Made by a program: the position numbers and the translations under genes | Notes under the pieces: model-generated | The model's input: the letters and a program-made list of their open reading frames with translations, nothing else | The model's database searches: none | What the model was told of the DNA's origin: nothing | In this document: in pieces, positions 1 through 64,000 of the stretch | Numbering within the stretch: position 1 is the first letter of the stretch | Layout: each line of letters starts with the position of its first letter | Source: Halothermothrix sp. | Lineage (GTDB): Bacteria; Bacillota; Halanaerobiia; DY22613 | Direction: 5' to 3' | Assembly (NCBI GenBank): GCA_016841825.1 | Contig: JAENYK010000011.1 | Coordinates: 62,001 to 126,000, forward strand | Length of the DNA: 64,000 nt

Positions 1-384
1 ATTTACTACCCGTGAATCAGAACGTAGTTTCCCAACTAACTGTCCATATCCAACATCCACAGAATAGACTTTCAGAGCCCCATGTTGTAACAGACAATCG
101 GTAAATCCTCCAGTTGATGCTCCTGAATCTATGGCTATTTTTCCGGCTATGTCTAACTGAAAATCATTAAGGGCTCCTTCAAGTTTATACCCTCCCCGAC
201 TAACATATTTTTGCTCCAATCCTTTTACTATAATCTTCGCATCCTGGGCAACTTTATCGCCTGCCTTGTCAACACGCTGCCCATTAACCAATACGTTTCC
301 CATCATAATCCAACTGGTGGCAGTTTTTTTATCTTCAAAAATATTACGATCCACAAGTATCTTCCATAAAGGTTCTTTTTTCAT
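1..384 (-). CDS. tlyA: TlyA-family rRNA 2'-O-methyltransferase, N-terminal part (runs off the window)
   Basis: The gene begins at ATG 384 after a GGAGG site (about 391-396) and its 3' end lies outside the window. The visible 128 residues hold an N-terminal S4-type RNA-binding domain (LVNGQRVDKAGDKV region) followed by the start of a Rossmann SAM-methyltransferase domain: SRGGYKLEGAL, the SAM motif DSGASTGGFTDCLL and VDVGYGQL. This is the TlyA/YqxC family, which methylates ribose in 16S/23S rRNA. In clostridia it usually sits in the spo0A-recN-argR-xseA neighbourhood, most of which would lie upstream or downstream of this edge; that part is family knowledge, not seen here. Confidence 0.9.
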   Translation of the reverse strand, partial: MKKEPLWKILVDRNIFEDKKTATSWIMMGNVLVNGQRVDKAGDKVAQDAKIIVKGLEQKYVSRGGYKLEGALNDFQLDIAGKIAIDSGASTGGFTDCLLQHGALKVYSVDVGYGQLVGKLRSDSRVVN

Positions 385-643
385 CACTAATTCCTCCACT
401 TAAAATAAAAATTCAGCTCTTTTTTCCTTAATTGTATCATTGTCTGTTAGTGAATTCAACAATTGGTCTTTTCACTCATAGTTTTTTCTAAATTTCTTCA
501 TCTTAGAACACTTAGTGATAAATTTGTACCTTTACCCATTCGAAACATTTTAGAATATCCATCTACTACATATACTAAGACTGTCATCAAGAATCATTTT
601 GCTCATGCCAGTTATGCCCATAACTTCCAAGGAGGTAACACCC

Positions 644-1591
644 ATGAAACTAGAACTTCCCAATATCAATTTTGGTTATGCCTGTATCAGTTCCATGATC
701 AAAAATTGCTCTACCGCAAAAACTGTACCACTGTCCCAACTTAAAAAAATTGAAGATGATGCAGCTCGTATCTGGCGTTTAGAACGAGTCGCCAGGGAAA
801 ATCTGAAAAACACAACACGCTTACTCTGGCACAATACTACTGAAGGATTTAAACTCTATCGTTTTTCTTCTCAGCTTATCCCTTTAGCTAACCATCCCCT
901 GGGCCAGATCTGGGATTTTGCTCAAATTCTTTCACCAGAATTATCAAAAATTGGCCAAATCGTTCATAGTAATAATCTCTGGGTAAGTTCACATCCAGGA
1001 CAATATTCGGTAATCAATACCAAAAATAAAACAACTTTCGAAAATACGATCAGAGATCTCGAATATCATGACAAATTCCTAACAGCTATGGGACTGGATA
1101 AAAATGCAGTTATGGTTGTTCACGTAGGGGGAGTTTATAACGCAAAAAAACAATCGCTGGAACGCTTCATCACCAATTTTCACCATCTTCCCAAACCAGT
1201 TCAACAGAGAATAGTCATTGAAAATGACGATACTTCGTATTCAATCAAAGATGTTCTCTATCTCTGTGAAACCCTAAAACGCCCAATGGTTCTGGATGTC
1301 CATCATCATAACTGTTACAACCAAGGGGAAGATCTCAAAGAATATCTACCTCAAATCTTTGCAACCTGGCATGAACTGCAGAGACCACCCAAAATTCATT
1401 TTTCCAGTCCAAAAAATAAAAAAGATATCTTGAGCCATGCTGATTATATCAATCCCGATGCTTTTATGGCTTTTCTAGAGATCGCTATTGACTATACTTT
1501 TGATGTAATGATTGAAGCAAAAAAACAGGATAAGGCTGTTATACAGCTCTTTAAGGATATTAACTTAGTAGTTCCAGATCGGGCATATTAA
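644..1591 (+). CDS. uvsE: UV damage endonuclease (UvsE/UVDE family)
   Basis: A 315-residue TIM-barrel endonuclease that nicks 5' of UV photoproducts, starting an excision-repair route independent of UvrABC. Family metal-binding motifs are in order: SSHPGQYSV, VHVGGVY, IENDD, DVHHHN, FSSPK and IEAKKQDKA. The reading frame is open from 599, but ATG 644 is preceded by AAGGAGG at 629-635 with ideal spacing and gives the usual family N-terminus (GYACIS), so it is chosen. It is monocistronic, with convergent minus-strand genes downstream. In Bacillus this enzyme protects spores; the same role here is inference. Confidence 0.93.
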   Translation: MKLELPNINFGYACISSMIKNCSTAKTVPLSQLKKIEDDAARIWRLERVARENLKNTTRLLWHNTTEGFKLYRFSSQLIPLANHPLGQIWDFAQILSPELSKIGQIVHSNNLWVSSHPGQYSVINTKNKTTFENTIRDLEYHDKFLTAMGLDKNAVMVVHVGGVYNAKKQSLERFITNFHHLPKPVQQRIVIENDDTSYSIKDVLYLCETLKRPMVLDVHHHNCYNQGEDLKEYLPQIFATWHELQRPPKIHFSSPKNKKDILSHADYINPDAFMAFLEIAIDYTFDVMIEAKKQDKAVIQLFKDINLVVPDRAY

Positions 1592-1663
1592 GATTATTTA
1601 TTGATTTCTATAATTTTCCAAAACAGAATTACCCATCTATCCATCCCTGAAGAAATTGATAAT

Positions 1664-1703
1664 AAAAAAACAAACCTTTCCCCAGATTTAGAAAAAGGTT
1701 TGT
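1664..1703 (-). terminator. Intrinsic terminator of the ferritin-like gene
   Basis: On the minus strand ACAAACCTTT pairs with AAAGGTTTGT and is followed by a run of T residues. It lies directly after the stop of the gene ending at 1709. Confidence 0.8.
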
Positions 1704-1708
1704 CAAAT

Positions 1709-2233
1709 TCAAACTTTTTGTCCATAACAAAATTCACCATATACTTTTTCAAACAAAGCCAGATGATGTCTTTCATCTAAAATAATTCTCTCCAATATCT
1801 CTGTTACATGAGGATCTTTAATTATTTTAATCTGTTGGTGATATGCATTGATCATATCTTTTTCAGCTTTTATATCTAACAGTAATCGATCACAGATATT
1901 ATTTCCATCAGCAGAGAAATTATCACGCCAATAATGATGATTTGTAGATATATAACCACCATACTGCGGATGTCCACCAAGTTTGATGATTAGTTCAGCC
2001 AGAATTTCCATATGCTGCATTTCAATTATGGAAATACCTTCAACCATTTTTCCCAATTCTTTATCAATTTCCTCAAAATAATAGTGATGATGGAGGTATT
2101 GGCACAAAGCAGTAAATTCACTTACGTAACCGGCATAATCATCTTGCAGCAGGCTAGCGTAATACAGATTTTTTTCTTGAACTATGATCTTCGGGTAAGG
2201 TTTATCACTGGCATATCTTTTCCACCAATCCAT
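1709..2233 (-). CDS. Ferritin-like (rubrerythrin-type) di-iron protein
   Basis: A 174-residue, all-helical protein with ferritin-like carboxylate/histidine motifs: SEFTALCQYLHHHY, the ExxH pair in EMQHMEIL, and ILDERHHLALFEK near the C-terminus. This fits a four-helix-bundle di-metal protein of the rubrerythrin/bacterioferritin/Mn-catalase superfamily. No rubredoxin-type Cys pair is present, so it is not a full rubrerythrin. A role in iron or peroxide handling in an anaerobe is inferred. The start ATG 2233 follows GGAGG, and that site is itself buried in a hairpin (2241-2270), suggesting translational control. Confidence 0.72.
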   Translation of the reverse strand: MDWWKRYASDKPYPKIIVQEKNLYYASLLQDDYAGYVSEFTALCQYLHHHYYFEEIDKELGKMVEGISIIEMQHMEILAELIIKLGGHPQYGGYISTNHHYWRDNFSADGNNICDRLLLDIKAEKDMINAYHQQIKIIKDPHVTEILERIILDERHHLALFEKVYGEFCYGQKV

Positions 2234-2240
2234 ATTACCA

Positions 2241-2270
2241 CCTCCAGTAAAATTTTATGCCTACTGGAGG
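2241..2270 (-). promoter_or_regulatory. Hairpin sequestering the Shine-Dalgarno site of the ferritin-like gene
   Basis: On the minus strand CCTCCAGTA is followed 12 bases later by its exact complement TACTGGAGG. The right arm contains the GGAGG Shine-Dalgarno used by ATG 2233. Nine contiguous base pairs would hide the ribosome site. No poly-T follows, so a translational switch is more likely than a terminator. Confidence 0.6.
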
Positions 2271-2320
2271 GAAATATGACTTTTTTATCCTGAAGAAAGC
2301 TATAATTCAATCTCTCAATT

Positions 2321-2665
2321 TTACACTAATGGCCATCCCATCACCAATCGGCAATATCGTGGGTACAATCTCTCGTCAGTGCAAACCATCTCGTTATATT
2401 GATGAACCGGGTCACTCAACTCAGACCTAATTCCCATTGGCTTAAAAAGCACATCATCAGCCACAATCAACCCATTTTTCCTAGTAAGCTGAATACATCG
2501 TTCCAGCATTTCAGGATATAACTCTATTCCAATATTCGGTTCAATATCCCGTATATCTCTATTTTCTTTAGCCAGTTTGTCTAAAATCTGATTATCGGGT
2601 TGCAGAAATCCCTCAATGTATTCAGCTTTTTTAAGCATCATCACCAGTAACTTTTCGTTGTTCAT
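2321..2665 (-). pseudogene. O-methyltransferase remnant with a large in-frame internal deletion
   Basis: The 114-residue ORF joins two parts of a class I SAM-dependent O-methyltransferase (caffeoyl-CoA/catechol OMT family). The N-terminal cap helices (KAEYIEGFLQPDNQIL, then NRDIRDIEPNIGIE) run straight into the C-terminal part (MLERCIQLTRKNGLIVADDVLF). Intact members are about 200-220 residues. The missing middle would carry the SAM-binding loop (E-x-GT-x-x-GYS) and the D-x-x-K metal site, so catalysis is not expected. The frame stays open and ATG 2665 has a good GAGGGGTGA ribosome site, so a truncated protein may still be made. Confidence 0.7.
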
Positions 2666-2695
2666 CTACAATCACCCCTCTGTAAAAATGCCCTA

Positions 2696-3817
2696 TTAAA
2701 TCAATTCAATTAATTTATTTTTCAACTTCATAACCTCTCCCCACTCACCCTGTAGCTTCTTCCAGGTCATCAGCTCAGAATACAAAGAAAGAACCTCTTT
2801 CTCAGTAACCTTCTCCAATTCCAAAAGTGCACAAATAACATAAACCATGTCTGCCACTACCCGTTGACGATCATTCCCTAATTCTACTCCAAGAATTTCT
2901 TCAATATCCGACCGCTGAACCACTCTCCTCTTCTCCTCTTCCTTCAAAAGAAACCTTGTTAAGTCATCAAAATCCTCTCGTTCCATCTGCCACCCCCACC
3001 CCCCAAGATTCTCCCGTAGATGCTCAATGGTAGAGGGACCAACCAGAATTCTTTCTACTCCAGGTAATTGATTAAGCCAGTTCAAACATATCTGTACAGA
3101 AGTTTTTCCATATTTATTGCCTAAATCCTCTAACTTTTGCAAAACTCTATAACCTGATTCCAATAACCCCCGTTGAAATAATGGATCAATATTTCGGATA
3201 TCTCCTGCCTCAAAATTATGACCTGGTTTAATCTTACCAGTTAATAACCCACGACCCGTACTTCCCATAGCTATAATCTTGATCCCTTTATCTACAAAAT
3301 AAGAATATAACTCAAGATATGTCTTTAAAGCCAGGGGATTCAATTCTAACATTACCCATTCCAGGACACCATTTTTACAGTATTCTATTATTCGTTCTCT
3401 GGCCAAATGGCCAATACCATAATCCTTAATCCAACCTCTACGCTTCAGTTCATCCAATGCACTCAGCGTCTCATCAATAGGAGTATGGGGATCATCAAAA
3501 TGGATTTGATACAGATCTATATAATCAGTTTTCAATCTTGATAAACTTTTTTCACAAGCCCGTAGAAGATGCTTATATGAACAATCCCTACCACCATCAC
3601 CTGTCAATCCGACTTTTGTCGAGATATTGATTTGTGAACGATATTTCTGTAATGTCTCGCCCAATAGTTCCTCTGCAGGACCATATTGGTCTGCGACATC
3701 AAAATAATCAACCCCCCATTCTACAGCCTGCAACAACATCCTCTTAATCTCTTCAGGATCTTTTATTCCATAGACACCTGCCAGTGAATATAGACCAACA
3801 CCTATTCGACTCACCAT
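2696..3817 (-). CDS. Aldo/keto reductase family oxidoreductase
   Basis: A 373-residue NAD(P)H-dependent reductase of the AKR (TIM-barrel) superfamily. Family signatures include the catalytic Asp/Tyr segment WGVDYFDVADQYGPAEELLG, the barrel Lys in NISTKVGL, the DYIDLYQIHFDDP strand and the LVGPSTIEHL cofactor segment. The N-terminus is short: it starts at VSRIGVG, so the usual leading beta-hairpin is missing. About 80 extra residues follow the barrel at the C-terminus. It is downstream of the MerR gene on the same strand with 37 bases between them, so the regulator probably controls it. Substrate unknown. Confidence 0.85.
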   Translation of the reverse strand: MVSRIGVGLYSLAGVYGIKDPEEIKRMLLQAVEWGVDYFDVADQYGPAEELLGETLQKYRSQINISTKVGLTGDGGRDCSYKHLLRACEKSLSRLKTDYIDLYQIHFDDPHTPIDETLSALDELKRRGWIKDYGIGHLARERIIEYCKNGVLEWVMLELNPLALKTYLELYSYFVDKGIKIIAMGSTGRGLLTGKIKPGHNFEAGDIRNIDPLFQRGLLESGYRVLQKLEDLGNKYGKTSVQICLNWLNQLPGVERILVGPSTIEHLRENLGGWGWQMEREDFDDLTRFLLKEEEKRRVVQRSDIEEILGVELGNDRQRVVADMVYVICALLELEKVTEKEVLSLYSELMTWKKLQGEWGEVMKLKNKLIELI

Positions 3818-3854
3818 ATTTTGTACTCCCTTCTAAAAAATCCAATCTAGTCTC

Positions 3855-4229
3855 CTACATCAAAGCTTTTACCTTACTCAACAAATGTTCCAACTCTCTT
3901 TTGACCTCCAGAATATTTCTTTCAAATTGCAGAATTTCTATATACTTCCCTTCCAGAATCTTGCAGAATTCCATCACCAGTTCTTGACTAATTTCTCCTG
4001 TCAGCATACTTTCATCCAATCTCTGATCCATCTCTAAAATCCCTTTAATTTCTTCCAGAGAAAAATTTATATTTTTTAATTTCTGAATAGCCTTAACCTT
4101 TAGCAAATCCTCTTCTGTATAAACCCTCTGCATTCCCTCCCTTTTTGGGGTAAGCAAATTGATTTTGTCATAATAACGCAAAGTAGCAATTGATATCCCA
4201 GTACATCTGGAAAATTCCCCAATTTTCAC
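3855..4229 (-). CDS. MerR-family transcriptional regulator
   Basis: A 124-residue regulator with a MerR winged helix-turn-helix at its N-terminus (KIGEFSRCTGISIATLRYYD, then GMQRVYTEEDL) and a long dimerisation coiled coil. The frame is open to 4271, but GTG 4229 sits 8 bases after AGGAGG and places KIGEF at the protein start as in the family, so it is preferred. No conserved metal-binding Cys is seen at the C-terminus, which argues for an organic or redox signal. It probably forms an operon with the aldo/keto reductase that follows. Confidence 0.85.
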   Translation of the reverse strand: MKIGEFSRCTGISIATLRYYDKINLLTPKREGMQRVYTEEDLLKVKAIQKLKNINFSLEEIKGILEMDQRLDESMLTGEISQELVMEFCKILEGKYIEILQFERNILEVKRELEHLLSKVKALM

Positions 4230-4512
4230 CCGTTTCACCTCCTGACTTAACCAACCACTCTCTTTTTTCATTGGTCTGACAAAAACTCCTTCATGTCAAT
4301 TCTAAATTATTGCTCTCTTAATAGTATAAAGCCTAAAGTTAACTTCAGATCAAGGTTTTTTAAAAAAATTTTTCCACCAATTTCTATATGTAATTGTTTT
4401 TATCTTACACTATTTATAATTTTCATGATAAACCCAAGGATAAGCAGGATTATCCTTTTTTGAATAGAATATCTAATATAAGGAAAGTATCTCATTTAAG
4501 AAGGAGGTGTCA

Positions 4513-5877
4513 ATGGTGAGTGAGTTTGATCCAAAAAAAGTTCATTTAATTGAACGGGATGATTTACATATTCTCTTTTGTAAAGATACATTAGAATTTT
4601 ACAATATTGATTGTGAAGATGCTGATATGGCTAGACCTTTCATCATTGAAAATTCAAAGTACGTAGATGAAGATGACATACAGACATTGAAGAATCAGAA
4701 TATTTTAAACATTCTCCAATTCAATATCTCAGAAGATTGTAATCTTAACTGTGCCTATTGTGCAGCCGAAGGTGGTACATATGGCAGAAAAGCAGGGAAA
4801 ATATCTCCCGAAACAGCTTTAAAAGGACTGGAGATTATTCTATCTCACTATAAAGGAATCAATAATATTCAATTTTTCGGAGGTGAACCTCTACTCAATC
4901 TAAAGGCAATCAAAGCTATCGTCGAGTATCTACATCAATATAAAGAAGATCATCCGGACTTCTCGATGCCTAAATTTAACATTAACACCAATGGTACTAT
5001 ATTAAACGATGAAATCATAGCTTTCTTAAAAAAATATCCATCTGTGATGATAGTTATCAGTCTGGATGGTCCGGAGATAATTCACAACCGTTTTCGTAAA
5101 AACAGATCTGGTAAAGGAACCTTTCAACAGATTGTTAACAATATCAATCTCCTATACCAGGAAACTGGTCAGCCTGTTGGTATTGAGATGGTTTATGGAA
5201 CCCACTTTTTAGAGGCTGGTGTAAGCTTACGCTCAGCTTTAGAACATTTAGAAAGTTTATTACCTCCCAACAAACATACAATATTCGCAGCCCCACTGGT
5301 GGTAAATGATATTTCACCTACAGAAGTTAAAAAATATCATGGTTATCATCCTGATCTAATTCCGGATTATATAGAGATGATCCAATTGGGTTTTGCTGAG
5401 TTCAGACAGGGTAAAACACCTATATTCAGTTCTAAAGTTACCAGTACCGTCAAAACTCTGCTCAACAAAAAAACTTCCAAACACTTTTGTATCCCCAGTA
5501 AAACTAAATTAATGATTGATGCCCAGGGTAATTTTGTACCATGTAATGCTTTTGTCAATCGCCCAGACTATCATATTGGTCATATCTCAGACCCAGAAAG
5601 TTTCAAAAATAATATTGGTAAATTTGAAGATATTTTTCTTGCCAAACGAAAGACCACATACTATAAAGAATGTGCCCACTGTTGGGCATTCCATCTATGC
5701 ACTTTCTGTATGTCACATATCTTTAAAGGTGAAAAACCTGAAATGGATGAAATTGACCCCAATCTCTGTGAAACTCATCAGGCTATAACCGAAGAGATAG
5801 TACTCCAACTTGGCAGCCTGGCAAAAGATCCTGAACTATGGCAAAGATTCAAAAGCTATATACAATCATCAGCCTAA
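4513..5877 (+). CDS. Radical SAM/SPASM peptide-maturase-like enzyme (rSAM1)
   Basis: A 454-residue enzyme. After an N-terminal domain of about 75 residues resembling those of RiPP maturases, the radical SAM cluster motif CNLNCAYC appears, followed by FFGGEPLLN and INTNGT. The C-terminus has a SPASM auxiliary-cluster pattern: a Cys, 12 residues, Gly, 4 residues, Cys (GNFVPCN), then CAHCWAFHLCTFC and a final CETH. This class catalyses radical modification of peptides (thioether, C-C crosslinks, decarboxylation). The start ATG 4513 is 5 bases after AAGGAGG; the in-frame GTG 4507 overlaps that site. It is followed 320 bases later, on the same strand, by five tiny peptide genes. Confidence 0.9.
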   Translation: MVSEFDPKKVHLIERDDLHILFCKDTLEFYNIDCEDADMARPFIIENSKYVDEDDIQTLKNQNILNILQFNISEDCNLNCAYCAAEGGTYGRKAGKISPETALKGLEIILSHYKGINNIQFFGGEPLLNLKAIKAIVEYLHQYKEDHPDFSMPKFNINTNGTILNDEIIAFLKKYPSVMIVISLDGPEIIHNRFRKNRSGKGTFQQIVNNINLLYQETGQPVGIEMVYGTHFLEAGVSLRSALEHLESLLPPNKHTIFAAPLVVNDISPTEVKKYHGYHPDLIPDYIEMIQLGFAEFRQGKTPIFSSKVTSTVKTLLNKKTSKHFCIPSKTKLMIDAQGNFVPCNAFVNRPDYHIGHISDPESFKNNIGKFEDIFLAKRKTTYYKECAHCWAFHLCTFCMSHIFKGEKPEMDEIDPNLCETHQAITEEIVLQLGSLAKDPELWQRFKSYIQSSA

Positions 5878-6197
5878 CATTAGTCTTATACGTTTACCAA
5901 TTTTTAATCAAGAGTCATGACCAGGAGATGGAATCGCCCATCTCCTTCTATTTCTAAATTGAATAGTCGAATATTATAAACATAAATCAGAATCCATCCA
6001 AAAAACTAAAAGATATTCTCTTCACTGTTTTGTGTCAAATGATTCTATATAGGTAAATTTTTTTCAATTAAGCAGGATTTTCTTTTTATTTCTAGAATAC
6101 TAATAAATAGAAAACCATATTTTTACCATTGTTTCTAATGATTGAATTAACATCGGCTTTTTTTAAACTAACTATCAAATTTTAGGAGGTGATTGTC
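5878..6197 (+). other. Intergenic leader between rSAM1 and the peptide cluster
   Basis: A hairpin at 5923-5946 (AGGAGATGG with CCATCTCCT, followed by TCTATTT) probably terminates or attenuates the rSAM1 transcript. A weak promoter-like pair TTGAAT 6142-6147 and TAAACT 6164-6169 (16-base spacer) lies just upstream of the first peptide gene, so the peptides may have their own transcript. No ORF with a ribosome site is seen in the interval. Confidence 0.4.
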
Positions 6198-6332
6198 ATG
6201 TTAACTATCAAAAGTAATGTATTAATCAATGATGAAATTATCAGTCCAATAAAACCACCTTTATCTGGGTATGTTGCTTTACCTATCGAACCACTCCCAG
6301 GTATTTACCCTGAAATACCAATTTTGAAATAA
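6198..6332 (+). CDS. Putative RiPP precursor peptide 1 (44 aa)
   Basis: ATG 6198 follows AGGAGGTGATTGTC. The peptide starts MLTIK, carries LINDEIISPIKPP, and ends in a Pro-rich tail with PLSGY and PLPGIY followed by PEIPILK. The first half is nearly identical to peptide 2 (22 of 25 residues). A conserved leader, a low-complexity core with recurring Pro-Leu-x-Gly-(x)-Tyr, no Cys and a strong ribosome site next to a radical SAM/SPASM gene are what a RiPP precursor looks like. No experimental family match is known to me. Confidence 0.7.
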   Translation: MLTIKSNVLINDEIISPIKPPLSGYVALPIEPLPGIYPEIPILK

Positions 6333-6405
6333 TCAGATTGGTAAACAAAACCAGGCAAATTTTACTCAGATCGACTTGATCAATAACATCAGGGAGGTGA
6401 AATAC

Positions 6406-6543
6406 ATGTTGACCATCAAAAATATAGTTTTGATCAATGATGAAATTATCAGTCCAATAAAACCACCTTTAGCTGGATATCCTGCTACTTCATATCCACC
6501 ACTAGCAGGAAAATATCCAACCAATCCAATTCCTATGGACTAA
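6406..6543 (+). CDS. Putative RiPP precursor peptide 2 (45 aa)
   Basis: ATG 6406 follows GGGAGGTGAAATAC. It repeats the leader of peptide 1 (MLTIK, then LINDEIISPIKPP) and its core holds PLAGY and PLAGKY, then PTNPIPMD. The tail differs from peptide 1 while the spacing of the two motifs is kept. This looks like a recent tandem duplication with core diversification. Confidence 0.7.
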   Translation: MLTIKNIVLINDEIISPIKPPLAGYPATSYPPLAGKYPTNPIPMD

Positions 6544-6606
6544 CATTCAAAGAAAAGTTCTCTTCTTACAAGAAAATAATTTTACTCAAAAAAGGAGGCG
6601 AATAGC

Positions 6607-6747
6607 ATGATTACTATCAAAAACACAAATTTGATTAATGACTCATTCATTGAAGGACCAATTAGACCATTACCAGGTTACTGGGAACCAATTCCATTTA
6701 ATTTTGATTCCAACGATGATGGTGCTTTAGCAGGCATGTACAAATAA
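6607..6747 (+). CDS. Putative RiPP precursor peptide 3 (46 aa)
   Basis: ATG 6607 follows AAAGGAGGCGAATAGC. The leader is MITIKNTNLIND, followed by PIRPLPGYWEPIP and an acidic spacer DSNDDG before a second motif-like ALAGMYK end. It shares the MxTIKN...LIN leader with peptides 1, 2 and 5 but is less similar in its second half. Confidence 0.68.
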   Translation: MITIKNTNLINDSFIEGPIRPLPGYWEPIPFNFDSNDDGALAGMYK

Positions 6748-6788
6748 GAATCTATGCTTTTCAACCAACCAAAAAAGGAGGAGATGAC

Positions 6789-6890
6789 ATGTTAAAATTC
6801 AACAATCCACAAATGATTAACGTTGAAATCAAAGAACTTCCACCTTTTGTTACTCCAGGATTAATCAACGAGCCTTATCCATATTATTAA
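6789..6890 (+). CDS. Putative RiPP precursor-like peptide 4 (33 aa, divergent)
   Basis: ATG 6789 follows AAAGGAGGAGATGAC. It is the shortest of the set: MLKFNNPQMIN, then ELPPFVTPGLINEPYPYY. It keeps the basic start, the xxIN element and the Pro-rich Tyr-ending tail but lacks the PLxGY unit. An upstream ATG at 6784 meets a stop after three codons. It could be a second type of substrate or a decayed copy. Confidence 0.6.
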   Translation: MLKFNNPQMINVEIKELPPFVTPGLINEPYPYY

Positions 6891-6948
6891 TTAATATCTA
6901 AAAGATAGTAATCACATCGACTTTATTTGATTGAAGGAGGTGATCTGA

Positions 6949-7089
6949 ATGATTACTATTAAAAACAAAACTCTGATTAATACTGATTATATTATTGAGC
7001 CAATTAATCCATTACCAGGTTATATTGAACCTATCAAACCATTACCTGGGTACATGGAGCCAATTATACCAATCGAACCAATTCTGTAA
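6949..7089 (+). CDS. Putative RiPP precursor peptide 5 (46 aa)
   Basis: ATG 6949 follows AAGGAGGTGATCTGA. The leader is MITIKNKTLIN and the core is the most regular of the set: two exact PLPGY units (PINPLPGYIEPIK and PLPGYMEPI) followed by PIEPIL. The repeat period is 10 residues. It is the last peptide before a strong hairpin at 7106-7135. Confidence 0.7.
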   Translation: MITIKNKTLINTDYIIEPINPLPGYIEPIKPLPGYMEPIIPIEPIL

Positions 7090-7105
7090 TACTACAGAGC
7101 ATAGT

Positions 7106-7135
7106 AAAGGGCTGTCCCCCAAAAGACAGCCCTTT
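7106..7135 (+). terminator. Terminator after the peptide cluster, possibly bidirectional
   Basis: AAAGGGCTGT pairs perfectly with ACAGCCCTTT around a 10-base loop. It stands between the last peptide gene (+) and the 3' end of the creatininase-family gene (-), so it may serve both. The T-tract is short on the plus strand. Confidence 0.7.
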
Positions 7136-7174
7136 AAATAAAGATATTTTTCCGATAATAGTAAATCTCCCCAC

Positions 7175-7894
7175 TTACACTATAATTTCATCTTTCCAAA
7201 TCTGCTCCAGAATCTCCATAATTCTATCTGCCACTGATTCCAGAATTTTCTCACCTTTCTCCTTGCTTCCCTTAGTAGCCTCTCCCGATAGACCATATTG
7301 ATAACTTAGAAGTCCAATATTCTTCCGTTTAATATTGGCGATTAATTGCCTATTGTTCTCTTTAGCCAGACTCATATCACAATATTCTTCCGCCACAGCC
7401 AGAGCTGCTGAGGTTTCATCTTCACCAGCATGACCTTGACCTTCGCATATCTGCAGAATTTCATTTTTAAAGTCTATCCACCAATTAAAAGTAATTACCT
7501 GAACATCCAGATCTGCAATTCGCTCACCTGCAGTAGTAAGAGCAGGTATATTTCCACCATGCCCATTTAACAGGACAATATTTTTAAACCCTGCTTTGAC
7601 AAAAGCCTGACCTATCTCACAAACGTATTGCATCAAAACTTCTGTAGAGATATTTATTGAACCCGGATAAGCAGCTAAAGTCCAAACATGTCCATAATTA
7701 ACAGTTGGGGCAATTAATACTTTTTCACCCATCTTTGTCTCAATCTTTTCCACTAACCCCTCTGGAATCAGAACATCAGTTCCTAACGGAAGATGTTCCC
7801 CGTGAGCTTCAATAGTACCAATCGGAATAATCACTGTGTCAATCTTTTTCTGAATCTCTTTGAATTTGGCCTGATTAAGATTCATCATTTTCAT
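7175..7894 (-). CDS. Creatininase-family metal-dependent amidohydrolase
   Basis: A 239-residue member of the creatininase family. The metal ligands are visible: E29, H31, H34 and D40 in GTIEAHGEHLPLGTD, then H112 in NGHGGN and E160 in GEDETSAAL. Family members cleave amide bonds: creatinine amidohydrolase, the ArfB deformylase, and MftE, which clips the mycofactocin precursor peptide after radical SAM modification. The gene converges on the peptide cluster and ends 85 bases from it. A role as the protease of that pathway is inference. ATG 7894 follows AAGGGGAAG. Confidence 0.85.
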   Translation of the reverse strand: MKMMNLNQAKFKEIQKKIDTVIIPIGTIEAHGEHLPLGTDVLIPEGLVEKIETKMGEKVLIAPTVNYGHVWTLAAYPGSINISTEVLMQYVCEIGQAFVKAGFKNIVLLNGHGGNIPALTTAGERIADLDVQVITFNWWIDFKNEILQICEGQGHAGEDETSAALAVAEEYCDMSLAKENNRQLIANIKRKNIGLLSYQYGLSGEATKGSKEKGEKILESVADRIMEILEQIWKDEIIV

Positions 7895-8051
7895 AATAAT
7901 CTTCCCCTTTCTATGTAGATATTCTTAATGACCCAATACTTCTATTAATAAAATTCGCCTTTCCCCCGAATTTCCCTTTTTGCAGGAAATATCATCCCTG
8001 AAGTCGAACTATGTTAGAAGTGATTAGACTTTGTCAAAGGGGGTTTACAAA

Positions 8052-10193
8052 TTGACACGCGAAGAATTAATCTTTGCTCTTGATATAGGAACCAGAACCG
8101 TCGTAGGTCTTGTACTGGAACCTACCCCAGAAGGGTTACAAATTATCGCTTCAGACGTCATCGAACACGAAAACAGAGCCATGCTAGATGGGCAAATTCA
8201 TAACGTGATCGAAGTTGCCCGGGCTGTCCAGACCATCAAAGATAGATTGGAAGAAAAAGTTGGTCAACCACTAACCAAAGTGGCTGTTGCAGCTGCAGGA
8301 CGAGCCTTACAGACCGCACAACAATCCCATTACATGGAATTTTCCACTAAACATGAAATTACGACCGAAGATGTTAATACATTAGAACTAGCCGCTGTTC
8401 AGGAAGCGCAAAAAATTTTGGCTCAGGATGATAAACACAAACCTGGTGATTATCACTTTGTTGGCTATAGCGTTATCGCTTACCGTCTGGATGATATGCA
8501 TATTGGTCATCTGGTTGGACAAAAAGGTAAACGAATTGAAGTAGACATTATTGCTACTTTTTTACCTGGAATAGTCGTTGATTCTCTGATCACCGTTATT
8601 CAACATGCTGACTTAACTGTTCAACACATGACTTTAGAACCTATCGCCGCTGCTAACGTAGTTATTCCCAAAGAGATGCATAACTTTAATTTAGCTCTGG
8701 TAGATATTGGTGCAGGGACGTCTGATATCGCTATTACCAGAGGGGGAGCCATTATCGCCTATGCAATGGTTCCCATCGCCGGAGATGAGATTACTGAAGC
8801 ATTAGCCGAGAACTATCTGCTGGACTATGCTTCCAGTGAGAAGTTAAAACGCTCTCTAACTACTCAGGAGAAGATTCAAATTAACGATATTCTTGGCATG
8901 ACTCTTGAAATTGATGCCCGTGAAGCGATCACGGCATTACAGAAACCAGTAGAAGATCTGGCTACATTGATTGCAGATCAGATACTTGCTCTCAATCAAA
9001 AATCACCACAAGCCGTATTATGTATTGGCGGAGGAAGTCTTACACCTCTTCTAACTCAAAAATTAGCTGCTAAACTTGAATTACCTCCTAACAGAGTGGG
9101 AGTAAAACAGGCTACTGAAATTAAAGGGATCATTGGTGAGGTCACTGGTCTAACTAGCACTCAAACCATAACCCCTATCGGTATTGCCATGACCAGTTGG
9201 GAGAACGCTAATCGAACAACCTTTATAGAGATTAGATTAAATGCCCAGAGAACTACGATCTTCTCTCTGGGCACACCAACGGTTGCCGATGCTTTATTGG
9301 CAACTGATGCTCCTGTAGCCAAACTTCACGGCCGTCCCGGAATGGCTCTAACCTGCAAAGTTAATGGTCAACTTAAGGTTATCAAAGGGACGATGGGGCA
9401 ACCTGGTAGATTGGAACTTAACGGTCAACCAGCCCAGCTAGATACACCAATCTCTGAGGGTGATGAACTCTGCTATCAACCAGGGCAAGATGGCCAATCC
9501 GGGATTGGAGTGATCAAAGATGTAGTCACCTATGCCGAACCTAAAACCATTATCCTAAACGCTACTGAAGTCCAAGTTCAGACTCAAGTATTTATGAATG
9601 ATCAATTAGTCAAACCAGATACACCACTTATCGACGGTGCAGAGATTAAGACTTCCAATGTCGAGACATATCGCGAAACCTTGATGCAAATACTAGAAGT
9701 TCCAGCGAATGACCTCATTTCCCGGGAAATATTAATTTCCCTGAATAACCGACAAAAATCACTGTACCTGGGAAATTATCATATTAAGATAAATGGAGAA
9801 AACCTCGATTTAGATCTGCCAGTAGAAGAAGGTGCAGAAATCGAAGTCGAAACAGTTGAAAATCATGAATTAACCATCAAAGATCTGGCTGAACGTTTTT
9901 CCACATGCTTTGAGATCAATATCATCTTTAACGATCGAGAACTATCTATCCCTACAAACTACTGGGAAATAAGCCGAAATGGTCAAGCTGTCACTATTGA
10001 TACAATAGTCAAAAATGGGGATCAGATTATCTGTCAAGCTAAACCGATTACTTTTAACCGAGTTTTAAATTTTATTAATTATCAAATCCCTGAATCCATG
10101 TCAGAGCGTCTAGTAATGACTATTAATGATCAAAACGCCAGTTTCACCGATACAGTAAAAAATGGAGATGTATTAGAAATTAAACTAGTATAA
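8052..10193 (+). CDS. FtsA-like actin-fold ATPase with a long beta-rich C-terminus
   Basis: TTG 8052 lies 8 bases after AAAGGGGG (8036-8043), so it is preferred over the upstream frame start. The 713-residue product opens with an actin/hsp70-fold domain: LIFALDIGTRTVVGLV (phosphate 1), LALVDIGAGTSDIAITRGG (phosphate 2) and LCIGGGSLTP. This is the FtsA/PilM branch, but FtsA is normally about 400-450 residues. About 300 further residues have recurring units ending in EGDEL, EGAEIEV, KNGDQI and KNGDVLEI, suggesting tandem small beta domains. It appears monocistronic. A scaffold role in envelope or division machinery is inferred. Confidence 0.75.
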   Translation: MTREELIFALDIGTRTVVGLVLEPTPEGLQIIASDVIEHENRAMLDGQIHNVIEVARAVQTIKDRLEEKVGQPLTKVAVAAAGRALQTAQQSHYMEFSTKHEITTEDVNTLELAAVQEAQKILAQDDKHKPGDYHFVGYSVIAYRLDDMHIGHLVGQKGKRIEVDIIATFLPGIVVDSLITVIQHADLTVQHMTLEPIAAANVVIPKEMHNFNLALVDIGAGTSDIAITRGGAIIAYAMVPIAGDEITEALAENYLLDYASSEKLKRSLTTQEKIQINDILGMTLEIDAREAITALQKPVEDLATLIADQILALNQKSPQAVLCIGGGSLTPLLTQKLAAKLELPPNRVGVKQATEIKGIIGEVTGLTSTQTITPIGIAMTSWENANRTTFIEIRLNAQRTTIFSLGTPTVADALLATDAPVAKLHGRPGMALTCKVNGQLKVIKGTMGQPGRLELNGQPAQLDTPISEGDELCYQPGQDGQSGIGVIKDVVTYAEPKTIILNATEVQVQTQVFMNDQLVKPDTPLIDGAEIKTSNVETYRETLMQILEVPANDLISREILISLNNRQKSLYLGNYHIKINGENLDLDLPVEEGAEIEVETVENHELTIKDLAERFSTCFEINIIFNDRELSIPTNYWEISRNGQAVTIDTIVKNGDQIICQAKPITFNRVLNFINYQIPESMSERLVMTINDQNASFTDTVKNGDVLEIKLV

Positions 10194-10198
10194 AGCTA

Positions 10199-10250
10199 AC
10201 GGGCTGTCTCTCAAAATGGTTTGTGAAAAACTATTGGGAGACAGCCCTTT
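10199..10250 (+). terminator. Terminator-like hairpin after the FtsA-like gene
   Basis: GGGCTGTCTC at 10201-10210 pairs with GAGACAGCCC at 10238-10247, with a 27-base loop. The arms resemble the hairpin at 7106-7135. The following T-tract is weak (TTTGAATT). Confidence 0.6.
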
Positions 10251-10403
10251 GAATTATCTTCAACTTTATGTTGCATATTAGCTAAATCTACAATGACAAA
10301 CTTTTCTTTCACTGAAGCGACTGTAAAAAGTGACTGGGTTCAAAGACAACGAAGGTCAGTTTTCCCGCAAATAACGAAGCCGTAATAATAGATGAACGAC
10401 TTA

Positions 10404-11048
10404 TTAAGCAATACCTTTAAAATTAACAATATACCCATCTGCTAAATCGCTAATCTCCTTCATATATGGGCGGGAAAAATTATCATAGACGGCAACTACT
10501 TTCATCCCACTCCGTTTTGCTGCTAACACTCCGGCAAAAGTATCTTCAAATACCAGGCACTCAGCTGGTTCTACTTCCAAATCTTCCGCAACTTTTAAAA
10601 AAACATCCGGAAAAGGCTTCCCTTTACCCACATCACAGGAAGTCCGAATACTATCAAAATAAGTTTTCAGATTATGACTTTGCAAAACCACATCCACCAG
10701 ATCGTGTTGGCTACTGGTGGCAAGTCCGATTTTAAATCCCTGTAGATGAAGATATTTCACCAATTCAACAGCTCCATCTTTCATGGGAACTCGATTTCGA
10801 TAATACTCTTTACTCATCTCAACCCACTCAGCCGTGATCTCCTCTACGCTCTCCTCAAGATTAAAAGTTCTCTTAAAATATTCCGCTGTCTCAGTAAAAC
10901 TCTTACCTTCTATAGTTTTTTGTACATTCTCTGGTACCGGAATCTGGCGTTTACCCAAAAATTCTGTATCAATCTCTGCCCACATCCCCATTGAATCTAC
11001 CAATGTACCGTCCAGATCAAAAATTACAGTAGTAATTCCTTTAAACAC
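10404..11048 (-). CDS. HAD-superfamily phosphatase (beta-phosphoglucomutase-like)
   Basis: A 214-residue HAD hydrolase of the sugar-phosphatase/beta-phosphoglucomutase subfamily. Motif I is VIFDLDGTLVDS, motif II lies at GLATSSQ, the Lys at VGKGKPFPDVF, and motif IV at LVFEDTFAGVLAAK. A helical cap sits between motifs I and II. The frame extends to 11072, but GTG 11048 is 9 bases after AGGAGG and yields the usual short N-terminus, so it is chosen. Substrate cannot be read from sequence. Confidence 0.85.
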   Translation of the reverse strand: MFKGITTVIFDLDGTLVDSMGMWAEIDTEFLGKRQIPVPENVQKTIEGKSFTETAEYFKRTFNLEESVEEITAEWVEMSKEYYRNRVPMKDGAVELVKYLHLQGFKIGLATSSQHDLVDVVLQSHNLKTYFDSIRTSCDVGKGKPFPDVFLKVAEDLEVEPAECLVFEDTFAGVLAAKRSGMKVVAVYDNFSRPYMKEISDLADGYIVNFKGIA

Positions 11049-11254
11049 TGCAATACACCTCCTAGCATTCAAATTCAGTAAAGCTCATTATGGGGGATTT
11101 ATATTATATCACCTTTTTAAAGATATTTCCAGCTAATAGAGAAAAATATGATCAACTCTGACAATTTTGCTTTCTTCACTGGGGTATGTAATTTAACTTC
11201 TGATTGACAAGAATTTCTCCATTCTTTAATAGCGGGTAATAAATTAACAGGGTC

Positions 11255-11283
11255 TTGAATTTTTTAATATTCTATGATAAAAT
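11255..11283 (+). promoter_or_regulatory. Candidate sigma-A promoter upstream of the amino-acid ABC operon
   Basis: TTGAAT at 11255-11260, a 17-base spacer and TAAAAT at 11278-11283. It lies about 450 bases upstream of the binding-protein gene, with a TnpB relic in between, so it may belong to either. Confidence 0.4.
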
Positions 11284-11397
11284 ATGAAGAAAGTAGTAAT
11301 GACAATAGAATTAGACAACAATATTATTCAGTCATATTAGAAAAAAGACCTTTTAGAAAGAGTACACAGCGATCCATTTTAATGGCTGTTATTAGCT

Positions 11398-11511
11398 AGA
11401 AACCATAATACAGCCATAAACATACTAACAGAGGATTGGGAACAAGTGGATAATAAATACATATTATCTGGAGTTACTCAACCCGAAGTTATGTTTGTGG
11501 AGATCGCGTAA
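11398..11511 (+). pseudogene. TnpB (IS605 OrfB) C-terminal remnant with right-end-like sequence
   Basis: The frame reads RNHNTAINILTED and later TQPEVMFVEIA before a stop. This matches the end of IS200/IS605-family TnpB: the zinc-ribbon tail (D-x-N-x-A-x-NI) and the late PVE segment. There is no start codon or ribosome site and the rest of the gene is absent. From about 11551 the sequence AAGAAGCTCCTACCTC... AGGTAGTTCC (to about 11600) resembles the right end of such elements, where the guide (omega) RNA also ends. This is a decayed insertion. Nothing else coding is visible in 11049-11733. Confidence 0.6.
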
Positions 11512-11733
11512 GACTTACTTATTAGTAGGCTATGATCGCCTAAACAAGAAGCTCCTACCTCTTGGCATTAATGTAGATAACAGGTAGTTCCTGTTCAAGT
11601 GCCACTATTCTGTATTTATCGAAAAATATCCAACGAGAATATTTTTTCTGGAGGTAGCAGGAGATTCGGCATCTTTGTTGTATATTTATAAAATGTCTTT
11701 GTATATTTATTAACAATTAAGGAGGTTTTACTT

Positions 11734-12471
11734 ATGCGTAAATTATCAACAATGTTAATTTTGGTACTGGTCTTTGCTTTATTGATTACCGGCTGTGGGA
11801 AAAAAGAAGAACTACGGGTTGGCACCGAAGCTACATTTGCTCCTTTCGAATTCACCAATGATGATAATGAAATTGTTGGATTTGACATCGACCTGGCTAC
11901 CGAGATCGCCAAAAAGCTAAACAAAGAATTAAAAATCGTCAATATGGACTTCGATGGCCTAATCCCGGCAATCCAGGCTAATCAGGTGGACCTGGCAGTT
12001 GCAGGTATGACTGTAAACCCTGAGAGATTGAAAAATGTTAATTTCTCCACTCCATACTATGATGCCAGTCAGGTGATTGTAGTTCAGGAGACCAATAATA
12101 CTGTTACGACCCGCCAGGACCTGGAAGGCAAAATAATTGCCGTTCAGTTAGGAACAACCGGAGCAGATGCTGCTGAAGAGATTGCTAATGCCACTCTAAA
12201 ACGTTTTGGCAAAGTAAATGAAGCTTTTCTCGAACTAAAAAATGGACGTGCCGATGCAGTTATTATTGATGCTCCAGTAGCGGAGAATTATATCCAACAT
12301 CTCACTGGTTTAAAAATTGCCAGCGAACCTTTTACTGAAGAAAAATATGCTATTGCTGTTAAAAAGGAAAACTCCGATCTCTTAGAAGATGTTAATAAAG
12401 CCCTAACAGAAATTATCGACTCAGGGAAATATCAGGAATTATATGACAAATGGTTCAAAGATGAAGAATAA
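11734..12471 (+). CDS. Polar amino-acid ABC transporter substrate-binding lipoprotein
   Basis: A 245-residue family 3 solute-binding protein. The signal peptide ends in the lipobox LLITGC, so the mature protein is anchored by an acylated Cys. EATFAPFEF near the mature start, the GFDIDLATEIAKKL segment and the VDLAVAGMTVNPER segment are typical of glutamine/histidine/arginine binding proteins. ATG 11734 follows AAGGAGG. It is the first gene of a three-gene importer operon; a hairpin at 12520-12541 separates it from the permease. Exact substrate is not determinable. Confidence 0.92.
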   Translation: MRKLSTMLILVLVFALLITGCGKKEELRVGTEATFAPFEFTNDDNEIVGFDIDLATEIAKKLNKELKIVNMDFDGLIPAIQANQVDLAVAGMTVNPERLKNVNFSTPYYDASQVIVVQETNNTVTTRQDLEGKIIAVQLGTTGADAAEEIANATLKRFGKVNEAFLELKNGRADAVIIDAPVAENYIQHLTGLKIASEPFTEEKYAIAVKKENSDLLEDVNKALTEIIDSGKYQELYDKWFKDEE

Positions 12472-12519
12472 GAACAGAATCCTTTACTTTTACACATAAC
12501 TTATAAAGGATAACTCAAT

Positions 12520-12541
12520 CAGCAGCCCAAATTGGCTGCTG
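12520..12541 (+). promoter_or_regulatory. Intra-operon hairpin between binding protein and permease
   Basis: CAGCAGCC at 12520-12527 pairs with GGCTGCTG at 12534-12541 around a 6-base loop. There is no strong T-run, so it is more likely a stabilising or partial-attenuation hairpin giving more binding protein than permease. Confidence 0.55.
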
Positions 12542-12566
12542 GTTCTACTTTCAAAGGAGGACATTT

Positions 12567-13223
12567 ATGAATGTAAATCTCAATTTAATTATTACTAATC
12601 TGCCCTTTTTAATCAAAGGGGCACTTACAACCATTGTCATAACTTTTTTTGCATTCTTGCTAGGACTCTTTCTTGGCCTTTTTGTTGGTATTGGCAGGAC
12701 TTCCAAAATTAAGCTGTTCAGAATTCCGTCTAGTCTGTATGTCCAATTTATTCGAGGCACACCATTGCTTGTTCAAATATTTATTCTCTACTTCGGACTC
12801 CCTTCTGCCTTTAATATCAATTTAAACTCATATGTTGCAGGTATATTGGCATTGGGAATTAACAGTGGAGCTTATATAGCTGAAATCGTTCGGTCTGGCA
12901 TTCAATCAATTGACAGAGGTCAAATAGAAGCTGCCCGTTCACTGGGAATGACCCATGCCAAAGCTATGCAATATGTTATCTTACCCCAGGCATTTCGACG
13001 AATTCTTCCGCCACTGGGGAATGAAATAATTATTTTACTCAAAGACTCATCTTTGGTGTCTACCATCGCTTTACCAGAACTCCTTTTTAACGGAAAGTTG
13101 GTCGCATCCAGAACCTATGATTATTTCAGTATGTATTTAGGAGTAGCTTTTGTTTATCTGATCTTGACCTGGGCCGCATCTCAACTGGTTAGTTACATCG
13201 AAAGGAGGTTTGCTATCCCATGA
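12567..13223 (+). CDS. Polar amino-acid ABC transporter permease
   Basis: A 218-residue inner-membrane permease of the HisM/GlnP family with about five membrane segments. The family EAA loop is at [20 protein letters not shown] and the N-terminal segment has [16 protein letters not shown] single permease gene implies a homodimer. ATG 12567 follows AAAGGAGG, and the 3' end overlaps the ATPase gene start by four bases, indicating translational coupling. Confidence 0.92.
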
Positions 13224-13942
13224 TCAAAGTAAAAGACCTACACAAAAAATTTGGAGATTTACACGTATTAAAAGGAATCAGTGCAGAAATCAAACAAAGT
13301 GAAGTTGTTGTCATCCTGGGGGTCAGTGGTTCTGGTAAGAGCACTTTCCTTCGCTGTATTAACCGTTTAGAAGAGCCTACATCTGGTCAGATCTGGTTCG
13401 ATAATAAGCTCATCACAGACCCCGAAGCCGATATCAATAGGATTAGACAACACGTTGGGATGGTATTCCAACAGTTTAATCTTTTTCCACATCGAACCGC
13501 AATTGATAATATAACATTAGCACCAATTAAATTAAAAGGTGTTGAACCTCTGATTGCCCGAAAGCTGGCAGAAGAACTTCTGCAAAAAGTTGGATTGGGG
13601 GATAAAGCAGATTACTACCCCTCCCAACTTTCGGGAGGTCAGCAGCAGAGGGTGGCTATTGCCCGTGCACTGGCTATGGAACCACAGGTCATGCTTTTTG
13701 ATGAACCCACATCCGCTCTTGACCCTGAGATGATCAGTGAAGTACTAAATGTTATGCGTGACCTGGCCAAAGAGGGAATGACTATGGTTGTGGTCACCCA
13801 CGAGATGGGTTTTGCCAGAGAAGTAGCTGACCGACTAATCTTAATCGATAAAGGAGTTATTGTAGAAGAAGGTACTCCTGAGGATTTTTTCAACAATGCT
13901 CAAAACGAACGAACCAAAGCCTTTTTAGGCAAGATATTATAA
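13220..13942 (+). CDS. Polar amino-acid ABC transporter ATP-binding protein
   Basis: A 240-residue ATPase of the GlnQ/HisP type: Walker [11 protein letters not shown]-loop QQFNLFPH, signature LSGGQQQR, Walker [14 protein letters not shown] and switch His in VVTHEMGFA. Its ATG overlaps the permease stop (ATGA). It completes the importer and powers uptake of a polar amino acid. Confidence 0.95.
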
Positions 13943-13965
13943 ATCATCAACAACAGAATGCACCT

Positions 13966-14001
13966 AGCCACATGACAAAATCTTTCATAAAGCATGTGGC
14001 T
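13966..14001 (+). terminator. Terminator of the amino-acid ABC operon
   Basis: AGCCACATG pairs with CATGTGGCT, followed by TTTACTCCTTTTCTT. It lies 24 bases after the ATPase stop. The T-tract is interrupted. Confidence 0.65.
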
Positions 14002-14243
14002 TTACTCCTTTTCTTACCATTGAATAGTTAGCCGAAATCTGCCATTGGCCTGAAAGCATTGGGAGCACTCTTCCCTTTTGCCTCCTGTTTTCGTCCAATT
14101 ATTATTCCAAAAATTCCAAAAAAAAATAGAGAAATATAGAACTCTATCTCACTCTTTTTGCGAAGGCATTTTATGGCATTTCGCTATATTTTAGTCGATT
14201 GTAAACCTTCAATACAAATAATGTACAATAGTTGTGCATTATC

Positions 14244-14272
14244 TTGACAGTACATTCTTTTTAATGTAAAAT
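14244..14272 (+). promoter_or_regulatory. Sigma-A promoter of the GGDEF gene
   Basis: TTGACA 14244-14249, a 17-base spacer and TAAAAT 14267-14272, placed 36 bases before the TTG start. The rest of 14002-14307 shows no ORF with a ribosome site. Confidence 0.75.
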
Positions 14273-14307
14273 TAAAAGATAAATAATAGAAATCGAAGGT
14301 GGTCGAA

Positions 14308-15501
14308 TTGTTAAGTATATCTAAATTATGGAACGAACGTAATTACCAGACTATTATAAGTATTTTTGGTCTGGCGATCATCTTCCTGCACCTACCTAAA
14401 TGGTCTATGTTTACTCAACATGAAATATTTTATTTTCTAGCTTTGTGCATCATAGCTTCCAACTCATCAATTGAGTTCAAAAGTGGAATAAAGATGACGA
14501 TGACTTCACCCGTATGTATATTTGTTCTTTTAATATTGAATATAAATATGGCGGTACTTATGGGCAGTATTGGAGTCTTGTCATATCATATTTTTACTAG
14601 AAGGAGATTGGAAAAATGCATCTTTAATATTGCTCAATTCACCATTTCTATTTTCCTGGCTGGTACTTTTCTCTATCGATTTTATGATAGGAATTTAAAC
14701 TTACCAGGAGATTTTTTATATATTATACCTGCCATCATCATTTTTGAAGTGACCAATTTGCTTTTGGTTAGTCGTGCTATATCCTTTAAAATGAATGAAT
14801 CTTTCAAACAGACCTTAATCGATGGTCTTAAAGAATCTCAAGTTGGTCTCCCTCTCTATCTATCCAATGGTTTAATAATGTATATCTGCTATCAAGCTTA
14901 TGGGTTATGGGGACTGGCTCTAATTATTATCCCACTGTTCTCTGTGACCTGGTTATTTAAAGCTTCAAAAAGGGCTGATGAGCATGAAGAGAATGCTTAT
15001 ATCTGTCCCACTACCAGATTAAAGAATCGACGCTGCCTCAACGATTGGTTGGAGAGAGAATTTCCCAATACTGTGCAAAATGATCCTAATATTAGTTTTA
15101 TCTTAATTGATATTGATGATTTTAAAAGAATAAACGATCAGTTCGGGCATGATGTTGGTGACCAGGTGCTAGGTGAATTTGGAGACCTGATACGCAACAA
15201 TATTCGAGATACCGATCTTATCTACCGCTACGGTGGAGAAGAATTCGTAATTATTCTTCCTGCTTACAACAAAGCAGGTGCCAATGTTATTATTGAAAGA
15301 TTACGGGAGACTGTAACAGATTACACCTTCTCAAATGGCAAACTGAACATTACTTTTAGTGCTGGTATTGCTACTTTAGACTCCAGTCTTCTAAATGATG
15401 ATAATATGAATACTGGTAATGAGTTAATCCGACGGGCAGATATGGCTATGTATAGTGCCAAACAATCAGGTAAAAATCAAACCCAATTCTTTAGACATTA
15501 A
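14308..15501 (+). CDS. Membrane-bound diguanylate cyclase (GGDEF domain)
   Basis: The N-terminal half (about residues 15-220) is a multi-pass membrane sensor with about seven hydrophobic segments. The C-terminal half is a GGDEF domain with the active-site signature RYGGEEF and, five residues upstream, an RxxD product-inhibition site (RDTD). It should make cyclic di-GMP from GTP. TTG 14308 is spaced 5 bases after GAAGGTGG and is preferred over GTG 14299, which overlaps that site. The stop codon TAA is formed by the first bases of an intergenic repeat copy (from 15499), so the present C-terminus may reflect that insertion. Confidence 0.88.
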   Translation: MLSISKLWNERNYQTIISIFGLAIIFLHLPKWSMFTQHEIFYFLALCIIASNSSIEFKSGIKMTMTSPVCIFVLLILNINMAVLMGSIGVLSYHIFTRRRLEKCIFNIAQFTISIFLAGTFLYRFYDRNLNLPGDFLYIIPAIIIFEVTNLLLVSRAISFKMNESFKQTLIDGLKESQVGLPLYLSNGLIMYICYQAYGLWGLALIIIPLFSVTWLFKASKRADEHEENAYICPTTRLKNRRCLNDWLEREFPNTVQNDPNISFILIDIDDFKRINDQFGHDVGDQVLGEFGDLIRNNIRDTDLIYRYGGEEFVIILPAYNKAGANVIIERLRETVTDYTFSNGKLNITFSAGIATLDSSLLNDDNMNTGNELIRRADMAMYSAKQSGKNQTQFFRH

Positions 15502-15636
15502 AGTCGCAACAACAGGCTGTTAATACAGGTTAACGACTTCAGAAAGAGATTACCTCAACTGAAGTAAACACTATCTGGTTATTTATACTCCTACCTATAG
15601 AAGTCGGGAGACTTCCCTTCTAAAATGTCATTACAA
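15499..15636 (+). repeat. Dispersed structured repeat, copy A
   Basis: Member of a family of about 140 bp intergenic repeats (others at 27582, 29334, 54430, 63588). It starts TAAAGTCGC, has the left arm TTAACGACTTCAGAA, the inner CTGAAGTAAACACTAT and the hairpin CTCCTACC...GTCGGGAG. The right arm is decayed (ATGTCATTAC instead of ATGTCGTTAAA). Confidence 0.75.
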
Positions 15637-15638
15637 GA

Positions 15639-15667
15639 AAGCTTAGCGCAAAAGCTAAGCTTTTTTT
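15639..15667 (+). terminator. Strong intrinsic terminator
   Basis: AAGCTTAGC pairs with GCTAAGCTT around GCAAAA and is followed by seven T residues on the plus strand. It serves the GGDEF gene and could also stop minus-strand transcripts of the tautomerase. Confidence 0.85.
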
Positions 15668-15731
15668 GTGAAACTTTTCACTGTGCTGTTAAATCTACAG
15701 TTAACAGTGCAAAGTCCCAATGCGAAAGTTA

Positions 15732-15914
15732 TTACTTGTCTGCTACCAGAACACCACCACTAGCTACATCCTCTCTATCTGTCTCCTGGAAATAGATCGT
15801 AATCGCCTGTTCAGGAATACCCGTTGCTGCACTAGCGCTTTTTGTGAACTCCTGAGCTAACTTTGCTTTCTTCTCCTTTTCCATTTTCGGGCCATGAAAG
15901 AAAATAGTAGGCAT
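15732..15914 (-). CDS. 4-oxalocrotonate tautomerase-family protein
   Basis: A 60-residue protein beginning Met-Pro-Thr, which leaves the catalytic Pro1 after Met removal, as in 4-OT/DmpI tautomerases. The Lys/Glu-rich helix and the strand with IPEQAITIYFQE fit the beta-alpha-beta fold. The frame runs further upstream, but ATG 15914 follows AAGGAGTG and is the only start that gives Pro1. Substrate unknown; members are hexameric keto-enol tautomerases. Confidence 0.87.
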   Translation of the reverse strand: MPTIFFHGPKMEKEKKAKLAQEFTKSASAATGIPEQAITIYFQETDREDVASGGVLVADK

Positions 15915-16132
15915 TATCCAAACACTCCTTTGCATATTTTTTCTTCTTTCTAAATTATTCGTTATTAACTGATTTTTTCCTTTCTGTTTTTTTAAATTTT
16001 CCTATTTACTTATTAATTTATACCCAGATAAACTGGATAAATATGTTGAACAATCTAACAGTTATCAAAATAATCCAACAAACTCAGAGGGATTTTTTAT
16101 TTTATACAAGGCTATAATAACAGTAAAATCAT

Positions 16133-16816
16133 TCATTCTGACTTATTCTTAACTAAATCACCTAAAAGTCCACCTTCAACACCTACATAGATATCTGGTA
16201 CTTTACCCATAATAGTTACTTCCGTAACCGGAACCTGTGTTTCTAATTGCACACTTTTTTGAACAAAAGGAACTACAAGTTGTACTTCTGCTTTTACATT
16301 CATATATATCTTATGCCTTGTCTGGTTAATGCCCGCACTTTCAAAACTATCAATAATTTGTGGGGGTTTCACCAGACCTATTGGAATCATTTTTACGTAT
16401 ACTCGGGGACCAAGTCCAGCCAATAATTGTAAACCCAATGCATGGGCGATGGGAATAGAAATCCTTTGTTCAGAGATAGTATTCAGTTTATCCTGGATTG
16501 TCAGATTAACTTGTGAGGTGAATTCATTCACTTTCTGTAGATCTGGCTGCATCAAAATAATGTCCCCTTGATGATTTGTCTGGTAATGAATCATTTCGGT
16601 ATAGTTAAGTAATTTAGCATGTTCATAAACTGCCTGACTAATAGCATCTGTCACCAACCTGGTAACTTTAAACTCAGCTTCCGCTATAAATATTGGACGT
16701 AAAAATAGGTCTATTGACACACTTACAGCAATTCCGATCATTACCAAAGCTATAAAGACTACCAGTATTTTTTTATAAACACTACTACTGGCCTTTTTCC
16801 ACGGTGATCTATTCAT
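16133..16816 (-). CDS. yunB: Sporulation protein YunB
   Basis: A 227-residue protein with one N-terminal membrane segment (about residues 15-35) and the conserved YunB body: AISQAVYEHAKLL, IPIAHALGLQLLAGLGPRV and IPIGLVKPPQI, ending VPDIYVGVEGG. YunB is made in the mother cell or forespore during sporulation in Bacillus. ATG 16816 is preceded by ACGGGG; the frame continues slightly upstream without a better site. It is divergent from the penicillin-binding protein gene. Confidence 0.9.
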   Translation of the reverse strand: MNRSPWKKASSSVYKKILVVFIALVMIGIAVSVSIDLFLRPIFIAEAEFKVTRLVTDAISQAVYEHAKLLNYTEMIHYQTNHQGDIILMQPDLQKVNEFTSQVNLTIQDKLNTISEQRISIPIAHALGLQLLAGLGPRVYVKMIPIGLVKPPQIIDSFESAGINQTRHKIYMNVKAEVQLVVPFVQKSVQLETQVPVTEVTIMGKVPDIYVGVEGGLLGDLVKNKSE

Positions 16817-16901
16817 ATTTAACACCCCGTCAATATCATATGTATTATATCGGGGAATGGTGATAGAATTTTATTTTATACTATATAGAATTCAATTTTT
16901 A

Positions 16902-16910
16902 TGTTATAAT
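16902..16910 (+). promoter_or_regulatory. Extended -10 promoter of the penicillin-binding protein gene
   Basis: TGTTATAAT is a full extended -10 element (TGnTATAAT), 25 bases before ATG 16936. No good -35 hexamer is present at 17 bases, as expected for extended -10 promoters. Confidence 0.6.
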
Positions 16911-16935
16911 AATCATGAGAAAGGAGGATTCGAAA

Positions 16936-19380
16936 ATGCTACGGAAGACCTCACAATTAATTTTAATTAGTATTTTGTTAATAATTGCTCTCGGCTTTGG
17001 AGCCAGCGTAGGTTATATTGCATGGATCATTAAAACTGCACCAGACGTATCCAAATTATCTAATTTCAAACCAAGTGAAGCCTCTACAATTTATTCTGCT
17101 GACGGCGAAGAACTCACCAGGCTATATATTGAAAACAGAATTTATGTTCCGTTATCCAAAATTCCAATGGATTTGCAGAATGCTCTAGTGTCTAGTGAAG
17201 ACCAGAAATTCTGGGAACACAATGGTATCAATATTTGGGCTATTCTCCGGGCTATCTATATAGACTTAAAACACATGTCCAAAGTCCAGGGAGCCAGTAC
17301 TATCACCCAACAGTTAGCACGTGGCATTGCTTTGCATCAGAAAAAATTCTTTTCACGGAAAATACAAGAGATTTACCTTGCAATACAGCTTGAACGGATG
17401 TACACCAAAGAAGAGATTTTGGAGATGTATCTAAATCAGGTATTTTTGGGTCACTCTGCCCAGGGAGTTCAAACTGCTGCTCAACAATATTTTGGCAAAG
17501 ATGTGGAGAATTTAACTCTGGGTGAATCGGCCATGTTAATTGGTATTCTACCAGCTCCAAATGCCTACTCTCCATATGTAAATAAAGATCGGGCAGTTCA
17601 GCGTCGCGATACAGTTTTAAATTTAATGGTAGATGAAGGTTATATCTCCATAGATAAAGCAGATAGAGCAAAAAAAGAAGATCTCAAACTAGCTGGTCTG
17701 CGAAACTATATCAAAACAGATACAGCACCTTATTTTGTAAGCTATGTTCGAGAACAGGTAATGGATATGTTTGGTTATGATATGGTTTATCGTGGTGGAT
17801 TAAAGATCTATACTACTTTAGATCCGCAAATGCAAAATGCTGCAGAAGATGCATTAGCCAATGCCCTTGACCCGGAAAAAGGTTATCTCCCAACTATTAA
17901 TCGTCAAACAGGTAATGACCCAACTCAACCACAAGTAGCACTAATCTCGATTGACCCACAAACTGGTCAAATCAAAGCTATGGTTGGTGGACGGGGTAAT
18001 GATAAGTTTAACCGAACTGTCCAGGCATACCGTCAACCTGGTTCCGCTTTCAAACCTATTGCTTATGTGGCAGCTTTAGAGCAGGGTTATTCACCCGGTG
18101 ATGTGGTCAATGATATTCCTGGATATTTAGATCCGGGTAACCCTAACCCGTGGCCCTCTAACTATAATGACAATTATGAAGGTCCAATGACTCTACGTTA
18201 TGCTCTGACTCACTCAGTCAACGTAGCAACTGTACGCTTACAGGAAAAGATTGGCATTAATGCGAGTATTCAATTAGCTGAACGGTTAGGATTCACATCC
18301 ATTATCAAAGAAGGTACAAATAATGACCGTAACCTGGGTTTCGCACTAGGTGGTCTAACTAAAGGTGTTACTCCGATTGAACTAGCTTCAGCTTACGGCG
18401 TATTCGCTAATAGAGGTATTTATGTTCAACCCAGTGCTATTGTAAAAGTTGAAGATTCTGATGGTCATGTACTATATCAAGCATCACCATCACAAAAAAT
18501 AGTAATGCAAGAAGATATAGCTTATCAGATTACCAGCATGCTCCGTTCAGTTGTAACCAATGGTACTGGTTGGAGAGCTGCCAATCACCTTCCGGGACGG
18601 CCTATAGCTGGTAAAACTGGTACTACTTCTGATTCAAAAGATGCCTGGTTTGTCGGCTACACTCCGGATGTAGTAACCAGTGTCTGGATTGGAGAAGACT
18701 CACCACGTTCAATGATATATGACGAAACAGACGAAAATGGTAAACTTCTGTATGGATCAAATGGGCAACCTTTAAAATTATCTAGTGGAGAAGCAGCCCG
18801 ACTCTGGGGTGAATATATGGGTGAGGCGTTAGAGAATAGACCAGTTACCGATTTTGAGAGACCAGCCAACCTCGTACAGGTAAAAATAGATCCTGCTACT
18901 GGTTTACTGCCAAATCAATATACACCGAAAACGATCACAGAAACCTATCGTGAAGGTTTAGAACCGACCGAGATTGAACAACTCCATCAACCGACAATCA
19001 CTGTGGGAATCGATAAAGCAACCGGTCAACTTGCGACACCCCAATGCCCTCCAGATCAGGTAGTACAGTACACTTATCAGGAAGGTTCAGGAATCCGTGT
19101 TGGACCTGCTACCTTGCGATATAGTGTTAAACGGGAAGGTGAAGATACACCACGTAACTTCATCTATACCTTTGAAGAAGGTGTACCTGTAGTTCAAATT
19201 GATCCAAAAACCGGTGTTCCAGTCACTGACGATGATGGTAATTATCTCTACCAATATATGCCCACCGTCAAATGCGAAGAACATTCAACAGGTTCAGCCA
19301 CAGATGCTCTTCAAAATGGTGCAAAAAAACTCGTTGATACCATCTGGAACTTCTTCAATAGCGGAGGGAATAGTAATTAA
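16936..19380 (+). CDS. mrcA: Class A penicillin-binding protein (PBP1A type)
   Basis: An 814-residue bifunctional peptidoglycan synthase. One N-terminal membrane segment is followed by a GT51 glycosyltransferase domain (SSEDQKFWEHNGI, GASTITQQLARG) and a transpeptidase domain with SxxK at GSAFKPI, SxN at HSVNVA and KTG at AGKTGTT. ATG 16936 lies 8 bases after AAAGGAGG; an upstream in-frame ATG at 16915 sits within the promoter region. The C-terminal extension after the transpeptidase contains two Cys. It acts at the cytoplasmic membrane in cell-wall synthesis. Confidence 0.95.
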   Translation: MLRKTSQLILISILLIIALGFGASVGYIAWIIKTAPDVSKLSNFKPSEASTIYSADGEELTRLYIENRIYVPLSKIPMDLQNALVSSEDQKFWEHNGINIWAILRAIYIDLKHMSKVQGASTITQQLARGIALHQKKFFSRKIQEIYLAIQLERMYTKEEILEMYLNQVFLGHSAQGVQTAAQQYFGKDVENLTLGESAMLIGILPAPNAYSPYVNKDRAVQRRDTVLNLMVDEGYISIDKADRAKKEDLKLAGLRNYIKTDTAPYFVSYVREQVMDMFGYDMVYRGGLKIYTTLDPQMQNAAEDALANALDPEKGYLPTINRQTGNDPTQPQVALISIDPQTGQIKAMVGGRGNDKFNRTVQAYRQPGSAFKPIAYVAALEQGYSPGDVVNDIPGYLDPGNPNPWPSNYNDNYEGPMTLRYALTHSVNVATVRLQEKIGINASIQLAERLGFTSIIKEGTNNDRNLGFALGGLTKGVTPIELASAYGVFANRGIYVQPSAIVKVEDSDGHVLYQASPSQKIVMQEDIAYQITSMLRSVVTNGTGWRAANHLPGRPIAGKTGTTSDSKDAWFVGYTPDVVTSVWIGEDSPRSMIYDETDENGKLLYGSNGQPLKLSSGEAARLWGEYMGEALENRPVTDFERPANLVQVKIDPATGLLPNQYTPKTITETYREGLEPTEIEQLHQPTITVGIDKATGQLATPQCPPDQVVQYTYQEGSGIRVGPATLRYSVKREGEDTPRNFIYTFEEGVPVVQIDPKTGVPVTDDDGNYLYQYMPTVKCEEHSTGSATDALQNGAKKLVDTIWNFFNSGGNSN

Positions 19381-19429
19381 ATAAACACGTATTTTTTGAA
19401 AGAAAACTTTTTAAAAAACTTATTTCCGG

Positions 19430-19465
19430 AAGACCCAGTATCTTGTTAACACTGGGTCTTTTTTT
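19430..19465 (+). terminator. Terminator of the penicillin-binding protein gene
   Basis: AGACCCAGT pairs with ACTGGGTCT, followed by seven T residues. Confidence 0.88.
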
Positions 19466-19605
19466 CTTGTCTACATTCTTTTTTTTATATAATTAATTAT
19501 ATTAATTTCCATTTTGCAAACATTTTATATTAATTTTCTATTATATGCAGGAGATTTTCTAACTAAGTCGAAAGTTATATAATAAAAAGAATAGGAGGTA
19601 TTTTT

Positions 19606-22077
19606 ATGGTCAAAATTAAATTTATCCCAATTTTAGTAATTTTAATAATGTTAGTAAGTGTCAATTGTCTATCAGCCAGTACTGTTATTCATCGAGATGA
19701 TTATGGAGTCGCTCATATCTATTCTCAGAGCCTGGAAGGATTATATTATGGTTGGGGGTATGCATCTGCTCAGGATAGACTTTTCCAACTAGAGATGCTT
19801 AAAAGAACTTATTATGGACGGGTCTCCGAAATATTTGGTCCAGATTATTTTTCTCTAGATTTTTATTGGAAAAATGAATATCCTGATCTAAAAAGTTTAC
19901 AGGAGCAATACAATCAATTAGCTCCAAAATATCAGACTATCATGGCTGCTTATGCTAACGGAATTAATGCCTGGATTGACGAAGTTAATCAAGATCCAGA
20001 AGATAAACTTCCGCTAGAGTTCCATCGACTGGGAATTCTTCCAAAACATTGGACACCTTTAGACACCGCAGCAGCATTGATGGCAAATCTGGGATTATTT
20101 ATGGACCTTACTAATGAGATCCTTCATAGCGAACTCTACACCCAATTAATCGACAAATTTGGGAATAAAGCTGATTCTTATTTTAATGACATTGCCTGGT
20201 TAGAAGATCCAAAAGCTTACACAACCATCCAGAATAATACCACTAAAAATAGCACACTAGATTTAAAAACAAACACTCAACTAGCACTCCTAAATAAAGA
20301 AGGTCTAAAACAATTATCAAAGTCTTATCAAGGGAAAGCTAACATGATAAGTCAACTGCTCGCAGTTCTAGGTTATGAAACTCCATTAAAAATTCATCAG
20401 AATGCTGTGGAAGCTATGAGTTATGCAGTAGCCATAGCACCAGAAAAGTCAGCAACCGGCAATGCACTTTTAATGGCCGGACCTCAGGTAGATTATTGGG
20501 TACCCGGTTTAATGTATGAAGTTGGCTTACACGGTGCAGGTTTTGATGTGGTAGGCATAACCTTAATTGGTTCCCCCTATCTAATGTTTGGTGAAACCAG
20601 AACTACTGCTTTTACCTGCACAGCTGGCGCCGACAATACCATAGATATTTACGAAGAACAATTAAACCCTGCCAATCCTACCCAATATCTATACAAAGGT
20701 AAGTGGGTTGATATGGAAATCAAATCTGAAGAAATTAAGATTAAAGGAGAAGAAGCCAGAGATATAACATTCTACAAAACTGTTCATGGGCCAGTTCTAG
20801 TTCAGGTCGATACCGATAGAGATGGTAAAAATGATATAGCCTATTCGAAAAGAAATGCATGTGCCGATGGATATTTGAGTGCAGTTGCTTCTTATACCGA
20901 ATTGATGTTAGCTGATACTCCAGAAAAATTTATTGCAGCTGCCTCTCTATTAGAACCCACACTTAATTACATATATGCCGATAACTCTGGCAATATTGGC
21001 TACTATCATTGTGGGAAATTCCCGATTCGACCTACAGGAATCGATCTACGACTACCAACACCAGGTAGCGGCGAATATGAATGGTTAGGCTTCCTTACTC
21101 CCGAAGAACATCCACAGATCATCAATCCAGAGAGTGGTTTTGTTGTCAACTGGAATAACAAACCTGCCCCTGACTTCAACAATGGAGATTTGACCAGTAT
21201 ATTTAGTTGGACCTGCTGGAGTGAAGATCACCGTTCCTTCAACCTTGATCGCTTAATACGTGAGAAAACTCCAATCAGTGTACAGGATTTAGCAGATACT
21301 ATTCATGAGATCTCTGATGCGGAACTTCAGGCCTACGCAGTAAAAGACTTCCTTCTGGAAGCTTTAGCAGATAGCACAGATCCTAAACTAATGAAAGTTA
21401 AAAATCTATTGGCTTCCTGGGATAACCAGAGAAGTGACCAGGATCATGATGGGTACTACGATAGTGTTGGACTGACCATCTTCCAGGAATGGTGGCAGAT
21501 TGTCAATCGGGAAGTCTTCGGTGACATTCTGGGACAATATATGGATCTAGGATATCATAGTGGTGGAGTTTTGATTAACTATGGTGGTTATTCTCTCTTT
21601 GTTAGAACAATCCTTGGTGAAAAAGCATCTATTCCAGTTAACAATGACTATTATAATGGCCGCGGCTGGAAACCAGTCTTCATCGAATCACTAAAACAGA
21701 CTTTAGCTCAGTTACAGACAAAATATGGTACTGCTGATATGAGTAAATGGACCACAGAAGTTATGATGATGCCATTCCCCGCAACTCATATCTCTGGTAG
21801 TCCTAGTGGTTTTGGTGCTGTATACGATATTCCTTTTATGGATCGGGGTAGTGAGAACCATATTGTGAATTGTACCTGGCCGATAGTGACTGGCCAAAAT
21901 GTAGTACCTCCCGGGCAGAGTGGTTTTATAAATTTAAATGGAGTTCCGGACAAACATTTTCAAGATCAATTAGCTCTCTATCGGGATTGGGAGTACAAAA
22001 AGATGCTCATCACTAAAGGAGATGTCTTGATCAACAGTCAATCAACTGACATCTTAATCTTTAGACTAGAATTTTAA
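19606..22077 (+). CDS. Penicillin acylase (penicillin amidase) family Ntn-hydrolase, secreted
   Basis: An 823-residue pre-protein with a signal peptide (about residues 1-24) and the penicillin acylase fold. It includes HRDDYGVAHIYSQS near the N-terminus, GYASAQDRLFQLEM, and YEVGLHGAGFDVVGITLIG after the nucleophile region. Family members self-cleave so that a Ser becomes the beta-chain N-terminus; by alignment of context that Ser is about residue 272 (EAMSYAVAI). The usual Ser-Asn is Ser-Tyr here. Natural substrates may be acyl-homoserine lactones or N-acyl amides; this is not readable. ATG 19606 follows AGGAGG. Confidence 0.87.
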   Translation: MVKIKFIPILVILIMLVSVNCLSASTVIHRDDYGVAHIYSQSLEGLYYGWGYASAQDRLFQLEMLKRTYYGRVSEIFGPDYFSLDFYWKNEYPDLKSLQEQYNQLAPKYQTIMAAYANGINAWIDEVNQDPEDKLPLEFHRLGILPKHWTPLDTAAALMANLGLFMDLTNEILHSELYTQLIDKFGNKADSYFNDIAWLEDPKAYTTIQNNTTKNSTLDLKTNTQLALLNKEGLKQLSKSYQGKANMISQLLAVLGYETPLKIHQNAVEAMSYAVAIAPEKSATGNALLMAGPQVDYWVPGLMYEVGLHGAGFDVVGITLIGSPYLMFGETRTTAFTCTAGADNTIDIYEEQLNPANPTQYLYKGKWVDMEIKSEEIKIKGEEARDITFYKTVHGPVLVQVDTDRDGKNDIAYSKRNACADGYLSAVASYTELMLADTPEKFIAAASLLEPTLNYIYADNSGNIGYYHCGKFPIRPTGIDLRLPTPGSGEYEWLGFLTPEEHPQIINPESGFVVNWNNKPAPDFNNGDLTSIFSWTCWSEDHRSFNLDRLIREKTPISVQDLADTIHEISDAELQAYAVKDFLLEALADSTDPKLMKVKNLLASWDNQRSDQDHDGYYDSVGLTIFQEWWQIVNREVFGDILGQYMDLGYHSGGVLINYGGYSLFVRTILGEKASIPVNNDYYNGRGWKPVFIESLKQTLAQLQTKYGTADMSKWTTEVMMMPFPATHISGSPSGFGAVYDIPFMDRGSENHIVNCTWPIVTGQNVVPPGQSGFINLNGVPDKHFQDQLALYRDWEYKKMLITKGDVLINSQSTDILIFRLEF

Positions 22078-22084
22078 AAAAAAT

Positions 22085-22115
22085 TTGAGGGAGCGATATT
22101 GATCTGCTCCCTCAA
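22085..22115 (+). terminator. Terminator of the penicillin acylase gene
   Basis: TTGAGGGAGC pairs with GCTCCCTCAA around an 11-base loop, eight bases after the stop codon; a partial T-tract (TCTCTTATTTT) follows. Confidence 0.75.
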
Positions 22116-22177
22116 GTCTCTTATTTTGATTAATTATAGTCGTGCTGATAGCTCATTTTTGACTAAATACTCGAAAA

Positions 22178-22305
22178 TTATCCACAGGTTATCAACATAA
22201 CTAATAGAATAATTTAGTATTTACAAAAGGTGACAAATAGCGTCATTTCGCAATTCTCCACAACCACACTTTATTTTCACTCTTTAATCAACAATGTTAT
22301 CCACA
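22178..22305 (+). promoter_or_regulatory. Cluster of DnaA boxes in a convergent intergenic region
   Basis: Two exact consensus DnaA boxes TTATCCACA occur at 22178-22186 and 22297-22305, plus TTATCAACA at 22189-22197 and the near match TTCTCCACA at 22254-22262, all in the same direction. The region lies between two convergent genes, so promoter control is unlikely. It resembles DnaA-binding or titration sites; no dnaA, dnaN or AT-rich unwinding element is adjacent, so it is not an obvious oriC. Confidence 0.55.
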
Positions 22306-22352
22306 TATTTTACAGTATATTGAATAACCACCATGATATGCTCTGAAATCTA

Positions 22353-24725
22353 TTAATCTCTTAGTTTGACAATAGTTACTCCCATGCCACCTTCACCTTC
22401 ATTACCCAAACGAAACTCACTCACATGATGATGCCCCCGGAGTAAATCATGAATACCCTCCCGTAAGGCTCCTGTTCCTTTACCGTGAATAACTTCAACT
22501 AACTTTAAACCTGCCAGATAAGCATCATCCAGATACTTGTCTGTCTTCTCTCTGGCTTCTTCATAACGGGTTCCCCGCAAATCCAGAGATGGCAAAACAG
22601 CTCCAGCTTTAGAACGAGATATCTTAGTGAATCTTTGCTTCTGAACAGTCTCTTCAATTGCTTCAACTTTTTCCAGATCTTTTATATTAACTGTAACCTT
22701 CATAATCCCAGCCTGCACCACAAACTCTTTCTCATTCAAAGCTTCCAGAACATTACCTTTTTGGTTAAGAGATACGATCCTAACCTGATCTCCTGATTCT
22801 AATTTTTCTGGAATTTTATGAGTTTTTACCTGTTTACGCCCACGCGAAACCTGATTAATCTTATTAGCTGCTTCAGTAAATTTGTGTTTTAACTCTAGAT
22901 TAACCTGTTCTAAATTCTTCATCCCCACGCTTCTGGCTTTTTTTATCAACTCTTCTGCCTCAGATTTGGAATCATTAATAATCTTACGAGCATCCTCGGC
23001 AGCTTTGTTTAGAATTGAATCTCTCTCTTCTTCCAGATTCTGAATCCGTTTTTCATAATCAGCTTTCAGCCTCTCCATCTGGTATTTAAGCCTTTGAGCT
23101 TCCTGACTCTCTTTATGGGTTTTCCGATTATTCTCTTCAATGTCTTTAATCATTTGATCTACAACTGCATCTTCACTGGATAATCCCGATCTGGCCAATT
23201 CAACAATACTTTTTGGCAAACCTAATCTCAGGGCAATCTCCAGAGCGTTTGACCGCCCAGGAATCCCCATAATTAGCCGATAGGTGGGAGATAAAGTCTC
23301 CAGATCAAATTCCACTGAAGCATTTTCTACACCTTCCTCAGAATATGCATAAGTTTTCAGTTCACTATAATGAGTTGTAGCTATGGTTCTAATCTCCTGT
23401 TTGTGTAAATAATCCATAATAGCCATCGCCAGTGATGCACCTTCCGCCGGATCAGTTCCCGCTCCTAATTCATCAAAAAGAACCAGATCGTTCTTTTGAG
23501 CGTTTTTTAAAATTTTGATGATTTTAGTCATATGAGATGAAAAAGTACTGAGCGATTGTTCAATACTTTGCTCATCCCCAATATCTGCAAATATTCCTTT
23601 AAAAATTGACATCTCAGATCCTTCATTAGCTGGTACATGAAGTCCGGACTGCATCATCAAAGTAAGTAAACCCACGGTCTTTAACGTTACAGTCTTACCT
23701 CCAGTATTCGGACCAGTTATCACAAGAGTGTTAAAACCATCTCCCAGACTTACATCTATCGGGACAGGTTTCACCTTTAATAACGGATGACGTCCCTGAC
23801 ATAGGTCAATTAACCCTTTATCATTTACTGCTGGCTCAACAGCCTTTAATGCTCTACTATAATCAGCTTTAGCAAAAATAAAATCTAATCTGGCAAGGAT
23901 ATCAACTGTACTCATAATTCCATCATATTCCATAGCAACTTTTACAGTCAACTCTTTTAGAATTCGATATACCTCATCTTGCTCTTCAGAAGTCAATTGG
24001 CGCAATTGATTATTCATTTGAACGACCGCCATCGGCTCAATAAAAAGAGTAGCACCACTGGAAGATCTATCATGAATAATTCCATCAAAACTACCCTTGT
24101 ATTCACTTTTAATCGGGATTACATAACGATCTCCCCTGATAGTAACGATAGCATCTTGAATCATCTTTTGATATGCACTTCCGCTAACATAACTATCTAA
24201 TTTATCCTTAATTCTGGCTCCAACAGTTCTAATTTGATTTCTAAGAGATCTAAGTTTAGAACTAGCATTGTCCAGAACCTCACCACTATTGTCAATAGCT
24301 TTATTAATCGCATCCTCGATCGGTTGAAAAGTATGCAACCCTTTACCTATGCGCAAAATTCGTGGATATGGATTAGTTCCTTGACGCCACTCATCCTCCA
24401 GTTCCAGAAAAAATGTTCTCATTCGTCGGGCAGCGTACAAAGTACTACTGATATCTAAGAGATCATGTCCATTTAATACCATTCCTTTTTCAGCTCTGAG
24501 CATTATATCCCTTAAATCCCTGATTCCACCAAAGGGAGCATTAGTCTTCTCATCCAACATTCTCCTTGCCTCACTAACTTCTTTTAATCTTTCTTCTATG
24601 TACTCTAAGTCAATGACTGGCTGGAGTCTTTCAACCAATTCTTTTCCCGCAAGGGAAGAAGCGTAGTTCTTCAACTCATCTTTAATTTTTTCATATTCTA
24701 AAACTCTGAGAGTATGTTGTTCCAT
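22353..24725 (-). CDS. mutS2: Endonuclease MutS2
   Basis: A 790-residue MutS2: core and clamp helices, an ATPase domain with Walker A TGPNTGGKT and LFDELGAGTDP, a long coiled coil (about residues 510-630), a KOW-like segment and a C-terminal Smr nuclease domain (LDLRGTRYEEA, VIHGKGTGALREG). It suppresses homologous recombination and rescues collided ribosomes in Bacillus. ATG 24725 lies 5 bases after GAGAGGAG, so the upstream in-frame start is not used. It follows polX on the same strand. Confidence 0.96.
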   Translation of the reverse strand: MEQHTLRVLEYEKIKDELKNYASSLAGKELVERLQPVIDLEYIEERLKEVSEARRMLDEKTNAPFGGIRDLRDIMLRAEKGMVLNGHDLLDISSTLYAARRMRTFFLELEDEWRQGTNPYPRILRIGKGLHTFQPIEDAINKAIDNSGEVLDNASSKLRSLRNQIRTVGARIKDKLDSYVSGSAYQKMIQDAIVTIRGDRYVIPIKSEYKGSFDGIIHDRSSSGATLFIEPMAVVQMNNQLRQLTSEEQDEVYRILKELTVKVAMEYDGIMSTVDILARLDFIFAKADYSRALKAVEPAVNDKGLIDLCQGRHPLLKVKPVPIDVSLGDGFNTLVITGPNTGGKTVTLKTVGLLTLMMQSGLHVPANEGSEMSIFKGIFADIGDEQSIEQSLSTFSSHMTKIIKILKNAQKNDLVLFDELGAGTDPAEGASLAMAIMDYLHKQEIRTIATTHYSELKTYAYSEEGVENASVEFDLETLSPTYRLIMGIPGRSNALEIALRLGLPKSIVELARSGLSSEDAVVDQMIKDIEENNRKTHKESQEAQRLKYQMERLKADYEKRIQNLEEERDSILNKAAEDARKIINDSKSEAEELIKKARSVGMKNLEQVNLELKHKFTEAANKINQVSRGRKQVKTHKIPEKLESGDQVRIVSLNQKGNVLEALNEKEFVVQAGIMKVTVNIKDLEKVEAIEETVQKQRFTKISRSKAGAVLPSLDLRGTRYEEAREKTDKYLDDAYLAGLKLVEVIHGKGTGALREGIHDLLRGHHHVSEFRLGNEGEGGMGVTIVKLRD

Positions 24726-24765
24726 AACTGCTCCTCTCTTCACAATAAATTTTCCACATCATTAA

Positions 24766-26508
24766 TTATACACCAAATTCTTTACTCCGTACAGAACTCT
24801 TAATATCTTTCTTTAACAAAGACAATAGTTCATCCAGTGTATAAGTATTTATCACGTCTTTATCTTCTATCCAACCCCTACGGGCCATACCTACACCATA
24901 CTCCATATAATCCATCTGGCCAACACTATGTGCATCAGAATTAATTGCAATCATAACTCCATGCACTTTACACAATTTCAAATGCTCAGCAGATAAATCT
25001 AGACGGTCTGGAGTAGCATTAACTTCTAAAATTGTTCCCGTCTCTTTAGCAGCCAAAATAATCTGCTCAAGGTCAATCGCATATGCTTTCCGTCTATGAA
25101 TTAGTCTACCTGTTGGATGAGCAATAACATCCACATATGGATTATGCATAGCCTGTATCATCCGTCCAGTTATCTCTTCTTGTGTGGCATTAAATCCTGT
25201 ATGCAAAGAAGCCACAACAATATCTAATTGAGCCAGAACCTCATCAGGATAATCCAATCCACCATCCTTTAATATATCTACCTCAATTCCTTTTAAAAGT
25301 CGAAAACCGTCCAATTTAGAATTAAGTTCATCAATAGCTTTCAGCTGCTCTAATAACATCTCAATGCTCATTCCCTTAGCAATTTTTAATGACCTAGAAT
25401 GGTCACAGATTGCCATATATGTATAACCTAAAGAACGACCTTTATTAACCATCTCTTCAATCGTGTTCACCCCATCACTCCACCTGGTATGCAGATGAAG
25501 ATCTCCTTTAATCTGTTCTAGATTAACAGATCGGGGAAGCCATCCTTCTTTAGCAGCCTGCACTTCTCCCTGACCTTCTCTAAGTTCAGGGATAACATAG
25601 GAGATGCCCAGTGTTTGATAGATCTCTTCCTCAGAAGCAAACACCATCTTCTGTCCGTGGACATCTAACCAATGGTCATAATTACATGTATAACCCTGCT
25701 CTATAGCCAATTCTTCAACTTGCCTGACATGCTCCTTCCCAGTTGTCATAAACAGCGTTAGAGGAAAATCTTCTGGTTGTACAGTTATCAGCTCTACTCT
25801 AATTCCCTGGCGCGTTCTAATAATCGCCCTGTTAGAACCACTTGTCAGAACCTCTCGACATTCAGGCATAGTTGTCAAAACCTTTAACACATTTTCTGGC
25901 TGAGTAGTGTTCACCAATAAATCTATATCTGATACAGCTTCTACATATCTTCTGGCACTACCGACAATCCAAATTTCCTGCACACCATGAACTACTTGTA
26001 ATCTACTAATTAATTCTCTGGCAATAGGCAAGGCCATTCCCAATAAAATTGTGCCATCTTCAGCACCAATTTGCTGAATACTTTTGATCAGATTGTTCTC
26101 AGTTCGACTATTCATTCCCGGTAGTTCTCTAACTTTTTTCGCTTCCAAAGCCGCTATTAACTCAGTAATATTAGTAATTCCTAAAGATTCATTTAGCGTA
26201 CGAGCCATCCTGGGTCCAATACCCGGAATATCTAAAAGCTGACTAAAAGGAGCCTTCTGACGTAATTCTTTAAGATAGGTTGATTCACCTGTAGAAAGAA
26301 CCTCTTCGATCTGACTGGCAATAGACCTACCCACACCCGGAATCTCAGTTAGTTGTCCTTGCCGCCAGAGATCTTCTAAATCTGCAGTCAATTGTTCCAA
26401 ATTGGTTGCAGCCTGCTGGTATGCCCTGACTTTAAAACTATTCTCACCTAACAGTTCCAACAACTCTGCAATCTCTCTCATCTTCCAGGCTATCGATAAG
26501 TGTTTCAT
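24766..26508 (-). CDS. polX: Family X DNA polymerase / 3'-5' exonuclease PolX
   Basis: A 580-residue bacterial PolX. Helix-hairpin-helix motifs (IPGVGRSIASQI, IPGIGPRMARTL) precede the polymerase palm with VGSARRYVEAVSDIDLL, and a C-terminal PHP domain begins GDLHLHTRWSDG and ends near INSDAHSVGQMD. It fills gaps in base-excision repair. ATG 26508 follows AAGGGATG; a GTG further upstream is also in frame. The polX-mutS2 pair downstream of zapA-cvpA is a standard Bacillota order, but here a terminator at 26621-26650 separates cvpA from polX. Confidence 0.95.
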   Translation of the reverse strand: MKHLSIAWKMREIAELLELLGENSFKVRAYQQAATNLEQLTADLEDLWRQGQLTEIPGVGRSIASQIEEVLSTGESTYLKELRQKAPFSQLLDIPGIGPRMARTLNESLGITNITELIAALEAKKVRELPGMNSRTENNLIKSIQQIGAEDGTILLGMALPIARELISRLQVVHGVQEIWIVGSARRYVEAVSDIDLLVNTTQPENVLKVLTTMPECREVLTSGSNRAIIRTRQGIRVELITVQPEDFPLTLFMTTGKEHVRQVEELAIEQGYTCNYDHWLDVHGQKMVFASEEEIYQTLGISYVIPELREGQGEVQAAKEGWLPRSVNLEQIKGDLHLHTRWSDGVNTIEEMVNKGRSLGYTYMAICDHSRSLKIAKGMSIEMLLEQLKAIDELNSKLDGFRLLKGIEVDILKDGGLDYPDEVLAQLDIVVASLHTGFNATQEEITGRMIQAMHNPYVDVIAHPTGRLIHRRKAYAIDLEQIILAAKETGTILEVNATPDRLDLSAEHLKLCKVHGVMIAINSDAHSVGQMDYMEYGVGMARRGWIEDKDVINTYTLDELLSLLKKDIKSSVRSKEFGV

Positions 26509-26620
26509 TATTTCATCCCTTCCCACCTTACTGACCCGCTGCTGAACTCTGCTTAACTGGCTACCATTCTTTTCTTTCTACTAATATGTTATTTTTCCTT
26601 CTTTCACTCAAAAAGATAAC

Positions 26621-26650
26621 AAAAAAAGTCTCACTTTATTAATGAGACTT
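26621..26650 (-). terminator. Terminator after zapA-cvpA
   Basis: On the minus strand AAGTCTCA pairs with TGAGACTT around a 9-base loop and is followed by a run of T residues. Confidence 0.85.
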
Positions 26651-26666
26651 AGCTAATCGTCAAATA

Positions 26667-27158
26667 TTACGGTTTAATAATTCTATCCAGGTTCTCTTCA
26701 ATATAAGGAGTTAAGGCTAACAAATCTTTTGCCAGAGTGGATTTGTCCAATTGAGTAGTTACTGGATTATAGGGTACTTTAGAAATCAAAAGTAAAATCA
26801 AATAAACTACAATTCCTCCTTTAACCAATCCCAATACAGCGCCAATAATTCTGTCGATAAATGACAAAAATAGTACTTTTGTCAATCCACTCAAGACCCA
26901 CCCGATAAGATTAACCACCAGCACCACGATAATTAAAATTCCTGCAAAACCAATGATGTTAGACACTGCTGGATTCAAAGCAAATTGAGTCTGGATATAG
27001 ATAGAAACATAAGCATACTGGTCACTGGCCAGTTTTAACCCGATGAGCAATCCTAACAAAGCCATCGTCTGGCGAATCAGACCTTGTTGGAATCCCTTAA
27101 CCAAAAAATATAGCAAAAACAGTATGATTCCAAGATCTACTAAAGCAATCTCTTTCAT
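26667..27158 (-). CDS. cvpA: CvpA family membrane protein
   Basis: A 163-residue protein with four hydrophobic segments (about 5-25, 30-50, 67-90 and 100-125) and the CvpA start VDLGIILFLLYFLVKGFQQGLIRQ. CvpA is a conserved inner-membrane protein linked to colicin V production and envelope stress. ATG 27158 follows GAGGGGTG; an in-frame start upstream would overlap zapA. It is translationally close to zapA (4 bases after its stop). Confidence 0.88.
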   Translation of the reverse strand: MKEIALVDLGIILFLLYFLVKGFQQGLIRQTMALLGLLIGLKLASDQYAYVSIYIQTQFALNPAVSNIIGFAGILIIVVLVVNLIGWVLSGLTKVLFLSFIDRIIGAVLGLVKGGIVVYLILLLISKVPYNPVTTQLDKSTLAKDLLALTPYIEENLDRIIKP

Positions 27159-27162
27159 CGTC

Positions 27163-27558
27163 TCACCCCTCATCCTCCAATAATAATTCTAGCTCCTCAT
27201 ATTCTTTTTGATAGTGTTGAGCCTTACTTTCAGATTCTACCAGAGCATTCTGTACCTTTTCGTTCTCTTTTCGCAACTCATCCTTTTCTTTACGCAACTG
27301 GATAATCTCTGCCTCCAACCTCTCATTAAGTTGATTAGCTTTATTAAGCTCGTCTGCCAGATTCATCGCCCCTAAAGCCATAATTTTAAATTTTGACATC
27401 CTGGGGTAGTTAGATTGAATATCACCCAACTTTTCATTGACATAGTCAGAGACAGCTTCAATGTAATTTACACTAGATTGTCCAGAAATAATCAAATTTT
27501 CACCGAAAATTGACACATCTACCGTTACCCTTTTAGTATCCCTCTTATCTATGCTCAT
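27163..27558 (-). CDS. zapA: Cell division protein ZapA
   Basis: A 131-residue ZapA: N-terminal beta-beta-alpha head (TVDVSIFGENLIISG), the helix MALGAMNLADEL and a long C-terminal coiled coil rich in Glu/Lys. It bundles FtsZ protofilaments at the Z-ring. The start ATG follows GGGGTG at a slightly long spacing; TATAAT immediately precedes it, so the 5' leader may be very short. It begins next to repeat copy B. Confidence 0.9.
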   Translation of the reverse strand: MSIDKRDTKRVTVDVSIFGENLIISGQSSVNYIEAVSDYVNEKLGDIQSNYPRMSKFKIMALGAMNLADELNKANQLNERLEAEIIQLRKEKDELRKENEKVQNALVESESKAQHYQKEYEELELLLEDEG

Positions 27559-27581
27559 TATACAATCACACCCCAGATTTT

Positions 27582-27723
27582 AAAGTCGCATTAACAGCAG
27601 ACTGTTAATGACTTATGTTTAACGACTTCAAAAAGAATTTGTACCTCCACTGAAGTAAATACATTTAGTTATGATACTCTCACCTATAAAGTCCGGGAGA
27701 CTCCCTTCCAAAATGTCGTTAAA
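27582..27723 (+). repeat. Dispersed structured repeat, copy B
   Basis: Starts TTAAAGTCGCATTAACAGC and ends AATGTCGTTAAA. It carries all elements of the family: hairpin 1 (GCATTAACAGCA...TGTTAATG), left arm TTTAACGACTTCA, inner CCACTGAAGTAAA, hairpin 3 (CTCTCACC...GGGAGACT) and the right end. The TTCAGAAGG part of the left arm is mutated, so the outer stem is partly broken. Confidence 0.78.
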
Positions 27724-27777
27724 TCTTTAATGTATAAATTCTCCAAAGTACTGCAATATCCTGCATATCTGGAATCT

Positions 27778-27804
27778 AAAAAAACCTGTGATTATCACAG
27801 GTTT
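27778..27804 (-). terminator. Terminator of the second radical SAM gene
   Basis: On the minus strand AAACCTGTGA pairs with TCACAGGTTT around TAA, followed by a T-run. It is 78 bases past the rSAM2 stop and overlaps the stop of the candidate peptide at 27803. Confidence 0.88.
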
Positions 27805-27910
27805 AAGGATTAATACAGCTTTGCTCTGAATTAAATTCCATTTGCTTAGCAGCACTTTGTTCCTGATTAGCCTTAGAAATATTAACCAATTTTATATATT
27901 TCACGACCAC
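27803..27910 (-). CDS. Candidate small peptide overlapping the 3' end of rSAM2 (35 aa)
   Basis: GTG 27910 lies five bases after AAGGAG and overlaps the last codons of rSAM2 in another frame. The peptide has a basic, hydrophobic start (VVKYIKLVNI), a polar middle (KANQEQSAAKQ) and ends SEQSCINP with one Cys. The stop lies at the foot of the rSAM2 terminator, so the ORF fills the transcript exactly. It could be the substrate of rSAM2. The AAGGAG also encodes Arg residues of rSAM2, so chance cannot be excluded. Confidence 0.38.
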   Translation of the reverse strand: MVVKYIKLVNISKANQEQSAAKQMEFNSEQSCINP

Positions 27911-29306
27911 TTTTTCTCCTTTCGGGGACGAAACTTAACAAATCTTCCTCCTGTAAAGAAGAACAATACACTTCGACCCCAAGATCTAAGACATGTTGAT
28001 TGACTTCACAACGTGGTTCATATGGAGTAGTTAAAGAGTGATGAACCAAGAAATTCTCCCCAACACAACCACCTCCACAAAAATACCTGGCCCAACAGCT
28101 TTTACAACTATCGCGATTGAGAACATGTAAGGGTTGATAAAATTTTTTGCGAGCTGTTTGATCCAGGAACTCATCAGCAATGTTACCCAGATAAAAATCT
28201 GGATATCCAACTAATAGATGACATGGATAGATATCACCTATTGGAGTGATACAAAGATAGTATTTACCGGCCCCACAAGTGTAACAGAGATTCTTTTGGG
28301 TAGCAATACTGTTAACTGCTGAACTAAGATTAAGCACCTTATGACAAAAACTGTCTTCATCCTGAAAAGACTCAAACATCCAGGCATAATTGTCTTTAAT
28401 AATTTGAATATCTTCAACAGTTAAAGCAATTTCTGAGTCTTCAGAAGCAATTACAGGTTGTAATTGAACCAAAGGGAACTCCGCTTTTTCATACATCTCA
28501 AAAATTGCACCAATCGCTTGTACATTATAATGATGTATCGTTCCCTTAATACGATATCTAATTCCACTCTCTTTTACCCATTGTAAACGATCATAAATCC
28601 GATCATATGACGGACGTCGATTCTTCATCACTCTCATATAATTATGTTCCTGGGGACGTCCATCCAGGGTTATAATCAACTCAACATCATAATATTTTAA
28701 CTGATCCAAAATCTTTTTCTCAATAAGCGTTCCATTAGTAGTTATAGTAATAAAAACATTTTTCTCATCTTTTTCTTGATATTCTCTTACAATCTGCACA
28801 ATCTCAACCACCAGGTCAGGATTAAGCAAAGGTTCCCCACCAGATATATTTAAATAAATCGTGTTATCAGGACTCTCACTGAATAAAAATTCTATAGACT
28901 TTATGGCAACGTCTTTTGACATATATTCTGCATCGTGATCAGTTTTATTTTTACTTTGATAACAATAATTGCACTGCATATTACAATCGTCACAAATATT
29001 TAGTGTTAGACTATTGATCTTCTGCTCTTTTAACTTATAAGGTTTAATCTCAGAAGAATAGATAGTCAGGTAGCGGTTATCAATTAGATAATTCAACTCT
29101 CCAGACATATCCATCCAATCCAAAAAGTTATGTTCTCTTTTTACCTTATCCAGGTATTCGGTTGAAGTATTTTTAACAGATTGAACTAAAATCTTCTTTA
29201 TCCAGGGATGAATTTCAAATAAACTAGATGAAGGTATATCTAATACATAATGCCGTCCATTAACGTTAAAAAATTTTAAATCTGTATCAATCAAAGGAAG
29301 ATCCAT
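27882..29306 (-). CDS. Radical SAM/SPASM enzyme (rSAM2)
   Basis: A 474-residue peptide-maturase-like radical SAM protein. An N-terminal domain (FFNVNGRHYVLDIPSSS) resembles those of SCIFF-type maturases. The 4Fe-4S motif CDDCNMQCNYCYQ and SGGEPLLN follow. The C-terminal SPASM ligands are CGAG, GDIYPCH and CKSCWARYFCGGGCVG. ATG 29306 follows GGTGGAG. It shares the overall design of rSAM1 (4513-5877) but is a separate lineage. No peptide gene is found upstream; one candidate overlaps its 3' end. Copies of the 140 bp repeat flank the gene on both sides. Confidence 0.88.
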   Translation of the reverse strand: MDLPLIDTDLKFFNVNGRHYVLDIPSSSLFEIHPWIKKILVQSVKNTSTEYLDKVKREHNFLDWMDMSGELNYLIDNRYLTIYSSEIKPYKLKEQKINSLTLNICDDCNMQCNYCYQSKNKTDHDAEYMSKDVAIKSIEFLFSESPDNTIYLNISGGEPLLNPDLVVEIVQIVREYQEKDEKNVFITITTNGTLIEKKILDQLKYYDVELIITLDGRPQEHNYMRVMKNRRPSYDRIYDRLQWVKESGIRYRIKGTIHHYNVQAIGAIFEMYEKAEFPLVQLQPVIASEDSEIALTVEDIQIIKDNYAWMFESFQDEDSFCHKVLNLSSAVNSIATQKNLCYTCGAGKYYLCITPIGDIYPCHLLVGYPDFYLGNIADEFLDQTARKKFYQPLHVLNRDSCKSCWARYFCGGGCVGENFLVHHSLTTPYEPRCEVNQHVLDLGVEVYCSSLQEEDLLSFVPERRKSGREIYKIG

Positions 29307-29333
29307 TTCGCTCCACCTGCCATTTTTAGATTA

Positions 29334-29477
29334 AACTGGCATTAACAGCAAGCTGGTAATGCCTGGGTATAACGACTTCGTAAGGAGATTTATACTCCAC
29401 TAAGTAAACCCATTTAACTATTTATTCTCTCACCTGTAGATGCCAGAAAGCTTTCCCCCCCTAAAAGATCATTTAGC
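29334..29477 (+). repeat. Dispersed structured repeat, copy C (degenerate)
   Basis: Same orientation as the others: GGCATTAACAGCAAGCTGGTAATGCC (hairpin 1, intact) then TATAACGACTTCGTAAGGAGATTTATACTCC and a decayed right end (GATCATTTAG). It stands directly upstream of the rSAM2 start. Confidence 0.65.
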
Positions 29478-29790
29478 ACTAATATTCGGTAATATCCTCA
29501 TTTTTTGGTAAGTAACAGTACACTTTTAGCTTTCTGCCTAATTTTTAACATTTTTTCTTATTTCTAAATTATTCGACGATATTTCCAAAAATCCTCCCCT
29601 TACAAAAAGATTTCTCCACTAAGGAAGAAATTTTTTTAACCAATTAGACTCATTTCATAAAATCATGTCTTTAGACAACATTTCTAATATAATTTACATA
29701 ATTTTAGTATTTTTTGATATAGTAAAGTAGGCTAAACAGTGCTTAATGATATTTTTCCAGACTCTCCAAAACTATTTACCATAGTAGATA
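29478..29790. other. Gene-free AT-rich interval
   Basis: Contains no ORF with a convincing ribosome site in either strand. It must hold the rSAM2 promoter on the minus strand, but no clear hexamer pair stands out. Confidence 0.4.
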
Positions 29791-29816
29791 AAAAAAATCT
29801 CCCTCCAGGAGAGATG
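29791..29816 (-). terminator. Terminator of the DUF2935-like gene
   Basis: On the minus strand ATCTCTCC pairs with GAGGGAGAT (one G-T pair), followed by TTTTTT. Confidence 0.8.
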
Positions 29817-30227
29817 TTAAAATATTAATTGATTTTGGAGATTTCTCAATAATCTCCCCATATACTGTTGTTCATCTTCGATATGTTCTACTAAAGTCTG
29901 CCAAACTTTATCATTTTCACCGTACTCTTTCAGCATCTGCAGAGTTCTAATAAATTCTGTATTTATCACCAGGAACTTTCTTATTAAATATGGTAATCTC
30001 TGATTCTTCATTGGAATTGTCTGATACAATCCCATTGTTTCTTCCTCTATCTCTGCAAATTCTTCGTGAAATCTCATCAACTGGTCCTCCAATAACTTAA
30101 TCAGATTTTTGTTAGTAAGATTTGCCACAGACAAAAGAAAAGTCTGATGTTCTTTTGCAGTATTAGACCACAACAATAATTCTCTCAGAACACAGTGATA
30201 GCTATTGGCTATTGTATAACAAAACAC
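29817..30227 (-). CDS. Small helical protein, ferritin-like (DUF2935-like)
   Basis: A 136-residue all-helical protein with spaced Glu/His residues (LRELLLWSNTAKEHQTF, RFHEEFAEIEEE, EHIEDEQQYMGRLL) that resemble one half of the DUF2935 ferritin-like proteins of clostridia. Full-length members carry two such bundles, so this is a single-domain version. The function is unknown; a metal site is plausible because of the E-x-x-H-like pairs. It reads as monocistronic with its own terminator. Confidence 0.5.
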   Translation of the reverse strand: MFCYTIANSYHCVLRELLLWSNTAKEHQTFLLSVANLTNKNLIKLLEDQLMRFHEEFAEIEEETMGLYQTIPMKNQRLPYLIRKFLVINTEFIRTLQMLKEYGENDKVWQTLVEHIEDEQQYMGRLLRNLQNQLIF

Positions 30228-30345
30228 TATTTAATTACCCTCCTTTTTCATGATACTTTGTATATTTTATTAAACATAATTCCTTTTGGTGAAAATTACT
30301 AATCATATACTTTACTTTTTCAGATGGATGTATTAAAATGGGGTA

Positions 30346-30455
30346 TGAGGCAGAGTAGGTATTGTGCGTCAAGTGTTGAGGGATGGGAAGTTGCCCTCAA
30401 ACGAAAGACTTACTTCACGGTTTAGTCTGCGATGCAATACCGCGTCCGCTGTCAC
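30346..30455 (+). promoter_or_regulatory. Tetrahydrofolate (THF-I) riboswitch
   Basis: The sequence between the folT gene and its upstream neighbour shows the conserved THF aptamer blocks in order: GAGTAGGTATTGTGCGTCAAGTG, GGGATGGGAAGTTG... CAAACGAA, GCGATGCAATACCGCG and TCCGCT closing with the 5' GGCAG. A 66-base interval then leads to the folT start, with CCCCCTCTTTA that could pair with the AAGGGAAGGAG ribosome site. Control of translation by folate is therefore likely. Confidence 0.85.
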
Positions 30456-30520
30456 ATTAAAGCTGTCCCCCTCTTTAGTGTGGCCAATTGCCTTATGCTA
30501 AAGGGAAGGAGAGTTTTATA

Positions 30521-31069
30521 ATGAAATGGAGTGTACGAACGGTTGTATTTATGGGACTTTTGGTAAGTATCAACATCGTCCTCACTAGATTTTTAGGCTT
30601 CATGATTATGGGAAACACTATCCGAATTAGTTTTGGAAGTGTGCCAATCATGCTGGCAGGTATCCTATTTGGTCCACTTGCTGGTACTATCACAGGGATT
30701 GCTTCAGATCTGATTGGAGTCATGCTAAATTCAATGGGAGGTGGATACTTCCCGGGGTTTACTATTAGTGCTGCCCTGGTTGGATTGATCCCTGGACTAT
30801 TGTTTCTCAAATATAAAAGGGATAATTTTTCTATGTTGAAAATAATCCTTTCTGTATTAATTGTAGGTATTTTTGTACATCTCTTCTTAAATACCTCCTG
30901 GGTTGTGATGATTATTCAAAAGGAATTAACTATACAAACATTCGTCGAAAGCTTCCTTGGACTTCTACCACCGCGATTAATTGCGAGATTAATCATGATA
31001 CCTTTGGAGATTATCTTTCTGACAATTATTTTGCGTGCTTACAATACCTACAAATCTAAATCTTTTTAA
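30521..31069 (+). CDS. folT: Folate ECF transporter S component FolT
   Basis: A 182-residue integral membrane protein with about six hydrophobic segments and the FolT-type start (VVFMGLLVSINIVLTRFLG, then IRISFGSVPIMLAGILFGP). As S component it binds folate and docks on a shared EcfAA'T energy module encoded elsewhere. Start ATG 30521 follows GGAAGGAG; the in-frame ATG at 30488 has no site and lies in the leader. The THF riboswitch upstream confirms folate as substrate. Confidence 0.92.
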   Translation: MKWSVRTVVFMGLLVSINIVLTRFLGFMIMGNTIRISFGSVPIMLAGILFGPLAGTITGIASDLIGVMLNSMGGGYFPGFTISAALVGLIPGLLFLKYKRDNFSMLKIILSVLIVGIFVHLFLNTSWVVMIIQKELTIQTFVESFLGLLPPRLIARLIMIPLEIIFLTIILRAYNTYKSKSF

Positions 31070-31128
31070 TTTATCACGGCTACTCATTGATCATCTTCTA
31101 GTTTACAACTAACACAGGAGGTAGAGTT

Positions 31129-31737
31129 ATGCGAAAAGTTTTGGCAATTTTGGGGAGTCCGCGGGAAAAAGGTAATTCTCAGGCACTGATGGAGCAGATT
31201 CTCAAAGGAATCAGTTCAACTAAGGGGGACTTAGAAATTGAAAGGATTTCTTTAGGCAAACAACATATTCAACCCTGTATCGCCTGTAATGGTTGTCAAC
31301 GTCAACCTGGTTGTGTGATCAAAGATGATATGAATCGACTTTATTCAGCTTTTGATCAAGCAGACTTAGTTGTGATAGCTTCTCCAATCTACTTCAACTC
31401 AGTCAGTGCACAACTAAAGAGCCTTATTGATAGATGTCAGGCGATCTGGGCCAGCAAATATGTTTTAAAATCTCCCCTTATTGACCGGAACAAACTCCGT
31501 CTTGGTGTATTCATCGCTACTGCCGGTAATCCTGATGGAATCGCAGAATTTGAGCCCTCTAAACGAGTGATTGATCTATTTTTCAAAGCTATTAATACTT
31601 ACTATTACCAGGATTTATTTGTAACTGATATTGACAATTCACCCGTTACCTCTCGCCCAGAGGTCCTGAAACAGGCTTTCCAAATGGGTAAAGAGCTTGA
31701 GAATCAATTCTACCAGCTGCAGACAGGAAAATCTTAA
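31129..31737 (+). CDS. NAD(P)H-dependent FMN reductase / flavodoxin-like oxidoreductase
   Basis: A 202-residue flavodoxin-fold protein. The FMN phosphate loop is GSPREKGNSQALM, the isoalloxazine loop ASPIYFNSVSAQLKSLIDR. A Cys-rich segment CIACNGCQRQPGC between them is typical of clostridial iron-sulfur flavoproteins, so a 4Fe-4S cluster may be bound. Redox partner unknown. It is followed 14 bases later by a DUF2007 gene. Confidence 0.87.
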   Translation: MRKVLAILGSPREKGNSQALMEQILKGISSTKGDLEIERISLGKQHIQPCIACNGCQRQPGCVIKDDMNRLYSAFDQADLVVIASPIYFNSVSAQLKSLIDRCQAIWASKYVLKSPLIDRNKLRLGVFIATAGNPDGIAEFEPSKRVIDLFFKAINTYYYQDLFVTDIDNSPVTSRPEVLKQAFQMGKELENQFYQLQTGKS

Positions 31738-31751
31738 AGGAGGTTTGAACA

Positions 31752-32006
31752 ATGTCAGAGATCAGATGGGCAGAATTAACCACTACAGATCCAATTACTG
31801 CTGACATTTACAAAAGTTTGCTAGAATCCAGTGACATCCCTGTCTTTTTGCGTTCCGATGCCACCTATGTCGTTCATCCATTCACTATGGGCATGTTAGG
31901 TGATGTGGATATATTGGTTCCTAAAGAACTACTGGAGTTGGCTAAGAAGCTAATCAAAGAGGTGGAGATTGAGGATTGCGAGAGTGACGATCCTGATTGC
32001 GATTAA
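31752..32006 (+). CDS. DUF2007 family protein
   Basis: An 84-residue protein with the DUF2007 pattern: TTDPITADIYKSLLESSDIPVFLRS and a GDVDILVPKELLELAKKLI helix, ending in an acidic Cys-containing tail. DUF2007 is a ferredoxin-like fold related to regulatory (PII-like/ACT-like) domains; function unknown. ATG 31752 follows AAAGGAGG. Probably in one transcript with the flavoprotein. Confidence 0.8.
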   Translation: MSEIRWAELTTTDPITADIYKSLLESSDIPVFLRSDATYVVHPFTMGMLGDVDILVPKELLELAKKLIKEVEIEDCESDDPDCD

Positions 32007-32015
32007 GTTGTAATA

Positions 32016-32050
32016 TAAAAAGCTGAGCCTACTTAATTGGCTCAGCTTTT
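32016..32050 (+). terminator. Bidirectional terminator
   Basis: AAAAAGCTGAGCC pairs with GGCTCAGCTTTTT, with A-run and T-run on either side, so it can stop the DUF2007 transcript and the opposing pheT transcript. Confidence 0.9.
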
Positions 32051-32061
32051 TATATTAGTCT

Positions 32062-34461
32062 CTAATTACCTCGAATCTCTGCCCCAAATTTGTCCTGCAA
32101 TCTCTCTAACAATTCATCAATCAATGCATTAACCTCATCATCTGTGAGAGTCCTATCTTTAGCACGATAACTCATGGCATAAGCCATACTTTTCTTCCCA
32201 TCAGGAACCTGAGCACCTTGATATAAATCAAAGATTTCCACAGTTTCCAAATACTCTTTCCCGATTTTTTGAATCACCTCACAGATATCCTGAGCAGAAA
32301 CTTTAGTGTCAACCAACAGGGCAATATCTCTAGTCAAAGCCGGATATTTTGGTAAATCACTGAAAGTTACTTCGGTATCACTCAACTCAACAATCTTCTC
32401 AAAATTCAACTCAAATACAGTAACTCGCTCCTTAAGATCATAATTTCCCATCACATCTGGATGAATTTCCCCCAGATAACCCAGTACTTCTCCATGAGCT
32501 TTGATTAGAGCCGTCCTACCTGGATGAAGAGCGTCATGTTCACCATGGGAATAGGTTAACTCCCCTACGCCAAATTTCCTTGCATAAGCCTCCAGGATGC
32601 CTTTTAGGTGAAAATATCCTGCAGCGTTCTGATTCCAACGATCTTTTTCATCCAGACCAACGACTCCAGCAGTTAACATTCGCGGCTCTTCAGGTAAGAC
32701 ATCATCACCTGGGATATAAATTCGAGCCAACTCAAAAATCCGGATCTGCCCCATTTGTCGTTTTGCATTGAAGCTCATGATCTTCAGAATATCCGCAAGG
32801 AGCGTACGGCGCATAACTGCATACTCTTCACTTATTGGATTCATCAATCTAATTGAGTTTCGCCACTCATGAGTTGGATTTAGATTCAATTTATTATAGG
32901 AATTAGGATTTATAAAGCTAAAACTCATCGTCTCAGTCAACCCCACAGAGTTCATAAATTCTCTGGTCTGATCTTCCAACAACTGGGATCTGGTCAATCT
33001 ACCAATTCGATAATCAGCCATCGGTAGCTCAGATGGTATATTATTATAACCATACATCCGGGCAACTTCTTCTATCAAATCGACTTCCAGAGTCACATCT
33101 CCCCGGAAAGTAGGAACAGTAACATCCATATCTTCACCCCGGACTTCTACCCCAAACTGTAATCGCCGCAATAGGTCGACAATCTCATCTCTGTCAAGAG
33201 TGACTCCAATAAGGTCACATACCTTTTGGGTGCGAAGATGAATCTTTAATCGATCAACTATCTCCGGATAAACATCAATTATACCTGCAGCAATCTCACC
33301 TCCGGCCAACTCCTTAATCAGTTGAATAGCCCGATTACCGGCTTCAATCACGGCATTAATGTCCACCCCACGTTCAAAACGATAGGAAGCTTCACTGGGG
33401 ATAGCGTATTTTCGGGCAGTTTTCCGAATATTAATTGGATTAAAATAAGCTGACTCCAGCAAGATATTAACAGTATTCTCTGTGACTTCACTATTAGCTC
33501 CACCCATTACTCCAGCTATACATACTGGTCTTTCTATATCACAGATACAGAGTACATCAGTATCCAGCTTTCGTTGCTTATCATCAAGAGTGATCAATTC
33601 TTCATCATTACAGGCACGGCGGACAATAATCTTACCATCCTGCAATTGATCATAGTCAAAAGCATGCAGGGGCTGCCCCATCTCCATCAAGACAAAATTA
33701 GTCGCATCTACCACATTATTAATTGGTCTCACACCAGCAGCTTCTAATCTCCGCTGCAGCCATTCAGGGGACTCACCAATTTTAACACCTCTTATCAGAC
33801 GGGCAGAATAACGTGGACATAGATCAGTATCTTGAATTTCAATTCCAGTTAATTTTTCGATAGCCGGGCCAGTCTCCTGTACCACTACTTCTGGCTGCTT
33901 TAAAGGCTTTCCTACCCTGGCAGCTACTTCCCGTGCTACACCAATCATACTCAAACAATGGGCATAGTTCGGAGTAATATTCAAAGTCAAGATATAATCA
34001 TCTAATCCCATAACTTCTACAAAAGAATCTCCAGCCTTACAGTCCCGTTCAATAATCATTACCCCTGGTTGACGTTCCTCTACCAATCCCAACTCATCTT
34101 CAGAACAGATCATACCATAAGATGCTATGCCTCTTAATTTGGCTTTACCGATCTTAAAACCACCCGGTAGTTCAACACCGACCTGAGCTATGGGTGTTTT
34201 TGCACCTTCAAAAATATTCTTAGCCCCACAGACGATCTCTAAAATCTCATGACCAACGTCTACCTTAGTCACTCTTAATTTATCAGCATTAGGATGGGGA
34301 GCAATCTCTTTTATCACTCCGATCACAATCTTCTCCAATCCTTTACCAGGAGATTCGATAGTTTCAACTTCCAGACCCGCATGGGTCAAAAGATGGGCCA
34401 ACTCGTCTGGAGTTAAATCAAAATCCACATAATCTTTTAGCCATTTATAAGACACTTGCAT
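32062..34461 (-). CDS. pheT: Phenylalanine-tRNA ligase beta subunit
   Basis: A 799-residue PheT of standard length. It has the N-terminal tRNA-binding EMAP-like domain (VIGVIKEIAPHPNADKL, VCGAKN), the B3/B4 editing domain (CPRYSARLIRG, NNVVDATNFVLMEMGQPLHAFD), the B5 domain and a C-terminal ferredoxin-like anticodon-binding domain. With PheS it forms the (alpha-beta)2 enzyme that charges tRNA-Phe. It follows pheS by 27 bases and is under the same T-box. Confidence 0.97.
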   Translation of the reverse strand: MQVSYKWLKDYVDFDLTPDELAHLLTHAGLEVETIESPGKGLEKIVIGVIKEIAPHPNADKLRVTKVDVGHEILEIVCGAKNIFEGAKTPIAQVGVELPGGFKIGKAKLRGIASYGMICSEDELGLVEERQPGVMIIERDCKAGDSFVEVMGLDDYILTLNITPNYAHCLSMIGVAREVAARVGKPLKQPEVVVQETGPAIEKLTGIEIQDTDLCPRYSARLIRGVKIGESPEWLQRRLEAAGVRPINNVVDATNFVLMEMGQPLHAFDYDQLQDGKIIVRRACNDEELITLDDKQRKLDTDVLCICDIERPVCIAGVMGGANSEVTENTVNILLESAYFNPINIRKTARKYAIPSEASYRFERGVDINAVIEAGNRAIQLIKELAGGEIAAGIIDVYPEIVDRLKIHLRTQKVCDLIGVTLDRDEIVDLLRRLQFGVEVRGEDMDVTVPTFRGDVTLEVDLIEEVARMYGYNNIPSELPMADYRIGRLTRSQLLEDQTREFMNSVGLTETMSFSFINPNSYNKLNLNPTHEWRNSIRLMNPISEEYAVMRRTLLADILKIMSFNAKRQMGQIRIFELARIYIPGDDVLPEEPRMLTAGVVGLDEKDRWNQNAAGYFHLKGILEAYARKFGVGELTYSHGEHDALHPGRTALIKAHGEVLGYLGEIHPDVMGNYDLKERVTVFELNFEKIVELSDTEVTFSDLPKYPALTRDIALLVDTKVSAQDICEVIQKIGKEYLETVEIFDLYQGAQVPDGKKSMAYAMSYRAKDRTLTDDEVNALIDELLERLQDKFGAEIRGN

Positions 34462-34488
34462 TTTTTAACACCTTCCTTTCCGCAAACT

Positions 34489-35505
34489 CTAGAATTGATT
34501 TAAGAATCGAAGATCATTTTCATATATCAAACGAATATCGTTAATTCCGGTTTTTAACATGGCAATTCTCTCAATGCCCATTCCGAAGGCAAATCCGCTG
34601 TACTCCTCAGAATCAATCCCTGACATCTCCAGTACCCGCGGATGCACCATTCCCGCACCTCCGATTTCTAACCAACCAGAACCTTTGCACAAACGACATC
34701 CTACTCCATCACAGACAAAACAGGATACATCAACCTCTGCACTGGGTTCAGTGAACGGAAAGTAACTGGGACGCAATCTGGTCTTACGATTCTCACCAAA
34801 AATACCTTTTACCATAACATTAATAGTCTCTTTTAAATTAGCAAAAGTAATCCCTTTATCGATGACCAGAGCTTCAATCTGCCGGAAATTTGGAATATGT
34901 GTTGCATCCATATCAACCCGATAAACCCTACCAAAGGCAATAATCCGGATAGGCAGTTCACCCTTTTGCATAGTTCTAACCTGAATTGGTGAGGTATGTG
35001 TTCTGAGCAGCACCTCATCAGTTATAAAGAAAGTATCTTGCATATCTCTGGCTGGATGCCAGCGAGGAATATTTAAAGCTTCAAAGTTGTAATAATCAGT
35101 TTCAATCTCCGGACCCTCTGCAACATCAAAACCCATCCCCAAAAAGATCCGTTTCAATTCTGCAAAAACAGCAGTTAGCGGATGTGCTTTCCCATAAATC
35201 ACAGGTTCTCCTGGTAAAGTTAGATCAATCTCTTCTTTCTGAAGCCGCTGCAACTTAGCTTCCCTTTCCAGAGTAACCTTTCGATCTTCCAAAACAGTTT
35301 CAATCCTGTTCTTTAGCTCATTTGCCATCGCACCTACTACAGGACGTTCTTCCGGGGAAAGCTGGCCCATACCTTTTAATACCGAAGTAATCTCACCTTT
35401 TTTTCCCAGAAATCTTACCCTGAGCTGGTTTAAGACATCCAGATCGTTAGCTGTATTAATTAACTGGAGTGCCTCATGCTCAATACTATTGAGTTTTTCT
35501 TTCAT
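34489..35505 (-). CDS. pheS: Phenylalanine-tRNA ligase alpha subunit
   Basis: A 338-residue catalytic subunit. N-terminal coiled coil, then class II synthetase motifs: [33 protein letters not shown] (motif 2 region), [13 protein letters not shown] and [14 protein letters not shown] (motif 3). [18 protein letters not shown] segment adds Cys residues of the kind seen in some clostridial PheS. Expression is set by the T-box leader at about 35545-35850. Confidence 0.97.
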
Positions 35506-35544
35506 CTCTTAAACCTCCTCTGTAACTTATTTACGTTTTAATAA

Positions 35545-35850
35545 ATAAAAAACCCCTCATTCCATAAAGGGACGAGAGGTTATTCTTCCGCGGTACCACC
35601 CTAATTAGCCATGTAATCCCAACTCAATGCGGTCTACACTACCGAGATAACACGACTCACTTAGATTCCGATAACGGGGAATACCGTTCTGACCTACTGC
35701 AAATATGCTACCTGCATATTAATTATGCCATCAGCCGACAGCTCCAGAGTGAACTTCATCTAATTCATGTTTAGAGATGTTCTCAATCGGTGACATCTCC
35801 TCCCTGTCAACACTTCATTAGACTACTCTCTCTTTCATTGCTTTTCACAA
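35545..35850 (-). promoter_or_regulatory. Phe-specific T-box leader
   Basis: On the minus strand the hallmark antiterminator GGGTGGTACCGCGG (35588-35601) is followed by a terminator whose arms are AACCTCTCGTCCC and the GGATGAGGGG-type partner before a T-run (about 35549-35580). The specifier region reads GAAGTTCACTC...GGAGC, giving the codon TTC for Phe. Uncharged tRNA-Phe would stabilise antitermination of pheST. Confidence 0.93.
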
Positions 35851-35873
35851 TATTGAACTATATTCACACATTC

Positions 35874-35972
35874 TTATTGAACATGTGAAATAATCTCTTT
35901 ATAAGCAAGATATGCTGAAACAGATCCTGTACTTTCAAACAATCTCCATAAGAATTTGGCGGTCATCTTCAT
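35874..35972 (-). CDS. yqzL: YqzL-like small protein (32 aa)
   Basis: ATG 35972 follows GAAAGGACG. The product reads KFLWRLFESTGSVSAYLAYK, the pattern of the short YqzL family (FxWxxFxxTGxxxAYLxYK) found in Bacillus next to era and recO. Function unknown. It lies just upstream of the pheS T-box on the same strand and is far below normal ORF-length cut-offs. Confidence 0.7.
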   Translation of the reverse strand: MKMTAKFLWRLFESTGSVSAYLAYKEIISHVQ

Positions 35973-36083
35973 CAGACCACGTCCTTTCAAGAGAGTTTGC
36001 GCTAATAACGCGCGGTCTGCTTAAACTTGGTCTTTCTTTAAAGAAATTATATCATACTTAACCTCTCTTGACAAGGTAAAGGA

Positions 36084-36893
36084 TTAAATTACTGTTAGCA
36101 AATTCTGACGGACTCCTTCAAAAATCAACACACCTGCTGCAATTGCAACATTTAATGATTCCGCATCAGGAGCCATCGGAATTTTAATCAGACAGTCGGC
36201 TTTTTCTAAAATCTCCTCTTCCACTCCATGACCTTCATTCCCCACTACCAGAACCGTAGGTTTTGTGAAATTCACATCATAATACCATTTATTGGCCTGT
36301 AATCCAGTTGCCACAATCTGATAGCCAGCAACTTTTAGCTGATCCCAGAGTGAATTATAATTATCAGCTTTATAAATAGGAAATTTCAAAACGGCCCCCA
36401 TCGTCGCACGTAAACTTTTAGGATTATACAGATCTACTGTTCCTTTAGTTAAGATAGCTCCTGCCCAACCGGCAGCAGCAGCAGTCCGCAAAATAGTACC
36501 CAGATTTCCGGGATCCTGTACTCCATTTATCATTATAATATGCTTATATAATCTCTTTTGTACAAATAAGTCCGTCAAAGAACACTCTGGTTGCCTTACT
36601 ATAGCCAATATTCCCTGCGGAGTCTCTGTTCCTGCAATCTCCTTAAATAATCTCTCAGTGATCAGTATCTCTGGAATCCCCTTCTGTTGTAATCTTTGAA
36701 GCAGTTGTATTCCCCGGGCGTTCTCTTGAAGAGCAGGAGAATAAAAAACTTTAAAAAATTCTGCTCTATCCGCCAGGGCATCTTCAATTATCCTGATCCC
36801 TTCAATCACAAAAAGCTTTTCCTGTTCTCGATATTTCCTTTTCTCCAGAGAACGTACTAATTTGATCTCTGGATTTTGATTACTGGTAATCAT
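36084..36893 (-). CDS. SPOUT-class 23S rRNA/tRNA 2'-O-methyltransferase (TrmH/RlmB type)
   Basis: A 269-residue SpoU/TrmH methyltransferase. A short N-terminal substrate domain (NQNPEIKLVRSLEKRKYR) precedes the trefoil-knot domain with the three motifs NGVQDPGNLGTILRTAAAAG, VVGNEGHG and IPMAPDAESLNVAIAAG. It transfers a methyl group from SAM to a ribose 2'-OH; the exact target nucleotide cannot be read. It is directly downstream of the ktr genes on the same strand and upstream of pheST, as in Bacillus (ysgA-pheST). Confidence 0.92.
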   Translation of the reverse strand: MITSNQNPEIKLVRSLEKRKYREQEKLFVIEGIRIIEDALADRAEFFKVFYSPALQENARGIQLLQRLQQKGIPEILITERLFKEIAGTETPQGILAIVRQPECSLTDLFVQKRLYKHIIMINGVQDPGNLGTILRTAAAAGWAGAILTKGTVDLYNPKSLRATMGAVLKFPIYKADNYNSLWDQLKVAGYQIVATGLQANKWYYDVNFTKPTVLVVGNEGHGVEEEILEKADCLIKIPMAPDAESLNVAIAAGVLIFEGVRQNLLTVI

Positions 36894-36921
36894 TAAACCC
36901 TCACCTACTATCCAGACTAAC

Positions 36922-37569
36922 TCATAATTTCTTTAGCTTATCCAGAGCCTGATTCTCACCCAATACAACCAATACATCACCTTCACGTAGCTCATCACTG
37001 GCCGCAGGCGAAATATTAATTCGCTCACCATCTTTAACTGCCACCACATTCACTCCAAACTTACTTCGTAGTTGTAACTCATTTAACGTCTTACCAACCA
37101 TATTTTGCGTAGTCATGATCTCCACAATACTAAAATTCGGGGCAAACTCGATAATATCTAGAATATTAGAAGAGATCAGATTTAAAGCTATCCGCATCCC
37201 CATATCTCTTTCGGGAAAGACCACCCGATCAGCTCCCACTTTAGTTAATACTTTACCATGTAATGGATCAAGTGCTTTGGCCACTACATACCTGACTCCC
37301 ATCTCTTTCAAGATCATGGTTGTTAATATATTGGCATGTACATCTGAACCTATAGCCACAATCGCCACATCAAAATTTCTCAATCCTAAAGCATTCATAG
37401 CATTCTCATCTGTAGAATCAGCCTGAACAGCATGGGTCACTTCATTTGCCAGTTCCTGAACCAATGCCTCATCCTTGTCGATGGCCAGTACATTATAACC
37501 CCGTTCAGCCAGAGTCCTGGCAACACTGGATCCAAATCTACCCAGGCCGATGACAACAAATTGTTTCAT
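36922..37569 (-). CDS. ktrA: Potassium uptake regulatory subunit TrkA/KtrA (copy 2)
   Basis: A 215-residue RCK protein: N-terminal Rossmann nucleotide-binding domain (VVIGLGRFGSSVARTLA, GxGxxG) and a C-terminal TrkA_C domain (GVNVVAVKDGERINISP). It gates the partner KtrB/TrkH in response to ATP/ADP, and in other Bacillota KtrA-type RCK_C domains bind c-di-AMP. ATG 37569 follows GGAGG. It is 43 bases from its partner trkH2 and is a paralogue of the 39091 copy of identical length. Confidence 0.93.
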   Translation of the reverse strand: MKQFVVIGLGRFGSSVARTLAERGYNVLAIDKDEALVQELANEVTHAVQADSTDENAMNALGLRNFDVAIVAIGSDVHANILTTMILKEMGVRYVVAKALDPLHGKVLTKVGADRVVFPERDMGMRIALNLISSNILDIIEFAPNFSIVEIMTTQNMVGKTLNELQLRSKFGVNVVAVKDGERINISPAASDELREGDVLVVLGENQALDKLKKL

Positions 37570-37612
37570 TAACTCAAACCTCCTGTCTCTTTCTAAACCA
37601 TACTCCCCAGGT

Positions 37613-38935
37613 CTAACCAATCATCATCTCTTCTTCCGGATAGCGAATACTCACCTGATTACGCTGCGCACCAATAGCAACCGCCAAAGTAATCGGACCT
37701 ACCCGCCCCAAAAACATAGTAATAATAATTAATAGACGTCCAGTAGAAGACAATTCACCAGTTATCCCTGTCGACAGACCAACAGTACCAAAAGCAGAAA
37801 CCGTTTCAAAAAAAATATCTAAAAAATTAAAATCCTCTGTAATGGTCATAATCATAGTTACTCCAATTACCACTAACATTCCAATCAACACCACTGACAG
37901 GGCCTTAAATATAGTCATATGTGCCAGTCTGCGCTTAAACACCTGTACATCCTCTCGATTGCGCATAAAAGCCCAGAGGACTGCAAACAGGGTTCCAAAA
38001 GTGGTAGTCTTAACTCCCCCTCCAGTAGAACCCGGAGAGGCACCTATAAACATCAACACAGTAATAAAAAAGACTGACGCATTGGTCAATTTCCCAAAAG
38101 GAACAGTATTAAATCCAGCTGTTCTGGGAGTCACACCCTGAAAAAAAGCCGCAGCCAATTTACCACTAAAACTTAAATTACCCAATGTATCTGGATTATT
38201 ATATTCAAAAAGAAGAATAACCCCAGTCCCCAGAAGAATCAGTATCAGAGTAAAACTGAGTACAACCTTAGTATGTAATGAATAGCGGACTATTTTACGA
38301 CAATGATATATCTCAGAAATGACCATAAAACCAATTCCACCAATGATAAATAACCCTGTTATCACCAGAACAACATACCAATCCGTAACAAAATTCTCCA
38401 GACTATTTCCGAATAGATCAAATCCCGCATTATTAAAAGCTGAAATGGAATGAAAAACCCCATAGAAAGCAGCCTTCCCAATACTCATTAAAGGCATAAA
38501 TCTAAAGAACAAAAGCAATGCACCAATAATCTCAATCCCCAATGTTACAATAACCACATAGCGAACTAATCTAATTACACCATTTAAACTTTGAATATTC
38601 AACTCTTCTTGAATAATTAATCTTTCTTTCAAAGTAATCCTCTTGCCTAACAGCATCATAACCAGAGTAGAGGTAGTCATAAAACCAAAACCACCAATCT
38701 GAATTAGAATCATAATCACCAATTTACCGAATAATGTCCAATGGGTAGCTGTATTAACAACAATTAACCCGGTTACTGCTGTAGCAGAAGTTGCAGTAAA
38801 AAGTGCATCCAAAGGGTTGATATCTTCACCAGGGACAGTTGCCAGAGGTAGACTCAAAAGAATAGTTCCGATTAAGATAACAACCAGATAACCTACTACT
38901 AATACTTGGGTTGGCGATAAAGTAGCCCGTTTAAT
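37613..38935 (-). CDS. ktrB: Potassium uptake membrane subunit TrkH/KtrB (copy 2), probable AUU start
   Basis: A 440-residue K+ translocating subunit with four M1-P-M2 repeats and selectivity-filter-like loops (TSATAVTGL, GNSLENF neighbourhood, TPRTAGFNT, GASPGSTGGG and SAFGTVGLSTG). No ATG, GTG or TTG is correctly spaced: GTG 38944 overlaps its own GGAGG site (38944-38948). An ATT followed by AAA lies 8 bases after GGAGG at 38935, and another at 38938, so AUU initiation is proposed. The family N-terminus (LSPTQVLVVGY) fits. The pair forms a K+ uptake system. Confidence 0.88.
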   Translation of the reverse strand: MKRATLSPTQVLVVGYLVVILIGTILLSLPLATVPGEDINPLDALFTATSATAVTGLIVVNTATHWTLFGKLVIMILIQIGGFGFMTTSTLVMMLLGKRITLKERLIIQEELNIQSLNGVIRLVRYVVIVTLGIEIIGALLLFFRFMPLMSIGKAAFYGVFHSISAFNNAGFDLFGNSLENFVTDWYVVLVITGLFIIGGIGFMVISEIYHCRKIVRYSLHTKVVLSFTLILILLGTGVILLFEYNNPDTLGNLSFSGKLAAAFFQGVTPRTAGFNTVPFGKLTNASVFFITVLMFIGASPGSTGGGVKTTTFGTLFAVLWAFMRNREDVQVFKRRLAHMTIFKALSVVLIGMLVVIGVTMIMTITEDFNFLDIFFETVSAFGTVGLSTGITGELSSTGRLLIIITMFLGRVGPITLAVAIGAQRNQVSIRYPEEEMMIG

Positions 38936-39090
38936 AATTATCACCTCCAGATTCTTTGTTAATATGCCCAGAGGCGCACCTTTTTAGACTATGCAATACT
39001 ATAAAGAAAGATACTCCATTATGTTGGAATACCCTTCCACGAAGTCGCTAAGCATTTGACGACATTTCAAAAAAGGATTTATATATGATT

Positions 39091-39738
39091 CTAATATTTT
39101 CTCAATCGTTCCAGACTATCATTATCACCGATAACAATTAGAATATCTCCTTCTTTTAAAATATCAGTAGCTTGCGGAGTAACATCAATACTATCCCCTT
39201 TTTTAATAGCGATTATATTCATCCCAAATTTTGTTCGAAACTGAAGCTCAATCAATGAATGACCGCATAGTTTTTTCGGAACCAATACCTCAGCAATCGT
39301 ATAATCTGGTGATAACTCAATCAACTCTAACACATTTGATGATACAAGGCTATTAGCTACACGTACACCCATATCTCGCTCAGGATAGACGATCTTATCT
39401 GCTCCCAATTTAACAAAAACCTTACCATGGAGCTCTGATTGAGCTTTGACTACCACATACTTAACACCCAGTTCTTTTACCACCAGTGTTGCCAGGATAC
39501 TGGAATGCACATCAGCTCCAATACTAATAATCGCGACATCAAAATTTCTGATACCTAAAGTCTTCATCGCCTCTTCATCTGTCGCATCCGCAACAACAGC
39601 ATGAGTCACCTCATTTGTCACAGCATGAACCCTTTCATCATCAGTATCTATCGCCAACACATCACAACCTCGTCTGGCCAGGGTACAGGCTACACTGGCT
39701 CCGAAACGCCCTAAACCGATGACTACAAATTGTTTCAT
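39091..39738 (-). CDS. ktrA: Potassium uptake regulatory subunit TrkA/KtrA (copy 1)
   Basis: A 215-residue RCK protein: VVIGLGRFGASVACTLARRG nucleotide-binding loop and a C-terminal TrkA_C domain (GMNIIAIKKGDSIDVTPQA). ATG 39738 follows GGGGG, 14 bases after the stop of trkH1. It likely forms an octameric ring that gates trkH1. This pair is proximal to the c-di-AMP riboswitch. Confidence 0.93.
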   Translation of the reverse strand: MKQFVVIGLGRFGASVACTLARRGCDVLAIDTDDERVHAVTNEVTHAVVADATDEEAMKTLGIRNFDVAIISIGADVHSSILATLVVKELGVKYVVVKAQSELHGKVFVKLGADKIVYPERDMGVRVANSLVSSNVLELIELSPDYTIAEVLVPKKLCGHSLIELQFRTKFGMNIIAIKKGDSIDVTPQATDILKEGDILIVIGDNDSLERLRKY

Positions 39739-39754
39739 CTGTAAACCCCCTTCA

Positions 39755-41104
39755 TTAACCTACGATTATCTTCTCCTTTGGATAATGGAACTGGGCTTTT
39801 TTTCTGTTTTCACTCATAGCCACTGCCAATGTTAAAGGTCCAACTCTGCCTGCAAACATAGTCATAATAATTAAGACCCGTCCAATTTTGCTCAAAGATG
39901 CTGTAACTCCAGTCGATAGACCAACAGTTCCAAATGCCGAAATCGTTTCAAATAAAATATCTATCAGATTCAGGCTCTCAGTGATACTCAAGACAAAAGT
40001 CATAATCAATATTACCATTATGGATAATAGTAGAATCGCAAAAGCTTTATCTATAATCTCATAATCCAATCTCCGATTAAAGGCTTCTACATCATTTTTC
40101 CCTCTAATGGTCGTCCAGATAGAAGCAAAAAGCGTACCAACAGTAGTCGTCTTTATTCCTCCCCCAGTAGACCCTGGTGATGCACCAATAAACATAAAAA
40201 TCATTATCAGAAATAAAGTTGACTGATGCAGAGCACTAGTGGATACTGTATTAAATCCAGCCGTTCTCGGGGTTATTGATAAAAACAGAGATGCCAGGAT
40301 TTTTTCACCCAGATTTAAATTACCCATAGTTGCTGAATTATTATATTCCAGAGCAAAAAAGAGAATAAAACCTGAGACTAGCAGAACCAGAGTTGTCATT
40401 ACTACCATTTTCGCATGTAAGGATGTTATTTTACGTTTATCATACAGCTCAGCAAGAACCGCAAAACCCAGACCGCCTAAAATAATCAGCATAACCACTG
40501 TAAGATTGATCACCAAATCACCTACATAAGTCTCTAAACTGCTGCCAAAAAGATCGAACCCTGCATTATTGAAAGCAGAAACAGCATGAAAGACAGAATG
40601 AAAGATCGCCTTTCCCAGCGGATAATCGCGAATTAGTCGGGTAAATAGTAATACTGCACCTGTTCCTTCTATCACAAAAGTAACTGTCAAAATGTACTGA
40701 ATCAAACGTAAAAGTCCAGAAATACCCATCTGGTTTAAATCTTCCTGAATGACTAATCTTTGTCGTAAACTAATCCTCCGCCCTGTAATCAAAGCAAAGG
40801 CAGTAGACATAGTCATAATCCCAAGCCCACCAATCTGAATCAAAATCATAATTACCATTTGACCAAACATCGTAAAAGTAGACCCTGTATTAACTACAAT
40901 TAATCCTGTAACACAGGTAGCTGAAGTCGCTGTAAATAATGAATCAATTAATGCCAATCCCTGTCCATCAACAGTGGCAATAGGTAAGGTCAAAAAAATG
41001 GTTCCAATTAAAATAACGACAAGATATCCAGAAGCCAAAATCTGCGCAGGAGACATCCCTCCCAAATCCAGCTTAGGAAATTTTAATTGAACTTGTGGTT
41101 TGAT
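39755..41104 (-). CDS. ktrB: Potassium uptake membrane subunit TrkH/KtrB (copy 1), probable AUC start
   Basis: A 449-residue K+ translocating subunit with the four-repeat fold; filter loops include TSATCVTGL, TPRTAGFNT, GASPGSTGGG and SAFGTVGLSTG. The usual caller choice (TTG 41065 or ATG 41056) has no proper ribosome site: GGGAGG touches ATG 41056 with one base between. The frame stays open upstream to GGGGAGG at 41113-41119, where an ATC followed by AAA sits 8 bases later (41104). Copy 2 has the same layout with ATT-AAA, so a non-AUG start is proposed; experimental proof is absent. Confidence 0.85.
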   Translation of the reverse strand: MKPQVQLKFPKLDLGGMSPAQILASGYLVVILIGTIFLTLPIATVDGQGLALIDSLFTATSATCVTGLIVVNTGSTFTMFGQMVIMILIQIGGLGIMTMSTAFALITGRRISLRQRLVIQEDLNQMGISGLLRLIQYILTVTFVIEGTGAVLLFTRLIRDYPLGKAIFHSVFHAVSAFNNAGFDLFGSSLETYVGDLVINLTVVMLIILGGLGFAVLAELYDKRKITSLHAKMVVMTTLVLLVSGFILFFALEYNNSATMGNLNLGEKILASLFLSITPRTAGFNTVSTSALHQSTLFLIMIFMFIGASPGSTGGGIKTTTVGTLFASIWTTIRGKNDVEAFNRRLDYEIIDKAFAILLLSIMVILIMTFVLSITESLNLIDILFETISAFGTVGLSTGVTASLSKIGRVLIIMTMFAGRVGPLTLAVAMSENRKKAQFHYPKEKIIVG

Positions 41105-41131
41105 AAAAATCGCCTCCCCGTTCGCCGCAAT

Positions 41132-41163
41132 GAAAAAAAGACTACAGAGGTTTGCTATAGTCC
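41132..41163 (-). terminator. Riboswitch-controlled terminator upstream of trkH1
   Basis: On the minus strand GACTATAG pairs with CTGTAGTC (one G-U pair) around a 7-base loop and is followed by seven T residues. It lies between the c-di-AMP aptamer and the gene, so it is the likely off-switch. Confidence 0.85.
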
Positions 41164-41207
41164 TTAAAGTTGATGCAATAAATAATCACATCGTAAATTG
41201 AAATGGA

Positions 41208-41378
41208 ACTGTAACCCCCTTATATCGCTTACGAAGTTAGCTGTCGGGTTAGGGCCAGGAGAATCCCTTCCTGATGTGAAGAGAAGAAACATCAGAATTC
41301 ACCCCCAAAAATTGGGTCCTCCGTTTTCGACGAGCATTAATTTGCCCTATCGAAATTCAGCGCGGCATTCATTTTTTT
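41208..41378 (-). promoter_or_regulatory. Cyclic di-AMP riboswitch (ydaO/yuaA class)
   Basis: On the minus strand the conserved ydaO blocks appear: AAAACGGAGGACCCAA, GGGGGTGAATTC, GGGATTCTCCTGGCCC and CCCGACAGCTAACTTCGTAAGCG. A terminator follows at 41132-41163. In known cases c-di-AMP binding turns off K+ and osmolyte import genes. Here it would control both Ktr pairs downstream. Confidence 0.9.
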
Positions 41379-41387
41379 ATGATGCCT

Positions 41388-41416
41388 ATTATACACTATT
41401 TAGCGGGGATTGTAAA
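41388..41416 (-). promoter_or_regulatory. Sigma-A promoter of the riboswitch-ktr transcript
   Basis: On the minus strand TTTACA (41411-41416), a 17-base spacer and TATAAT (41388-41393). Confidence 0.8.
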
Positions 41417-41430
41417 GAGTAGTGACCAAA

Positions 41431-41464
41431 GAAAAAACCCTGATTCCATTGAAGAATCAAGGTT
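41431..41464 (-). terminator. Terminator of the infC-rpmI-rplT operon
   Basis: On the minus strand ACCTTGATTC pairs with GAATCAGGGT and is followed by TTTTTT. Confidence 0.85.
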
Positions 41465-41493
41465 GAAGACTTGTAACAAAAATGTTATTAAAC

Positions 41494-41850
41494 TCAGGAC
41501 AATTTGGCTTTTGCCATATCACAGAGTTTGCCAAAATTTTCTGGGTCGTGGATAGCCATTTCGGATAACATCTTACGATTAATCTCCACATTAGCCAGCT
41601 TCAAACCATTGATGAAACGGCTATAAGACAGACCATGCATCCGACAACCAGCGTTAATTCTGGTAATCCACAGTTTACGAAAATCTCTTTTCCGTTGACG
41701 ACGATCCCGGTACGCATAAGATAAAGACTTCATAACAGCCTGATTAGCTGTCCGGAACAATTTACTCTTAGCACCAAAATATCCAGAAGCCAGCTTTAAG
41801 ACCTTTTTTCTTCTACGTCTGGCTTTAAAACCTCGTTTTGCACGTGGCAT
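41494..41850 (-). CDS. rplT: 50S ribosomal protein L20
   Basis: A 118-residue, strongly basic L20 with the start [16 protein letters not shown], the body [20 protein letters not shown] and [21 protein letters not shown]. It binds 23S rRNA and often its own mRNA leader. Last gene of the infC operon. Confidence 0.99.
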
Positions 41851-41884
41851 GTGAAACCCTCCTTCAGTAATTGCTCAATTTAAA

Positions 41885-42082
41885 TTAAGAATAAGGTAAT
41901 AACAGTTTAACTGTTTTCTCATCCGCAGTAGAAACATAGGCACCCTTACGCAGATCTCTTTTGGTTTTTGCTGACTTATGAGTCAAAATGTGTCTTCTAT
42001 ATGCCTTACTTCTTTTAAACTTACCAGTACCAGTAACGGACGTTCTTTTCTTAGCACCTTTATGAGTTTTCATTTTAGGCAT
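41885..42082 (-). CDS. rpmI: 50S ribosomal protein L35
   Basis: A 65-residue L35 with the invariant start [13 protein letters not shown] and [18 protein letters not shown]. It sits between infC and rplT as in most Bacillota. Confidence 0.99.
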
Positions 42083-42106
42083 CTTGTGTTCCTCCTCTCG
42101 CTATAA

Positions 42107-42625
42107 TTACTTGTCTGTTGGTTTGGGCCCTAGAATTAATACCATATTACGACCTTCCATCTTGGGAGTATTTTCTACTTTACCTATATCTTCTAACTCT
42201 TGAGTGAAACGATCTAAAATCTCTGTACCCAGTTCTTTATGGGTGATTTCGCGACCGCGGAATTTAACACGTACTCTAACTTTATCTTTATTCTCAAGAA
42301 ATGATCTGGCCCGTCTTACTTTCACCATAAAATCATGATCGTCAATCTTTAAACCTAATTGAACCTCTTTAACAGTAATAATGTTTTGATTCTTTTTAGC
42401 TTCTTTAGCTTTCTTCGCCTGTTCATATTTGTATTTACCATAGTCCATAATCCTACAAACAGGCGGTTTAGCTTGAGGAGCCACTTCAACCAAGTCAAGA
42501 CCTCTCTCCTCAGCCTTTACTAACGCATCTCTAATACTCAAAATTCCGATCTGTTCCCCTTCCTGGTCAACAACTCTAACCTCTCGAGAACGAATCTGAT
42601 CATTAATCCTTAAATCTTTGCTAAT
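42107..42625 (-). CDS. infC: Translation initiation factor IF-3 (AUU start)
   Basis: A 172-residue IF-3: N-terminal domain (RINDQIRSREVRV) and C-terminal domain (VKFRGREITHKELGTEIL). The longest frame uses GTG 42634, but that GTG overlaps its own AGGAGG. ATT 42625 lies exactly 8 bases after AGGAGG and gives the standard short N-terminus (SKDLRINDQ). AUU is the classical infC start, allowing IF-3 to repress its own translation. Confidence 0.97.
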   Translation of the reverse strand: MSKDLRINDQIRSREVRVVDQEGEQIGILSIRDALVKAEERGLDLVEVAPQAKPPVCRIMDYGKYKYEQAKKAKEAKKNQNIITVKEVQLGLKIDDHDFMVKVRRARSFLENKDKVRVRVKFRGREITHKELGTEILDRFTQELEDIGKVENTPKMEGRNMVLILGPKPTDK

Positions 42626-42639
42626 TGTCGTCACCTCCT

Positions 42640-42789
42640 GAAAAATTAAAAAGCAGATGGGTATAAACGCTCCATCCGCTTAAATAACACAACCTAAAAA
42701 GGTATAAAACATTAATTAACCAACTAACAGTCCCAAACTGGCGTTAGGATGGTGAGAAGCGGATGGCTTCTGCTTTATTGTCCTAGAAT
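42640..42789 (-). promoter_or_regulatory. infC/L20 operon leader with internal terminator
   Basis: The minus-strand leader starts after the promoter with GCAGAAGCCATCCGCTTCTC, which can pair with the left arm of the terminator AGCGGATGG...CCATCTGCT-TTTTT at about 42648-42681. The mutually exclusive arms are the pattern of the known Bacillota L20 leader, by which L20 (or IF-3) controls the operon. Confidence 0.8.
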
Positions 42790-42818
42790 AGTATAACACA
42801 CAACTTAAAAAGAGTCAA
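42790..42818 (-). promoter_or_regulatory. Sigma-A promoter of the infC operon
   Basis: On the minus strand TTGACT (42813-42818), a 17-base spacer and TATACT (42790-42795). It begins three bases after the end of the neighbouring gene at 42821. Confidence 0.82.
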
Positions 42819-42820
42819 TA

Positions 42821-43834
42821 CTAGCCAGATAAAAGAAAGAAGATTAATACTCCTAGCATAACGCCTAATAGTACAAATAATAAAGAGTTAATCGTTGAAA
42901 AATTTTGGTATTCAGCTGTCGAAGCTGCCGCATCAACTTCCGGTACATCAGAGTATGAAGCTAGCCTCACAGACGGTTCAATCATAAACCGGCCATTAAT
43001 CTTTGGACCAAATTCCACAGTCACCATGTACCGTTCACTAAGTTCTTTAAAATAAAAATCTTTAATCGTAGCAACCGCAATACCAATATCATTTGAAAGA
43101 ATCTGTCCAAGATACTTCCCGGCTTCCCGATCATCCACTATCTTTAAAGGGATTAAATCTCCAAGAGCAAATTTATCAATAGTTTTCCCCTTTACAGCAG
43201 AAATAATTGGCTCTGTTTCCAGATAAATCGTCAAGTTTACATCCTCTTCTATATCATCTTCATCCATAGGAGTAATATTAGAAAGAAGACCTTTTTTTTC
43301 ACATTGAACTCTGGTTAATTGAAACGTCTCTAATTCTACTTCAACACGTTCACTATTACCCCAGATTTTCCCAACCAGATCTGAGAAGCAATTGCGTAGT
43401 TCAACTTCCCTCTCCTCTTTAATCAAATGATAAATTTGATTAATTTGAGCAGCCCCAAACTGATGATAAAATCCCGCCAGAAAAGTCTGCACCTGATTGT
43501 TATCTGTCTGTTTAAATAAACTATCAACAACCTTTTTAAAAGCTTCAGGATTGGCAGAGATTGGACTATCAACATCATTTAACGTATAACTCATTGCCAG
43601 CCCAAAATCTAAAAGTTGTCCTTCCTTGCCATTAGCTACCAGACGAAAGATTCCATATAGCTTATTATTCCGACCACAGACAAATTTTCCATGAACTATA
43701 ATAATTGACTTCTCGACAAAGGGTATCATAGTCAAAGCCCGTTCCAGGTCACCATCAGCAAGTTCGTAAGCAAGTTTTGCTTCATCAAGAGAAATATCTG
43801 CTGTTTCAGCTATAACCTTCAATTTAGTCTCCAT
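42821..43834 (-). CDS. Tail-anchored protein with a UBA-like N-terminal domain, function unknown
   Basis: A 337-residue protein. Residues about 5-40 (LKVIAETADISLDEAKLAYELADGDLERAL) look like a UBA/EF-Ts N-terminal fold. A long mixed alpha/beta middle contains acidic MDEDDIEEDVN. The C-terminus ends with one membrane segment (NSLLFVLLGVMLGVLIFFLL). ATG 43834 follows GGGGGAT. No signal peptide, so the bulk is probably cytoplasmic, anchored by its tail. Not recognised as a named family. Confidence 0.6.
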   Translation of the reverse strand: METKLKVIAETADISLDEAKLAYELADGDLERALTMIPFVEKSIIIVHGKFVCGRNNKLYGIFRLVANGKEGQLLDFGLAMSYTLNDVDSPISANPEAFKKVVDSLFKQTDNNQVQTFLAGFYHQFGAAQINQIYHLIKEEREVELRNCFSDLVGKIWGNSERVEVELETFQLTRVQCEKKGLLSNITPMDEDDIEEDVNLTIYLETEPIISAVKGKTIDKFALGDLIPLKIVDDREAGKYLGQILSNDIGIAVATIKDFYFKELSERYMVTVEFGPKINGRFMIEPSVRLASYSDVPEVDAAASTAEYQNFSTINSLLFVLLGVMLGVLIFFLLSG

Positions 43835-44023
43835 AATATAATCCCCCATTTTTAGCGGAATAATAAAAAATTCTGCGTATAGATATGAAATTCCTCTTTA
43901 TTCGTCTGATTATCCGACAAATTTTTTCTGCTTAACAATTTTGTGCTGAAAAATCTATACCTTTGTAGCGTTTCTATCTATAAATGAATATATATATTAT
44001 AAAGAAAGGGGGAAAAAAATAAG

Positions 44024-44845
44024 ATGCAAAAGAAGTTTTCTTTAAAAGAGGCTCGAAAAGCCAAGGATTCCGTAATTAAACGTAAGAAAATCCAAAAAAT
44101 CCAGCAAGTCCAACAAACTCAACAGGCCCAACAAACCCAACAAGTTCAAAAAGTTCAACAAAATATCCAAACAAAAATTCAGCCCAAAATTCAGGAGACT
44201 AAACCGACTGATAAAATAGAAAAAGAAGCCCTAATTCCATGTCCTCCACCTACACCTTCAGTAGAGGTTGATACTTTACTAGTTACCAAAGTATTTCAAG
44301 AGTGTCGAGTTGTAGATACAAATGAAATTATTGATGCACCAGTAGCACCTGCAGCTGCTGTAGATGTAGAATGCCTGGGTGCAGAATTAATTGCTCCTCC
44401 AACCTGTGTTATAAACTTTGATAACACTGTTACTGTAACTTTCAGTTTTGTTACCGCATACCAGTTCCTTGATATAAATGGTAACCCAATAGGAGATGTT
44501 CAGGTAGTTCAAACCGATGAAACCAGAACTGTTCTGCTCTCCAGAGCTGGCGAACCAAATCTTGAATGTCTAGCCGAAGTCTTCTTAGAATGTCTCCTTT
44601 GCTTTGTTTCCGAACGCGGTACAACTGGTGGAATTCTGGAAGTTACCTGCTGTGTCGGTAAACAGATTGTTTTCAAACTGGTTGCTAATGTTCAACTGCA
44701 GATTCCAACCTATGGTTATGCTCCAGAACCACCTGATTGCGAAGAAGTACTTGGAGAATGTCCTGAATTTACTCCAATATGGCCACCTTATCCGCCACAA
44801 AACCTTTTAAATGCACAAAGTAACTGCCGTCGTTGTAAAAAATAA
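44024..44845 (+). CDS. Gln-rich, Cys-rich hypothetical protein (possible spore-surface protein)
   Basis: A 273-residue protein of unusual composition. Residues about 20-60 are a basic Gln/Thr/Val repeat (QQVQQTQQAQQTQQVQKV). Pro-rich CPPPTPSVEV follows, then a beta-rich body with several paired Cys (FQECRVVDT, VFLECLLCF, LEVTCCVGK) and the end NCRRCKK. No signal peptide is seen. Cys-rich, Pro-rich proteins in spore formers are often coat or exosporium parts; that is inference. Start ATG 44024 follows AAGAAAGGGGG at a long spacing. Confidence 0.6.
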   Translation: MQKKFSLKEARKAKDSVIKRKKIQKIQQVQQTQQAQQTQQVQKVQQNIQTKIQPKIQETKPTDKIEKEALIPCPPPTPSVEVDTLLVTKVFQECRVVDTNEIIDAPVAPAAAVDVECLGAELIAPPTCVINFDNTVTVTFSFVTAYQFLDINGNPIGDVQVVQTDETRTVLLSRAGEPNLECLAEVFLECLLCFVSERGTTGGILEVTCCVGKQIVFKLVANVQLQIPTYGYAPEPPDCEEVLGECPEFTPIWPPYPPQNLLNAQSNCRRCKK

Positions 44846-44849
44846 TGAA

Positions 44850-44883
44850 TTAAAAGGCTGACGAATTATCGTCAGCCTTTAAT
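44850..44883 (+). terminator. Bidirectional terminator between convergent genes
   Basis: AAAGGCTGACGA pairs with TCGTCAGCCTTT around ATTA, with T-rich ends on both strands. Confidence 0.88.
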
Positions 44884-44892
44884 ATTAGTACA

Positions 44893-45636
44893 TTATCTCG
44901 TTCCAATAAAAATCTCTGAGACATAGAGAGTACCATTAGATTTACGATACATTCCAATGCCTACTTCTGTAAAATTTTTACTTAGCATCGTAGCACGATG
45001 GACAGAGCTACCCATAAACAGATCATTAGCTCTCGCTGCAGAAGAAGTTTTGGCAATATTTTCGCCAACAATCCAGTGGGATATGCCAGTATTTCTCACC
45101 ATATCGGCAGCCTTACCATAAGTAGGAGAAGTATGACTAAAATAATTATTATCAGCCATATCTTTAGCTTTAACTCTAGCCAATTGAGTTAATTGAGCAT
45201 TTAACTGCAGTGGTTGTAATCCTCTTGCGGTTCTCTCTTGATTTAACAGTTCAAGTAATGTATGTTCTTCCTGACTAATCCCCGGTAAATTCCCTTCGCC
45301 CGGTTCCGATTGATCAGGATCAGTTGAAGGCGGCGTGGGTTGAACTGGGGTTGGATCAGAAGGTGTGTAACTTCCACCACCATATTTACTTCGCCAATAA
45401 TCACTCGAAAACCACTTATTACTATTATCACCTGTAGCTGGAGTCGTAGGCTCTGTTGTTGGAGTCTCCGGTTGATTTACTCCTGGATCAGTATACTGAC
45501 TACCAGCCGGAGTAGTCTTGCCATCTAAGTAATTAGTTAACCATTGAGGAGATGCCTGAACGGAAGCTCCATAACCACCAATCATCAAAATTGCACTTAA
45601 CGAAATTACTAACATTGTTTTCTTCAAATTCTTCAT
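44893..45636 (-). CDS. Secreted CAP/SCP-domain protein (YkwD-like)
   Basis: A 247-residue protein with a signal peptide (about residues 1-28), a Pro/Thr-rich linker (about 45-110) and a C-terminal CAP domain: LELLNQERTARGLQPLQL, NYFSHTSPTYGKAADM, VGENIAKT and HRATML. In spore formers the related SafA/YkwD proteins are spore or secreted proteins. ATG 45636 follows AAAGGAGG; the upstream in-frame ATG has no site. Function unknown; the CAP domain lacks some of the metal-binding residues but keeps His and Glu. Confidence 0.87.
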   Translation of the reverse strand: MKNLKKTMLVISLSAILMIGGYGASVQASPQWLTNYLDGKTTPAGSQYTDPGVNQPETPTTEPTTPATGDNSNKWFSSDYWRSKYGGGSYTPSDPTPVQPTPPSTDPDQSEPGEGNLPGISQEEHTLLELLNQERTARGLQPLQLNAQLTQLARVKAKDMADNNYFSHTSPTYGKAADMVRNTGISHWIVGENIAKTSSAARANDLFMGSSVHRATMLSKNFTEVGIGMYRKSNGTLYVSEIFIGTR

Positions 45637-45739
45637 TGTAGCCTCCTTTAATTTCTTCATTGAGTTTTATATTTAGTGCTTCGACTATTTATATATTTCG
45701 CTACAACTTATCAAAAACCTTGATGTAAATCTATCCAAT

Positions 45740-45762
45740 AAAAAAGAGGGATTTCTCCCTCT
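45740..45762 (-). terminator. Terminator of the ABC exporter operon
   Basis: On the minus strand AGAGGG pairs with CCCTCT around AGAAAT, followed by TTTTTT. Short stem but a good T-run. Confidence 0.75.
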
Positions 45763-45766
45763 GATC

Positions 45767-47512
45767 TTATGACACCTTCAAATGTTTATACTGTTCCTCA
45801 TAGAGTTTGCGATACACTCCATCCGTCATCTGTAATAATTCATTGTGTGTACCTTTCTCTCGTACGTAACCATTATCAATTACTAAAATCTGATCAGCAT
45901 CTTTAACAGTAGATAACCGATGTGCTATCAATAGAGTGGTTCGCCCAATCATCAAGCGACCTATAGCCTCATTAACTAAATACTCTGATTCGCTGTCTAA
46001 AGCTGAGGTAGCCTCATCTAAGAGCAGAATAGGTGCATCTTTGAGTATAGCTCTGGCTATCAGAATTCTCTGTCGCTGACCTCCGGAAAGTTGTACACCA
46101 CGTTCACCTACATAAGTCTTATAACCATCTTCAAAACCATTGATAAAACAATCAGCATTGGCCAGTTTAGCAGCCCGGAATACCTGCTCATCAGTAGCAT
46201 CAATTTGGCCATATCTAATATTCTCCATAATGGTTCCACTGAAAAGATATCCATTCTGAGGTACATAACTGATCTTCTTTCTAATTTCACTCAAAGGAAT
46301 TCGCGAGTAGGATTGTCCTTCAATTAGAATGTCCCCTGCAGCAGGTGGATAAAAACCTAATAATAATTTTAAAATAGTACTTTTCCCCTGACCACTGGGC
46401 CCGACTAAAGCAATTTTTGAGCCTTTTTCAATTTTCAAGGATAGATTCTGTAATACAAGCTCATTCTGGTTATAACCAAACTCAATATCTACCATCTGAA
46501 TAGCTGCCAGACTATCTAAATTAACATTACTTGTCAAATGACTATATACCTTTGGTTCCTCAGACTCATCCATCAGACTAAATATTCGCTCAGCTCCAGC
46601 CATCGCAGTTTGAAAATTAGTCAAAAGCCCTCCCATTCCATCCAAAATACTTAGAATCGGATTTTTTAGCTGCCAGATTGCAATTATTGTACCCACTGAA
46701 ACCTTTCCTTGAATAGCAAAATACGCACCAATACCCATACAACCCAATAAATCTAACATTTTACCCAACTCATTTAAAGAATTTAGCTGCGAATTAGCCT
46801 TCACCTGTTTCATTGAAGCAGCAAAAACCCGTTGATTACTTCTCGAAAATCTTTCAGTAGCTCTATTATAAAGATTAAAAGTCTTAATGATCGTTACTCC
46901 CGCTAACATATCAGACAGATTCTCTGTCAAAGTTCCCAGGTCTCCTTGAATCTCCCGGCCCAGATCTCGCAATGGTCGGGCATATTTAGCGTTAAAGAAA
47001 AATGATACTAACCCAGTAGCTATCGCAATCATGGATAACCAAAAATCCATCGTAAACATAACTACAATCACAAGAACAGCACACAAAATGAAATAAAAAA
47101 TTAATGAAAAACTATTAGCCAGACCAGTCTCCATTACTTTAATATCATTGGTCAATTTTGAGATAATATTTCCACTATGTTCTCTCTGGAAAAATTCAAA
47201 AGTTATATTCTCCAATTTATAAAACACTTCTTTACGGTAGCTAGCTATGCTTTTGGTCACAGATCCTTCCATTAGATAACGGAACAATGGCTGTAACAAA
47301 GCACAAATAAATAACAATCCAATTCCCCTTAAAACAGAGTATATTAACAGACTGAAATCCATAGCAGCTGCTGAATCAAAAAGATCTTTCAAAATCAAAG
47401 CTAACAATAGATGTCTAAAAGTTCCAAAAAGACTATACCCAACAAGTCCAAGAGAATAAGTAAAAATATTCTTCTCTAATATCTTAATATATCTAGCAAA
47501 AATACCTGTCAC
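45767..47512 (-). CDS. ABC exporter half-transporter (second subunit)
   Basis: A 581-residue fusion of a six-segment ABC exporter membrane domain and an ATPase (Walker A GPSGQGKST, signature LSGGQRQR, Walker B ILLLDEATSALD, switch His in IAHRL). GTG 47512 overlaps the stop of the upstream gene (ATGTGA), and AAGGAGG lies seven bases before it, so the two are translationally coupled. The pair probably forms a heterodimer of the BmrCD/LmrCD type exporting lipids, peptides or drugs. Confidence 0.93.
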   Translation of the reverse strand: MTGIFARYIKILEKNIFTYSLGLVGYSLFGTFRHLLLALILKDLFDSAAAMDFSLLIYSVLRGIGLLFICALLQPLFRYLMEGSVTKSIASYRKEVFYKLENITFEFFQREHSGNIISKLTNDIKVMETGLANSFSLIFYFILCAVLVIVVMFTMDFWLSMIAIATGLVSFFFNAKYARPLRDLGREIQGDLGTLTENLSDMLAGVTIIKTFNLYNRATERFSRSNQRVFAASMKQVKANSQLNSLNELGKMLDLLGCMGIGAYFAIQGKVSVGTIIAIWQLKNPILSILDGMGGLLTNFQTAMAGAERIFSLMDESEEPKVYSHLTSNVNLDSLAAIQMVDIEFGYNQNELVLQNLSLKIEKGSKIALVGPSGQGKSTILKLLLGFYPPAAGDILIEGQSYSRIPLSEIRKKISYVPQNGYLFSGTIMENIRYGQIDATDEQVFRAAKLANADCFINGFEDGYKTYVGERGVQLSGGQRQRILIARAILKDAPILLLDEATSALDSESEYLVNEAIGRLMIGRTTLLIAHRLSTVKDADQILVIDNGYVREKGTHNELLQMTDGVYRKLYEEQYKHLKVS

Positions 47513-49281
47513 ATTGCTACCTCCTTTTCCTCAGTCTGGACTTCAGTGTAAAATTGATGTTCATATAAATTTTTGTATATCCCATTTTTGTTCATTAGTT
47601 CCTTATGGCTTCCTGTTTCCACTATTTTACCATCTTCTAAGACCAAAATTCTATCAGCATTTTGAATTGTTGACAAACGATGACCGATTATCATACAGGT
47701 TAAATTTGAGCCAATATACTTATCCAATGCTTCCTGAATTATAGCCTCAGCGTAAGTGTCCAGAGAAGAAGTAGCCTCATCTAACAACAATAACTGAGCA
47801 TTCTTTAAAATAGCCCTGGAGATAGAGATTCGCTGTCTCTGCCCTCCAGATAACTTATCTCCAAATTCTCCAACGTCTGATTGATAACCATCCCGCAGTT
47901 CACTTATAAAACCATGAGCATTGGCAGCTTTGGCTGCAGCAATAATCTCCTCAGAACTGGCTCCATTCTGACCAACAGCTATATTCTCCTCAATAGTTCC
48001 GGGAAAAAGATATGTATCCTGAGCAACCAGACTTATTTTATCTCTTAAATTACAAAGATTCCATTCATGAAGTGAATGCCCAAAAATCTCAATCTCCCCC
48101 GCAAACTCCACATAATAGCCTAAAATCAGCTTAAAAATCGTACTTTTCCCCCCACCGCTAAGTCCAACCACAGCCACCTTCTCGCCGGGCATGATCTCAA
48201 AACTCACCTTATCTAAAACCTTAGTTCCATCATCAGAATAGGCAAATACTACATCCTTAAAAACCACCACTGGAACCTGCAAGTTAATTGCATAGTCCTC
48301 TCCCCCTTCTCTTTCTTTTGGAAGGTTTAAGATCTCAATAATCCGATCAGCAGCCACCATCTCGCCTTTTAGGTTACCCAAAAGAGTGGGCATCTGACCA
48401 ATTGGATACGTTAGTGGATTCAGCAAAGTTATAAAAGCGATTAAAGAACCCGCTGTCATCTCCCCCTGAACTACCCAATAACCTCCAAAACCAAAACAGA
48501 TAAAAAAAGGCAAAGCACTGACAAAACTAGATAAAGATGTTAACATACATCTAATAAATATTACCTTAAGTGCAGTCTTTACACTATAGTTCACTGCCTG
48601 GTCATGCTTTTGACCCAATATACTCTGTAATCCATAGGCTCTAACTGATTCCATTCCCGTTATAGTATCCTGAACTTCTTTGTTAATTAAAGCTAACTTT
48701 TCCTGAAGTTCTTTCGTATATCTGGCAATTGGATTAGTGAAGGTAGCGGAAAATTTAAAAATAAACGGAACTATTAAAGTTGAGATCAGAGTTAATTTCC
48801 AATTTAAAGTAAGCAGATAACATATCGCACCAATAGCAGATAACGGTTGATAAATTACCTGGGGTAATGTGTCTTTAGCAAATTCGCTTATTTTATTTAA
48901 ATCATTACTCATTCGAGAAGTAATATCACCAGAATGCTTTTTTTCCAATTCTGTAATTGACAACCTTACCAAAGTATTGGTCATCATACTGCGTATTAAA
49001 GCTACTCCCTGATGAGTATATTTACCAATAAAATAAGTTTTTAAATATGTAGCGATCATTTGGATTAATGTTAAACCACAAAGTACCAGAATCATCTGTT
49101 TAAACGTTACTAAATCACCAGCCAAAGCTGAGTCTAATAATTTTTTCAAAGAAAACGAGACAGTAATATAGGCAATAGCCACCACTGCAGTTAAAAAAAC
49201 TACTAGACCTAAAAGAGAATTCGCATTAAAGATACTAACTAAAGTTTTACAAGTACGAAAAGTTTTCTGATCTTTTGTCAT
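47509..49281 (-). CDS. ABC exporter half-transporter (first subunit)
   Basis: A 590-residue exporter half: six membrane segments, then an ATPase with Walker A GLSGGGKST, signature LSGGQRQR and Walker B LLLLDEATSSLD. ATG 49281 follows GGTGGGTG at 8 bases; ATG 49299 lacks a site. Its stop overlaps the start of the partner. No neighbouring peptide gene suggests a specific cargo. Confidence 0.92.
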   Translation of the reverse strand: MTKDQKTFRTCKTLVSIFNANSLLGLVVFLTAVVAIAYITVSFSLKKLLDSALAGDLVTFKQMILVLCGLTLIQMIATYLKTYFIGKYTHQGVALIRSMMTNTLVRLSITELEKKHSGDITSRMSNDLNKISEFAKDTLPQVIYQPLSAIGAICYLLTLNWKLTLISTLIVPFIFKFSATFTNPIARYTKELQEKLALINKEVQDTITGMESVRAYGLQSILGQKHDQAVNYSVKTALKVIFIRCMLTSLSSFVSALPFFICFGFGGYWVVQGEMTAGSLIAFITLLNPLTYPIGQMPTLLGNLKGEMVAADRIIEILNLPKEREGGEDYAINLQVPVVVFKDVVFAYSDDGTKVLDKVSFEIMPGEKVAVVGLSGGGKSTIFKLILGYYVEFAGEIEIFGHSLHEWNLCNLRDKISLVAQDTYLFPGTIEENIAVGQNGASSEEIIAAAKAANAHGFISELRDGYQSDVGEFGDKLSGGQRQRISISRAILKNAQLLLLDEATSSLDTYAEAIIQEALDKYIGSNLTCMIIGHRLSTIQNADRILVLEDGKIVETGSHKELMNKNGIYKNLYEHQFYTEVQTEEKEVAM

Positions 49282-49461
49282 TGCTAAATCACCCACCATA
49301 ATTTTTTTCTACATATTGTAGATAATTACAACCGAATTAATCTTTAGTCATTTCTTAATAATTCCATAAAAATTTAAATTCTCCTGCTCCACTTTTTACC
49401 TTTATTTTTCATTAAATACTACAAAAAGTTCTATGATAATCTGATATATGTGATTATTTCA

Positions 49462-49492
49462 TAAAAAAAGAGAGGAATCTTCTTTCCTCTCA
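49462..49492 (-). terminator. Terminator of thrS
   Basis: On the minus strand GAGAGGAA pairs with TTCCTCTC around AGAAGA, followed by a T-run. Confidence 0.85.
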
Positions 49493-49545
49493 ATGAAAAA
49501 TTTTAATTATTAAATTGTTTGTATTGTTAGTAAATCGCTTTAATA

Positions 49546-51465
49546 TTATAAATTATTGTTTCTTTCGACAATTTCTCTTTCAATTCTTTCTTTGAAATCA
49601 GAAATTATAATATCACCAAGATCGCCTTCACGTCTTTCCCGGACTGAGACAGTACCTTTTTCCATCTCCTTATCTCCGACAATTAACATATACGGAATTT
49701 GATTAACTTGAGATGATCTTATCTTATAACCAACTTTTTCCGAACGGCTATCTACTTCTGCTCTAATTCCAGCATCAGTTAATTGTTTTTCTACCGCAAA
49801 AGCATATTCCAAATGTTTCTCTACTACTGGAATAACCTCCACCTGAATCGGTGCTAACCAGACCGGAAACGCACCAGCGTAATGTTCGATCAACATTCCA
49901 ATAAATCTCTCTAAACTACCATATAGAGCCCGATGTATCATCACAGGGCGATGTTCTTCACCATCGGCACCTATATAGTTCAGATCAAATCGTTCCGGCA
50001 TCAAAAAGTCAAGCTGAATGGTTCCGCACTGCCATTCACGCCCCAGACAGTCTTTTAAATGGAAATCAATCTTTGGACCATAAAAGGCTCCATCACCTTC
50101 GTTAACTTTAAAATCTAAGTCCAGAACTTCCAGAGCATTTCTTAAGGCGTCAGTTGCTTTATCCCAAATTTCATCAGATCCCATAGCGTTTTCAGGTTTA
50201 GTACTTAACTCAACCCGATATTGAAAACCGAAAACACTATAAATCCTATCAATCAATTTAATAACATTAATAATCTCATCTTTAATCTGTTCTGGCAGCA
50301 TAAAAATATGGGCATCATCTTGAGTAAAAGCACGTACTCGCATCATTCCATGAAGTGCACCTGATAATTCGTGACGATGAACAAGACCTAGTTCTGCCAT
50401 GCGAATCGGAAATTCGCGATAACTGTGCATTCGAGACTTATAGACCAGAATAGCCCCTGGACAGTTCATCGGTTTTACCGCAAAACCCTGATCATCAATC
50501 TCAGTAAAATACATGTTCTCTTTATAATTATCGTAATGACCAGATCGTTTCCACAGTTCCTCATTCATTATTAACGGAGTACCTACTTCCTGATAACTAG
50601 CCTTACGATGTTCCTGTCTCCAGAAGTCAATTAACTCATTTTTGATCACCATCCCCTTTGGATGATAAAAGGGAAATCCCGGAGCATATTCGCTAACACT
50701 AAATAGATCCAATTCTTTACCAATCTTTCGATGATCTCTCTTTTTCGCTTCTTCTAAACGATGGAGATATACTTCTAGCTCTTTTTGTTTTGGAAATGCA
50801 GTTCCATAAATTCTCTGCAACATAGGGTTGTTTTCACTACCTCTCCAATAGGCCCCAGCTACATTCATTAATTTAAAAGCTTTTAAATAACCAGTAGATG
50901 GAAGATGAGGTCCACGGCATAGATCTTCAAATTCACCCTGTTGATAAAAACTTACAATCTCATCAGATAAATCTTCAACCAACTCCACCTTATAAATCTC
51001 ATCCACATCTTTCAGTTTGCCTAAAGCCTCTTCTCTGGATAATTGATAACCTTTAAACTTCAGATCTTCCTCAATTATTCTGGCCATTTCAGCTTCAATT
51101 TTGCTCAAATCCTCTGTAGTAATTCGCTCTGCTAAATCAAAATCATAGTAAAATCCATCTTCAATCGAAGGGCCAATAGCCAATTTGACATCTTTACCAT
51201 AAATTCGTTTAACTGCCTGAGCCATAATGTGCGCAGCACTGTGACGATAGATCTCCAGACCTTCCTCAGAATCTACAGTAATGATGGATAGCTGAACATC
51301 ATTCTCCAATGGATAGTCCACATCCACTAATTTTCCATCAACTTTTCCCGCAATCGCAGCTTTTCCCAAACGGGAACCAATATCAAAAGCTACATCTTTA
51401 ACAGTAGTACCAGCCCGATACCTCCGTTCAGAACCATCTGGCAAAATGACTTTGATTTCTTTCAT
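49546..51465 (-). CDS. thrS: Threonine-tRNA ligase
   Basis: A 639-residue ThrRS with N-terminal TGS domain, editing (SAD) domain (HSAAHIMAQAV), class II catalytic core (MNCPGA zinc region, HRHELSGALHGMMRVR motif 2, RALYGSLERFIGML motif 3) and C-terminal anticodon-binding domain. ATG 51465 follows AAGGAGG. A Thr T-box leader lies upstream and ytxC precedes that, as in Bacillus (ytxC-thrS). Confidence 0.98.
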   Translation of the reverse strand: MKEIKVILPDGSERRYRAGTTVKDVAFDIGSRLGKAAIAGKVDGKLVDVDYPLENDVQLSIITVDSEEGLEIYRHSAAHIMAQAVKRIYGKDVKLAIGPSIEDGFYYDFDLAERITTEDLSKIEAEMARIIEEDLKFKGYQLSREEALGKLKDVDEIYKVELVEDLSDEIVSFYQQGEFEDLCRGPHLPSTGYLKAFKLMNVAGAYWRGSENNPMLQRIYGTAFPKQKELEVYLHRLEEAKKRDHRKIGKELDLFSVSEYAPGFPFYHPKGMVIKNELIDFWRQEHRKASYQEVGTPLIMNEELWKRSGHYDNYKENMYFTEIDDQGFAVKPMNCPGAILVYKSRMHSYREFPIRMAELGLVHRHELSGALHGMMRVRAFTQDDAHIFMLPEQIKDEIINVIKLIDRIYSVFGFQYRVELSTKPENAMGSDEIWDKATDALRNALEVLDLDFKVNEGDGAFYGPKIDFHLKDCLGREWQCGTIQLDFLMPERFDLNYIGADGEEHRPVMIHRALYGSLERFIGMLIEHYAGAFPVWLAPIQVEVIPVVEKHLEYAFAVEKQLTDAGIRAEVDSRSEKVGYKIRSSQVNQIPYMLIVGDKEMEKGTVSVRERREGDLGDIIISDFKERIEREIVERNNNL

Positions 51466-51545
51466 CTAAACTACCTCCTTTTTTGTTTTCCATTCATAAA
51501 AAATAATCACCTATAACAGAGAATCTCATGTTATAAATAAAAATA

Positions 51546-51825
51546 AAAAACCTTTCATCTCCTATTTAGAGACGAAAGGTTAATTCGCGGTTCCACTCTA
51601 GTTAGCCTTCAACAGTAACTTTGATACAGTTGAAGACTCTCTCAAAACAAATAACGGTTGTCAACCGGAACTACTTACTCTATATGATTTCAGTAGTCAG
51701 CTCCCGGGTGGTCTTCAAGATTACGGCATAAAGGAGGCTTCCAGCCGATGACCTCCACTCTCTGAATCAGTCCAGGAACATCCGTCAGGATGTAATAATC
51801 CTTACTCTCCCGTTCATAGCCTTTA
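51546..51825 (-). promoter_or_regulatory. Thr-specific T-box leader
   Basis: On the minus strand the antiterminator AGAGTGGAACCGCG (51587-51600) precedes a terminator with arms AACCTTTCGTCTC and GAGATGAAAGGTT and a T-run. The specifier region GAAGACCACCCGGGAGC supplies ACC, a Thr codon. The AGAGTAAGG and GGACTGATTCAGAGAG segments fit stem I. Confidence 0.93.
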
Positions 51826-51846
51826 ATGAATATGGTTTTGAAACTA

Positions 51847-51875
51847 TTGTAATAAATATTTCTCAGTCTGTCAAG
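51847..51875 (-). promoter_or_regulatory. Sigma-A promoter of the thrS T-box transcript
   Basis: On the minus strand TTGACA (51870-51875), a 17-base spacer and TACAAT (51847-51852). The -35 sits 15 bases after the ytxC stop. Confidence 0.88.
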
Positions 51876-51889
51876 AGAATTTTTCATTT

Positions 51890-52804
51890 TTATTCTTTGA
51901 TATTTGTTCCCCCTTTACATAGATTGCATCCTGGACAAATAATTACTCTGGATTCAAAAATGCTATTCAAAGTTTCAACAACCGGGTGCTCTTTTGAAAA
52001 GTGAACAACAATTCTGGCTGGTGCAATGGTAATTAAAGCACTGATTAAAAGATCTTCATAATCAATATCACTTTCTACCATCTGAAAAATAATTCCTTCT
52101 AAATATTCATTATCAATAATTTGACCATCTTTATCTAAAAGTCTGAAGACTCCCTGGTCTCTCAATACGATATTCACCCTATCTACTTTGGGCTCTTGAA
52201 TATCCACAAAATATTTTAATAAACGAATAAATTCTTTGTATTCTTTTTCCATCATAAAATCTTCGATTGCCTGCTCTACCGCCAACTCTAGCTCCTGAAA
52301 ATAATCTTTTAATCTAAATCTAATAAATCCTTCAATAATAAGTTCATCATTACTCTTCAAATAGCTTAATATTCTGGTAAGAATTCTGTCTTTTCTTTCA
52401 ATCTGAGGTAAATAATGAATCCCCCCATTAGGTGAAAAATTATTTAAATGGATGAGAGCTTTTCCCAGAATGTTTTCCCGATCTTTTGCATCAAAGTGAG
52501 CAAAGTTAGCCTCAATTATTTTCGCCACAAAAAATTGTTCCAAATTACCGATTATAATATCAGCCAAAGCATTGGCAATATAATGAATCACAACTTCCCG
52601 TGTACTCCGATGAACCCAGGGAGAACTAATCTGAAATAACGCATCTCCTTCTGGTATATTACAATCAAAAAATGTTATATTACCTTTTATGTCTTCATCT
52701 ATTCTAACTTTTATCCCTTCCTCTTCAAGAAAGCGCAGTTCAAAATCTAAACGTTCTCGAATTTCATTGGTACAGTTTTGAGTTCCAATGTGTATTGCTT
52801 CCAA
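51890..52804 (-). CDS. ytxC: Sporulation-associated protein YtxC
   Basis: A 304-residue YtxC-like protein (start MEAIHIGTQN, end CPGCNLCKGG with a Cys cluster). YtxC is a Bacillus/Clostridium protein of sporulation with no known activity; the family usually sits directly upstream of thrS, as here. The start is TTG 52804, 8 bases after AAGGAGTG. The Cys-x-x-Cys-x-x-x-Cys-like tail (CPGCNLC) could bind a metal. Confidence 0.82.
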   Translation of the reverse strand: MEAIHIGTQNCTNEIRERLDFELRFLEEEGIKVRIDEDIKGNITFFDCNIPEGDALFQISSPWVHRSTREVVIHYIANALADIIIGNLEQFFVAKIIEANFAHFDAKDRENILGKALIHLNNFSPNGGIHYLPQIERKDRILTRILSYLKSNDELIIEGFIRFRLKDYFQELELAVEQAIEDFMMEKEYKEFIRLLKYFVDIQEPKVDRVNIVLRDQGVFRLLDKDGQIIDNEYLEGIIFQMVESDIDYEDLLISALITIAPARIVVHFSKEHPVVETLNSIFESRVIICPGCNLCKGGTNIKE

Positions 52805-53405
52805 GATGCTTTCACTCCTTTCTCTACAGATTTTATAATATAGTATATGTCTATTCAGGTCTCAGTATACAGTCCCCCAATACAGTGCTAAAACTAAAGC
52901 AAAAAACTATTAGCCAGTATACATAAATATTGGTCGATAACTATAATAGTAATTCTATTTTCTGGAATTTTCATTAAATTAATGCGACAATTTTTGCTTA
53001 GTGTCATCTATAAATATACAAAATGTAATTTATAATATAAAATTGTTCTATTTGATAAAATCCAGGATACTGTAATTTACACATAAATTATCCCAAAAAC
53101 TGGAAATAAAAAAACTGTAAGAACGAATAATCCCTACAGTTATAATTATGGAAATTTTTTTGACAAATCAGAGTCATATCAAAATTTTTTCAATCCAGCA
53201 CCTGTAAAAAGAATGTAACCTATCTATTCCCTTTGCATAATATAAAGTAAATCTAAACAAATAAAAGCAAATCCATTTTAAGTATGGAACCATATCCGTG
53301 GCATGGGGCACTTTAGGTTTTATTTTGGTGGCGATTCACATACATATATGGATATCGTCATTAAATCTACAAAAAGACATAATGTAAAAAGGAAGTGATT
53401 TTATA
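52805..53405. other. Long gene-free region upstream of the collagen-like gene
   Basis: No ORF with a ribosome site is visible on either strand. The one strong structure is a minus-strand terminator at 53107-53141. No confident sigma-K promoter for the collagen-like gene was found by eye. Confidence 0.4.
53107..53141 (-). terminator. Orphan minus-strand terminator-like hairpin
   Basis: On the minus strand ACTGTA pairs with TACAGT, followed by seven T residues. No coding gene lies upstream of it on this strand between here and the collagen-like gene, so a short RNA or a relic transcript is possible. Confidence 0.5.
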
Positions 53406-54332
53406 ATGGAAAGATATTACAACACGAGACTGGAAGAATCGATTTCCAGTCAGTCATGTAACGATTACGATTGTCAGTATTCCCAGTCCTGTTTAAGCCC
53501 ATTCCGTAGCACGAGAAAGAAAGAATCGAGATCCTATCAGGGATACAGGTATCCCGATTATGAGTATTCACAGTCCAATTTAAGTCCATTCCGTAGGTAT
53601 CCTATCTATCAGCAAAGTGCTGCGACTATTTCGGGACTTCAAGGTCCTGCCGGTCTCACTGGCCCTCAGGGTCCCGCCGGTGTTCCCGGTCCTGTTGGTC
53701 CTCAAGGTGTTTCTGGTCCTGCAGGTCCTCAAGGTGTTTCCGGTCCTGCAGGTCCTCAAGGTCCTACCGGTCTCACTGGTCCCACTGGTCCTACTGGTCC
53801 TACCGGTCCAACTGGCCCTGCTGGCCCGGGAGCTATTATTCCATACGCTTCGGGACCTCTCGCCACTTTGACGACTGTTCTGGGCGGATTAGCAGGTACG
53901 CAAGCCCTGATCGGTTTTGGATCCAGTGACATCGCCACTACCGTAGGCGGTCTCATTGACACAACCGGAATTAGCAATTTGGCCTTTTCTATGCCAAGAG
54001 ATGGAACCATTACTTCAATTGCTGCCTATTTCAGTGTTGGAGCGGCTGTAGCTCTTGTTGGATCCGAAGTAACTATTTCAGCACAGCTTTACAGTTCAAC
54101 AACACCGGATGATTCATTTGCCCCAATTGCAGGCACTAGTGTTGACCTTGCTCCCGTACTTACAGGGGCAATAGCAGTTGGATTTAATGCTAACGGTATC
54201 CTTACAGGTCTCTCTATCCCAGTAACTGCCGAAACTCGCTTACTACTGGTATTCTCAGCAGCTGTTACCGGGGGTATCGATATTGCGACAACCATCTTCG
54301 GTTACGCCGGAGCAGGGGTCTCCATTGATTAG
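53406..54332 (+). CDS. BclA-like exosporium glycoprotein with collagen-like repeat
   Basis: A 308-residue protein. The N-terminal 75 residues hold two copies of YSQSxLSPFR (near residues 24-35 and 53-62). Next come about 24 Gly-x-y collagen triplets (GPAG, GPQG, GPTG) from about residue 79 to 140. The C-terminus is a BclA-type trimerising domain starting [18 protein letters not shown] and ending YAGAGVSID. BclA proteins form the hair-like nap of spores. ATG 53406 follows AAGGAAGTG. Regulation by a mother-cell sigma factor is expected but no promoter was identified. Confidence 0.88.
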
Positions 54333-54429
54333 TGCTTTTACTTAAATTACACAGAAGACTATCCCCTGCTAAACAGCAATACCCTCATGCCACTATACAT
54401 GATTTTTGATATACGGCATGTTCCATAGT

Positions 54430-54576
54430 TAAAGTCGCATTGACAGCAAGTTGCTAATGCCTTAAGTTTAACGACTTCAGAAGGAGATTTGTACCTCCAC
54501 TGAAGTAAACACTATTCAGTTATTTATACTCCCACCTATAGAGGTTGGGAGACTTCCCTTCTGAAATGTCGTTAAA
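54430..54576 (+). repeat. Dispersed structured repeat, copy D (best preserved)
   Basis: The most intact copy. Hairpin 1: GCATT...AATGC with AGCAA/TTGCT. Left arm TTTAACGACTTCAGAAGG is perfectly complementary to the right end CCTTCTGAA-AT-GTCGTTAAA. Inside lie hairpin 2 (ACTTCAG..GGAG...CTCC..CTGAAGT) and hairpin 3 (CTCCCACCT...AGGTTGGGAG). Hairpin 2 and the outer stem compete for the same left-arm bases. Confidence 0.85.
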
Positions 54577-54580
54577 CACG

Positions 54581-54632
54581 AAACCTCGCATTCTTCTGGA
54601 TACTACCATATCCGACATGCGAGGTTTTATTT
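54581..54632 (+). terminator. Terminator between the collagen-like gene and the tRNA cluster
   Basis: AAACCTCGCAT pairs with ATGCGAGGTTT across a 25-base loop, followed by TATTTAT. It can serve the plus strand; the minus strand also ends in T after AAACC. Confidence 0.75.
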
Positions 54633-54768
54633 ATCAATCACTTATTTAATTTTTAAACAAGCGTTTTTCCTTGTCACTCCTCCAGCATCTATATAAAATA
54701 AACTGTAGGGAACGGGAGTCTCTACAGTCAATTTTTTGAAAACTATATATAATTCATGTTTTTTCATA

Positions 54769-54845
54769 TGGTGCGATCGGACGGGCTCGAACCGCCGACC
54801 CCCACGATGTCAACGTGGTACTCTAGCCAACTGAGCTACGATCGC
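54769..54845 (-). tRNA. tRNA-Val (anticodon GAC)
   Basis: Cloverleaf with acceptor GCGATCG/CGATCGC, anticodon stem CCACG/CGTGG with loop TTGACAT, T-loop GGTTCGAGCCC, and encoded 3' CCA. Last of six tRNA genes in a minus-strand cluster. Confidence 0.95.
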
Positions 54846-54850
54846 TAATC

Positions 54851-54938
54851 TGGTACCGGGAGCCGGACTCGAACCGGCACGGTATAAAATACCATCGGAT
54901 TTTAAGTCCGATGCGTCTGCCTATTCCGCCATCCCGGC
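54851..54938 (-). tRNA. tRNA-Leu (anticodon UAA)
   Basis: Long type II tRNA: acceptor GCCGGGA/TCCCGGT, anticodon stem TCGGA/TCCGA with loop CTTAAAA, long variable arm and encoded CCA. It decodes the common Leu codon UUA. Confidence 0.95.
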
Positions 54939-54945
54939 ATCTTCC

Positions 54946-55019
54946 TGGAGGCGCCACCCAGATTTGAACTGGGGATAAAGGATTTGCAGTCCTCTGCCTT
55001 ACCACTTGGCTATGGCGCC
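54946..55019 (-). tRNA. tRNA-Cys (anticodon GCA)
   Basis: Acceptor GGCGCCA/TGGCGCC, anticodon loop CTGCAAA, T-loop AGTTCAAATCT and encoded CCA with discriminator T (U73, expected for tRNA-Cys). Confidence 0.95.
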
Positions 55020-55023
55020 ATTA

Positions 55024-55098
55024 TGGAGCGAAAGACGGGACTTGAACCCGCGACCCTCACGTTGGCAACGTGATGCTCTACCACTGAGCTACTTTCGC
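55024..55098 (-). tRNA. tRNA-Gly (anticodon GCC)
   Basis: Acceptor GCGAAAG/CTTTCGC, anticodon stem CACG/CGTG with loop TTGCCAA, and encoded CCA. Confidence 0.95.
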
Positions 55099-55102
55099 AT
55101 TG

Positions 55103-55178
<76 letters not shown>

Positions 55179-55185
55179 AAATAGA

Positions 55186-55261
55186 TGGCGGAGTCGACGG
55201 GAATCGAACCCGCGATCTTCGGCGTGACAGGCCGACATGTTAACCGCTACACTACGACTCC
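55186..55261 (-). tRNA. tRNA-Asp (anticodon GUC)
   Basis: Acceptor GGAGTCG/CGACTCC, anticodon loop CTGTCAC, T-loop GGTTCGATTCC, encoded CCA. First gene of the six-tRNA transcript. Confidence 0.95.
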
Positions 55262-55272
55262 ATCCATATCAT

Positions 55273-55301
55273 ATTATACCCGATGTTAACGATTTGTGCA
55301 A
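55273..55301 (-). promoter_or_regulatory. Sigma-A promoter of the tRNA cluster
   Basis: On the minus strand TTGCAC (55296-55301), a 17-base spacer and TATAAT (55273-55278), 12 bases upstream of tRNA-Asp. Confidence 0.85.
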
Positions 55302-55480
55302 GTTTTTTTAACACAATTTTAAGTTTAAATACTATATCGAAGCGTTAACAAAAATAAGTATAAACTATTTTTTACCCATAGTCAAAGGGTCTAAAAGTCA
55401 AAATAGTAAGATTATATCAAGCTATCACTTTAAATCATTCGGTTTCTTTAAATAGCTTGCTTACAATATAAATCGTTTAA

Positions 55481-56359
55481 CTATTTCTCAGGAATCCACT
55501 GCCCATTTACTAACTCACCAGCCAAAATATCTACGTTAAATTGGTCTATTCCTTCACTAAGGAATTTAAATTCATTTAAAATCTGATCACTTTGAATATC
55601 AGTCTCTAATTTTTCACGAATGTTTAATACAGTCTCAGTCACATCTTGAAATTGCGAAAGATCTTTAATGTCCAGTAAACGCTGATAAATCGCTGTTAAA
55701 ACACTTTTTTGTCTTTCGATTCTTTCAACAGCTGTAGTGCTGGCCTGTTTTAATCTTAAAAGTTTTAAAGTCTCCTCTCCATTTAGTTTATTGATACCAG
55801 GATGTATTGTTAAACCATATTTGTTCAATTCGATGGTCTCATCCAGCTTAACTTCAATTCCATTAAACACATTCACTAACTGAATAAACGATGCATAATC
55901 TACACCAAGATGATAGTTAATCTTCTTTTGGGTGAGTGCCTCAACTCCACTGCATAGACCTTCAATACCTTTATCATTATATAGATCCTTTAAGATAGTG
56001 TTATCCTCAATTACTGTATTAGGTGGTATAAAGGAGATATTTACTGTTTGGTCTTTAGGGTCAACAGTAGCTATCAATACCAGATCGGTCTCCACTCTTT
56101 GCTCAACGTCATTCTCATTCAGCTGTACTGACTTTTCATCAAGTGCCGTATCCCGACCATAAAGGAGATATGTAACTACCTCTTCAACACCTGTCTTCAT
56201 AGGAACCTGATCATCATTATCGTTTGCAGTCTGTTCAACGTCTGGACCCTCATCAGCTAGCATTGGAAAAGCATCTCCATGGAAAAAATACAGATAAATA
56301 AAAACTCCAATTACGATAATCAACAGGGCTCCAATCCCCGCCCACCATTTTTTCTTCAT
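55481..56359 (-). CDS. LytR-CpsA-Psr (LCP) family wall-polymer ligase-like protein
   Basis: A 292-residue protein with one N-terminal membrane segment (about 8-28), a linker, and an LCP domain: TDLVLIATVDPKDQTVNISFIPPNT, KINYHLGVDYASFIQLVN and the helix ERIERQKSVLTAIYQRLL. LCP proteins transfer undecaprenyl-linked polymers to the cell wall. ATG 56359 follows AGGAG. The usual Asp/Arg active-site pattern is only partly visible, so a regulatory or weakened function is possible. Confidence 0.82.
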   Translation of the reverse strand: MKKKWWAGIGALLIIVIGVFIYLYFFHGDAFPMLADEGPDVEQTANDNDDQVPMKTGVEEVVTYLLYGRDTALDEKSVQLNENDVEQRVETDLVLIATVDPKDQTVNISFIPPNTVIEDNTILKDLYNDKGIEGLCSGVEALTQKKINYHLGVDYASFIQLVNVFNGIEVKLDETIELNKYGLTIHPGINKLNGEETLKLLRLKQASTTAVERIERQKSVLTAIYQRLLDIKDLSQFQDVTETVLNIREKLETDIQSDQILNEFKFLSEGIDQFNVDILAGELVNGQWIPEK

Positions 56360-56521
56360 AGACAAATTCTCCTCCCATCTCTTTTCTACTTTCTTAATAG
56401 ATTACACACTATGAAGGTTATTTCCTGCATGACTTTTGAAATAATTTATCGTTGACTCCATCTATCACCTTAATTCCTAAAAAACAAAAAAACCATTCAC
56501 TTACGTCACCAAAAGTCAAAA

Positions 56522-56554
56522 AGATCTATCAGGAATTATAATCCTAATAGATCT
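56522..56554 (-). terminator. Terminator of the small membrane protein gene
   Basis: On the minus strand AGATCTATTAGGA pairs with TTCCTGATAGATCT (one bulge/mismatch), followed by TTTTT. Confidence 0.75.
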
Positions 56555-56588
56555 CTACGACCTAAATAACCATAATTATTAACTTGTC

Positions 56589-56786
56589 CTAAGCTAAAAG
56601 TGAAAATAATAAATATAGAATTATCATAGCTAAAATTACAATTGAAAAAGGTATCAAGACAACCTGATATGCTGCGATAGTCATAGCCAGTATATCTTTA
56701 AATCCAAATTTTATCTTTTCTTCCTGGACACCTTCGCTCTCATTTTTTTTATCCTTGTCAGAATAGGTATATATTTGATCATACAT
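56589..56786 (-). CDS. Small single-pass membrane protein, function unknown
   Basis: A 65-residue protein with a charged, probably cytoplasmic N-terminus (SDKDKKNESEGVQEEKIKFG) and one long hydrophobic segment at the C-terminus (VVLIPFSIVILAMIILYLLFSLL). ATG 56786 is 8 bases after AAAGGAGG, and the frame start nine bases upstream (56795) is inside that site. It has its own terminator. Not recognised. Confidence 0.6.
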   Translation of the reverse strand: MYDQIYTYSDKDKKNESEGVQEEKIKFGFKDILAMTIAAYQVVLIPFSIVILAMIILYLLFSLLA

Positions 56787-56892
56787 ACTTGACACCTCCT
56801 TTACCTTATCATTTTATCATCATTCGCTAATAACTTCAATAACTTTTGAAAATCAGTCGTAAAAAGTAATAACATCTCAGTCATTACAGAAC

Positions 56893-56937
56893 ATAAAAAA
56901 GCCAGGTCCAGTATAACATCGAACCTGACTTTTAGTC
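56893..56937 (-). terminator. Terminator of the UTRA-type regulator gene
   Basis: On the minus strand AGTCAGGTTC pairs with GACCTGGCT (mismatch near the loop), followed by a T-run. Confidence 0.75.
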
Positions 56938-56952
56938 TTAATATACAATATC

Positions 56953-57633
56953 TTACATTACTAACTTCCCAGAAAATCTCATCTCCACTTTATCAGGACA
57001 TAAATAATAGTTCTCCACACCTACTGGAATTTTGTTCATGAATATGTAACGAGATATTACCATCGACATCTCAGTTCGTTTAATTCCTAAAAGTTTACGG
57101 ATATGATCATCAACATGATCTATTCTAACTACACAGTCCATATATTGAAGATGATTAATTCCCTTACGACTAAACAATTCATATACATCTTCTAATGAAG
57201 ACAACCTTACATCTACTAGATCCTCGCCAAAAAAGGCTATTACTTCTTTAACACAACACGGATTACCATTACTGTAGAATACCTGATTCAGCCTCCACAG
57301 TCTTTCATCTCTACCCATCTTTTGCAGACCTTCAAATTCTTCATCCAACATTTGATCAATACCTAAATCACCAGTCTCCATGCTCCCTTTAAATGGTTTT
57401 AATTTCAGAACTTTATCTGGCTCTGGTTCATCATGTGTCTGCAGACGTTTTTCCATACTTCTGGCATACTTTTCCCGTAACTTCATCAAAGAAATGTTAG
57501 CTTCAGATAAAATTGTTCTAACATATCTTGGAGTAGTTTGCACATATTCTGCTATATCACTGATTTTTAAAAATGGATCGTTTTGTGCAAAGTTAATGAT
57601 CTGTTCTTTTTTGGTTAATTCCTCAACTGGCAT
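56953..57633 (-). CDS. Transcriptional regulator with UTRA-like effector domain
   Basis: A 226-residue protein. The N-terminal ~50 residues are a helix-turn-helix (ISDIAEYVQTTPRYVRTILSEA) of unusual type. The C-terminal ~110 residues resemble a UTRA (HutC/GntR effector) domain: LLGIKRTEMSMVISRYIFMNKIPVGVENYYL. It lies just downstream of the Opp operon on the same strand, separated by a terminator, so local regulation of that operon is plausible but unproven. Confidence 0.68.
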   Translation of the reverse strand: MPVEELTKKEQIINFAQNDPFLKISDIAEYVQTTPRYVRTILSEANISLMKLREKYARSMEKRLQTHDEPEPDKVLKLKPFKGSMETGDLGIDQMLDEEFEGLQKMGRDERLWRLNQVFYSNGNPCCVKEVIAFFGEDLVDVRLSSLEDVYELFSRKGINHLQYMDCVVRIDHVDDHIRKLLGIKRTEMSMVISRYIFMNKIPVGVENYYLCPDKVEMRFSGKLVM

Positions 57634-57757
57634 TACTTAATCCCTCCTTAATTTATTTCCAGATGATTTATGTTATTATTATTACACGACTAACTTGCTT
57701 CTATACATTTATAAGAAAAAATATCGTACAAAAGTTATTTTTTCTTATGACTAAAAA

Positions 57758-57790
57758 AGTCAACGGTTATAAACCATTGACTTTTTTCAA
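57758..57790 (-). terminator. Terminator of the oligopeptide ABC operon
   Basis: On the minus strand AGTCAATGGTT pairs with AACCGTTGACT (one G-T pair) around TAT, followed by TTTTTT. Confidence 0.85.
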
Positions 57791-57818
57791 ATACAAAATA
57801 TTAATTTGTTCAAATAAA

Positions 57819-58793
57819 TTATCTATCCATTAGATGACAAGCAACGAAGTGATCGCCACCTAGATCTTTAAATTCAGGATCCTCAACTTTACAGATATCC
57901 ATAGCATATCTACATCTGGTATGGAAGTGACAGCCACTTGGTGGATTAACTGGACTTGGTACATCACCTTCCAGAATAATCCGATCCCGTTTCACATTCG
58001 GGTCAGGAATCGGAATCGCACTCAAGAGAGCCTGAGTATAAGGATGTTGTGGATTATTGTATAATTCATGCTTGTCTGCCAACTCCACTATCTTACCCAG
58101 ATACATAACTGCTACCCGGTCACTGATATGTTTAACAACACTCAGGTCATGGGCAATAAACAGATAGGTCAAACCAAATTCATTCTGCAAATCCTGCATT
58201 AGGTTAATTACCTGCGCCTGAATAGATACATCCAATGCAGATACAGGCTCATCACAGATGATCAAACTTGGGTCTACAGCCAGAGCACGGGCAACCCCAA
58301 TACGTTGACGCTGACCACCTGAGAATTCGTGTGGATATCTTCTCATATGCTGAGCTGTCAAACCAACTGTCTCTAAGAGATTAGCAACTTTCCCTTCTTT
58401 ATCTTTACCTGAAGCCAGACCATGGATCTCCATCGCTTCACCAATAATGTTCCCAACGGTCATCCGCGGGTTCAATGAAGCATATGGGTCCTGAAAAATA
58501 ATCTGCATCTCACGACGAAGAGCACGCATCTCTTCTTTGTCCAGAGCCATAACATCCTTATCTTTAAACCAGACTTCACCAGCTGTAGCGTCTAACAGTC
58601 TTAAAACTACACGACCAGTAGTGGACTTTCCACAGCCTGACTCACCTACTAGACCCAAAGTTTCGCCCTCACGAATGAAAAAGTCTACTCCATCAACAGC
58701 CTTTACTGCACCAACCTGTCTGCCAAAGATCCCACCTTTAATTGGAAAATGCTTCACCAGATTTTTTACATTTAATAAAACTTCTGCTGCCAT
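57819..58793 (-). CDS. oppF: Oligopeptide ABC transporter ATP-binding protein OppF/DppF
   Basis: A 324-residue ATPase: Walker [10 protein letters not shown], signature FSGGQRQR, Walker [13 protein letters not shown] and the family C-terminal extension with [14 protein letters not shown]. It forms a heterodimer with OppD to energise peptide uptake. Twelve bases separate it from oppD. Confidence 0.95.
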
Positions 58794-58805
58794 TTGCTAC
58801 ACCTC

Positions 58806-59828
58806 CTACGCACCCTGTTGGGTTCCCTGTTTTTTGTCAAACTCAACTACCGCGTCAGGATACCAACAACGAACAGAATGACCTTCTCTCAAATCTTCAA
58901 TCTCTGGTTCACTTTCACGACATTTATCAGTTGCAAAACGACAGCGAGGATGGAACTTACAGCCTTCCGGTAAATACAATGGGTTTGGTACAACACCCTC
59001 GATAGTCATTAGTCTCTCTACCTGACTGTCCAATTTAGGAATAGACTTCAAGAGACCCCAGGTATATGGATGCTGTGGATTACCAAATACAGTCTTCGCA
59101 TCAGAGTATTCTACAACTTTACCTGCATACATAACTGCTACTCTATCACATACCTCTGCAACAACCCCCAGATCATGGGTAATCAGCATGATAGCTGTTT
59201 CAAACTCATCTTTTAATCCTTTCATTAATTCCAGAATCTGAGCCTGAATGGTAACATCTAGGGCTGTAGTAGGCTCATCGGCAATCAAAAGTTTAGGATT
59301 ACAGGATAAAGCCATAGCAATCATAACACGTTGTCTCATACCACCAGACATTTGATGTGGAAAATCATGTACCCGTTTCTCAGGAGAAGGAATACCTACT
59401 TTTTTCAGCATCTCTATTGCGTGCTCTAGAGCTTCTTTTTTACTCAGACCCTGATGCAAAATAATCGCTTCAGAAATCTGATCCCCTACTGTATACACAG
59501 GGTTCAGAGAAGTCATGGGTTCCTGAAAAATCATTGAGATATCATTACCTCTAATTTTGCGCATCGCAGCCTCGGATTTGATCACTAAATCTTCACCTTC
59601 AAACCAAATGTGCCCATTCTCGATCTTTCCTGGAGGATTGGGAATTAGTCTCATTATAGATAATGAAGTAACACTTTTACCACAACCAGATTCACCTACA
59701 ACTCCCAGAGTCTCTCCTTTAAAGATTTCAAAAGTTACACCATCAACTGCTTTTACAACCCCATCTTCAGTGTAAAAATACGTTTTTAGGTTGTCTAATT
59801 TCAGTAACAAATCTTTTGACATCTTCAT
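58806..59828 (-). CDS. oppD: Oligopeptide ABC transporter ATP-binding protein OppD/DppD
   Basis: A 340-residue ATPase: Walker [10 protein letters not shown], signature MSGGMRQR, Walker [13 protein letters not shown] and C-terminal [14 protein letters not shown]. The Thr/Ser of Walker A is followed by Val rather than Thr, as in many DppD proteins. It sits between oppC and oppF. Confidence 0.95.
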
Positions 59829-59869
59829 ACCTCCTTCTACTCCGTTATTTACTTTGTCAAAGCTTTAAA

Positions 59870-60772
59870 CTATTCCTTAAGTTTTGGATCCAATGCATCT
59901 CTTAAACCATCACCTAACAGGTTAAAAGACAGTACTGTCAGAAAGATCATCAGACCTGGAAAGATAGCTACCCAGGGAGTCTCAAGCATTACAGTAATGC
60001 CCTGTGCTTCTCTTAAAAGACCACCCCAACTGATAGTACCTTGTTTTACACCTAAGCCTAGGAAGCTTAATGTTGCCTCAGTAAGAATCGTAGTACCGAC
60101 CCTTAGAGTTGCAGCAACAATAATTGGAGCCATGGAATTAGGTAGAAGATGTTTAAAGATAATTCTCGCATCGTTAGCTCCTAAAGCTCGTGCACTTTCA
60201 ACAAACTCTCTCTCTTTTAACGATAGGAATTGACCACGTACCAGCCTTGTCACACCCATCCAGCTCGTCAATCCCAGAATAACAATAACTTTATAAATAC
60301 CATTACCAAATACCGCCACAATTGTTAAGATCAAAAAGAATTGCGGAAAACATAATGCAATATCTGTAAAACGCATAATAATGTTGTCTACAATTCCACC
60401 ATAGTACCCCGAAATAGCACCTAATACAGTACCCAGAGTGATGGCAATACCCATAGACACCAGACCAACGGTTAACGATACTCGAGAACCATACATAACT
60501 AAGGTGAGCAGGTCTCTTCCCATGGAATCGGTGCCCAACCAGTGCTGAGCACTAGGTTTACCAAAAAGGTTATCAAAATCCATATCATCTGTTGCATATG
60601 GAGCAAGCATTGGTGCAAAAATCGCCATCAAATATAACAAGATAACAATTGTTGCACTGATTACTGCCAACTTGTTCTTCCGTAATCTCTTCCAGACTAT
60701 CTGCAGCATTGTTTCATTATCTTTAGTTAATCCCTGCTTTTGATCAGAATTTACAATTACATTTTCTGCCAT
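59870..60772 (-). CDS. oppC: Oligopeptide ABC transporter permease OppC/DppC
   Basis: A 300-residue permease with an N-terminal OppC segment (about 30-55) and the six-helix binding-protein-dependent domain; the EAA loop is ESARALGANDARIIFKHLLP. HWLGTDSMGRDLLTLVMYG is the DppC signature. Pairs with OppB as the membrane channel. Confidence 0.95.
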   Translation of the reverse strand: MAENVIVNSDQKQGLTKDNETMLQIVWKRLRKNKLAVISATIVILLYLMAIFAPMLAPYATDDMDFDNLFGKPSAQHWLGTDSMGRDLLTLVMYGSRVSLTVGLVSMGIAITLGTVLGAISGYYGGIVDNIIMRFTDIALCFPQFFLILTIVAVFGNGIYKVIVILGLTSWMGVTRLVRGQFLSLKEREFVESARALGANDARIIFKHLLPNSMAPIIVAATLRVGTTILTEATLSFLGLGVKQGTISWGGLLREAQGITVMLETPWVAIFPGLMIFLTVLSFNLLGDGLRDALDPKLKE

Positions 60773-60789
60773 TTTTCACCTGCACCTCC

Positions 60790-61743
60790 TTAATTGTACT
60801 TAATTCTGGGATCGATAAAACCATAAGTTAAATCTGTCAGTAAGTTAAATACCAATACCAGAACCGCTGTCAAAGTATTAATTGCCATTACAATCGGATA
60901 GTCCCGCTGCCAGATAGCATCTAATCCAGTTCGTCCCATTCCAGGCCATCCAAAGATTGATTCAATAACAAAGGCTCCACCAATTAAGAAAGCCAATGAC
61001 AGACCCAGAAGAGTAACCATTGGGATTAAAGCATTTCTTAAAGCATGCTTATAAATAACTACACTCTCCTTTAGACCTTTAGATCTAGCAGTCCGAATGT
61101 AGTCTTCCCGAATTACTTCCAGCATACTGGAACGCATATAACGGGTCCAACTGGCAATACTTGGAGCAGCAAAGGCGATTACAGGCATAATCATATGAGA
61201 AATTCTATCTCCCAAAGTAATCTTGGCCGCTTTTAAGTTATACATACCTGTAGCTGGTAACCAACCCAGATGCACACTGAATACCAAAATTAACATTAAT
61301 GCAAACCAGAAAGTAGGAACAGATAAACCAGCAAACGCGAAAACAGAGATCGCATAGTCAGTTTTAGAATATTGTCTTGTAGCAGAGAGAATTCCCAATA
61401 CTACCGCGATTGCTAATGCAACAAACATACCCGTTGAACATAGCAACAACGTGATTGGTACCTTCTCCTTGAGAACATCGGACACCGGCCTCCCCGATAT
61501 AAATGAATTACCAAAATCAAGACGAACTAGACTTACAAGCCATTTATAATATTGAACTGGTAGTGGTTGATCTAATCCCAGATTAGCTTTAATTCTTTGA
61601 ATATCAGAAGGTCTTAGTTTTGGATTAGTCATTACAGTCATCGGGTCACCAGGAGCTAAGTGGACAATAGCAAAAGAAATAATGGTGATACCAATGAATA
61701 TAGGAATCATTGATAATAGTCTTTTAAAAATATAAGTTGTCAA
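60790..61743 (-). CDS. oppB: Oligopeptide ABC transporter permease OppB/DppB
   Basis: A 317-residue permease with the DppB start TTYIFKRLLSMIPIFIGI, the segment HLAPGDPM and EAA loop RTARSKGLKESVVIYKHALRN. Seventeen bases upstream of oppC. A 132-base interval with a strong hairpin separates it from the binding-protein gene. Confidence 0.95.
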   Translation of the reverse strand: MTTYIFKRLLSMIPIFIGITIISFAIVHLAPGDPMTVMTNPKLRPSDIQRIKANLGLDQPLPVQYYKWLVSLVRLDFGNSFISGRPVSDVLKEKVPITLLLCSTGMFVALAIAVVLGILSATRQYSKTDYAISVFAFAGLSVPTFWFALMLILVFSVHLGWLPATGMYNLKAAKITLGDRISHMIMPVIAFAAPSIASWTRYMRSSMLEVIREDYIRTARSKGLKESVVIYKHALRNALIPMVTLLGLSLAFLIGGAFVIESIFGWPGMGRTGLDAIWQRDYPIVMAINTLTAVLVLVFNLLTDLTYGFIDPRIKYN

Positions 61744-61786
61744 ACTCGTTACCCCCCTTAAAAGCTCAGTTATGCAAAGATATCAT

Positions 61787-61818
61787 ATCTGTGGCCTAAG
61801 ACATCTTAGGCCACAGAT
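61787..61818 (-). promoter_or_regulatory. Stable hairpin between the binding-protein gene and oppB
   Basis: ATCTGTGGCCTAAG and CTTAGGCCACAGAT form a perfect 14 bp stem with a 4-base loop. No T-run follows on the minus strand, so it probably protects the 3' end of the binding-protein mRNA, giving more OppA than permease. Confidence 0.65.
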
Positions 61819-61875
61819 TCTTACTATAAATTCAAAGCATATATTGTATTACAAATATATCAGATACTAAGGTAA

Positions 61876-63459
61876 TTATTTTACAAAGTAAATATCTTTC
61901 CAGTCATGGATGTAACCGATTGGACTAGGAATCAGGCCACGAATATTTTCGTTGTAAACTGCATTACCTTTGGAGTACATTAAGAAGATTGATGGATAGT
62001 CGTCATGAATAAGCTCTTGAATTTTATAATAAATAGGTTGACGTACTTCAAGATCCATAGTAGTTCTACCTTGTACTAACAGCTCATCAACTTCTGGGTT
62101 AATGTAAGTTCCAAAGTTGTAACCATCTTCGATCTGACTGGAGTGGAACAGAGAATAGTCGTCTGGATCTGGACCCATACCGGTCCAACCAAGAACAATT
62201 GCGTCAAATTTCTTGGCCATTACTCTTTCAGTGATGAAAGTAGTCCAGGTCAGAGCATCAATCTGGCAGTCTACGCCAATCTTCTTCCAGAAAGTAGCAA
62301 GAAGTTCGATAGTTTTCTCACGAGCAGTGTTACCTTTATTAGTAATCAAATTAAAGCTCAAAGGTTGACCATCTTTATCTCTGATACCATCACCATTAGT
62401 GTCTTTCCAACCAGCTTCGTCTAACAATCTGTTAGCTTCATTTACGTTATACTCATAAGCAGGGATATTCTCATTGTAAGCCCACTGAATACCAGGAACA
62501 ACGTTGGAAGTAGCTGGCATACCTTGACCATAATAAGCAACTTTAACGATAGCAGGCTTGTAGATAGCCATAGCCAGAGCTTTTCTTACCTGAACATCTT
62601 TAAAAATGTCTAAAGCTAAGTTAAAACCAACATAAGAATAACCGAAATCCCAACGGCTGTACATTTTTAAGCCTTTGCTAGCAGCAGTTTTGGAAACACG
62701 CTCTACTTCAGCAGGTGGTACAGATGCAGAATCCAGGTCACCAGCTTCAGCAGCTGCTAAGAGAGAGTTCTGGTCAGCAACAATTTTGTAGATAACTTTG
62801 TCCAGATGTACGCGACCACGATGATAATCTTCTCTTGCAGTAAATGTTGCATGATCATCGTGTAACCACTCAGTTAAAACAAATGGGCCAGTACCAACTG
62901 GCTGCTGGTTAACTGGGTTAGTGTTGATATCAGTACCTGCATACAGATGAGCTGGCAAAATCTCCATAGTCATAGTACCAGTTAAGAAATCAGGGAATGG
63001 GTACTTAAGAGTAAACTGGATAGTATAATCGTCAATAATTTTAATACCTTCTACTGGGTCCATCAAATAACCACGAACAGTGTTAGTGTTAGGATCTTGA
63101 ATAGCTTCGAAAGTATATTTCACGTCTTCAGCAGTGAATTCATGACCATCACTGAAATTAACACCTTTCTTTAAGTAGAAAGTCCAAACCAGGTTATCTT
63201 CACTACCCTCGTACTTCTCACACAGTGGTCCAGGAATAGGTTTTACAGTAACTGGATCCAAAGTTAATACGCCTTCATATACCATTTCAGCATAAGTAGC
63301 AGCAGAATCAGTAGTACCCAGAATAGGGTTAATCAGTTCAGCATCACCAATCTCACCAAATACTAGAGTGCCTCCCTCCTGAATCTCTTCAGCTAAAACG
63401 CCAAAACTAAAGCCTAAGACCATCATAACAACAAAAAGAATAACAACATTCTTCTTCAT
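61876..63459 (-). CDS. oppA: Oligopeptide ABC transporter substrate-binding protein
   Basis: A 527-residue family 5 solute-binding protein. The signal peptide (about 1-24, ending VLAEE) carries no lipobox Cys, so the protein is likely soluble, which would fit a periplasm in a diderm cell. The SBP_bac_5 core (EGVLTLDPVTVKPIPGPL, GVNFSDGHEFTAEDVKYTFE, NQQPVGTGPFVL) is intact. It is the first and probably most expressed gene of the operon. Confidence 0.94.
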   Translation of the reverse strand: MKKNVVILFVVMMVLGFSFGVLAEEIQEGGTLVFGEIGDAELINPILGTTDSAATYAEMVYEGVLTLDPVTVKPIPGPLCEKYEGSEDNLVWTFYLKKGVNFSDGHEFTAEDVKYTFEAIQDPNTNTVRGYLMDPVEGIKIIDDYTIQFTLKYPFPDFLTGTMTMEILPAHLYAGTDINTNPVNQQPVGTGPFVLTEWLHDDHATFTAREDYHRGRVHLDKVIYKIVADQNSLLAAAEAGDLDSASVPPAEVERVSKTAASKGLKMYSRWDFGYSYVGFNLALDIFKDVQVRKALAMAIYKPAIVKVAYYGQGMPATSNVVPGIQWAYNENIPAYEYNVNEANRLLDEAGWKDTNGDGIRDKDGQPLSFNLITNKGNTAREKTIELLATFWKKIGVDCQIDALTWTTFITERVMAKKFDAIVLGWTGMGPDPDDYSLFHSSQIEDGYNFGTYINPEVDELLVQGRTTMDLEVRQPIYYKIQELIHDDYPSIFLMYSKGNAVYNENIRGLIPSPIGYIHDWKDIYFVK

Positions 63460-63587
63460 TAAAATACTCTCCTCCTTATTGAAAGTTGTCTTAAAAGAAC
63501 ATAACCATTTGACTACTAATACCCCCTATTCACCTCCTTAAAAGGATTAAGTCGATGTAATAACTTAATTTACTATTACACCATAGA

Positions 63588-63698
63588 TTTAACGACTTCA
63601 GAAAGAGATTTATACTCCCACTGAAGTTTTGAGGGGATTTTAGTAAATCACTCCACCGATAAAGGTAGAGAACTTCCCCCTTCTGAAGTGTCGTTAAA
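63588..63698 (+). repeat. Dispersed structured repeat, copy E (core only)
   Basis: Lacks hairpin 1 and consists of the core between left arm TTTAACGACTTCAGAAAG and right arm CTTCTGAAGTGTCGTTAAA, which are complementary over 17-18 bases. Inner hairpin 2 (ACTTCAG...CTGAAGT) is retained; the hairpin 3 region has diverged. It defines the minimal unit as about 110 bp with terminal inverted repeats. Confidence 0.72.
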
Positions 63699-63714
63699 AA
63701 ATAAATTGAACTAA

Positions 63715-64000
63715 CTACCCTTCATCCAACTGTAAAGTTGGATTAAAAATACCCGGGATAGTTAATTTAATAGAATCGCTGGGGAAAAAGAATACCTCTT
63801 CGCCAAATACTTTGTTTTTGACATTTATCAAAGTACTAATCTTAATCACAGATACATCAGATGCAAAATCAAGATTCGATGTGTATCCAATTAACAGGTT
63901 CCCTAAACTCCCAATCTCAATCTCTGGACTAGTTAACCTGGTATCTTCTTGCTTTAAACCCAATAAAGAAAATATAGAAAGACCATATTTCATGTCTGCA
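63715..64000 (-). CDS. Unrecognised ORF, probably cut by the window edge
   Basis: A frame of at least 92 residues on the minus strand (ATG 63993 to stop 63715) that may begin outside the window, because no ribosome site is visible within the remaining bases. It has alternating hydrophobic and polar stretches (IFSLLGLKQEDTRLTSPEIEIGSL, VIKISTLINVKNKVFG) that look like beta strands, and no recognisable motif. A real but partial gene is more likely than not. Confidence 0.45.
   Translation of the reverse strand, partial: ADMKYGLSIFSLLGLKQEDTRLTSPEIEIGSLGNLLIGYTSNLDFASDVSVIKISTLINVKNKVFGEEVFFFPSDSIKLTIPGIFNPTLQLDEG

Follow-up and report, generated by a model that had tools for sequence, protein, structure and literature searches.

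A SPASM enzyme from a group best known for Cys bridges probably performs other chemistry on Cys-free Pro-Leu-x-Gly-Tyr peptides

In a 64,000-nucleotide stretch of a Halothermothrix sp. genome (the window), a radical SAM/SPASM maturase, rSAM1, adjoins five tandem peptide genes, P1 to P5, on the same strand. By its sequence rSAM1 belongs to a group best known for Cys bridges, and it probably does other chemistry, on Cys-free Pro-Leu-x-Gly-Tyr peptides. We consider it likely that these genes form a RiPP pathway of one maturase and five precursors with Cys-independent chemistry. This reading builds on the genes themselves, all of which an earlier note had placed correctly, on the repetition of the motif, the lack of Cys, the clade of the enzyme and the position of a neighbouring creatininase outside the unit.

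The maturase and its relatives

The rSAM1 gene (4513..5877, forward strand) begins with an ATG at 4513 that is preceded by AAGGAGGTG, ends with a stop at 5877 and encodes 454 aa. Pfam gives 79 bits for Radical_SAM and 21.3 bits for SPASM, marginally less than the cut-off of 21.5. The CxxxCxxC motif occupies residues 76-83; the seven SPASM Cys are residues 326, 344, 387, 390, 396, 399 and 419. All three radical SAM Cys and all seven SPASM Cys are invariant in an alignment of eight related enzymes; the earlier note had described a SPASM maturase with all expected Cys ligands. The same alignment contains no invariant Cys other than the cluster ligands.

rSAM1 falls into no named family and misses every NCBIfam cut-off. 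The scores are 161 bits for PapB (cut-off 340), 160 for CcpM (cut-off 500) and 137 for SCIFF (cut-off 425), and these scores of about 160 bits set rSAM1 apart from PapB and CcpM themselves. The best PDB match by sequence is 5WGG/5WHY (E 4e-28), in agreement with the best fold match of the AlphaFold model. Over NCBIfam, PDB and fold, PapB/CteB, CcpM and QhpD are the nearest neighbours, and rSAM1 shares with PapB/CteB-type enzymes the three radical SAM Cys and the seven-Cys SPASM domain. SPASM enzymes near PapB/CteB are best known for thioether (Cys-bridge) chemistry, and the precursors of this group are usually recognised via their Cys.

The model has a good core. The N terminus carries a strand pattern common to the kin of rSAM1, possibly a shortened leader-binding (RRE-like) domain, in a part of the model that is of low confidence (residues 1-61, pLDDT < 50). 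With rSAM1 as the query the contig scan gave no match, with query A2 a single generic radical SAM match, and with query A4, on viral contigs, distant SPASM proteins only; these distant proteins served as alignment rows for the rSAM1 fold prediction.

The tree joins rSAM1 with a homologue from the genome of a relative, G001 (support 100/99) and this pair with the enzymes of G226, G746, G840, G949 and G1049 (support 88/91). By sequence, rSAM1 groups with thioether-type SPASM enzymes. The enzymes of G226, G746 and the more distant G722 adjoin short precursors with Cys. In G840 and G949, genomes of the same phylum, the gene of the enzyme directly follows a tandem array of two or three Pro-rich peptides that lack Cys and have double-Gly leaders. 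These two systems resemble that of rSAM1 in enzyme group and in their tandem Cys-free precursors, and one G840 core contains PPLSG, as does P1. PP[LI] is enriched (5 observed against 0.6 expected, 2/5000 shuffles). Unlike the window peptides they have another leader and no Tyr repeat, Tyr not being conserved in their cores, and G840 adds a second radical SAM gene and a peptidase-exporter (729 bits against a model cut-off of 524). Next to the G001 homologue there are no such peptides; a transposase-like ORF lies downstream.

Five tandem peptides

The precursors are P1 (MLTIKSNVLINDEIISPIKPPLSGYVALPIEPLPGIYPEIPILK, 6198-6332, 44 aa), P2 (MLTIKNIVLINDEIISPIKPPLAGYPATSYPPLAGKYPTNPIPMD, 6406-6543, 45 aa), P3 (MITIKNTNLINDSFIEGPIRPLPGYWEPIPFNFDSNDDGALAGMYK, 6607-6747, 46 aa), P4 (MLKFNNPQMINVEIKELPPFVTPGLINEPYPYY, 6789-6890, 33 aa) and P5 (MITIKNKTLINTDYIIEPINPLPGYIEPIKPLPGYMEPIIPIEPIL, 6949-7089, 46 aa), all on the forward strand. 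Each ORF has an ATG and a normally spaced GGAGG. None of 3000 dinucleotide shuffles of 5878-7139 yields at least three such ORFs (shuffle mean 0.012). The earlier note had described five ORFs of 33-46 codons with strong ribosome-binding sites, a common leader and repetitive cores. The ORFs and binding sites stand, as does the leader MITIKNxxLIN in four peptides, but not the inclusion of P4: this divergent peptide begins with MLKFNNPQMIN, which has little likeness to the other leaders, and contains no L-x-G-(x)-Y unit.

The cores are repetitive far beyond chance. P-L-[PSA]-G occurs 7 times (0.07 expected) and L-x-G-(x)-Y, with its Tyr in every unit, 8 times (0.14 expected), and neither count is reached in any of 5000 shuffled cores. 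In P5 the two PLPGY(I/M)EPI units are almost exact copies. No peptide contains Cys or Tyr-Gly, and the C termini of P1 to P5 are ILK, PMD, MYK, PYY and PIL.

The five peptides match no Pfam or NCBIfam family. In their own genome a profile search finds only these five, and among the relatives and about 400 genomes of the phylum it finds no convincing match beyond them; a match in G380 (E 0.005) and matches with E > 0.02 were read as chance. The earlier note would have taken conservation of the peptides at a distance from radical SAM genes as evidence against its reading, and the profile finds only the copies beside rSAM1. No second genome of the sample has these peptides, and their co-occurrence with rSAM1, which the note had proposed as a check, is thus seen in one genome only. 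As a separate observation, a 39-aa peptide of G001 (MKKLYLSEAELRNLINDEEKVTVQRKFSGAPFIGTITTD) shares LINDE with the window peptides, and 4/2000 shuffles do as well against the window profile. It adjoins another radical SAM gene, and as a relative of the window peptides it is suggestive only.

Between rSAM1 and P1 lies a gap of 320 nt with a terminator-like hairpin (5923..5946, forward strand; AGGAGATGG-AATCGC-CCATCTCCT, then T-rich), predicted by a consensus scan only, which gave 5 such sites against 2.5 expected. The hairpin suggests either that the peptides are transcribed as a separate unit or that their expression level differs from that of rSAM1. An inverted repeat (AAGGGCTGTC...GACAGCCCTT, approximately 7107..7133), read off the sequence and not flagged by the terminator scan, is likely a terminator common to P5 and the convergent creatininase gene. 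Close to rSAM1 and the peptides there are neither transporter or protease genes nor any alternative candidate substrate.

The creatininase lies outside the gene set

The creatininase-family gene (7175-7894, reverse strand; PF02633, 194 bits) had been counted as part of the system in the earlier note. It does not belong to the cassette, because it is convergent to rSAM1 and the peptides, scores below the MftE cut-off (126.7 bits against 172, its best NCBIfam match) and is kept with an FtsA-like gene in G001. There the orthologue is 79% identical and sits in a matching creatininase/FtsA-like block (DNA 71% identical over 7184-10178) without radical SAM gene or peptides; the rSAM1 homologue is 393 kb away. 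On account of this synteny we reject the creatininase as the protease of the pathway.

The synteny also weighs against a mycofactocin-like pathway, in which the creatininase would cleave the modified peptides. The precursor MftA ends in Val-Tyr, an ending that none of the five peptides has; they are not MftA-like. The likeness to mycofactocin (MftA/MftC/MftE) is that of a SPASM enzyme close to a creatininase-family protein, and MftE, a creatininase homologue, does cleave a modified RiPP precursor (PMC10885120). With the cut-offs missed and the hydrolase convergent and outside the unit, we regard such a pathway as very improbable.

Proposed chemistry and its alternatives

In the pathway that we propose, M-[IL]-T-I-K-N-x-x-L-I-N at the N terminus would serve as leader and would probably bind to the N-terminal domain of rSAM1 in the form of a beta strand. 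With a 5'-deoxyadenosyl radical that it generates, rSAM1 would modify the P-L-[PSA]-G-(x)-Y repeats, of which four of the five peptides offer two as putative sites. The most likely chemistry would be a cross-link with loss of 2 Da inside each unit, via the conserved Tyr; nearly as likely, Leu, Pro or Gly would be changed within the residue or in the backbone, and a Tyr cross-link alone can be put forward only tentatively. Leader removal and export would fall to enzymes encoded elsewhere.

In ranthipeptides core Cys are the donors for the thioether. P1 to P5 have none, and therefore the bond that defines this class cannot form, despite the PapB/CteB/CcpM/QhpD-type neighbourhood and the seven-Cys SPASM domain. 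In triceptides (three-residue cyclophanes) a C-C bond joins an aromatic residue to residue i+2. Here each L-x-G-(x)-Y unit has its Tyr, and rSAM1 misses the cut-offs of the triceptide maturase models (YhhB 73.6/445, XyeB 60.5/450, GrrM 55.5/310 bits). In the poly-cyclopropylglycine system TvgA/TvgB one SPASM enzyme modifies a repetitive Cys-free core many times (PMC9062424). By description, that core is the common point; TvgA/TvgB differs in its TVGG repeat, single precursor and five-gene cluster with dioxygenase and exporter.

An epimerase- or splicease-type enzyme would invert residues or excise tyramine instead of forming a cross-link. Repeated Cys-free substrates suit alpha-carbon chemistry, and a Tyr is at hand in every unit. 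Yet the spliceotide motif Xaa-Tyr-Gly (PMC11002830) is in no peptide, a Cys hydrogen donor would need an invariant non-ligand Cys, of which the alignment has none, and rSAM1 is nearest to the PapB/CteB types, which makes this reading rather improbable. It is also unlikely, though somewhat less so, that the peptides have a secreted or structural role (in signalling or the spore, for example) without modification by rSAM1, whose target would be encoded elsewhere. The hairpin, the confinement of the peptides to one genome and the many further SPASM enzymes of this genome fit such a scenario. A common N-terminal leader with variable repeated cores, in contrast, is the logic of precursors, near-kin enzymes adjoin their own short precursors, and rSAM1 has no other candidate substrate beside it.

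We return to a pathway of one maturase and several substrates, the reading of the earlier note, which is supported by ORFs beyond chance, the common leader with variable repeats, the complete adjacent SPASM enzyme and the precursors beside its near kin. We infer the pairing of rSAM1 with the peptides from adjacency and leader logic, because the five peptides occur in one genome only. This restriction counts against the pathway, as do the hairpin with its gap, the G001 homologue without peptides and the lack of a nearby transporter or protease. The variable Tyr of the G840/G949 cores, the SPASM score and the low-confidence model of the putative leader-binding domain count against it as well.

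In CteB, auxiliary cluster I has an open site (PMC6231123). It is possible, if still doubtful, that rSAM1 and the enzymes of G001, G840 and G949 form a PapB/CteB-like group that acts on Cys-free, Pro-rich cores, making an undescribed non-thioether modification at P-L-x-G and using the auxiliary cluster site other than for thiol binding. In three genomes, kin of PapB/CteB adjoin precursors that are Pro-rich and lack Cys, which suggests that searches keyed to Cys overlook some members of this group. rSAM1 and its five natural substrates, four with two repeats, offer a small testable system for thiol-free action of such an enzyme.

The same genome holds a second cluster (C43, locus L053 6678-10713), in which a SPASM enzyme accompanies four tandem Cys-free, Pro/Ile-rich peptides of 33-36 aa with a common leader, and two further genes. 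Tandem Cys-free precursors and a SPASM enzyme are common to both systems, a likeness that counts in favour of the proposed pathway; the C43 enzyme is of another clade (nearest models PqqE/AlbA/AhbD), and the PLxG(x)Y repeat is absent. A profile-profile comparison of the window and C43 peptides gives no support for a relationship (probability 1.2%, E 0.045). P4 by itself resembles the C43 peptides at 10.0 bits, above all 2000 shuffles of P4.

rSAM1 and five adjacent peptide genes

A radical-SAM/SPASM gene, rSAM1 (454 aa; + strand, ATG at 4513, end at 5877), is followed on the same strand by five small ORFs: P1 (6198-6332), P2 (6406-6543), P3 (6607-6747), P4 (6789-6890) and P5 (6949-7089). A terminator-like hairpin (5923-5946) lies inside the 320-nt gap between rSAM1 and P1. 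Every ORF starts at an ATG that GGAGG precedes at normal spacing. Dinucleotide-preserving shuffles of 5878-7139 yield a mean of 0.012 such ORFs, and three or more are never reached (0/3000). The tiny ORFs with strong ribosome-binding sites are real, and so is the feature they form with rSAM1.

Four of the five peptides begin with M-[IL]-T-I-K-N-x-x-L-I-N. The leader that the earlier note ascribed to all five is thus shared by four; P4 starts divergently (MLKFNNPQMIN...). The cores are indeed repetitive and rich in Pro and Tyr: P-L-[PSA]-G occurs 7 times (0.07 expected from shuffled cores) and L-x-G-(x)-Y 8 times (0.14 expected), each matched by 0/5000 shuffles. In all eight L-x-G-(x)-Y units Tyr stands at +1 or +2 after Gly. 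None of the five peptides contains Cys. No paper describing PLxG(x)Y-type repeats was found in the open-access literature.

A SPASM enzyme proposed to act without thiols

rSAM1 reaches no NCBIfam cut-off. Its best scores (score/cut-off, in bits) are PapB 161/340, CcpM 160/500, Nif11 153/519 and SCIFF 137/425. The nearest solved structure, by sequence (4e-28) and by fold, is 5WGG/5WHY, the entries for CteB. The AlphaFold model is confident in the core alone. Because residues 1-61 fall below pLDDT 50, we infer the N-terminal leader-binding domain from a pattern common to the kin, VHLIERDDLHILF...LEFYNI. The maturase has the expected Cys ligands: three radical-SAM and seven SPASM cysteines are invariant in eight related enzymes, with no further invariant Cys among them. 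Residue 137 is Val in rSAM1 and Cys in the seven other aligned enzymes.

In crystals of CteB, a Cys from the substrate peptide fills an open coordination site on the auxiliary cluster closest to the active site (PMC6231123). PapB links Cys to Asp or Glu (PMC9413430). In contrast to these substrates, P1-P5 lack Cys, and therefore neither CteB-type ligation nor PapB-type joining is possible. Splicing requires Xaa-Tyr-Gly (PMC11002830), which is absent from P1-P5. For a repetitive, Cys-free core on which a single SPASM enzyme acts many times over, TvgA/TvgB is a precedent (PMC9062424).

Most likely, the N-terminal domain would bind the leader strand, and the 5'-deoxyadenosyl radical would abstract a hydrogen within a P-L-x-G-(x)-Y unit. 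The electron would pass to the auxiliary clusters, and the product would show one 2-Da loss per unit. Tyr may be involved, since it follows Gly in every unit. Cores of related clusters in two other genomes (G840 and G949, below) have no Tyr at PP[LI] and PLSG; if a single reaction is common to the group, this would point to chemistry at Leu/Pro/Gly. No genes for leader removal or export are coded nearby.

Distribution and kin

The window peptide profile recovers just its five copies in the own genome (E < 1e-12); neither the relatives nor the phylum sample gave a convincing hit. Peptides kept far from radical-SAM genes, which the earlier note had named as speaking against a pathway, are therefore not what we find. 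Repeated co-occurrence of peptides and rSAM1 was not found in these genomes either; the pairing rests on adjacency, leader and core anatomy, and the behaviour of kin.

Among 60 relatives (E < 1e-60) and 398 phylum genomes (E < 1e-55), an rSAM1 homologue occurs in the relative G001 alone (35% identity). Samples of about 390 genomes (from a class and from an order of the wider phylum) added enzymes from G226, G746, G722, G840, G949 and G1049. In a maximum-likelihood tree rSAM1 groups with G001 (100/99), and this pair joins G1049, G226, G746, G840 and G949 at 88/91. In an earlier tree, which lacked G840, G949 and G1049, the clade comprised six rows at 95/95 and took in G722 and C40b as well.

The precursors beside the G226, G746 and G722 enzymes contain Cys. 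Directly upstream of the G840 and G949 enzymes lie Cys-free, Pro-rich precursors with double-glycine leaders (three and two, respectively). These cores contain PP[LI] more often than expected (5 against 0.6, 2/5000), and one G840 core shares PPLSG with P1. The G840 cluster also encodes an ABC protein of the peptidase-exporter type (729 bits, above the cut-off of 524) and carries a second radical-SAM gene of SPASM type. Because G840 and G949 nest beside G746, Cys-free cores may have been adopted at least twice within this group of few members.

In G001 (L060 9247-17625) the surroundings of the rSAM1 homologue include a radical-SAM protein of 567 aa, part of it PDZ-like, and a Cys-free peptide of 39 aa that contains LINDE, as well as, judged by eye, two TldD/TldE-like ORFs and an MFS-like transporter. 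A transposase-like ORF follows just downstream of the homologue.

Neighbouring genes and other SPASM clusters

The creatininase-family hydrolase (7175-7894, - strand; 194 bits) was proposed as part of the gene set. It scores below the MftE cut-off (127 against 172 bits) and is convergent with the peptide genes, with an inverted repeat in between. Its orthologue in G001, the sole other family member sampled, is 79% identical. There the creatininase/FtsA-like block is kept (window 7184-10178 against L078 9509-12483, 71% DNA identity) with no radical-SAM or peptide gene in it, 393 kb away from the rSAM1 homologue. We therefore dropped the creatininase from the cassette: it has long stood next to the FtsA-like gene. 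What remains, rSAM1 with P1-P5, is a strong candidate for a previously undescribed RiPP pathway with several substrates; its enzyme, from the thioether-type SPASM neighbourhood, would act without thiols. The FtsA-like ATPase conserved with the creatininase in G001 (8031-10193, +; 720 aa) has a ThiS-like C-terminal part.

A second Cys-free set lies elsewhere in the own genome (5.08 Mb; the window is G000:C24:62001-126000). At L053 6678-10713 (G000:C43, about 183677-187712) four Pro/Ile-rich peptides in tandem (33-36 aa; MLNFNDLNPTIAAVEISEEPIIAPIISYPGIDY and three alike) precede a SPASM-type enzyme of a clade other than rSAM1's. Two further proteins of this orphan C43 cluster, also encoded after the peptides, are one of 315 aa that lacks CxxxCxxC and a radical-SAM protein of 311 aa. 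P4 scores 10.0 bits against the C43 peptide profile, above 2000/2000 of its own shuffles; the C43 peptides against the window profile reach about 0.5-1%, and profile-profile comparison of the two sets gives no support. P4 may link the two sets or be a shared substrate, which we treat as a lead only.

A second SPASM enzyme in the window (27882-29306, -) is SCIFF-maturase-like (261 bits, cut-off 425). No precursor is recognisable near this orphan maturase, which could act in trans. A noncoding element, dispersed and about 130 nt long, occurs at about 27580-27690 (-) and 29326-29475 (-), with 42 matches genome-wide, mostly 71-84% alike. Its GCATTAACAGC...GCTGTTAATGC hairpin is conserved, a second set of helices shows a few two-sided changes, and unrelated start codons follow several copies at a distance of 24-70 nt. 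The element has no match in Rfam and is either a structured repeat or an unrecognised RNA.

About 4 kb before the window, L059 9065-9250 (G000:C24:57564-57749) encodes a Cys-rich, precursor-like peptide of 61 aa. Within the stretch read, no radical-SAM gene adjoins it; the peptide is similar to the precursor of the 712-aa radical-SAM cluster at L046 5227-5406. Loci L042-L058 of the own genome hold about 20 or more SPASM/radical-SAM genes, many beside short precursors, and several of these sets are tandem and multi-precursor, for example, five Cys peptides at L051 9264-9894.
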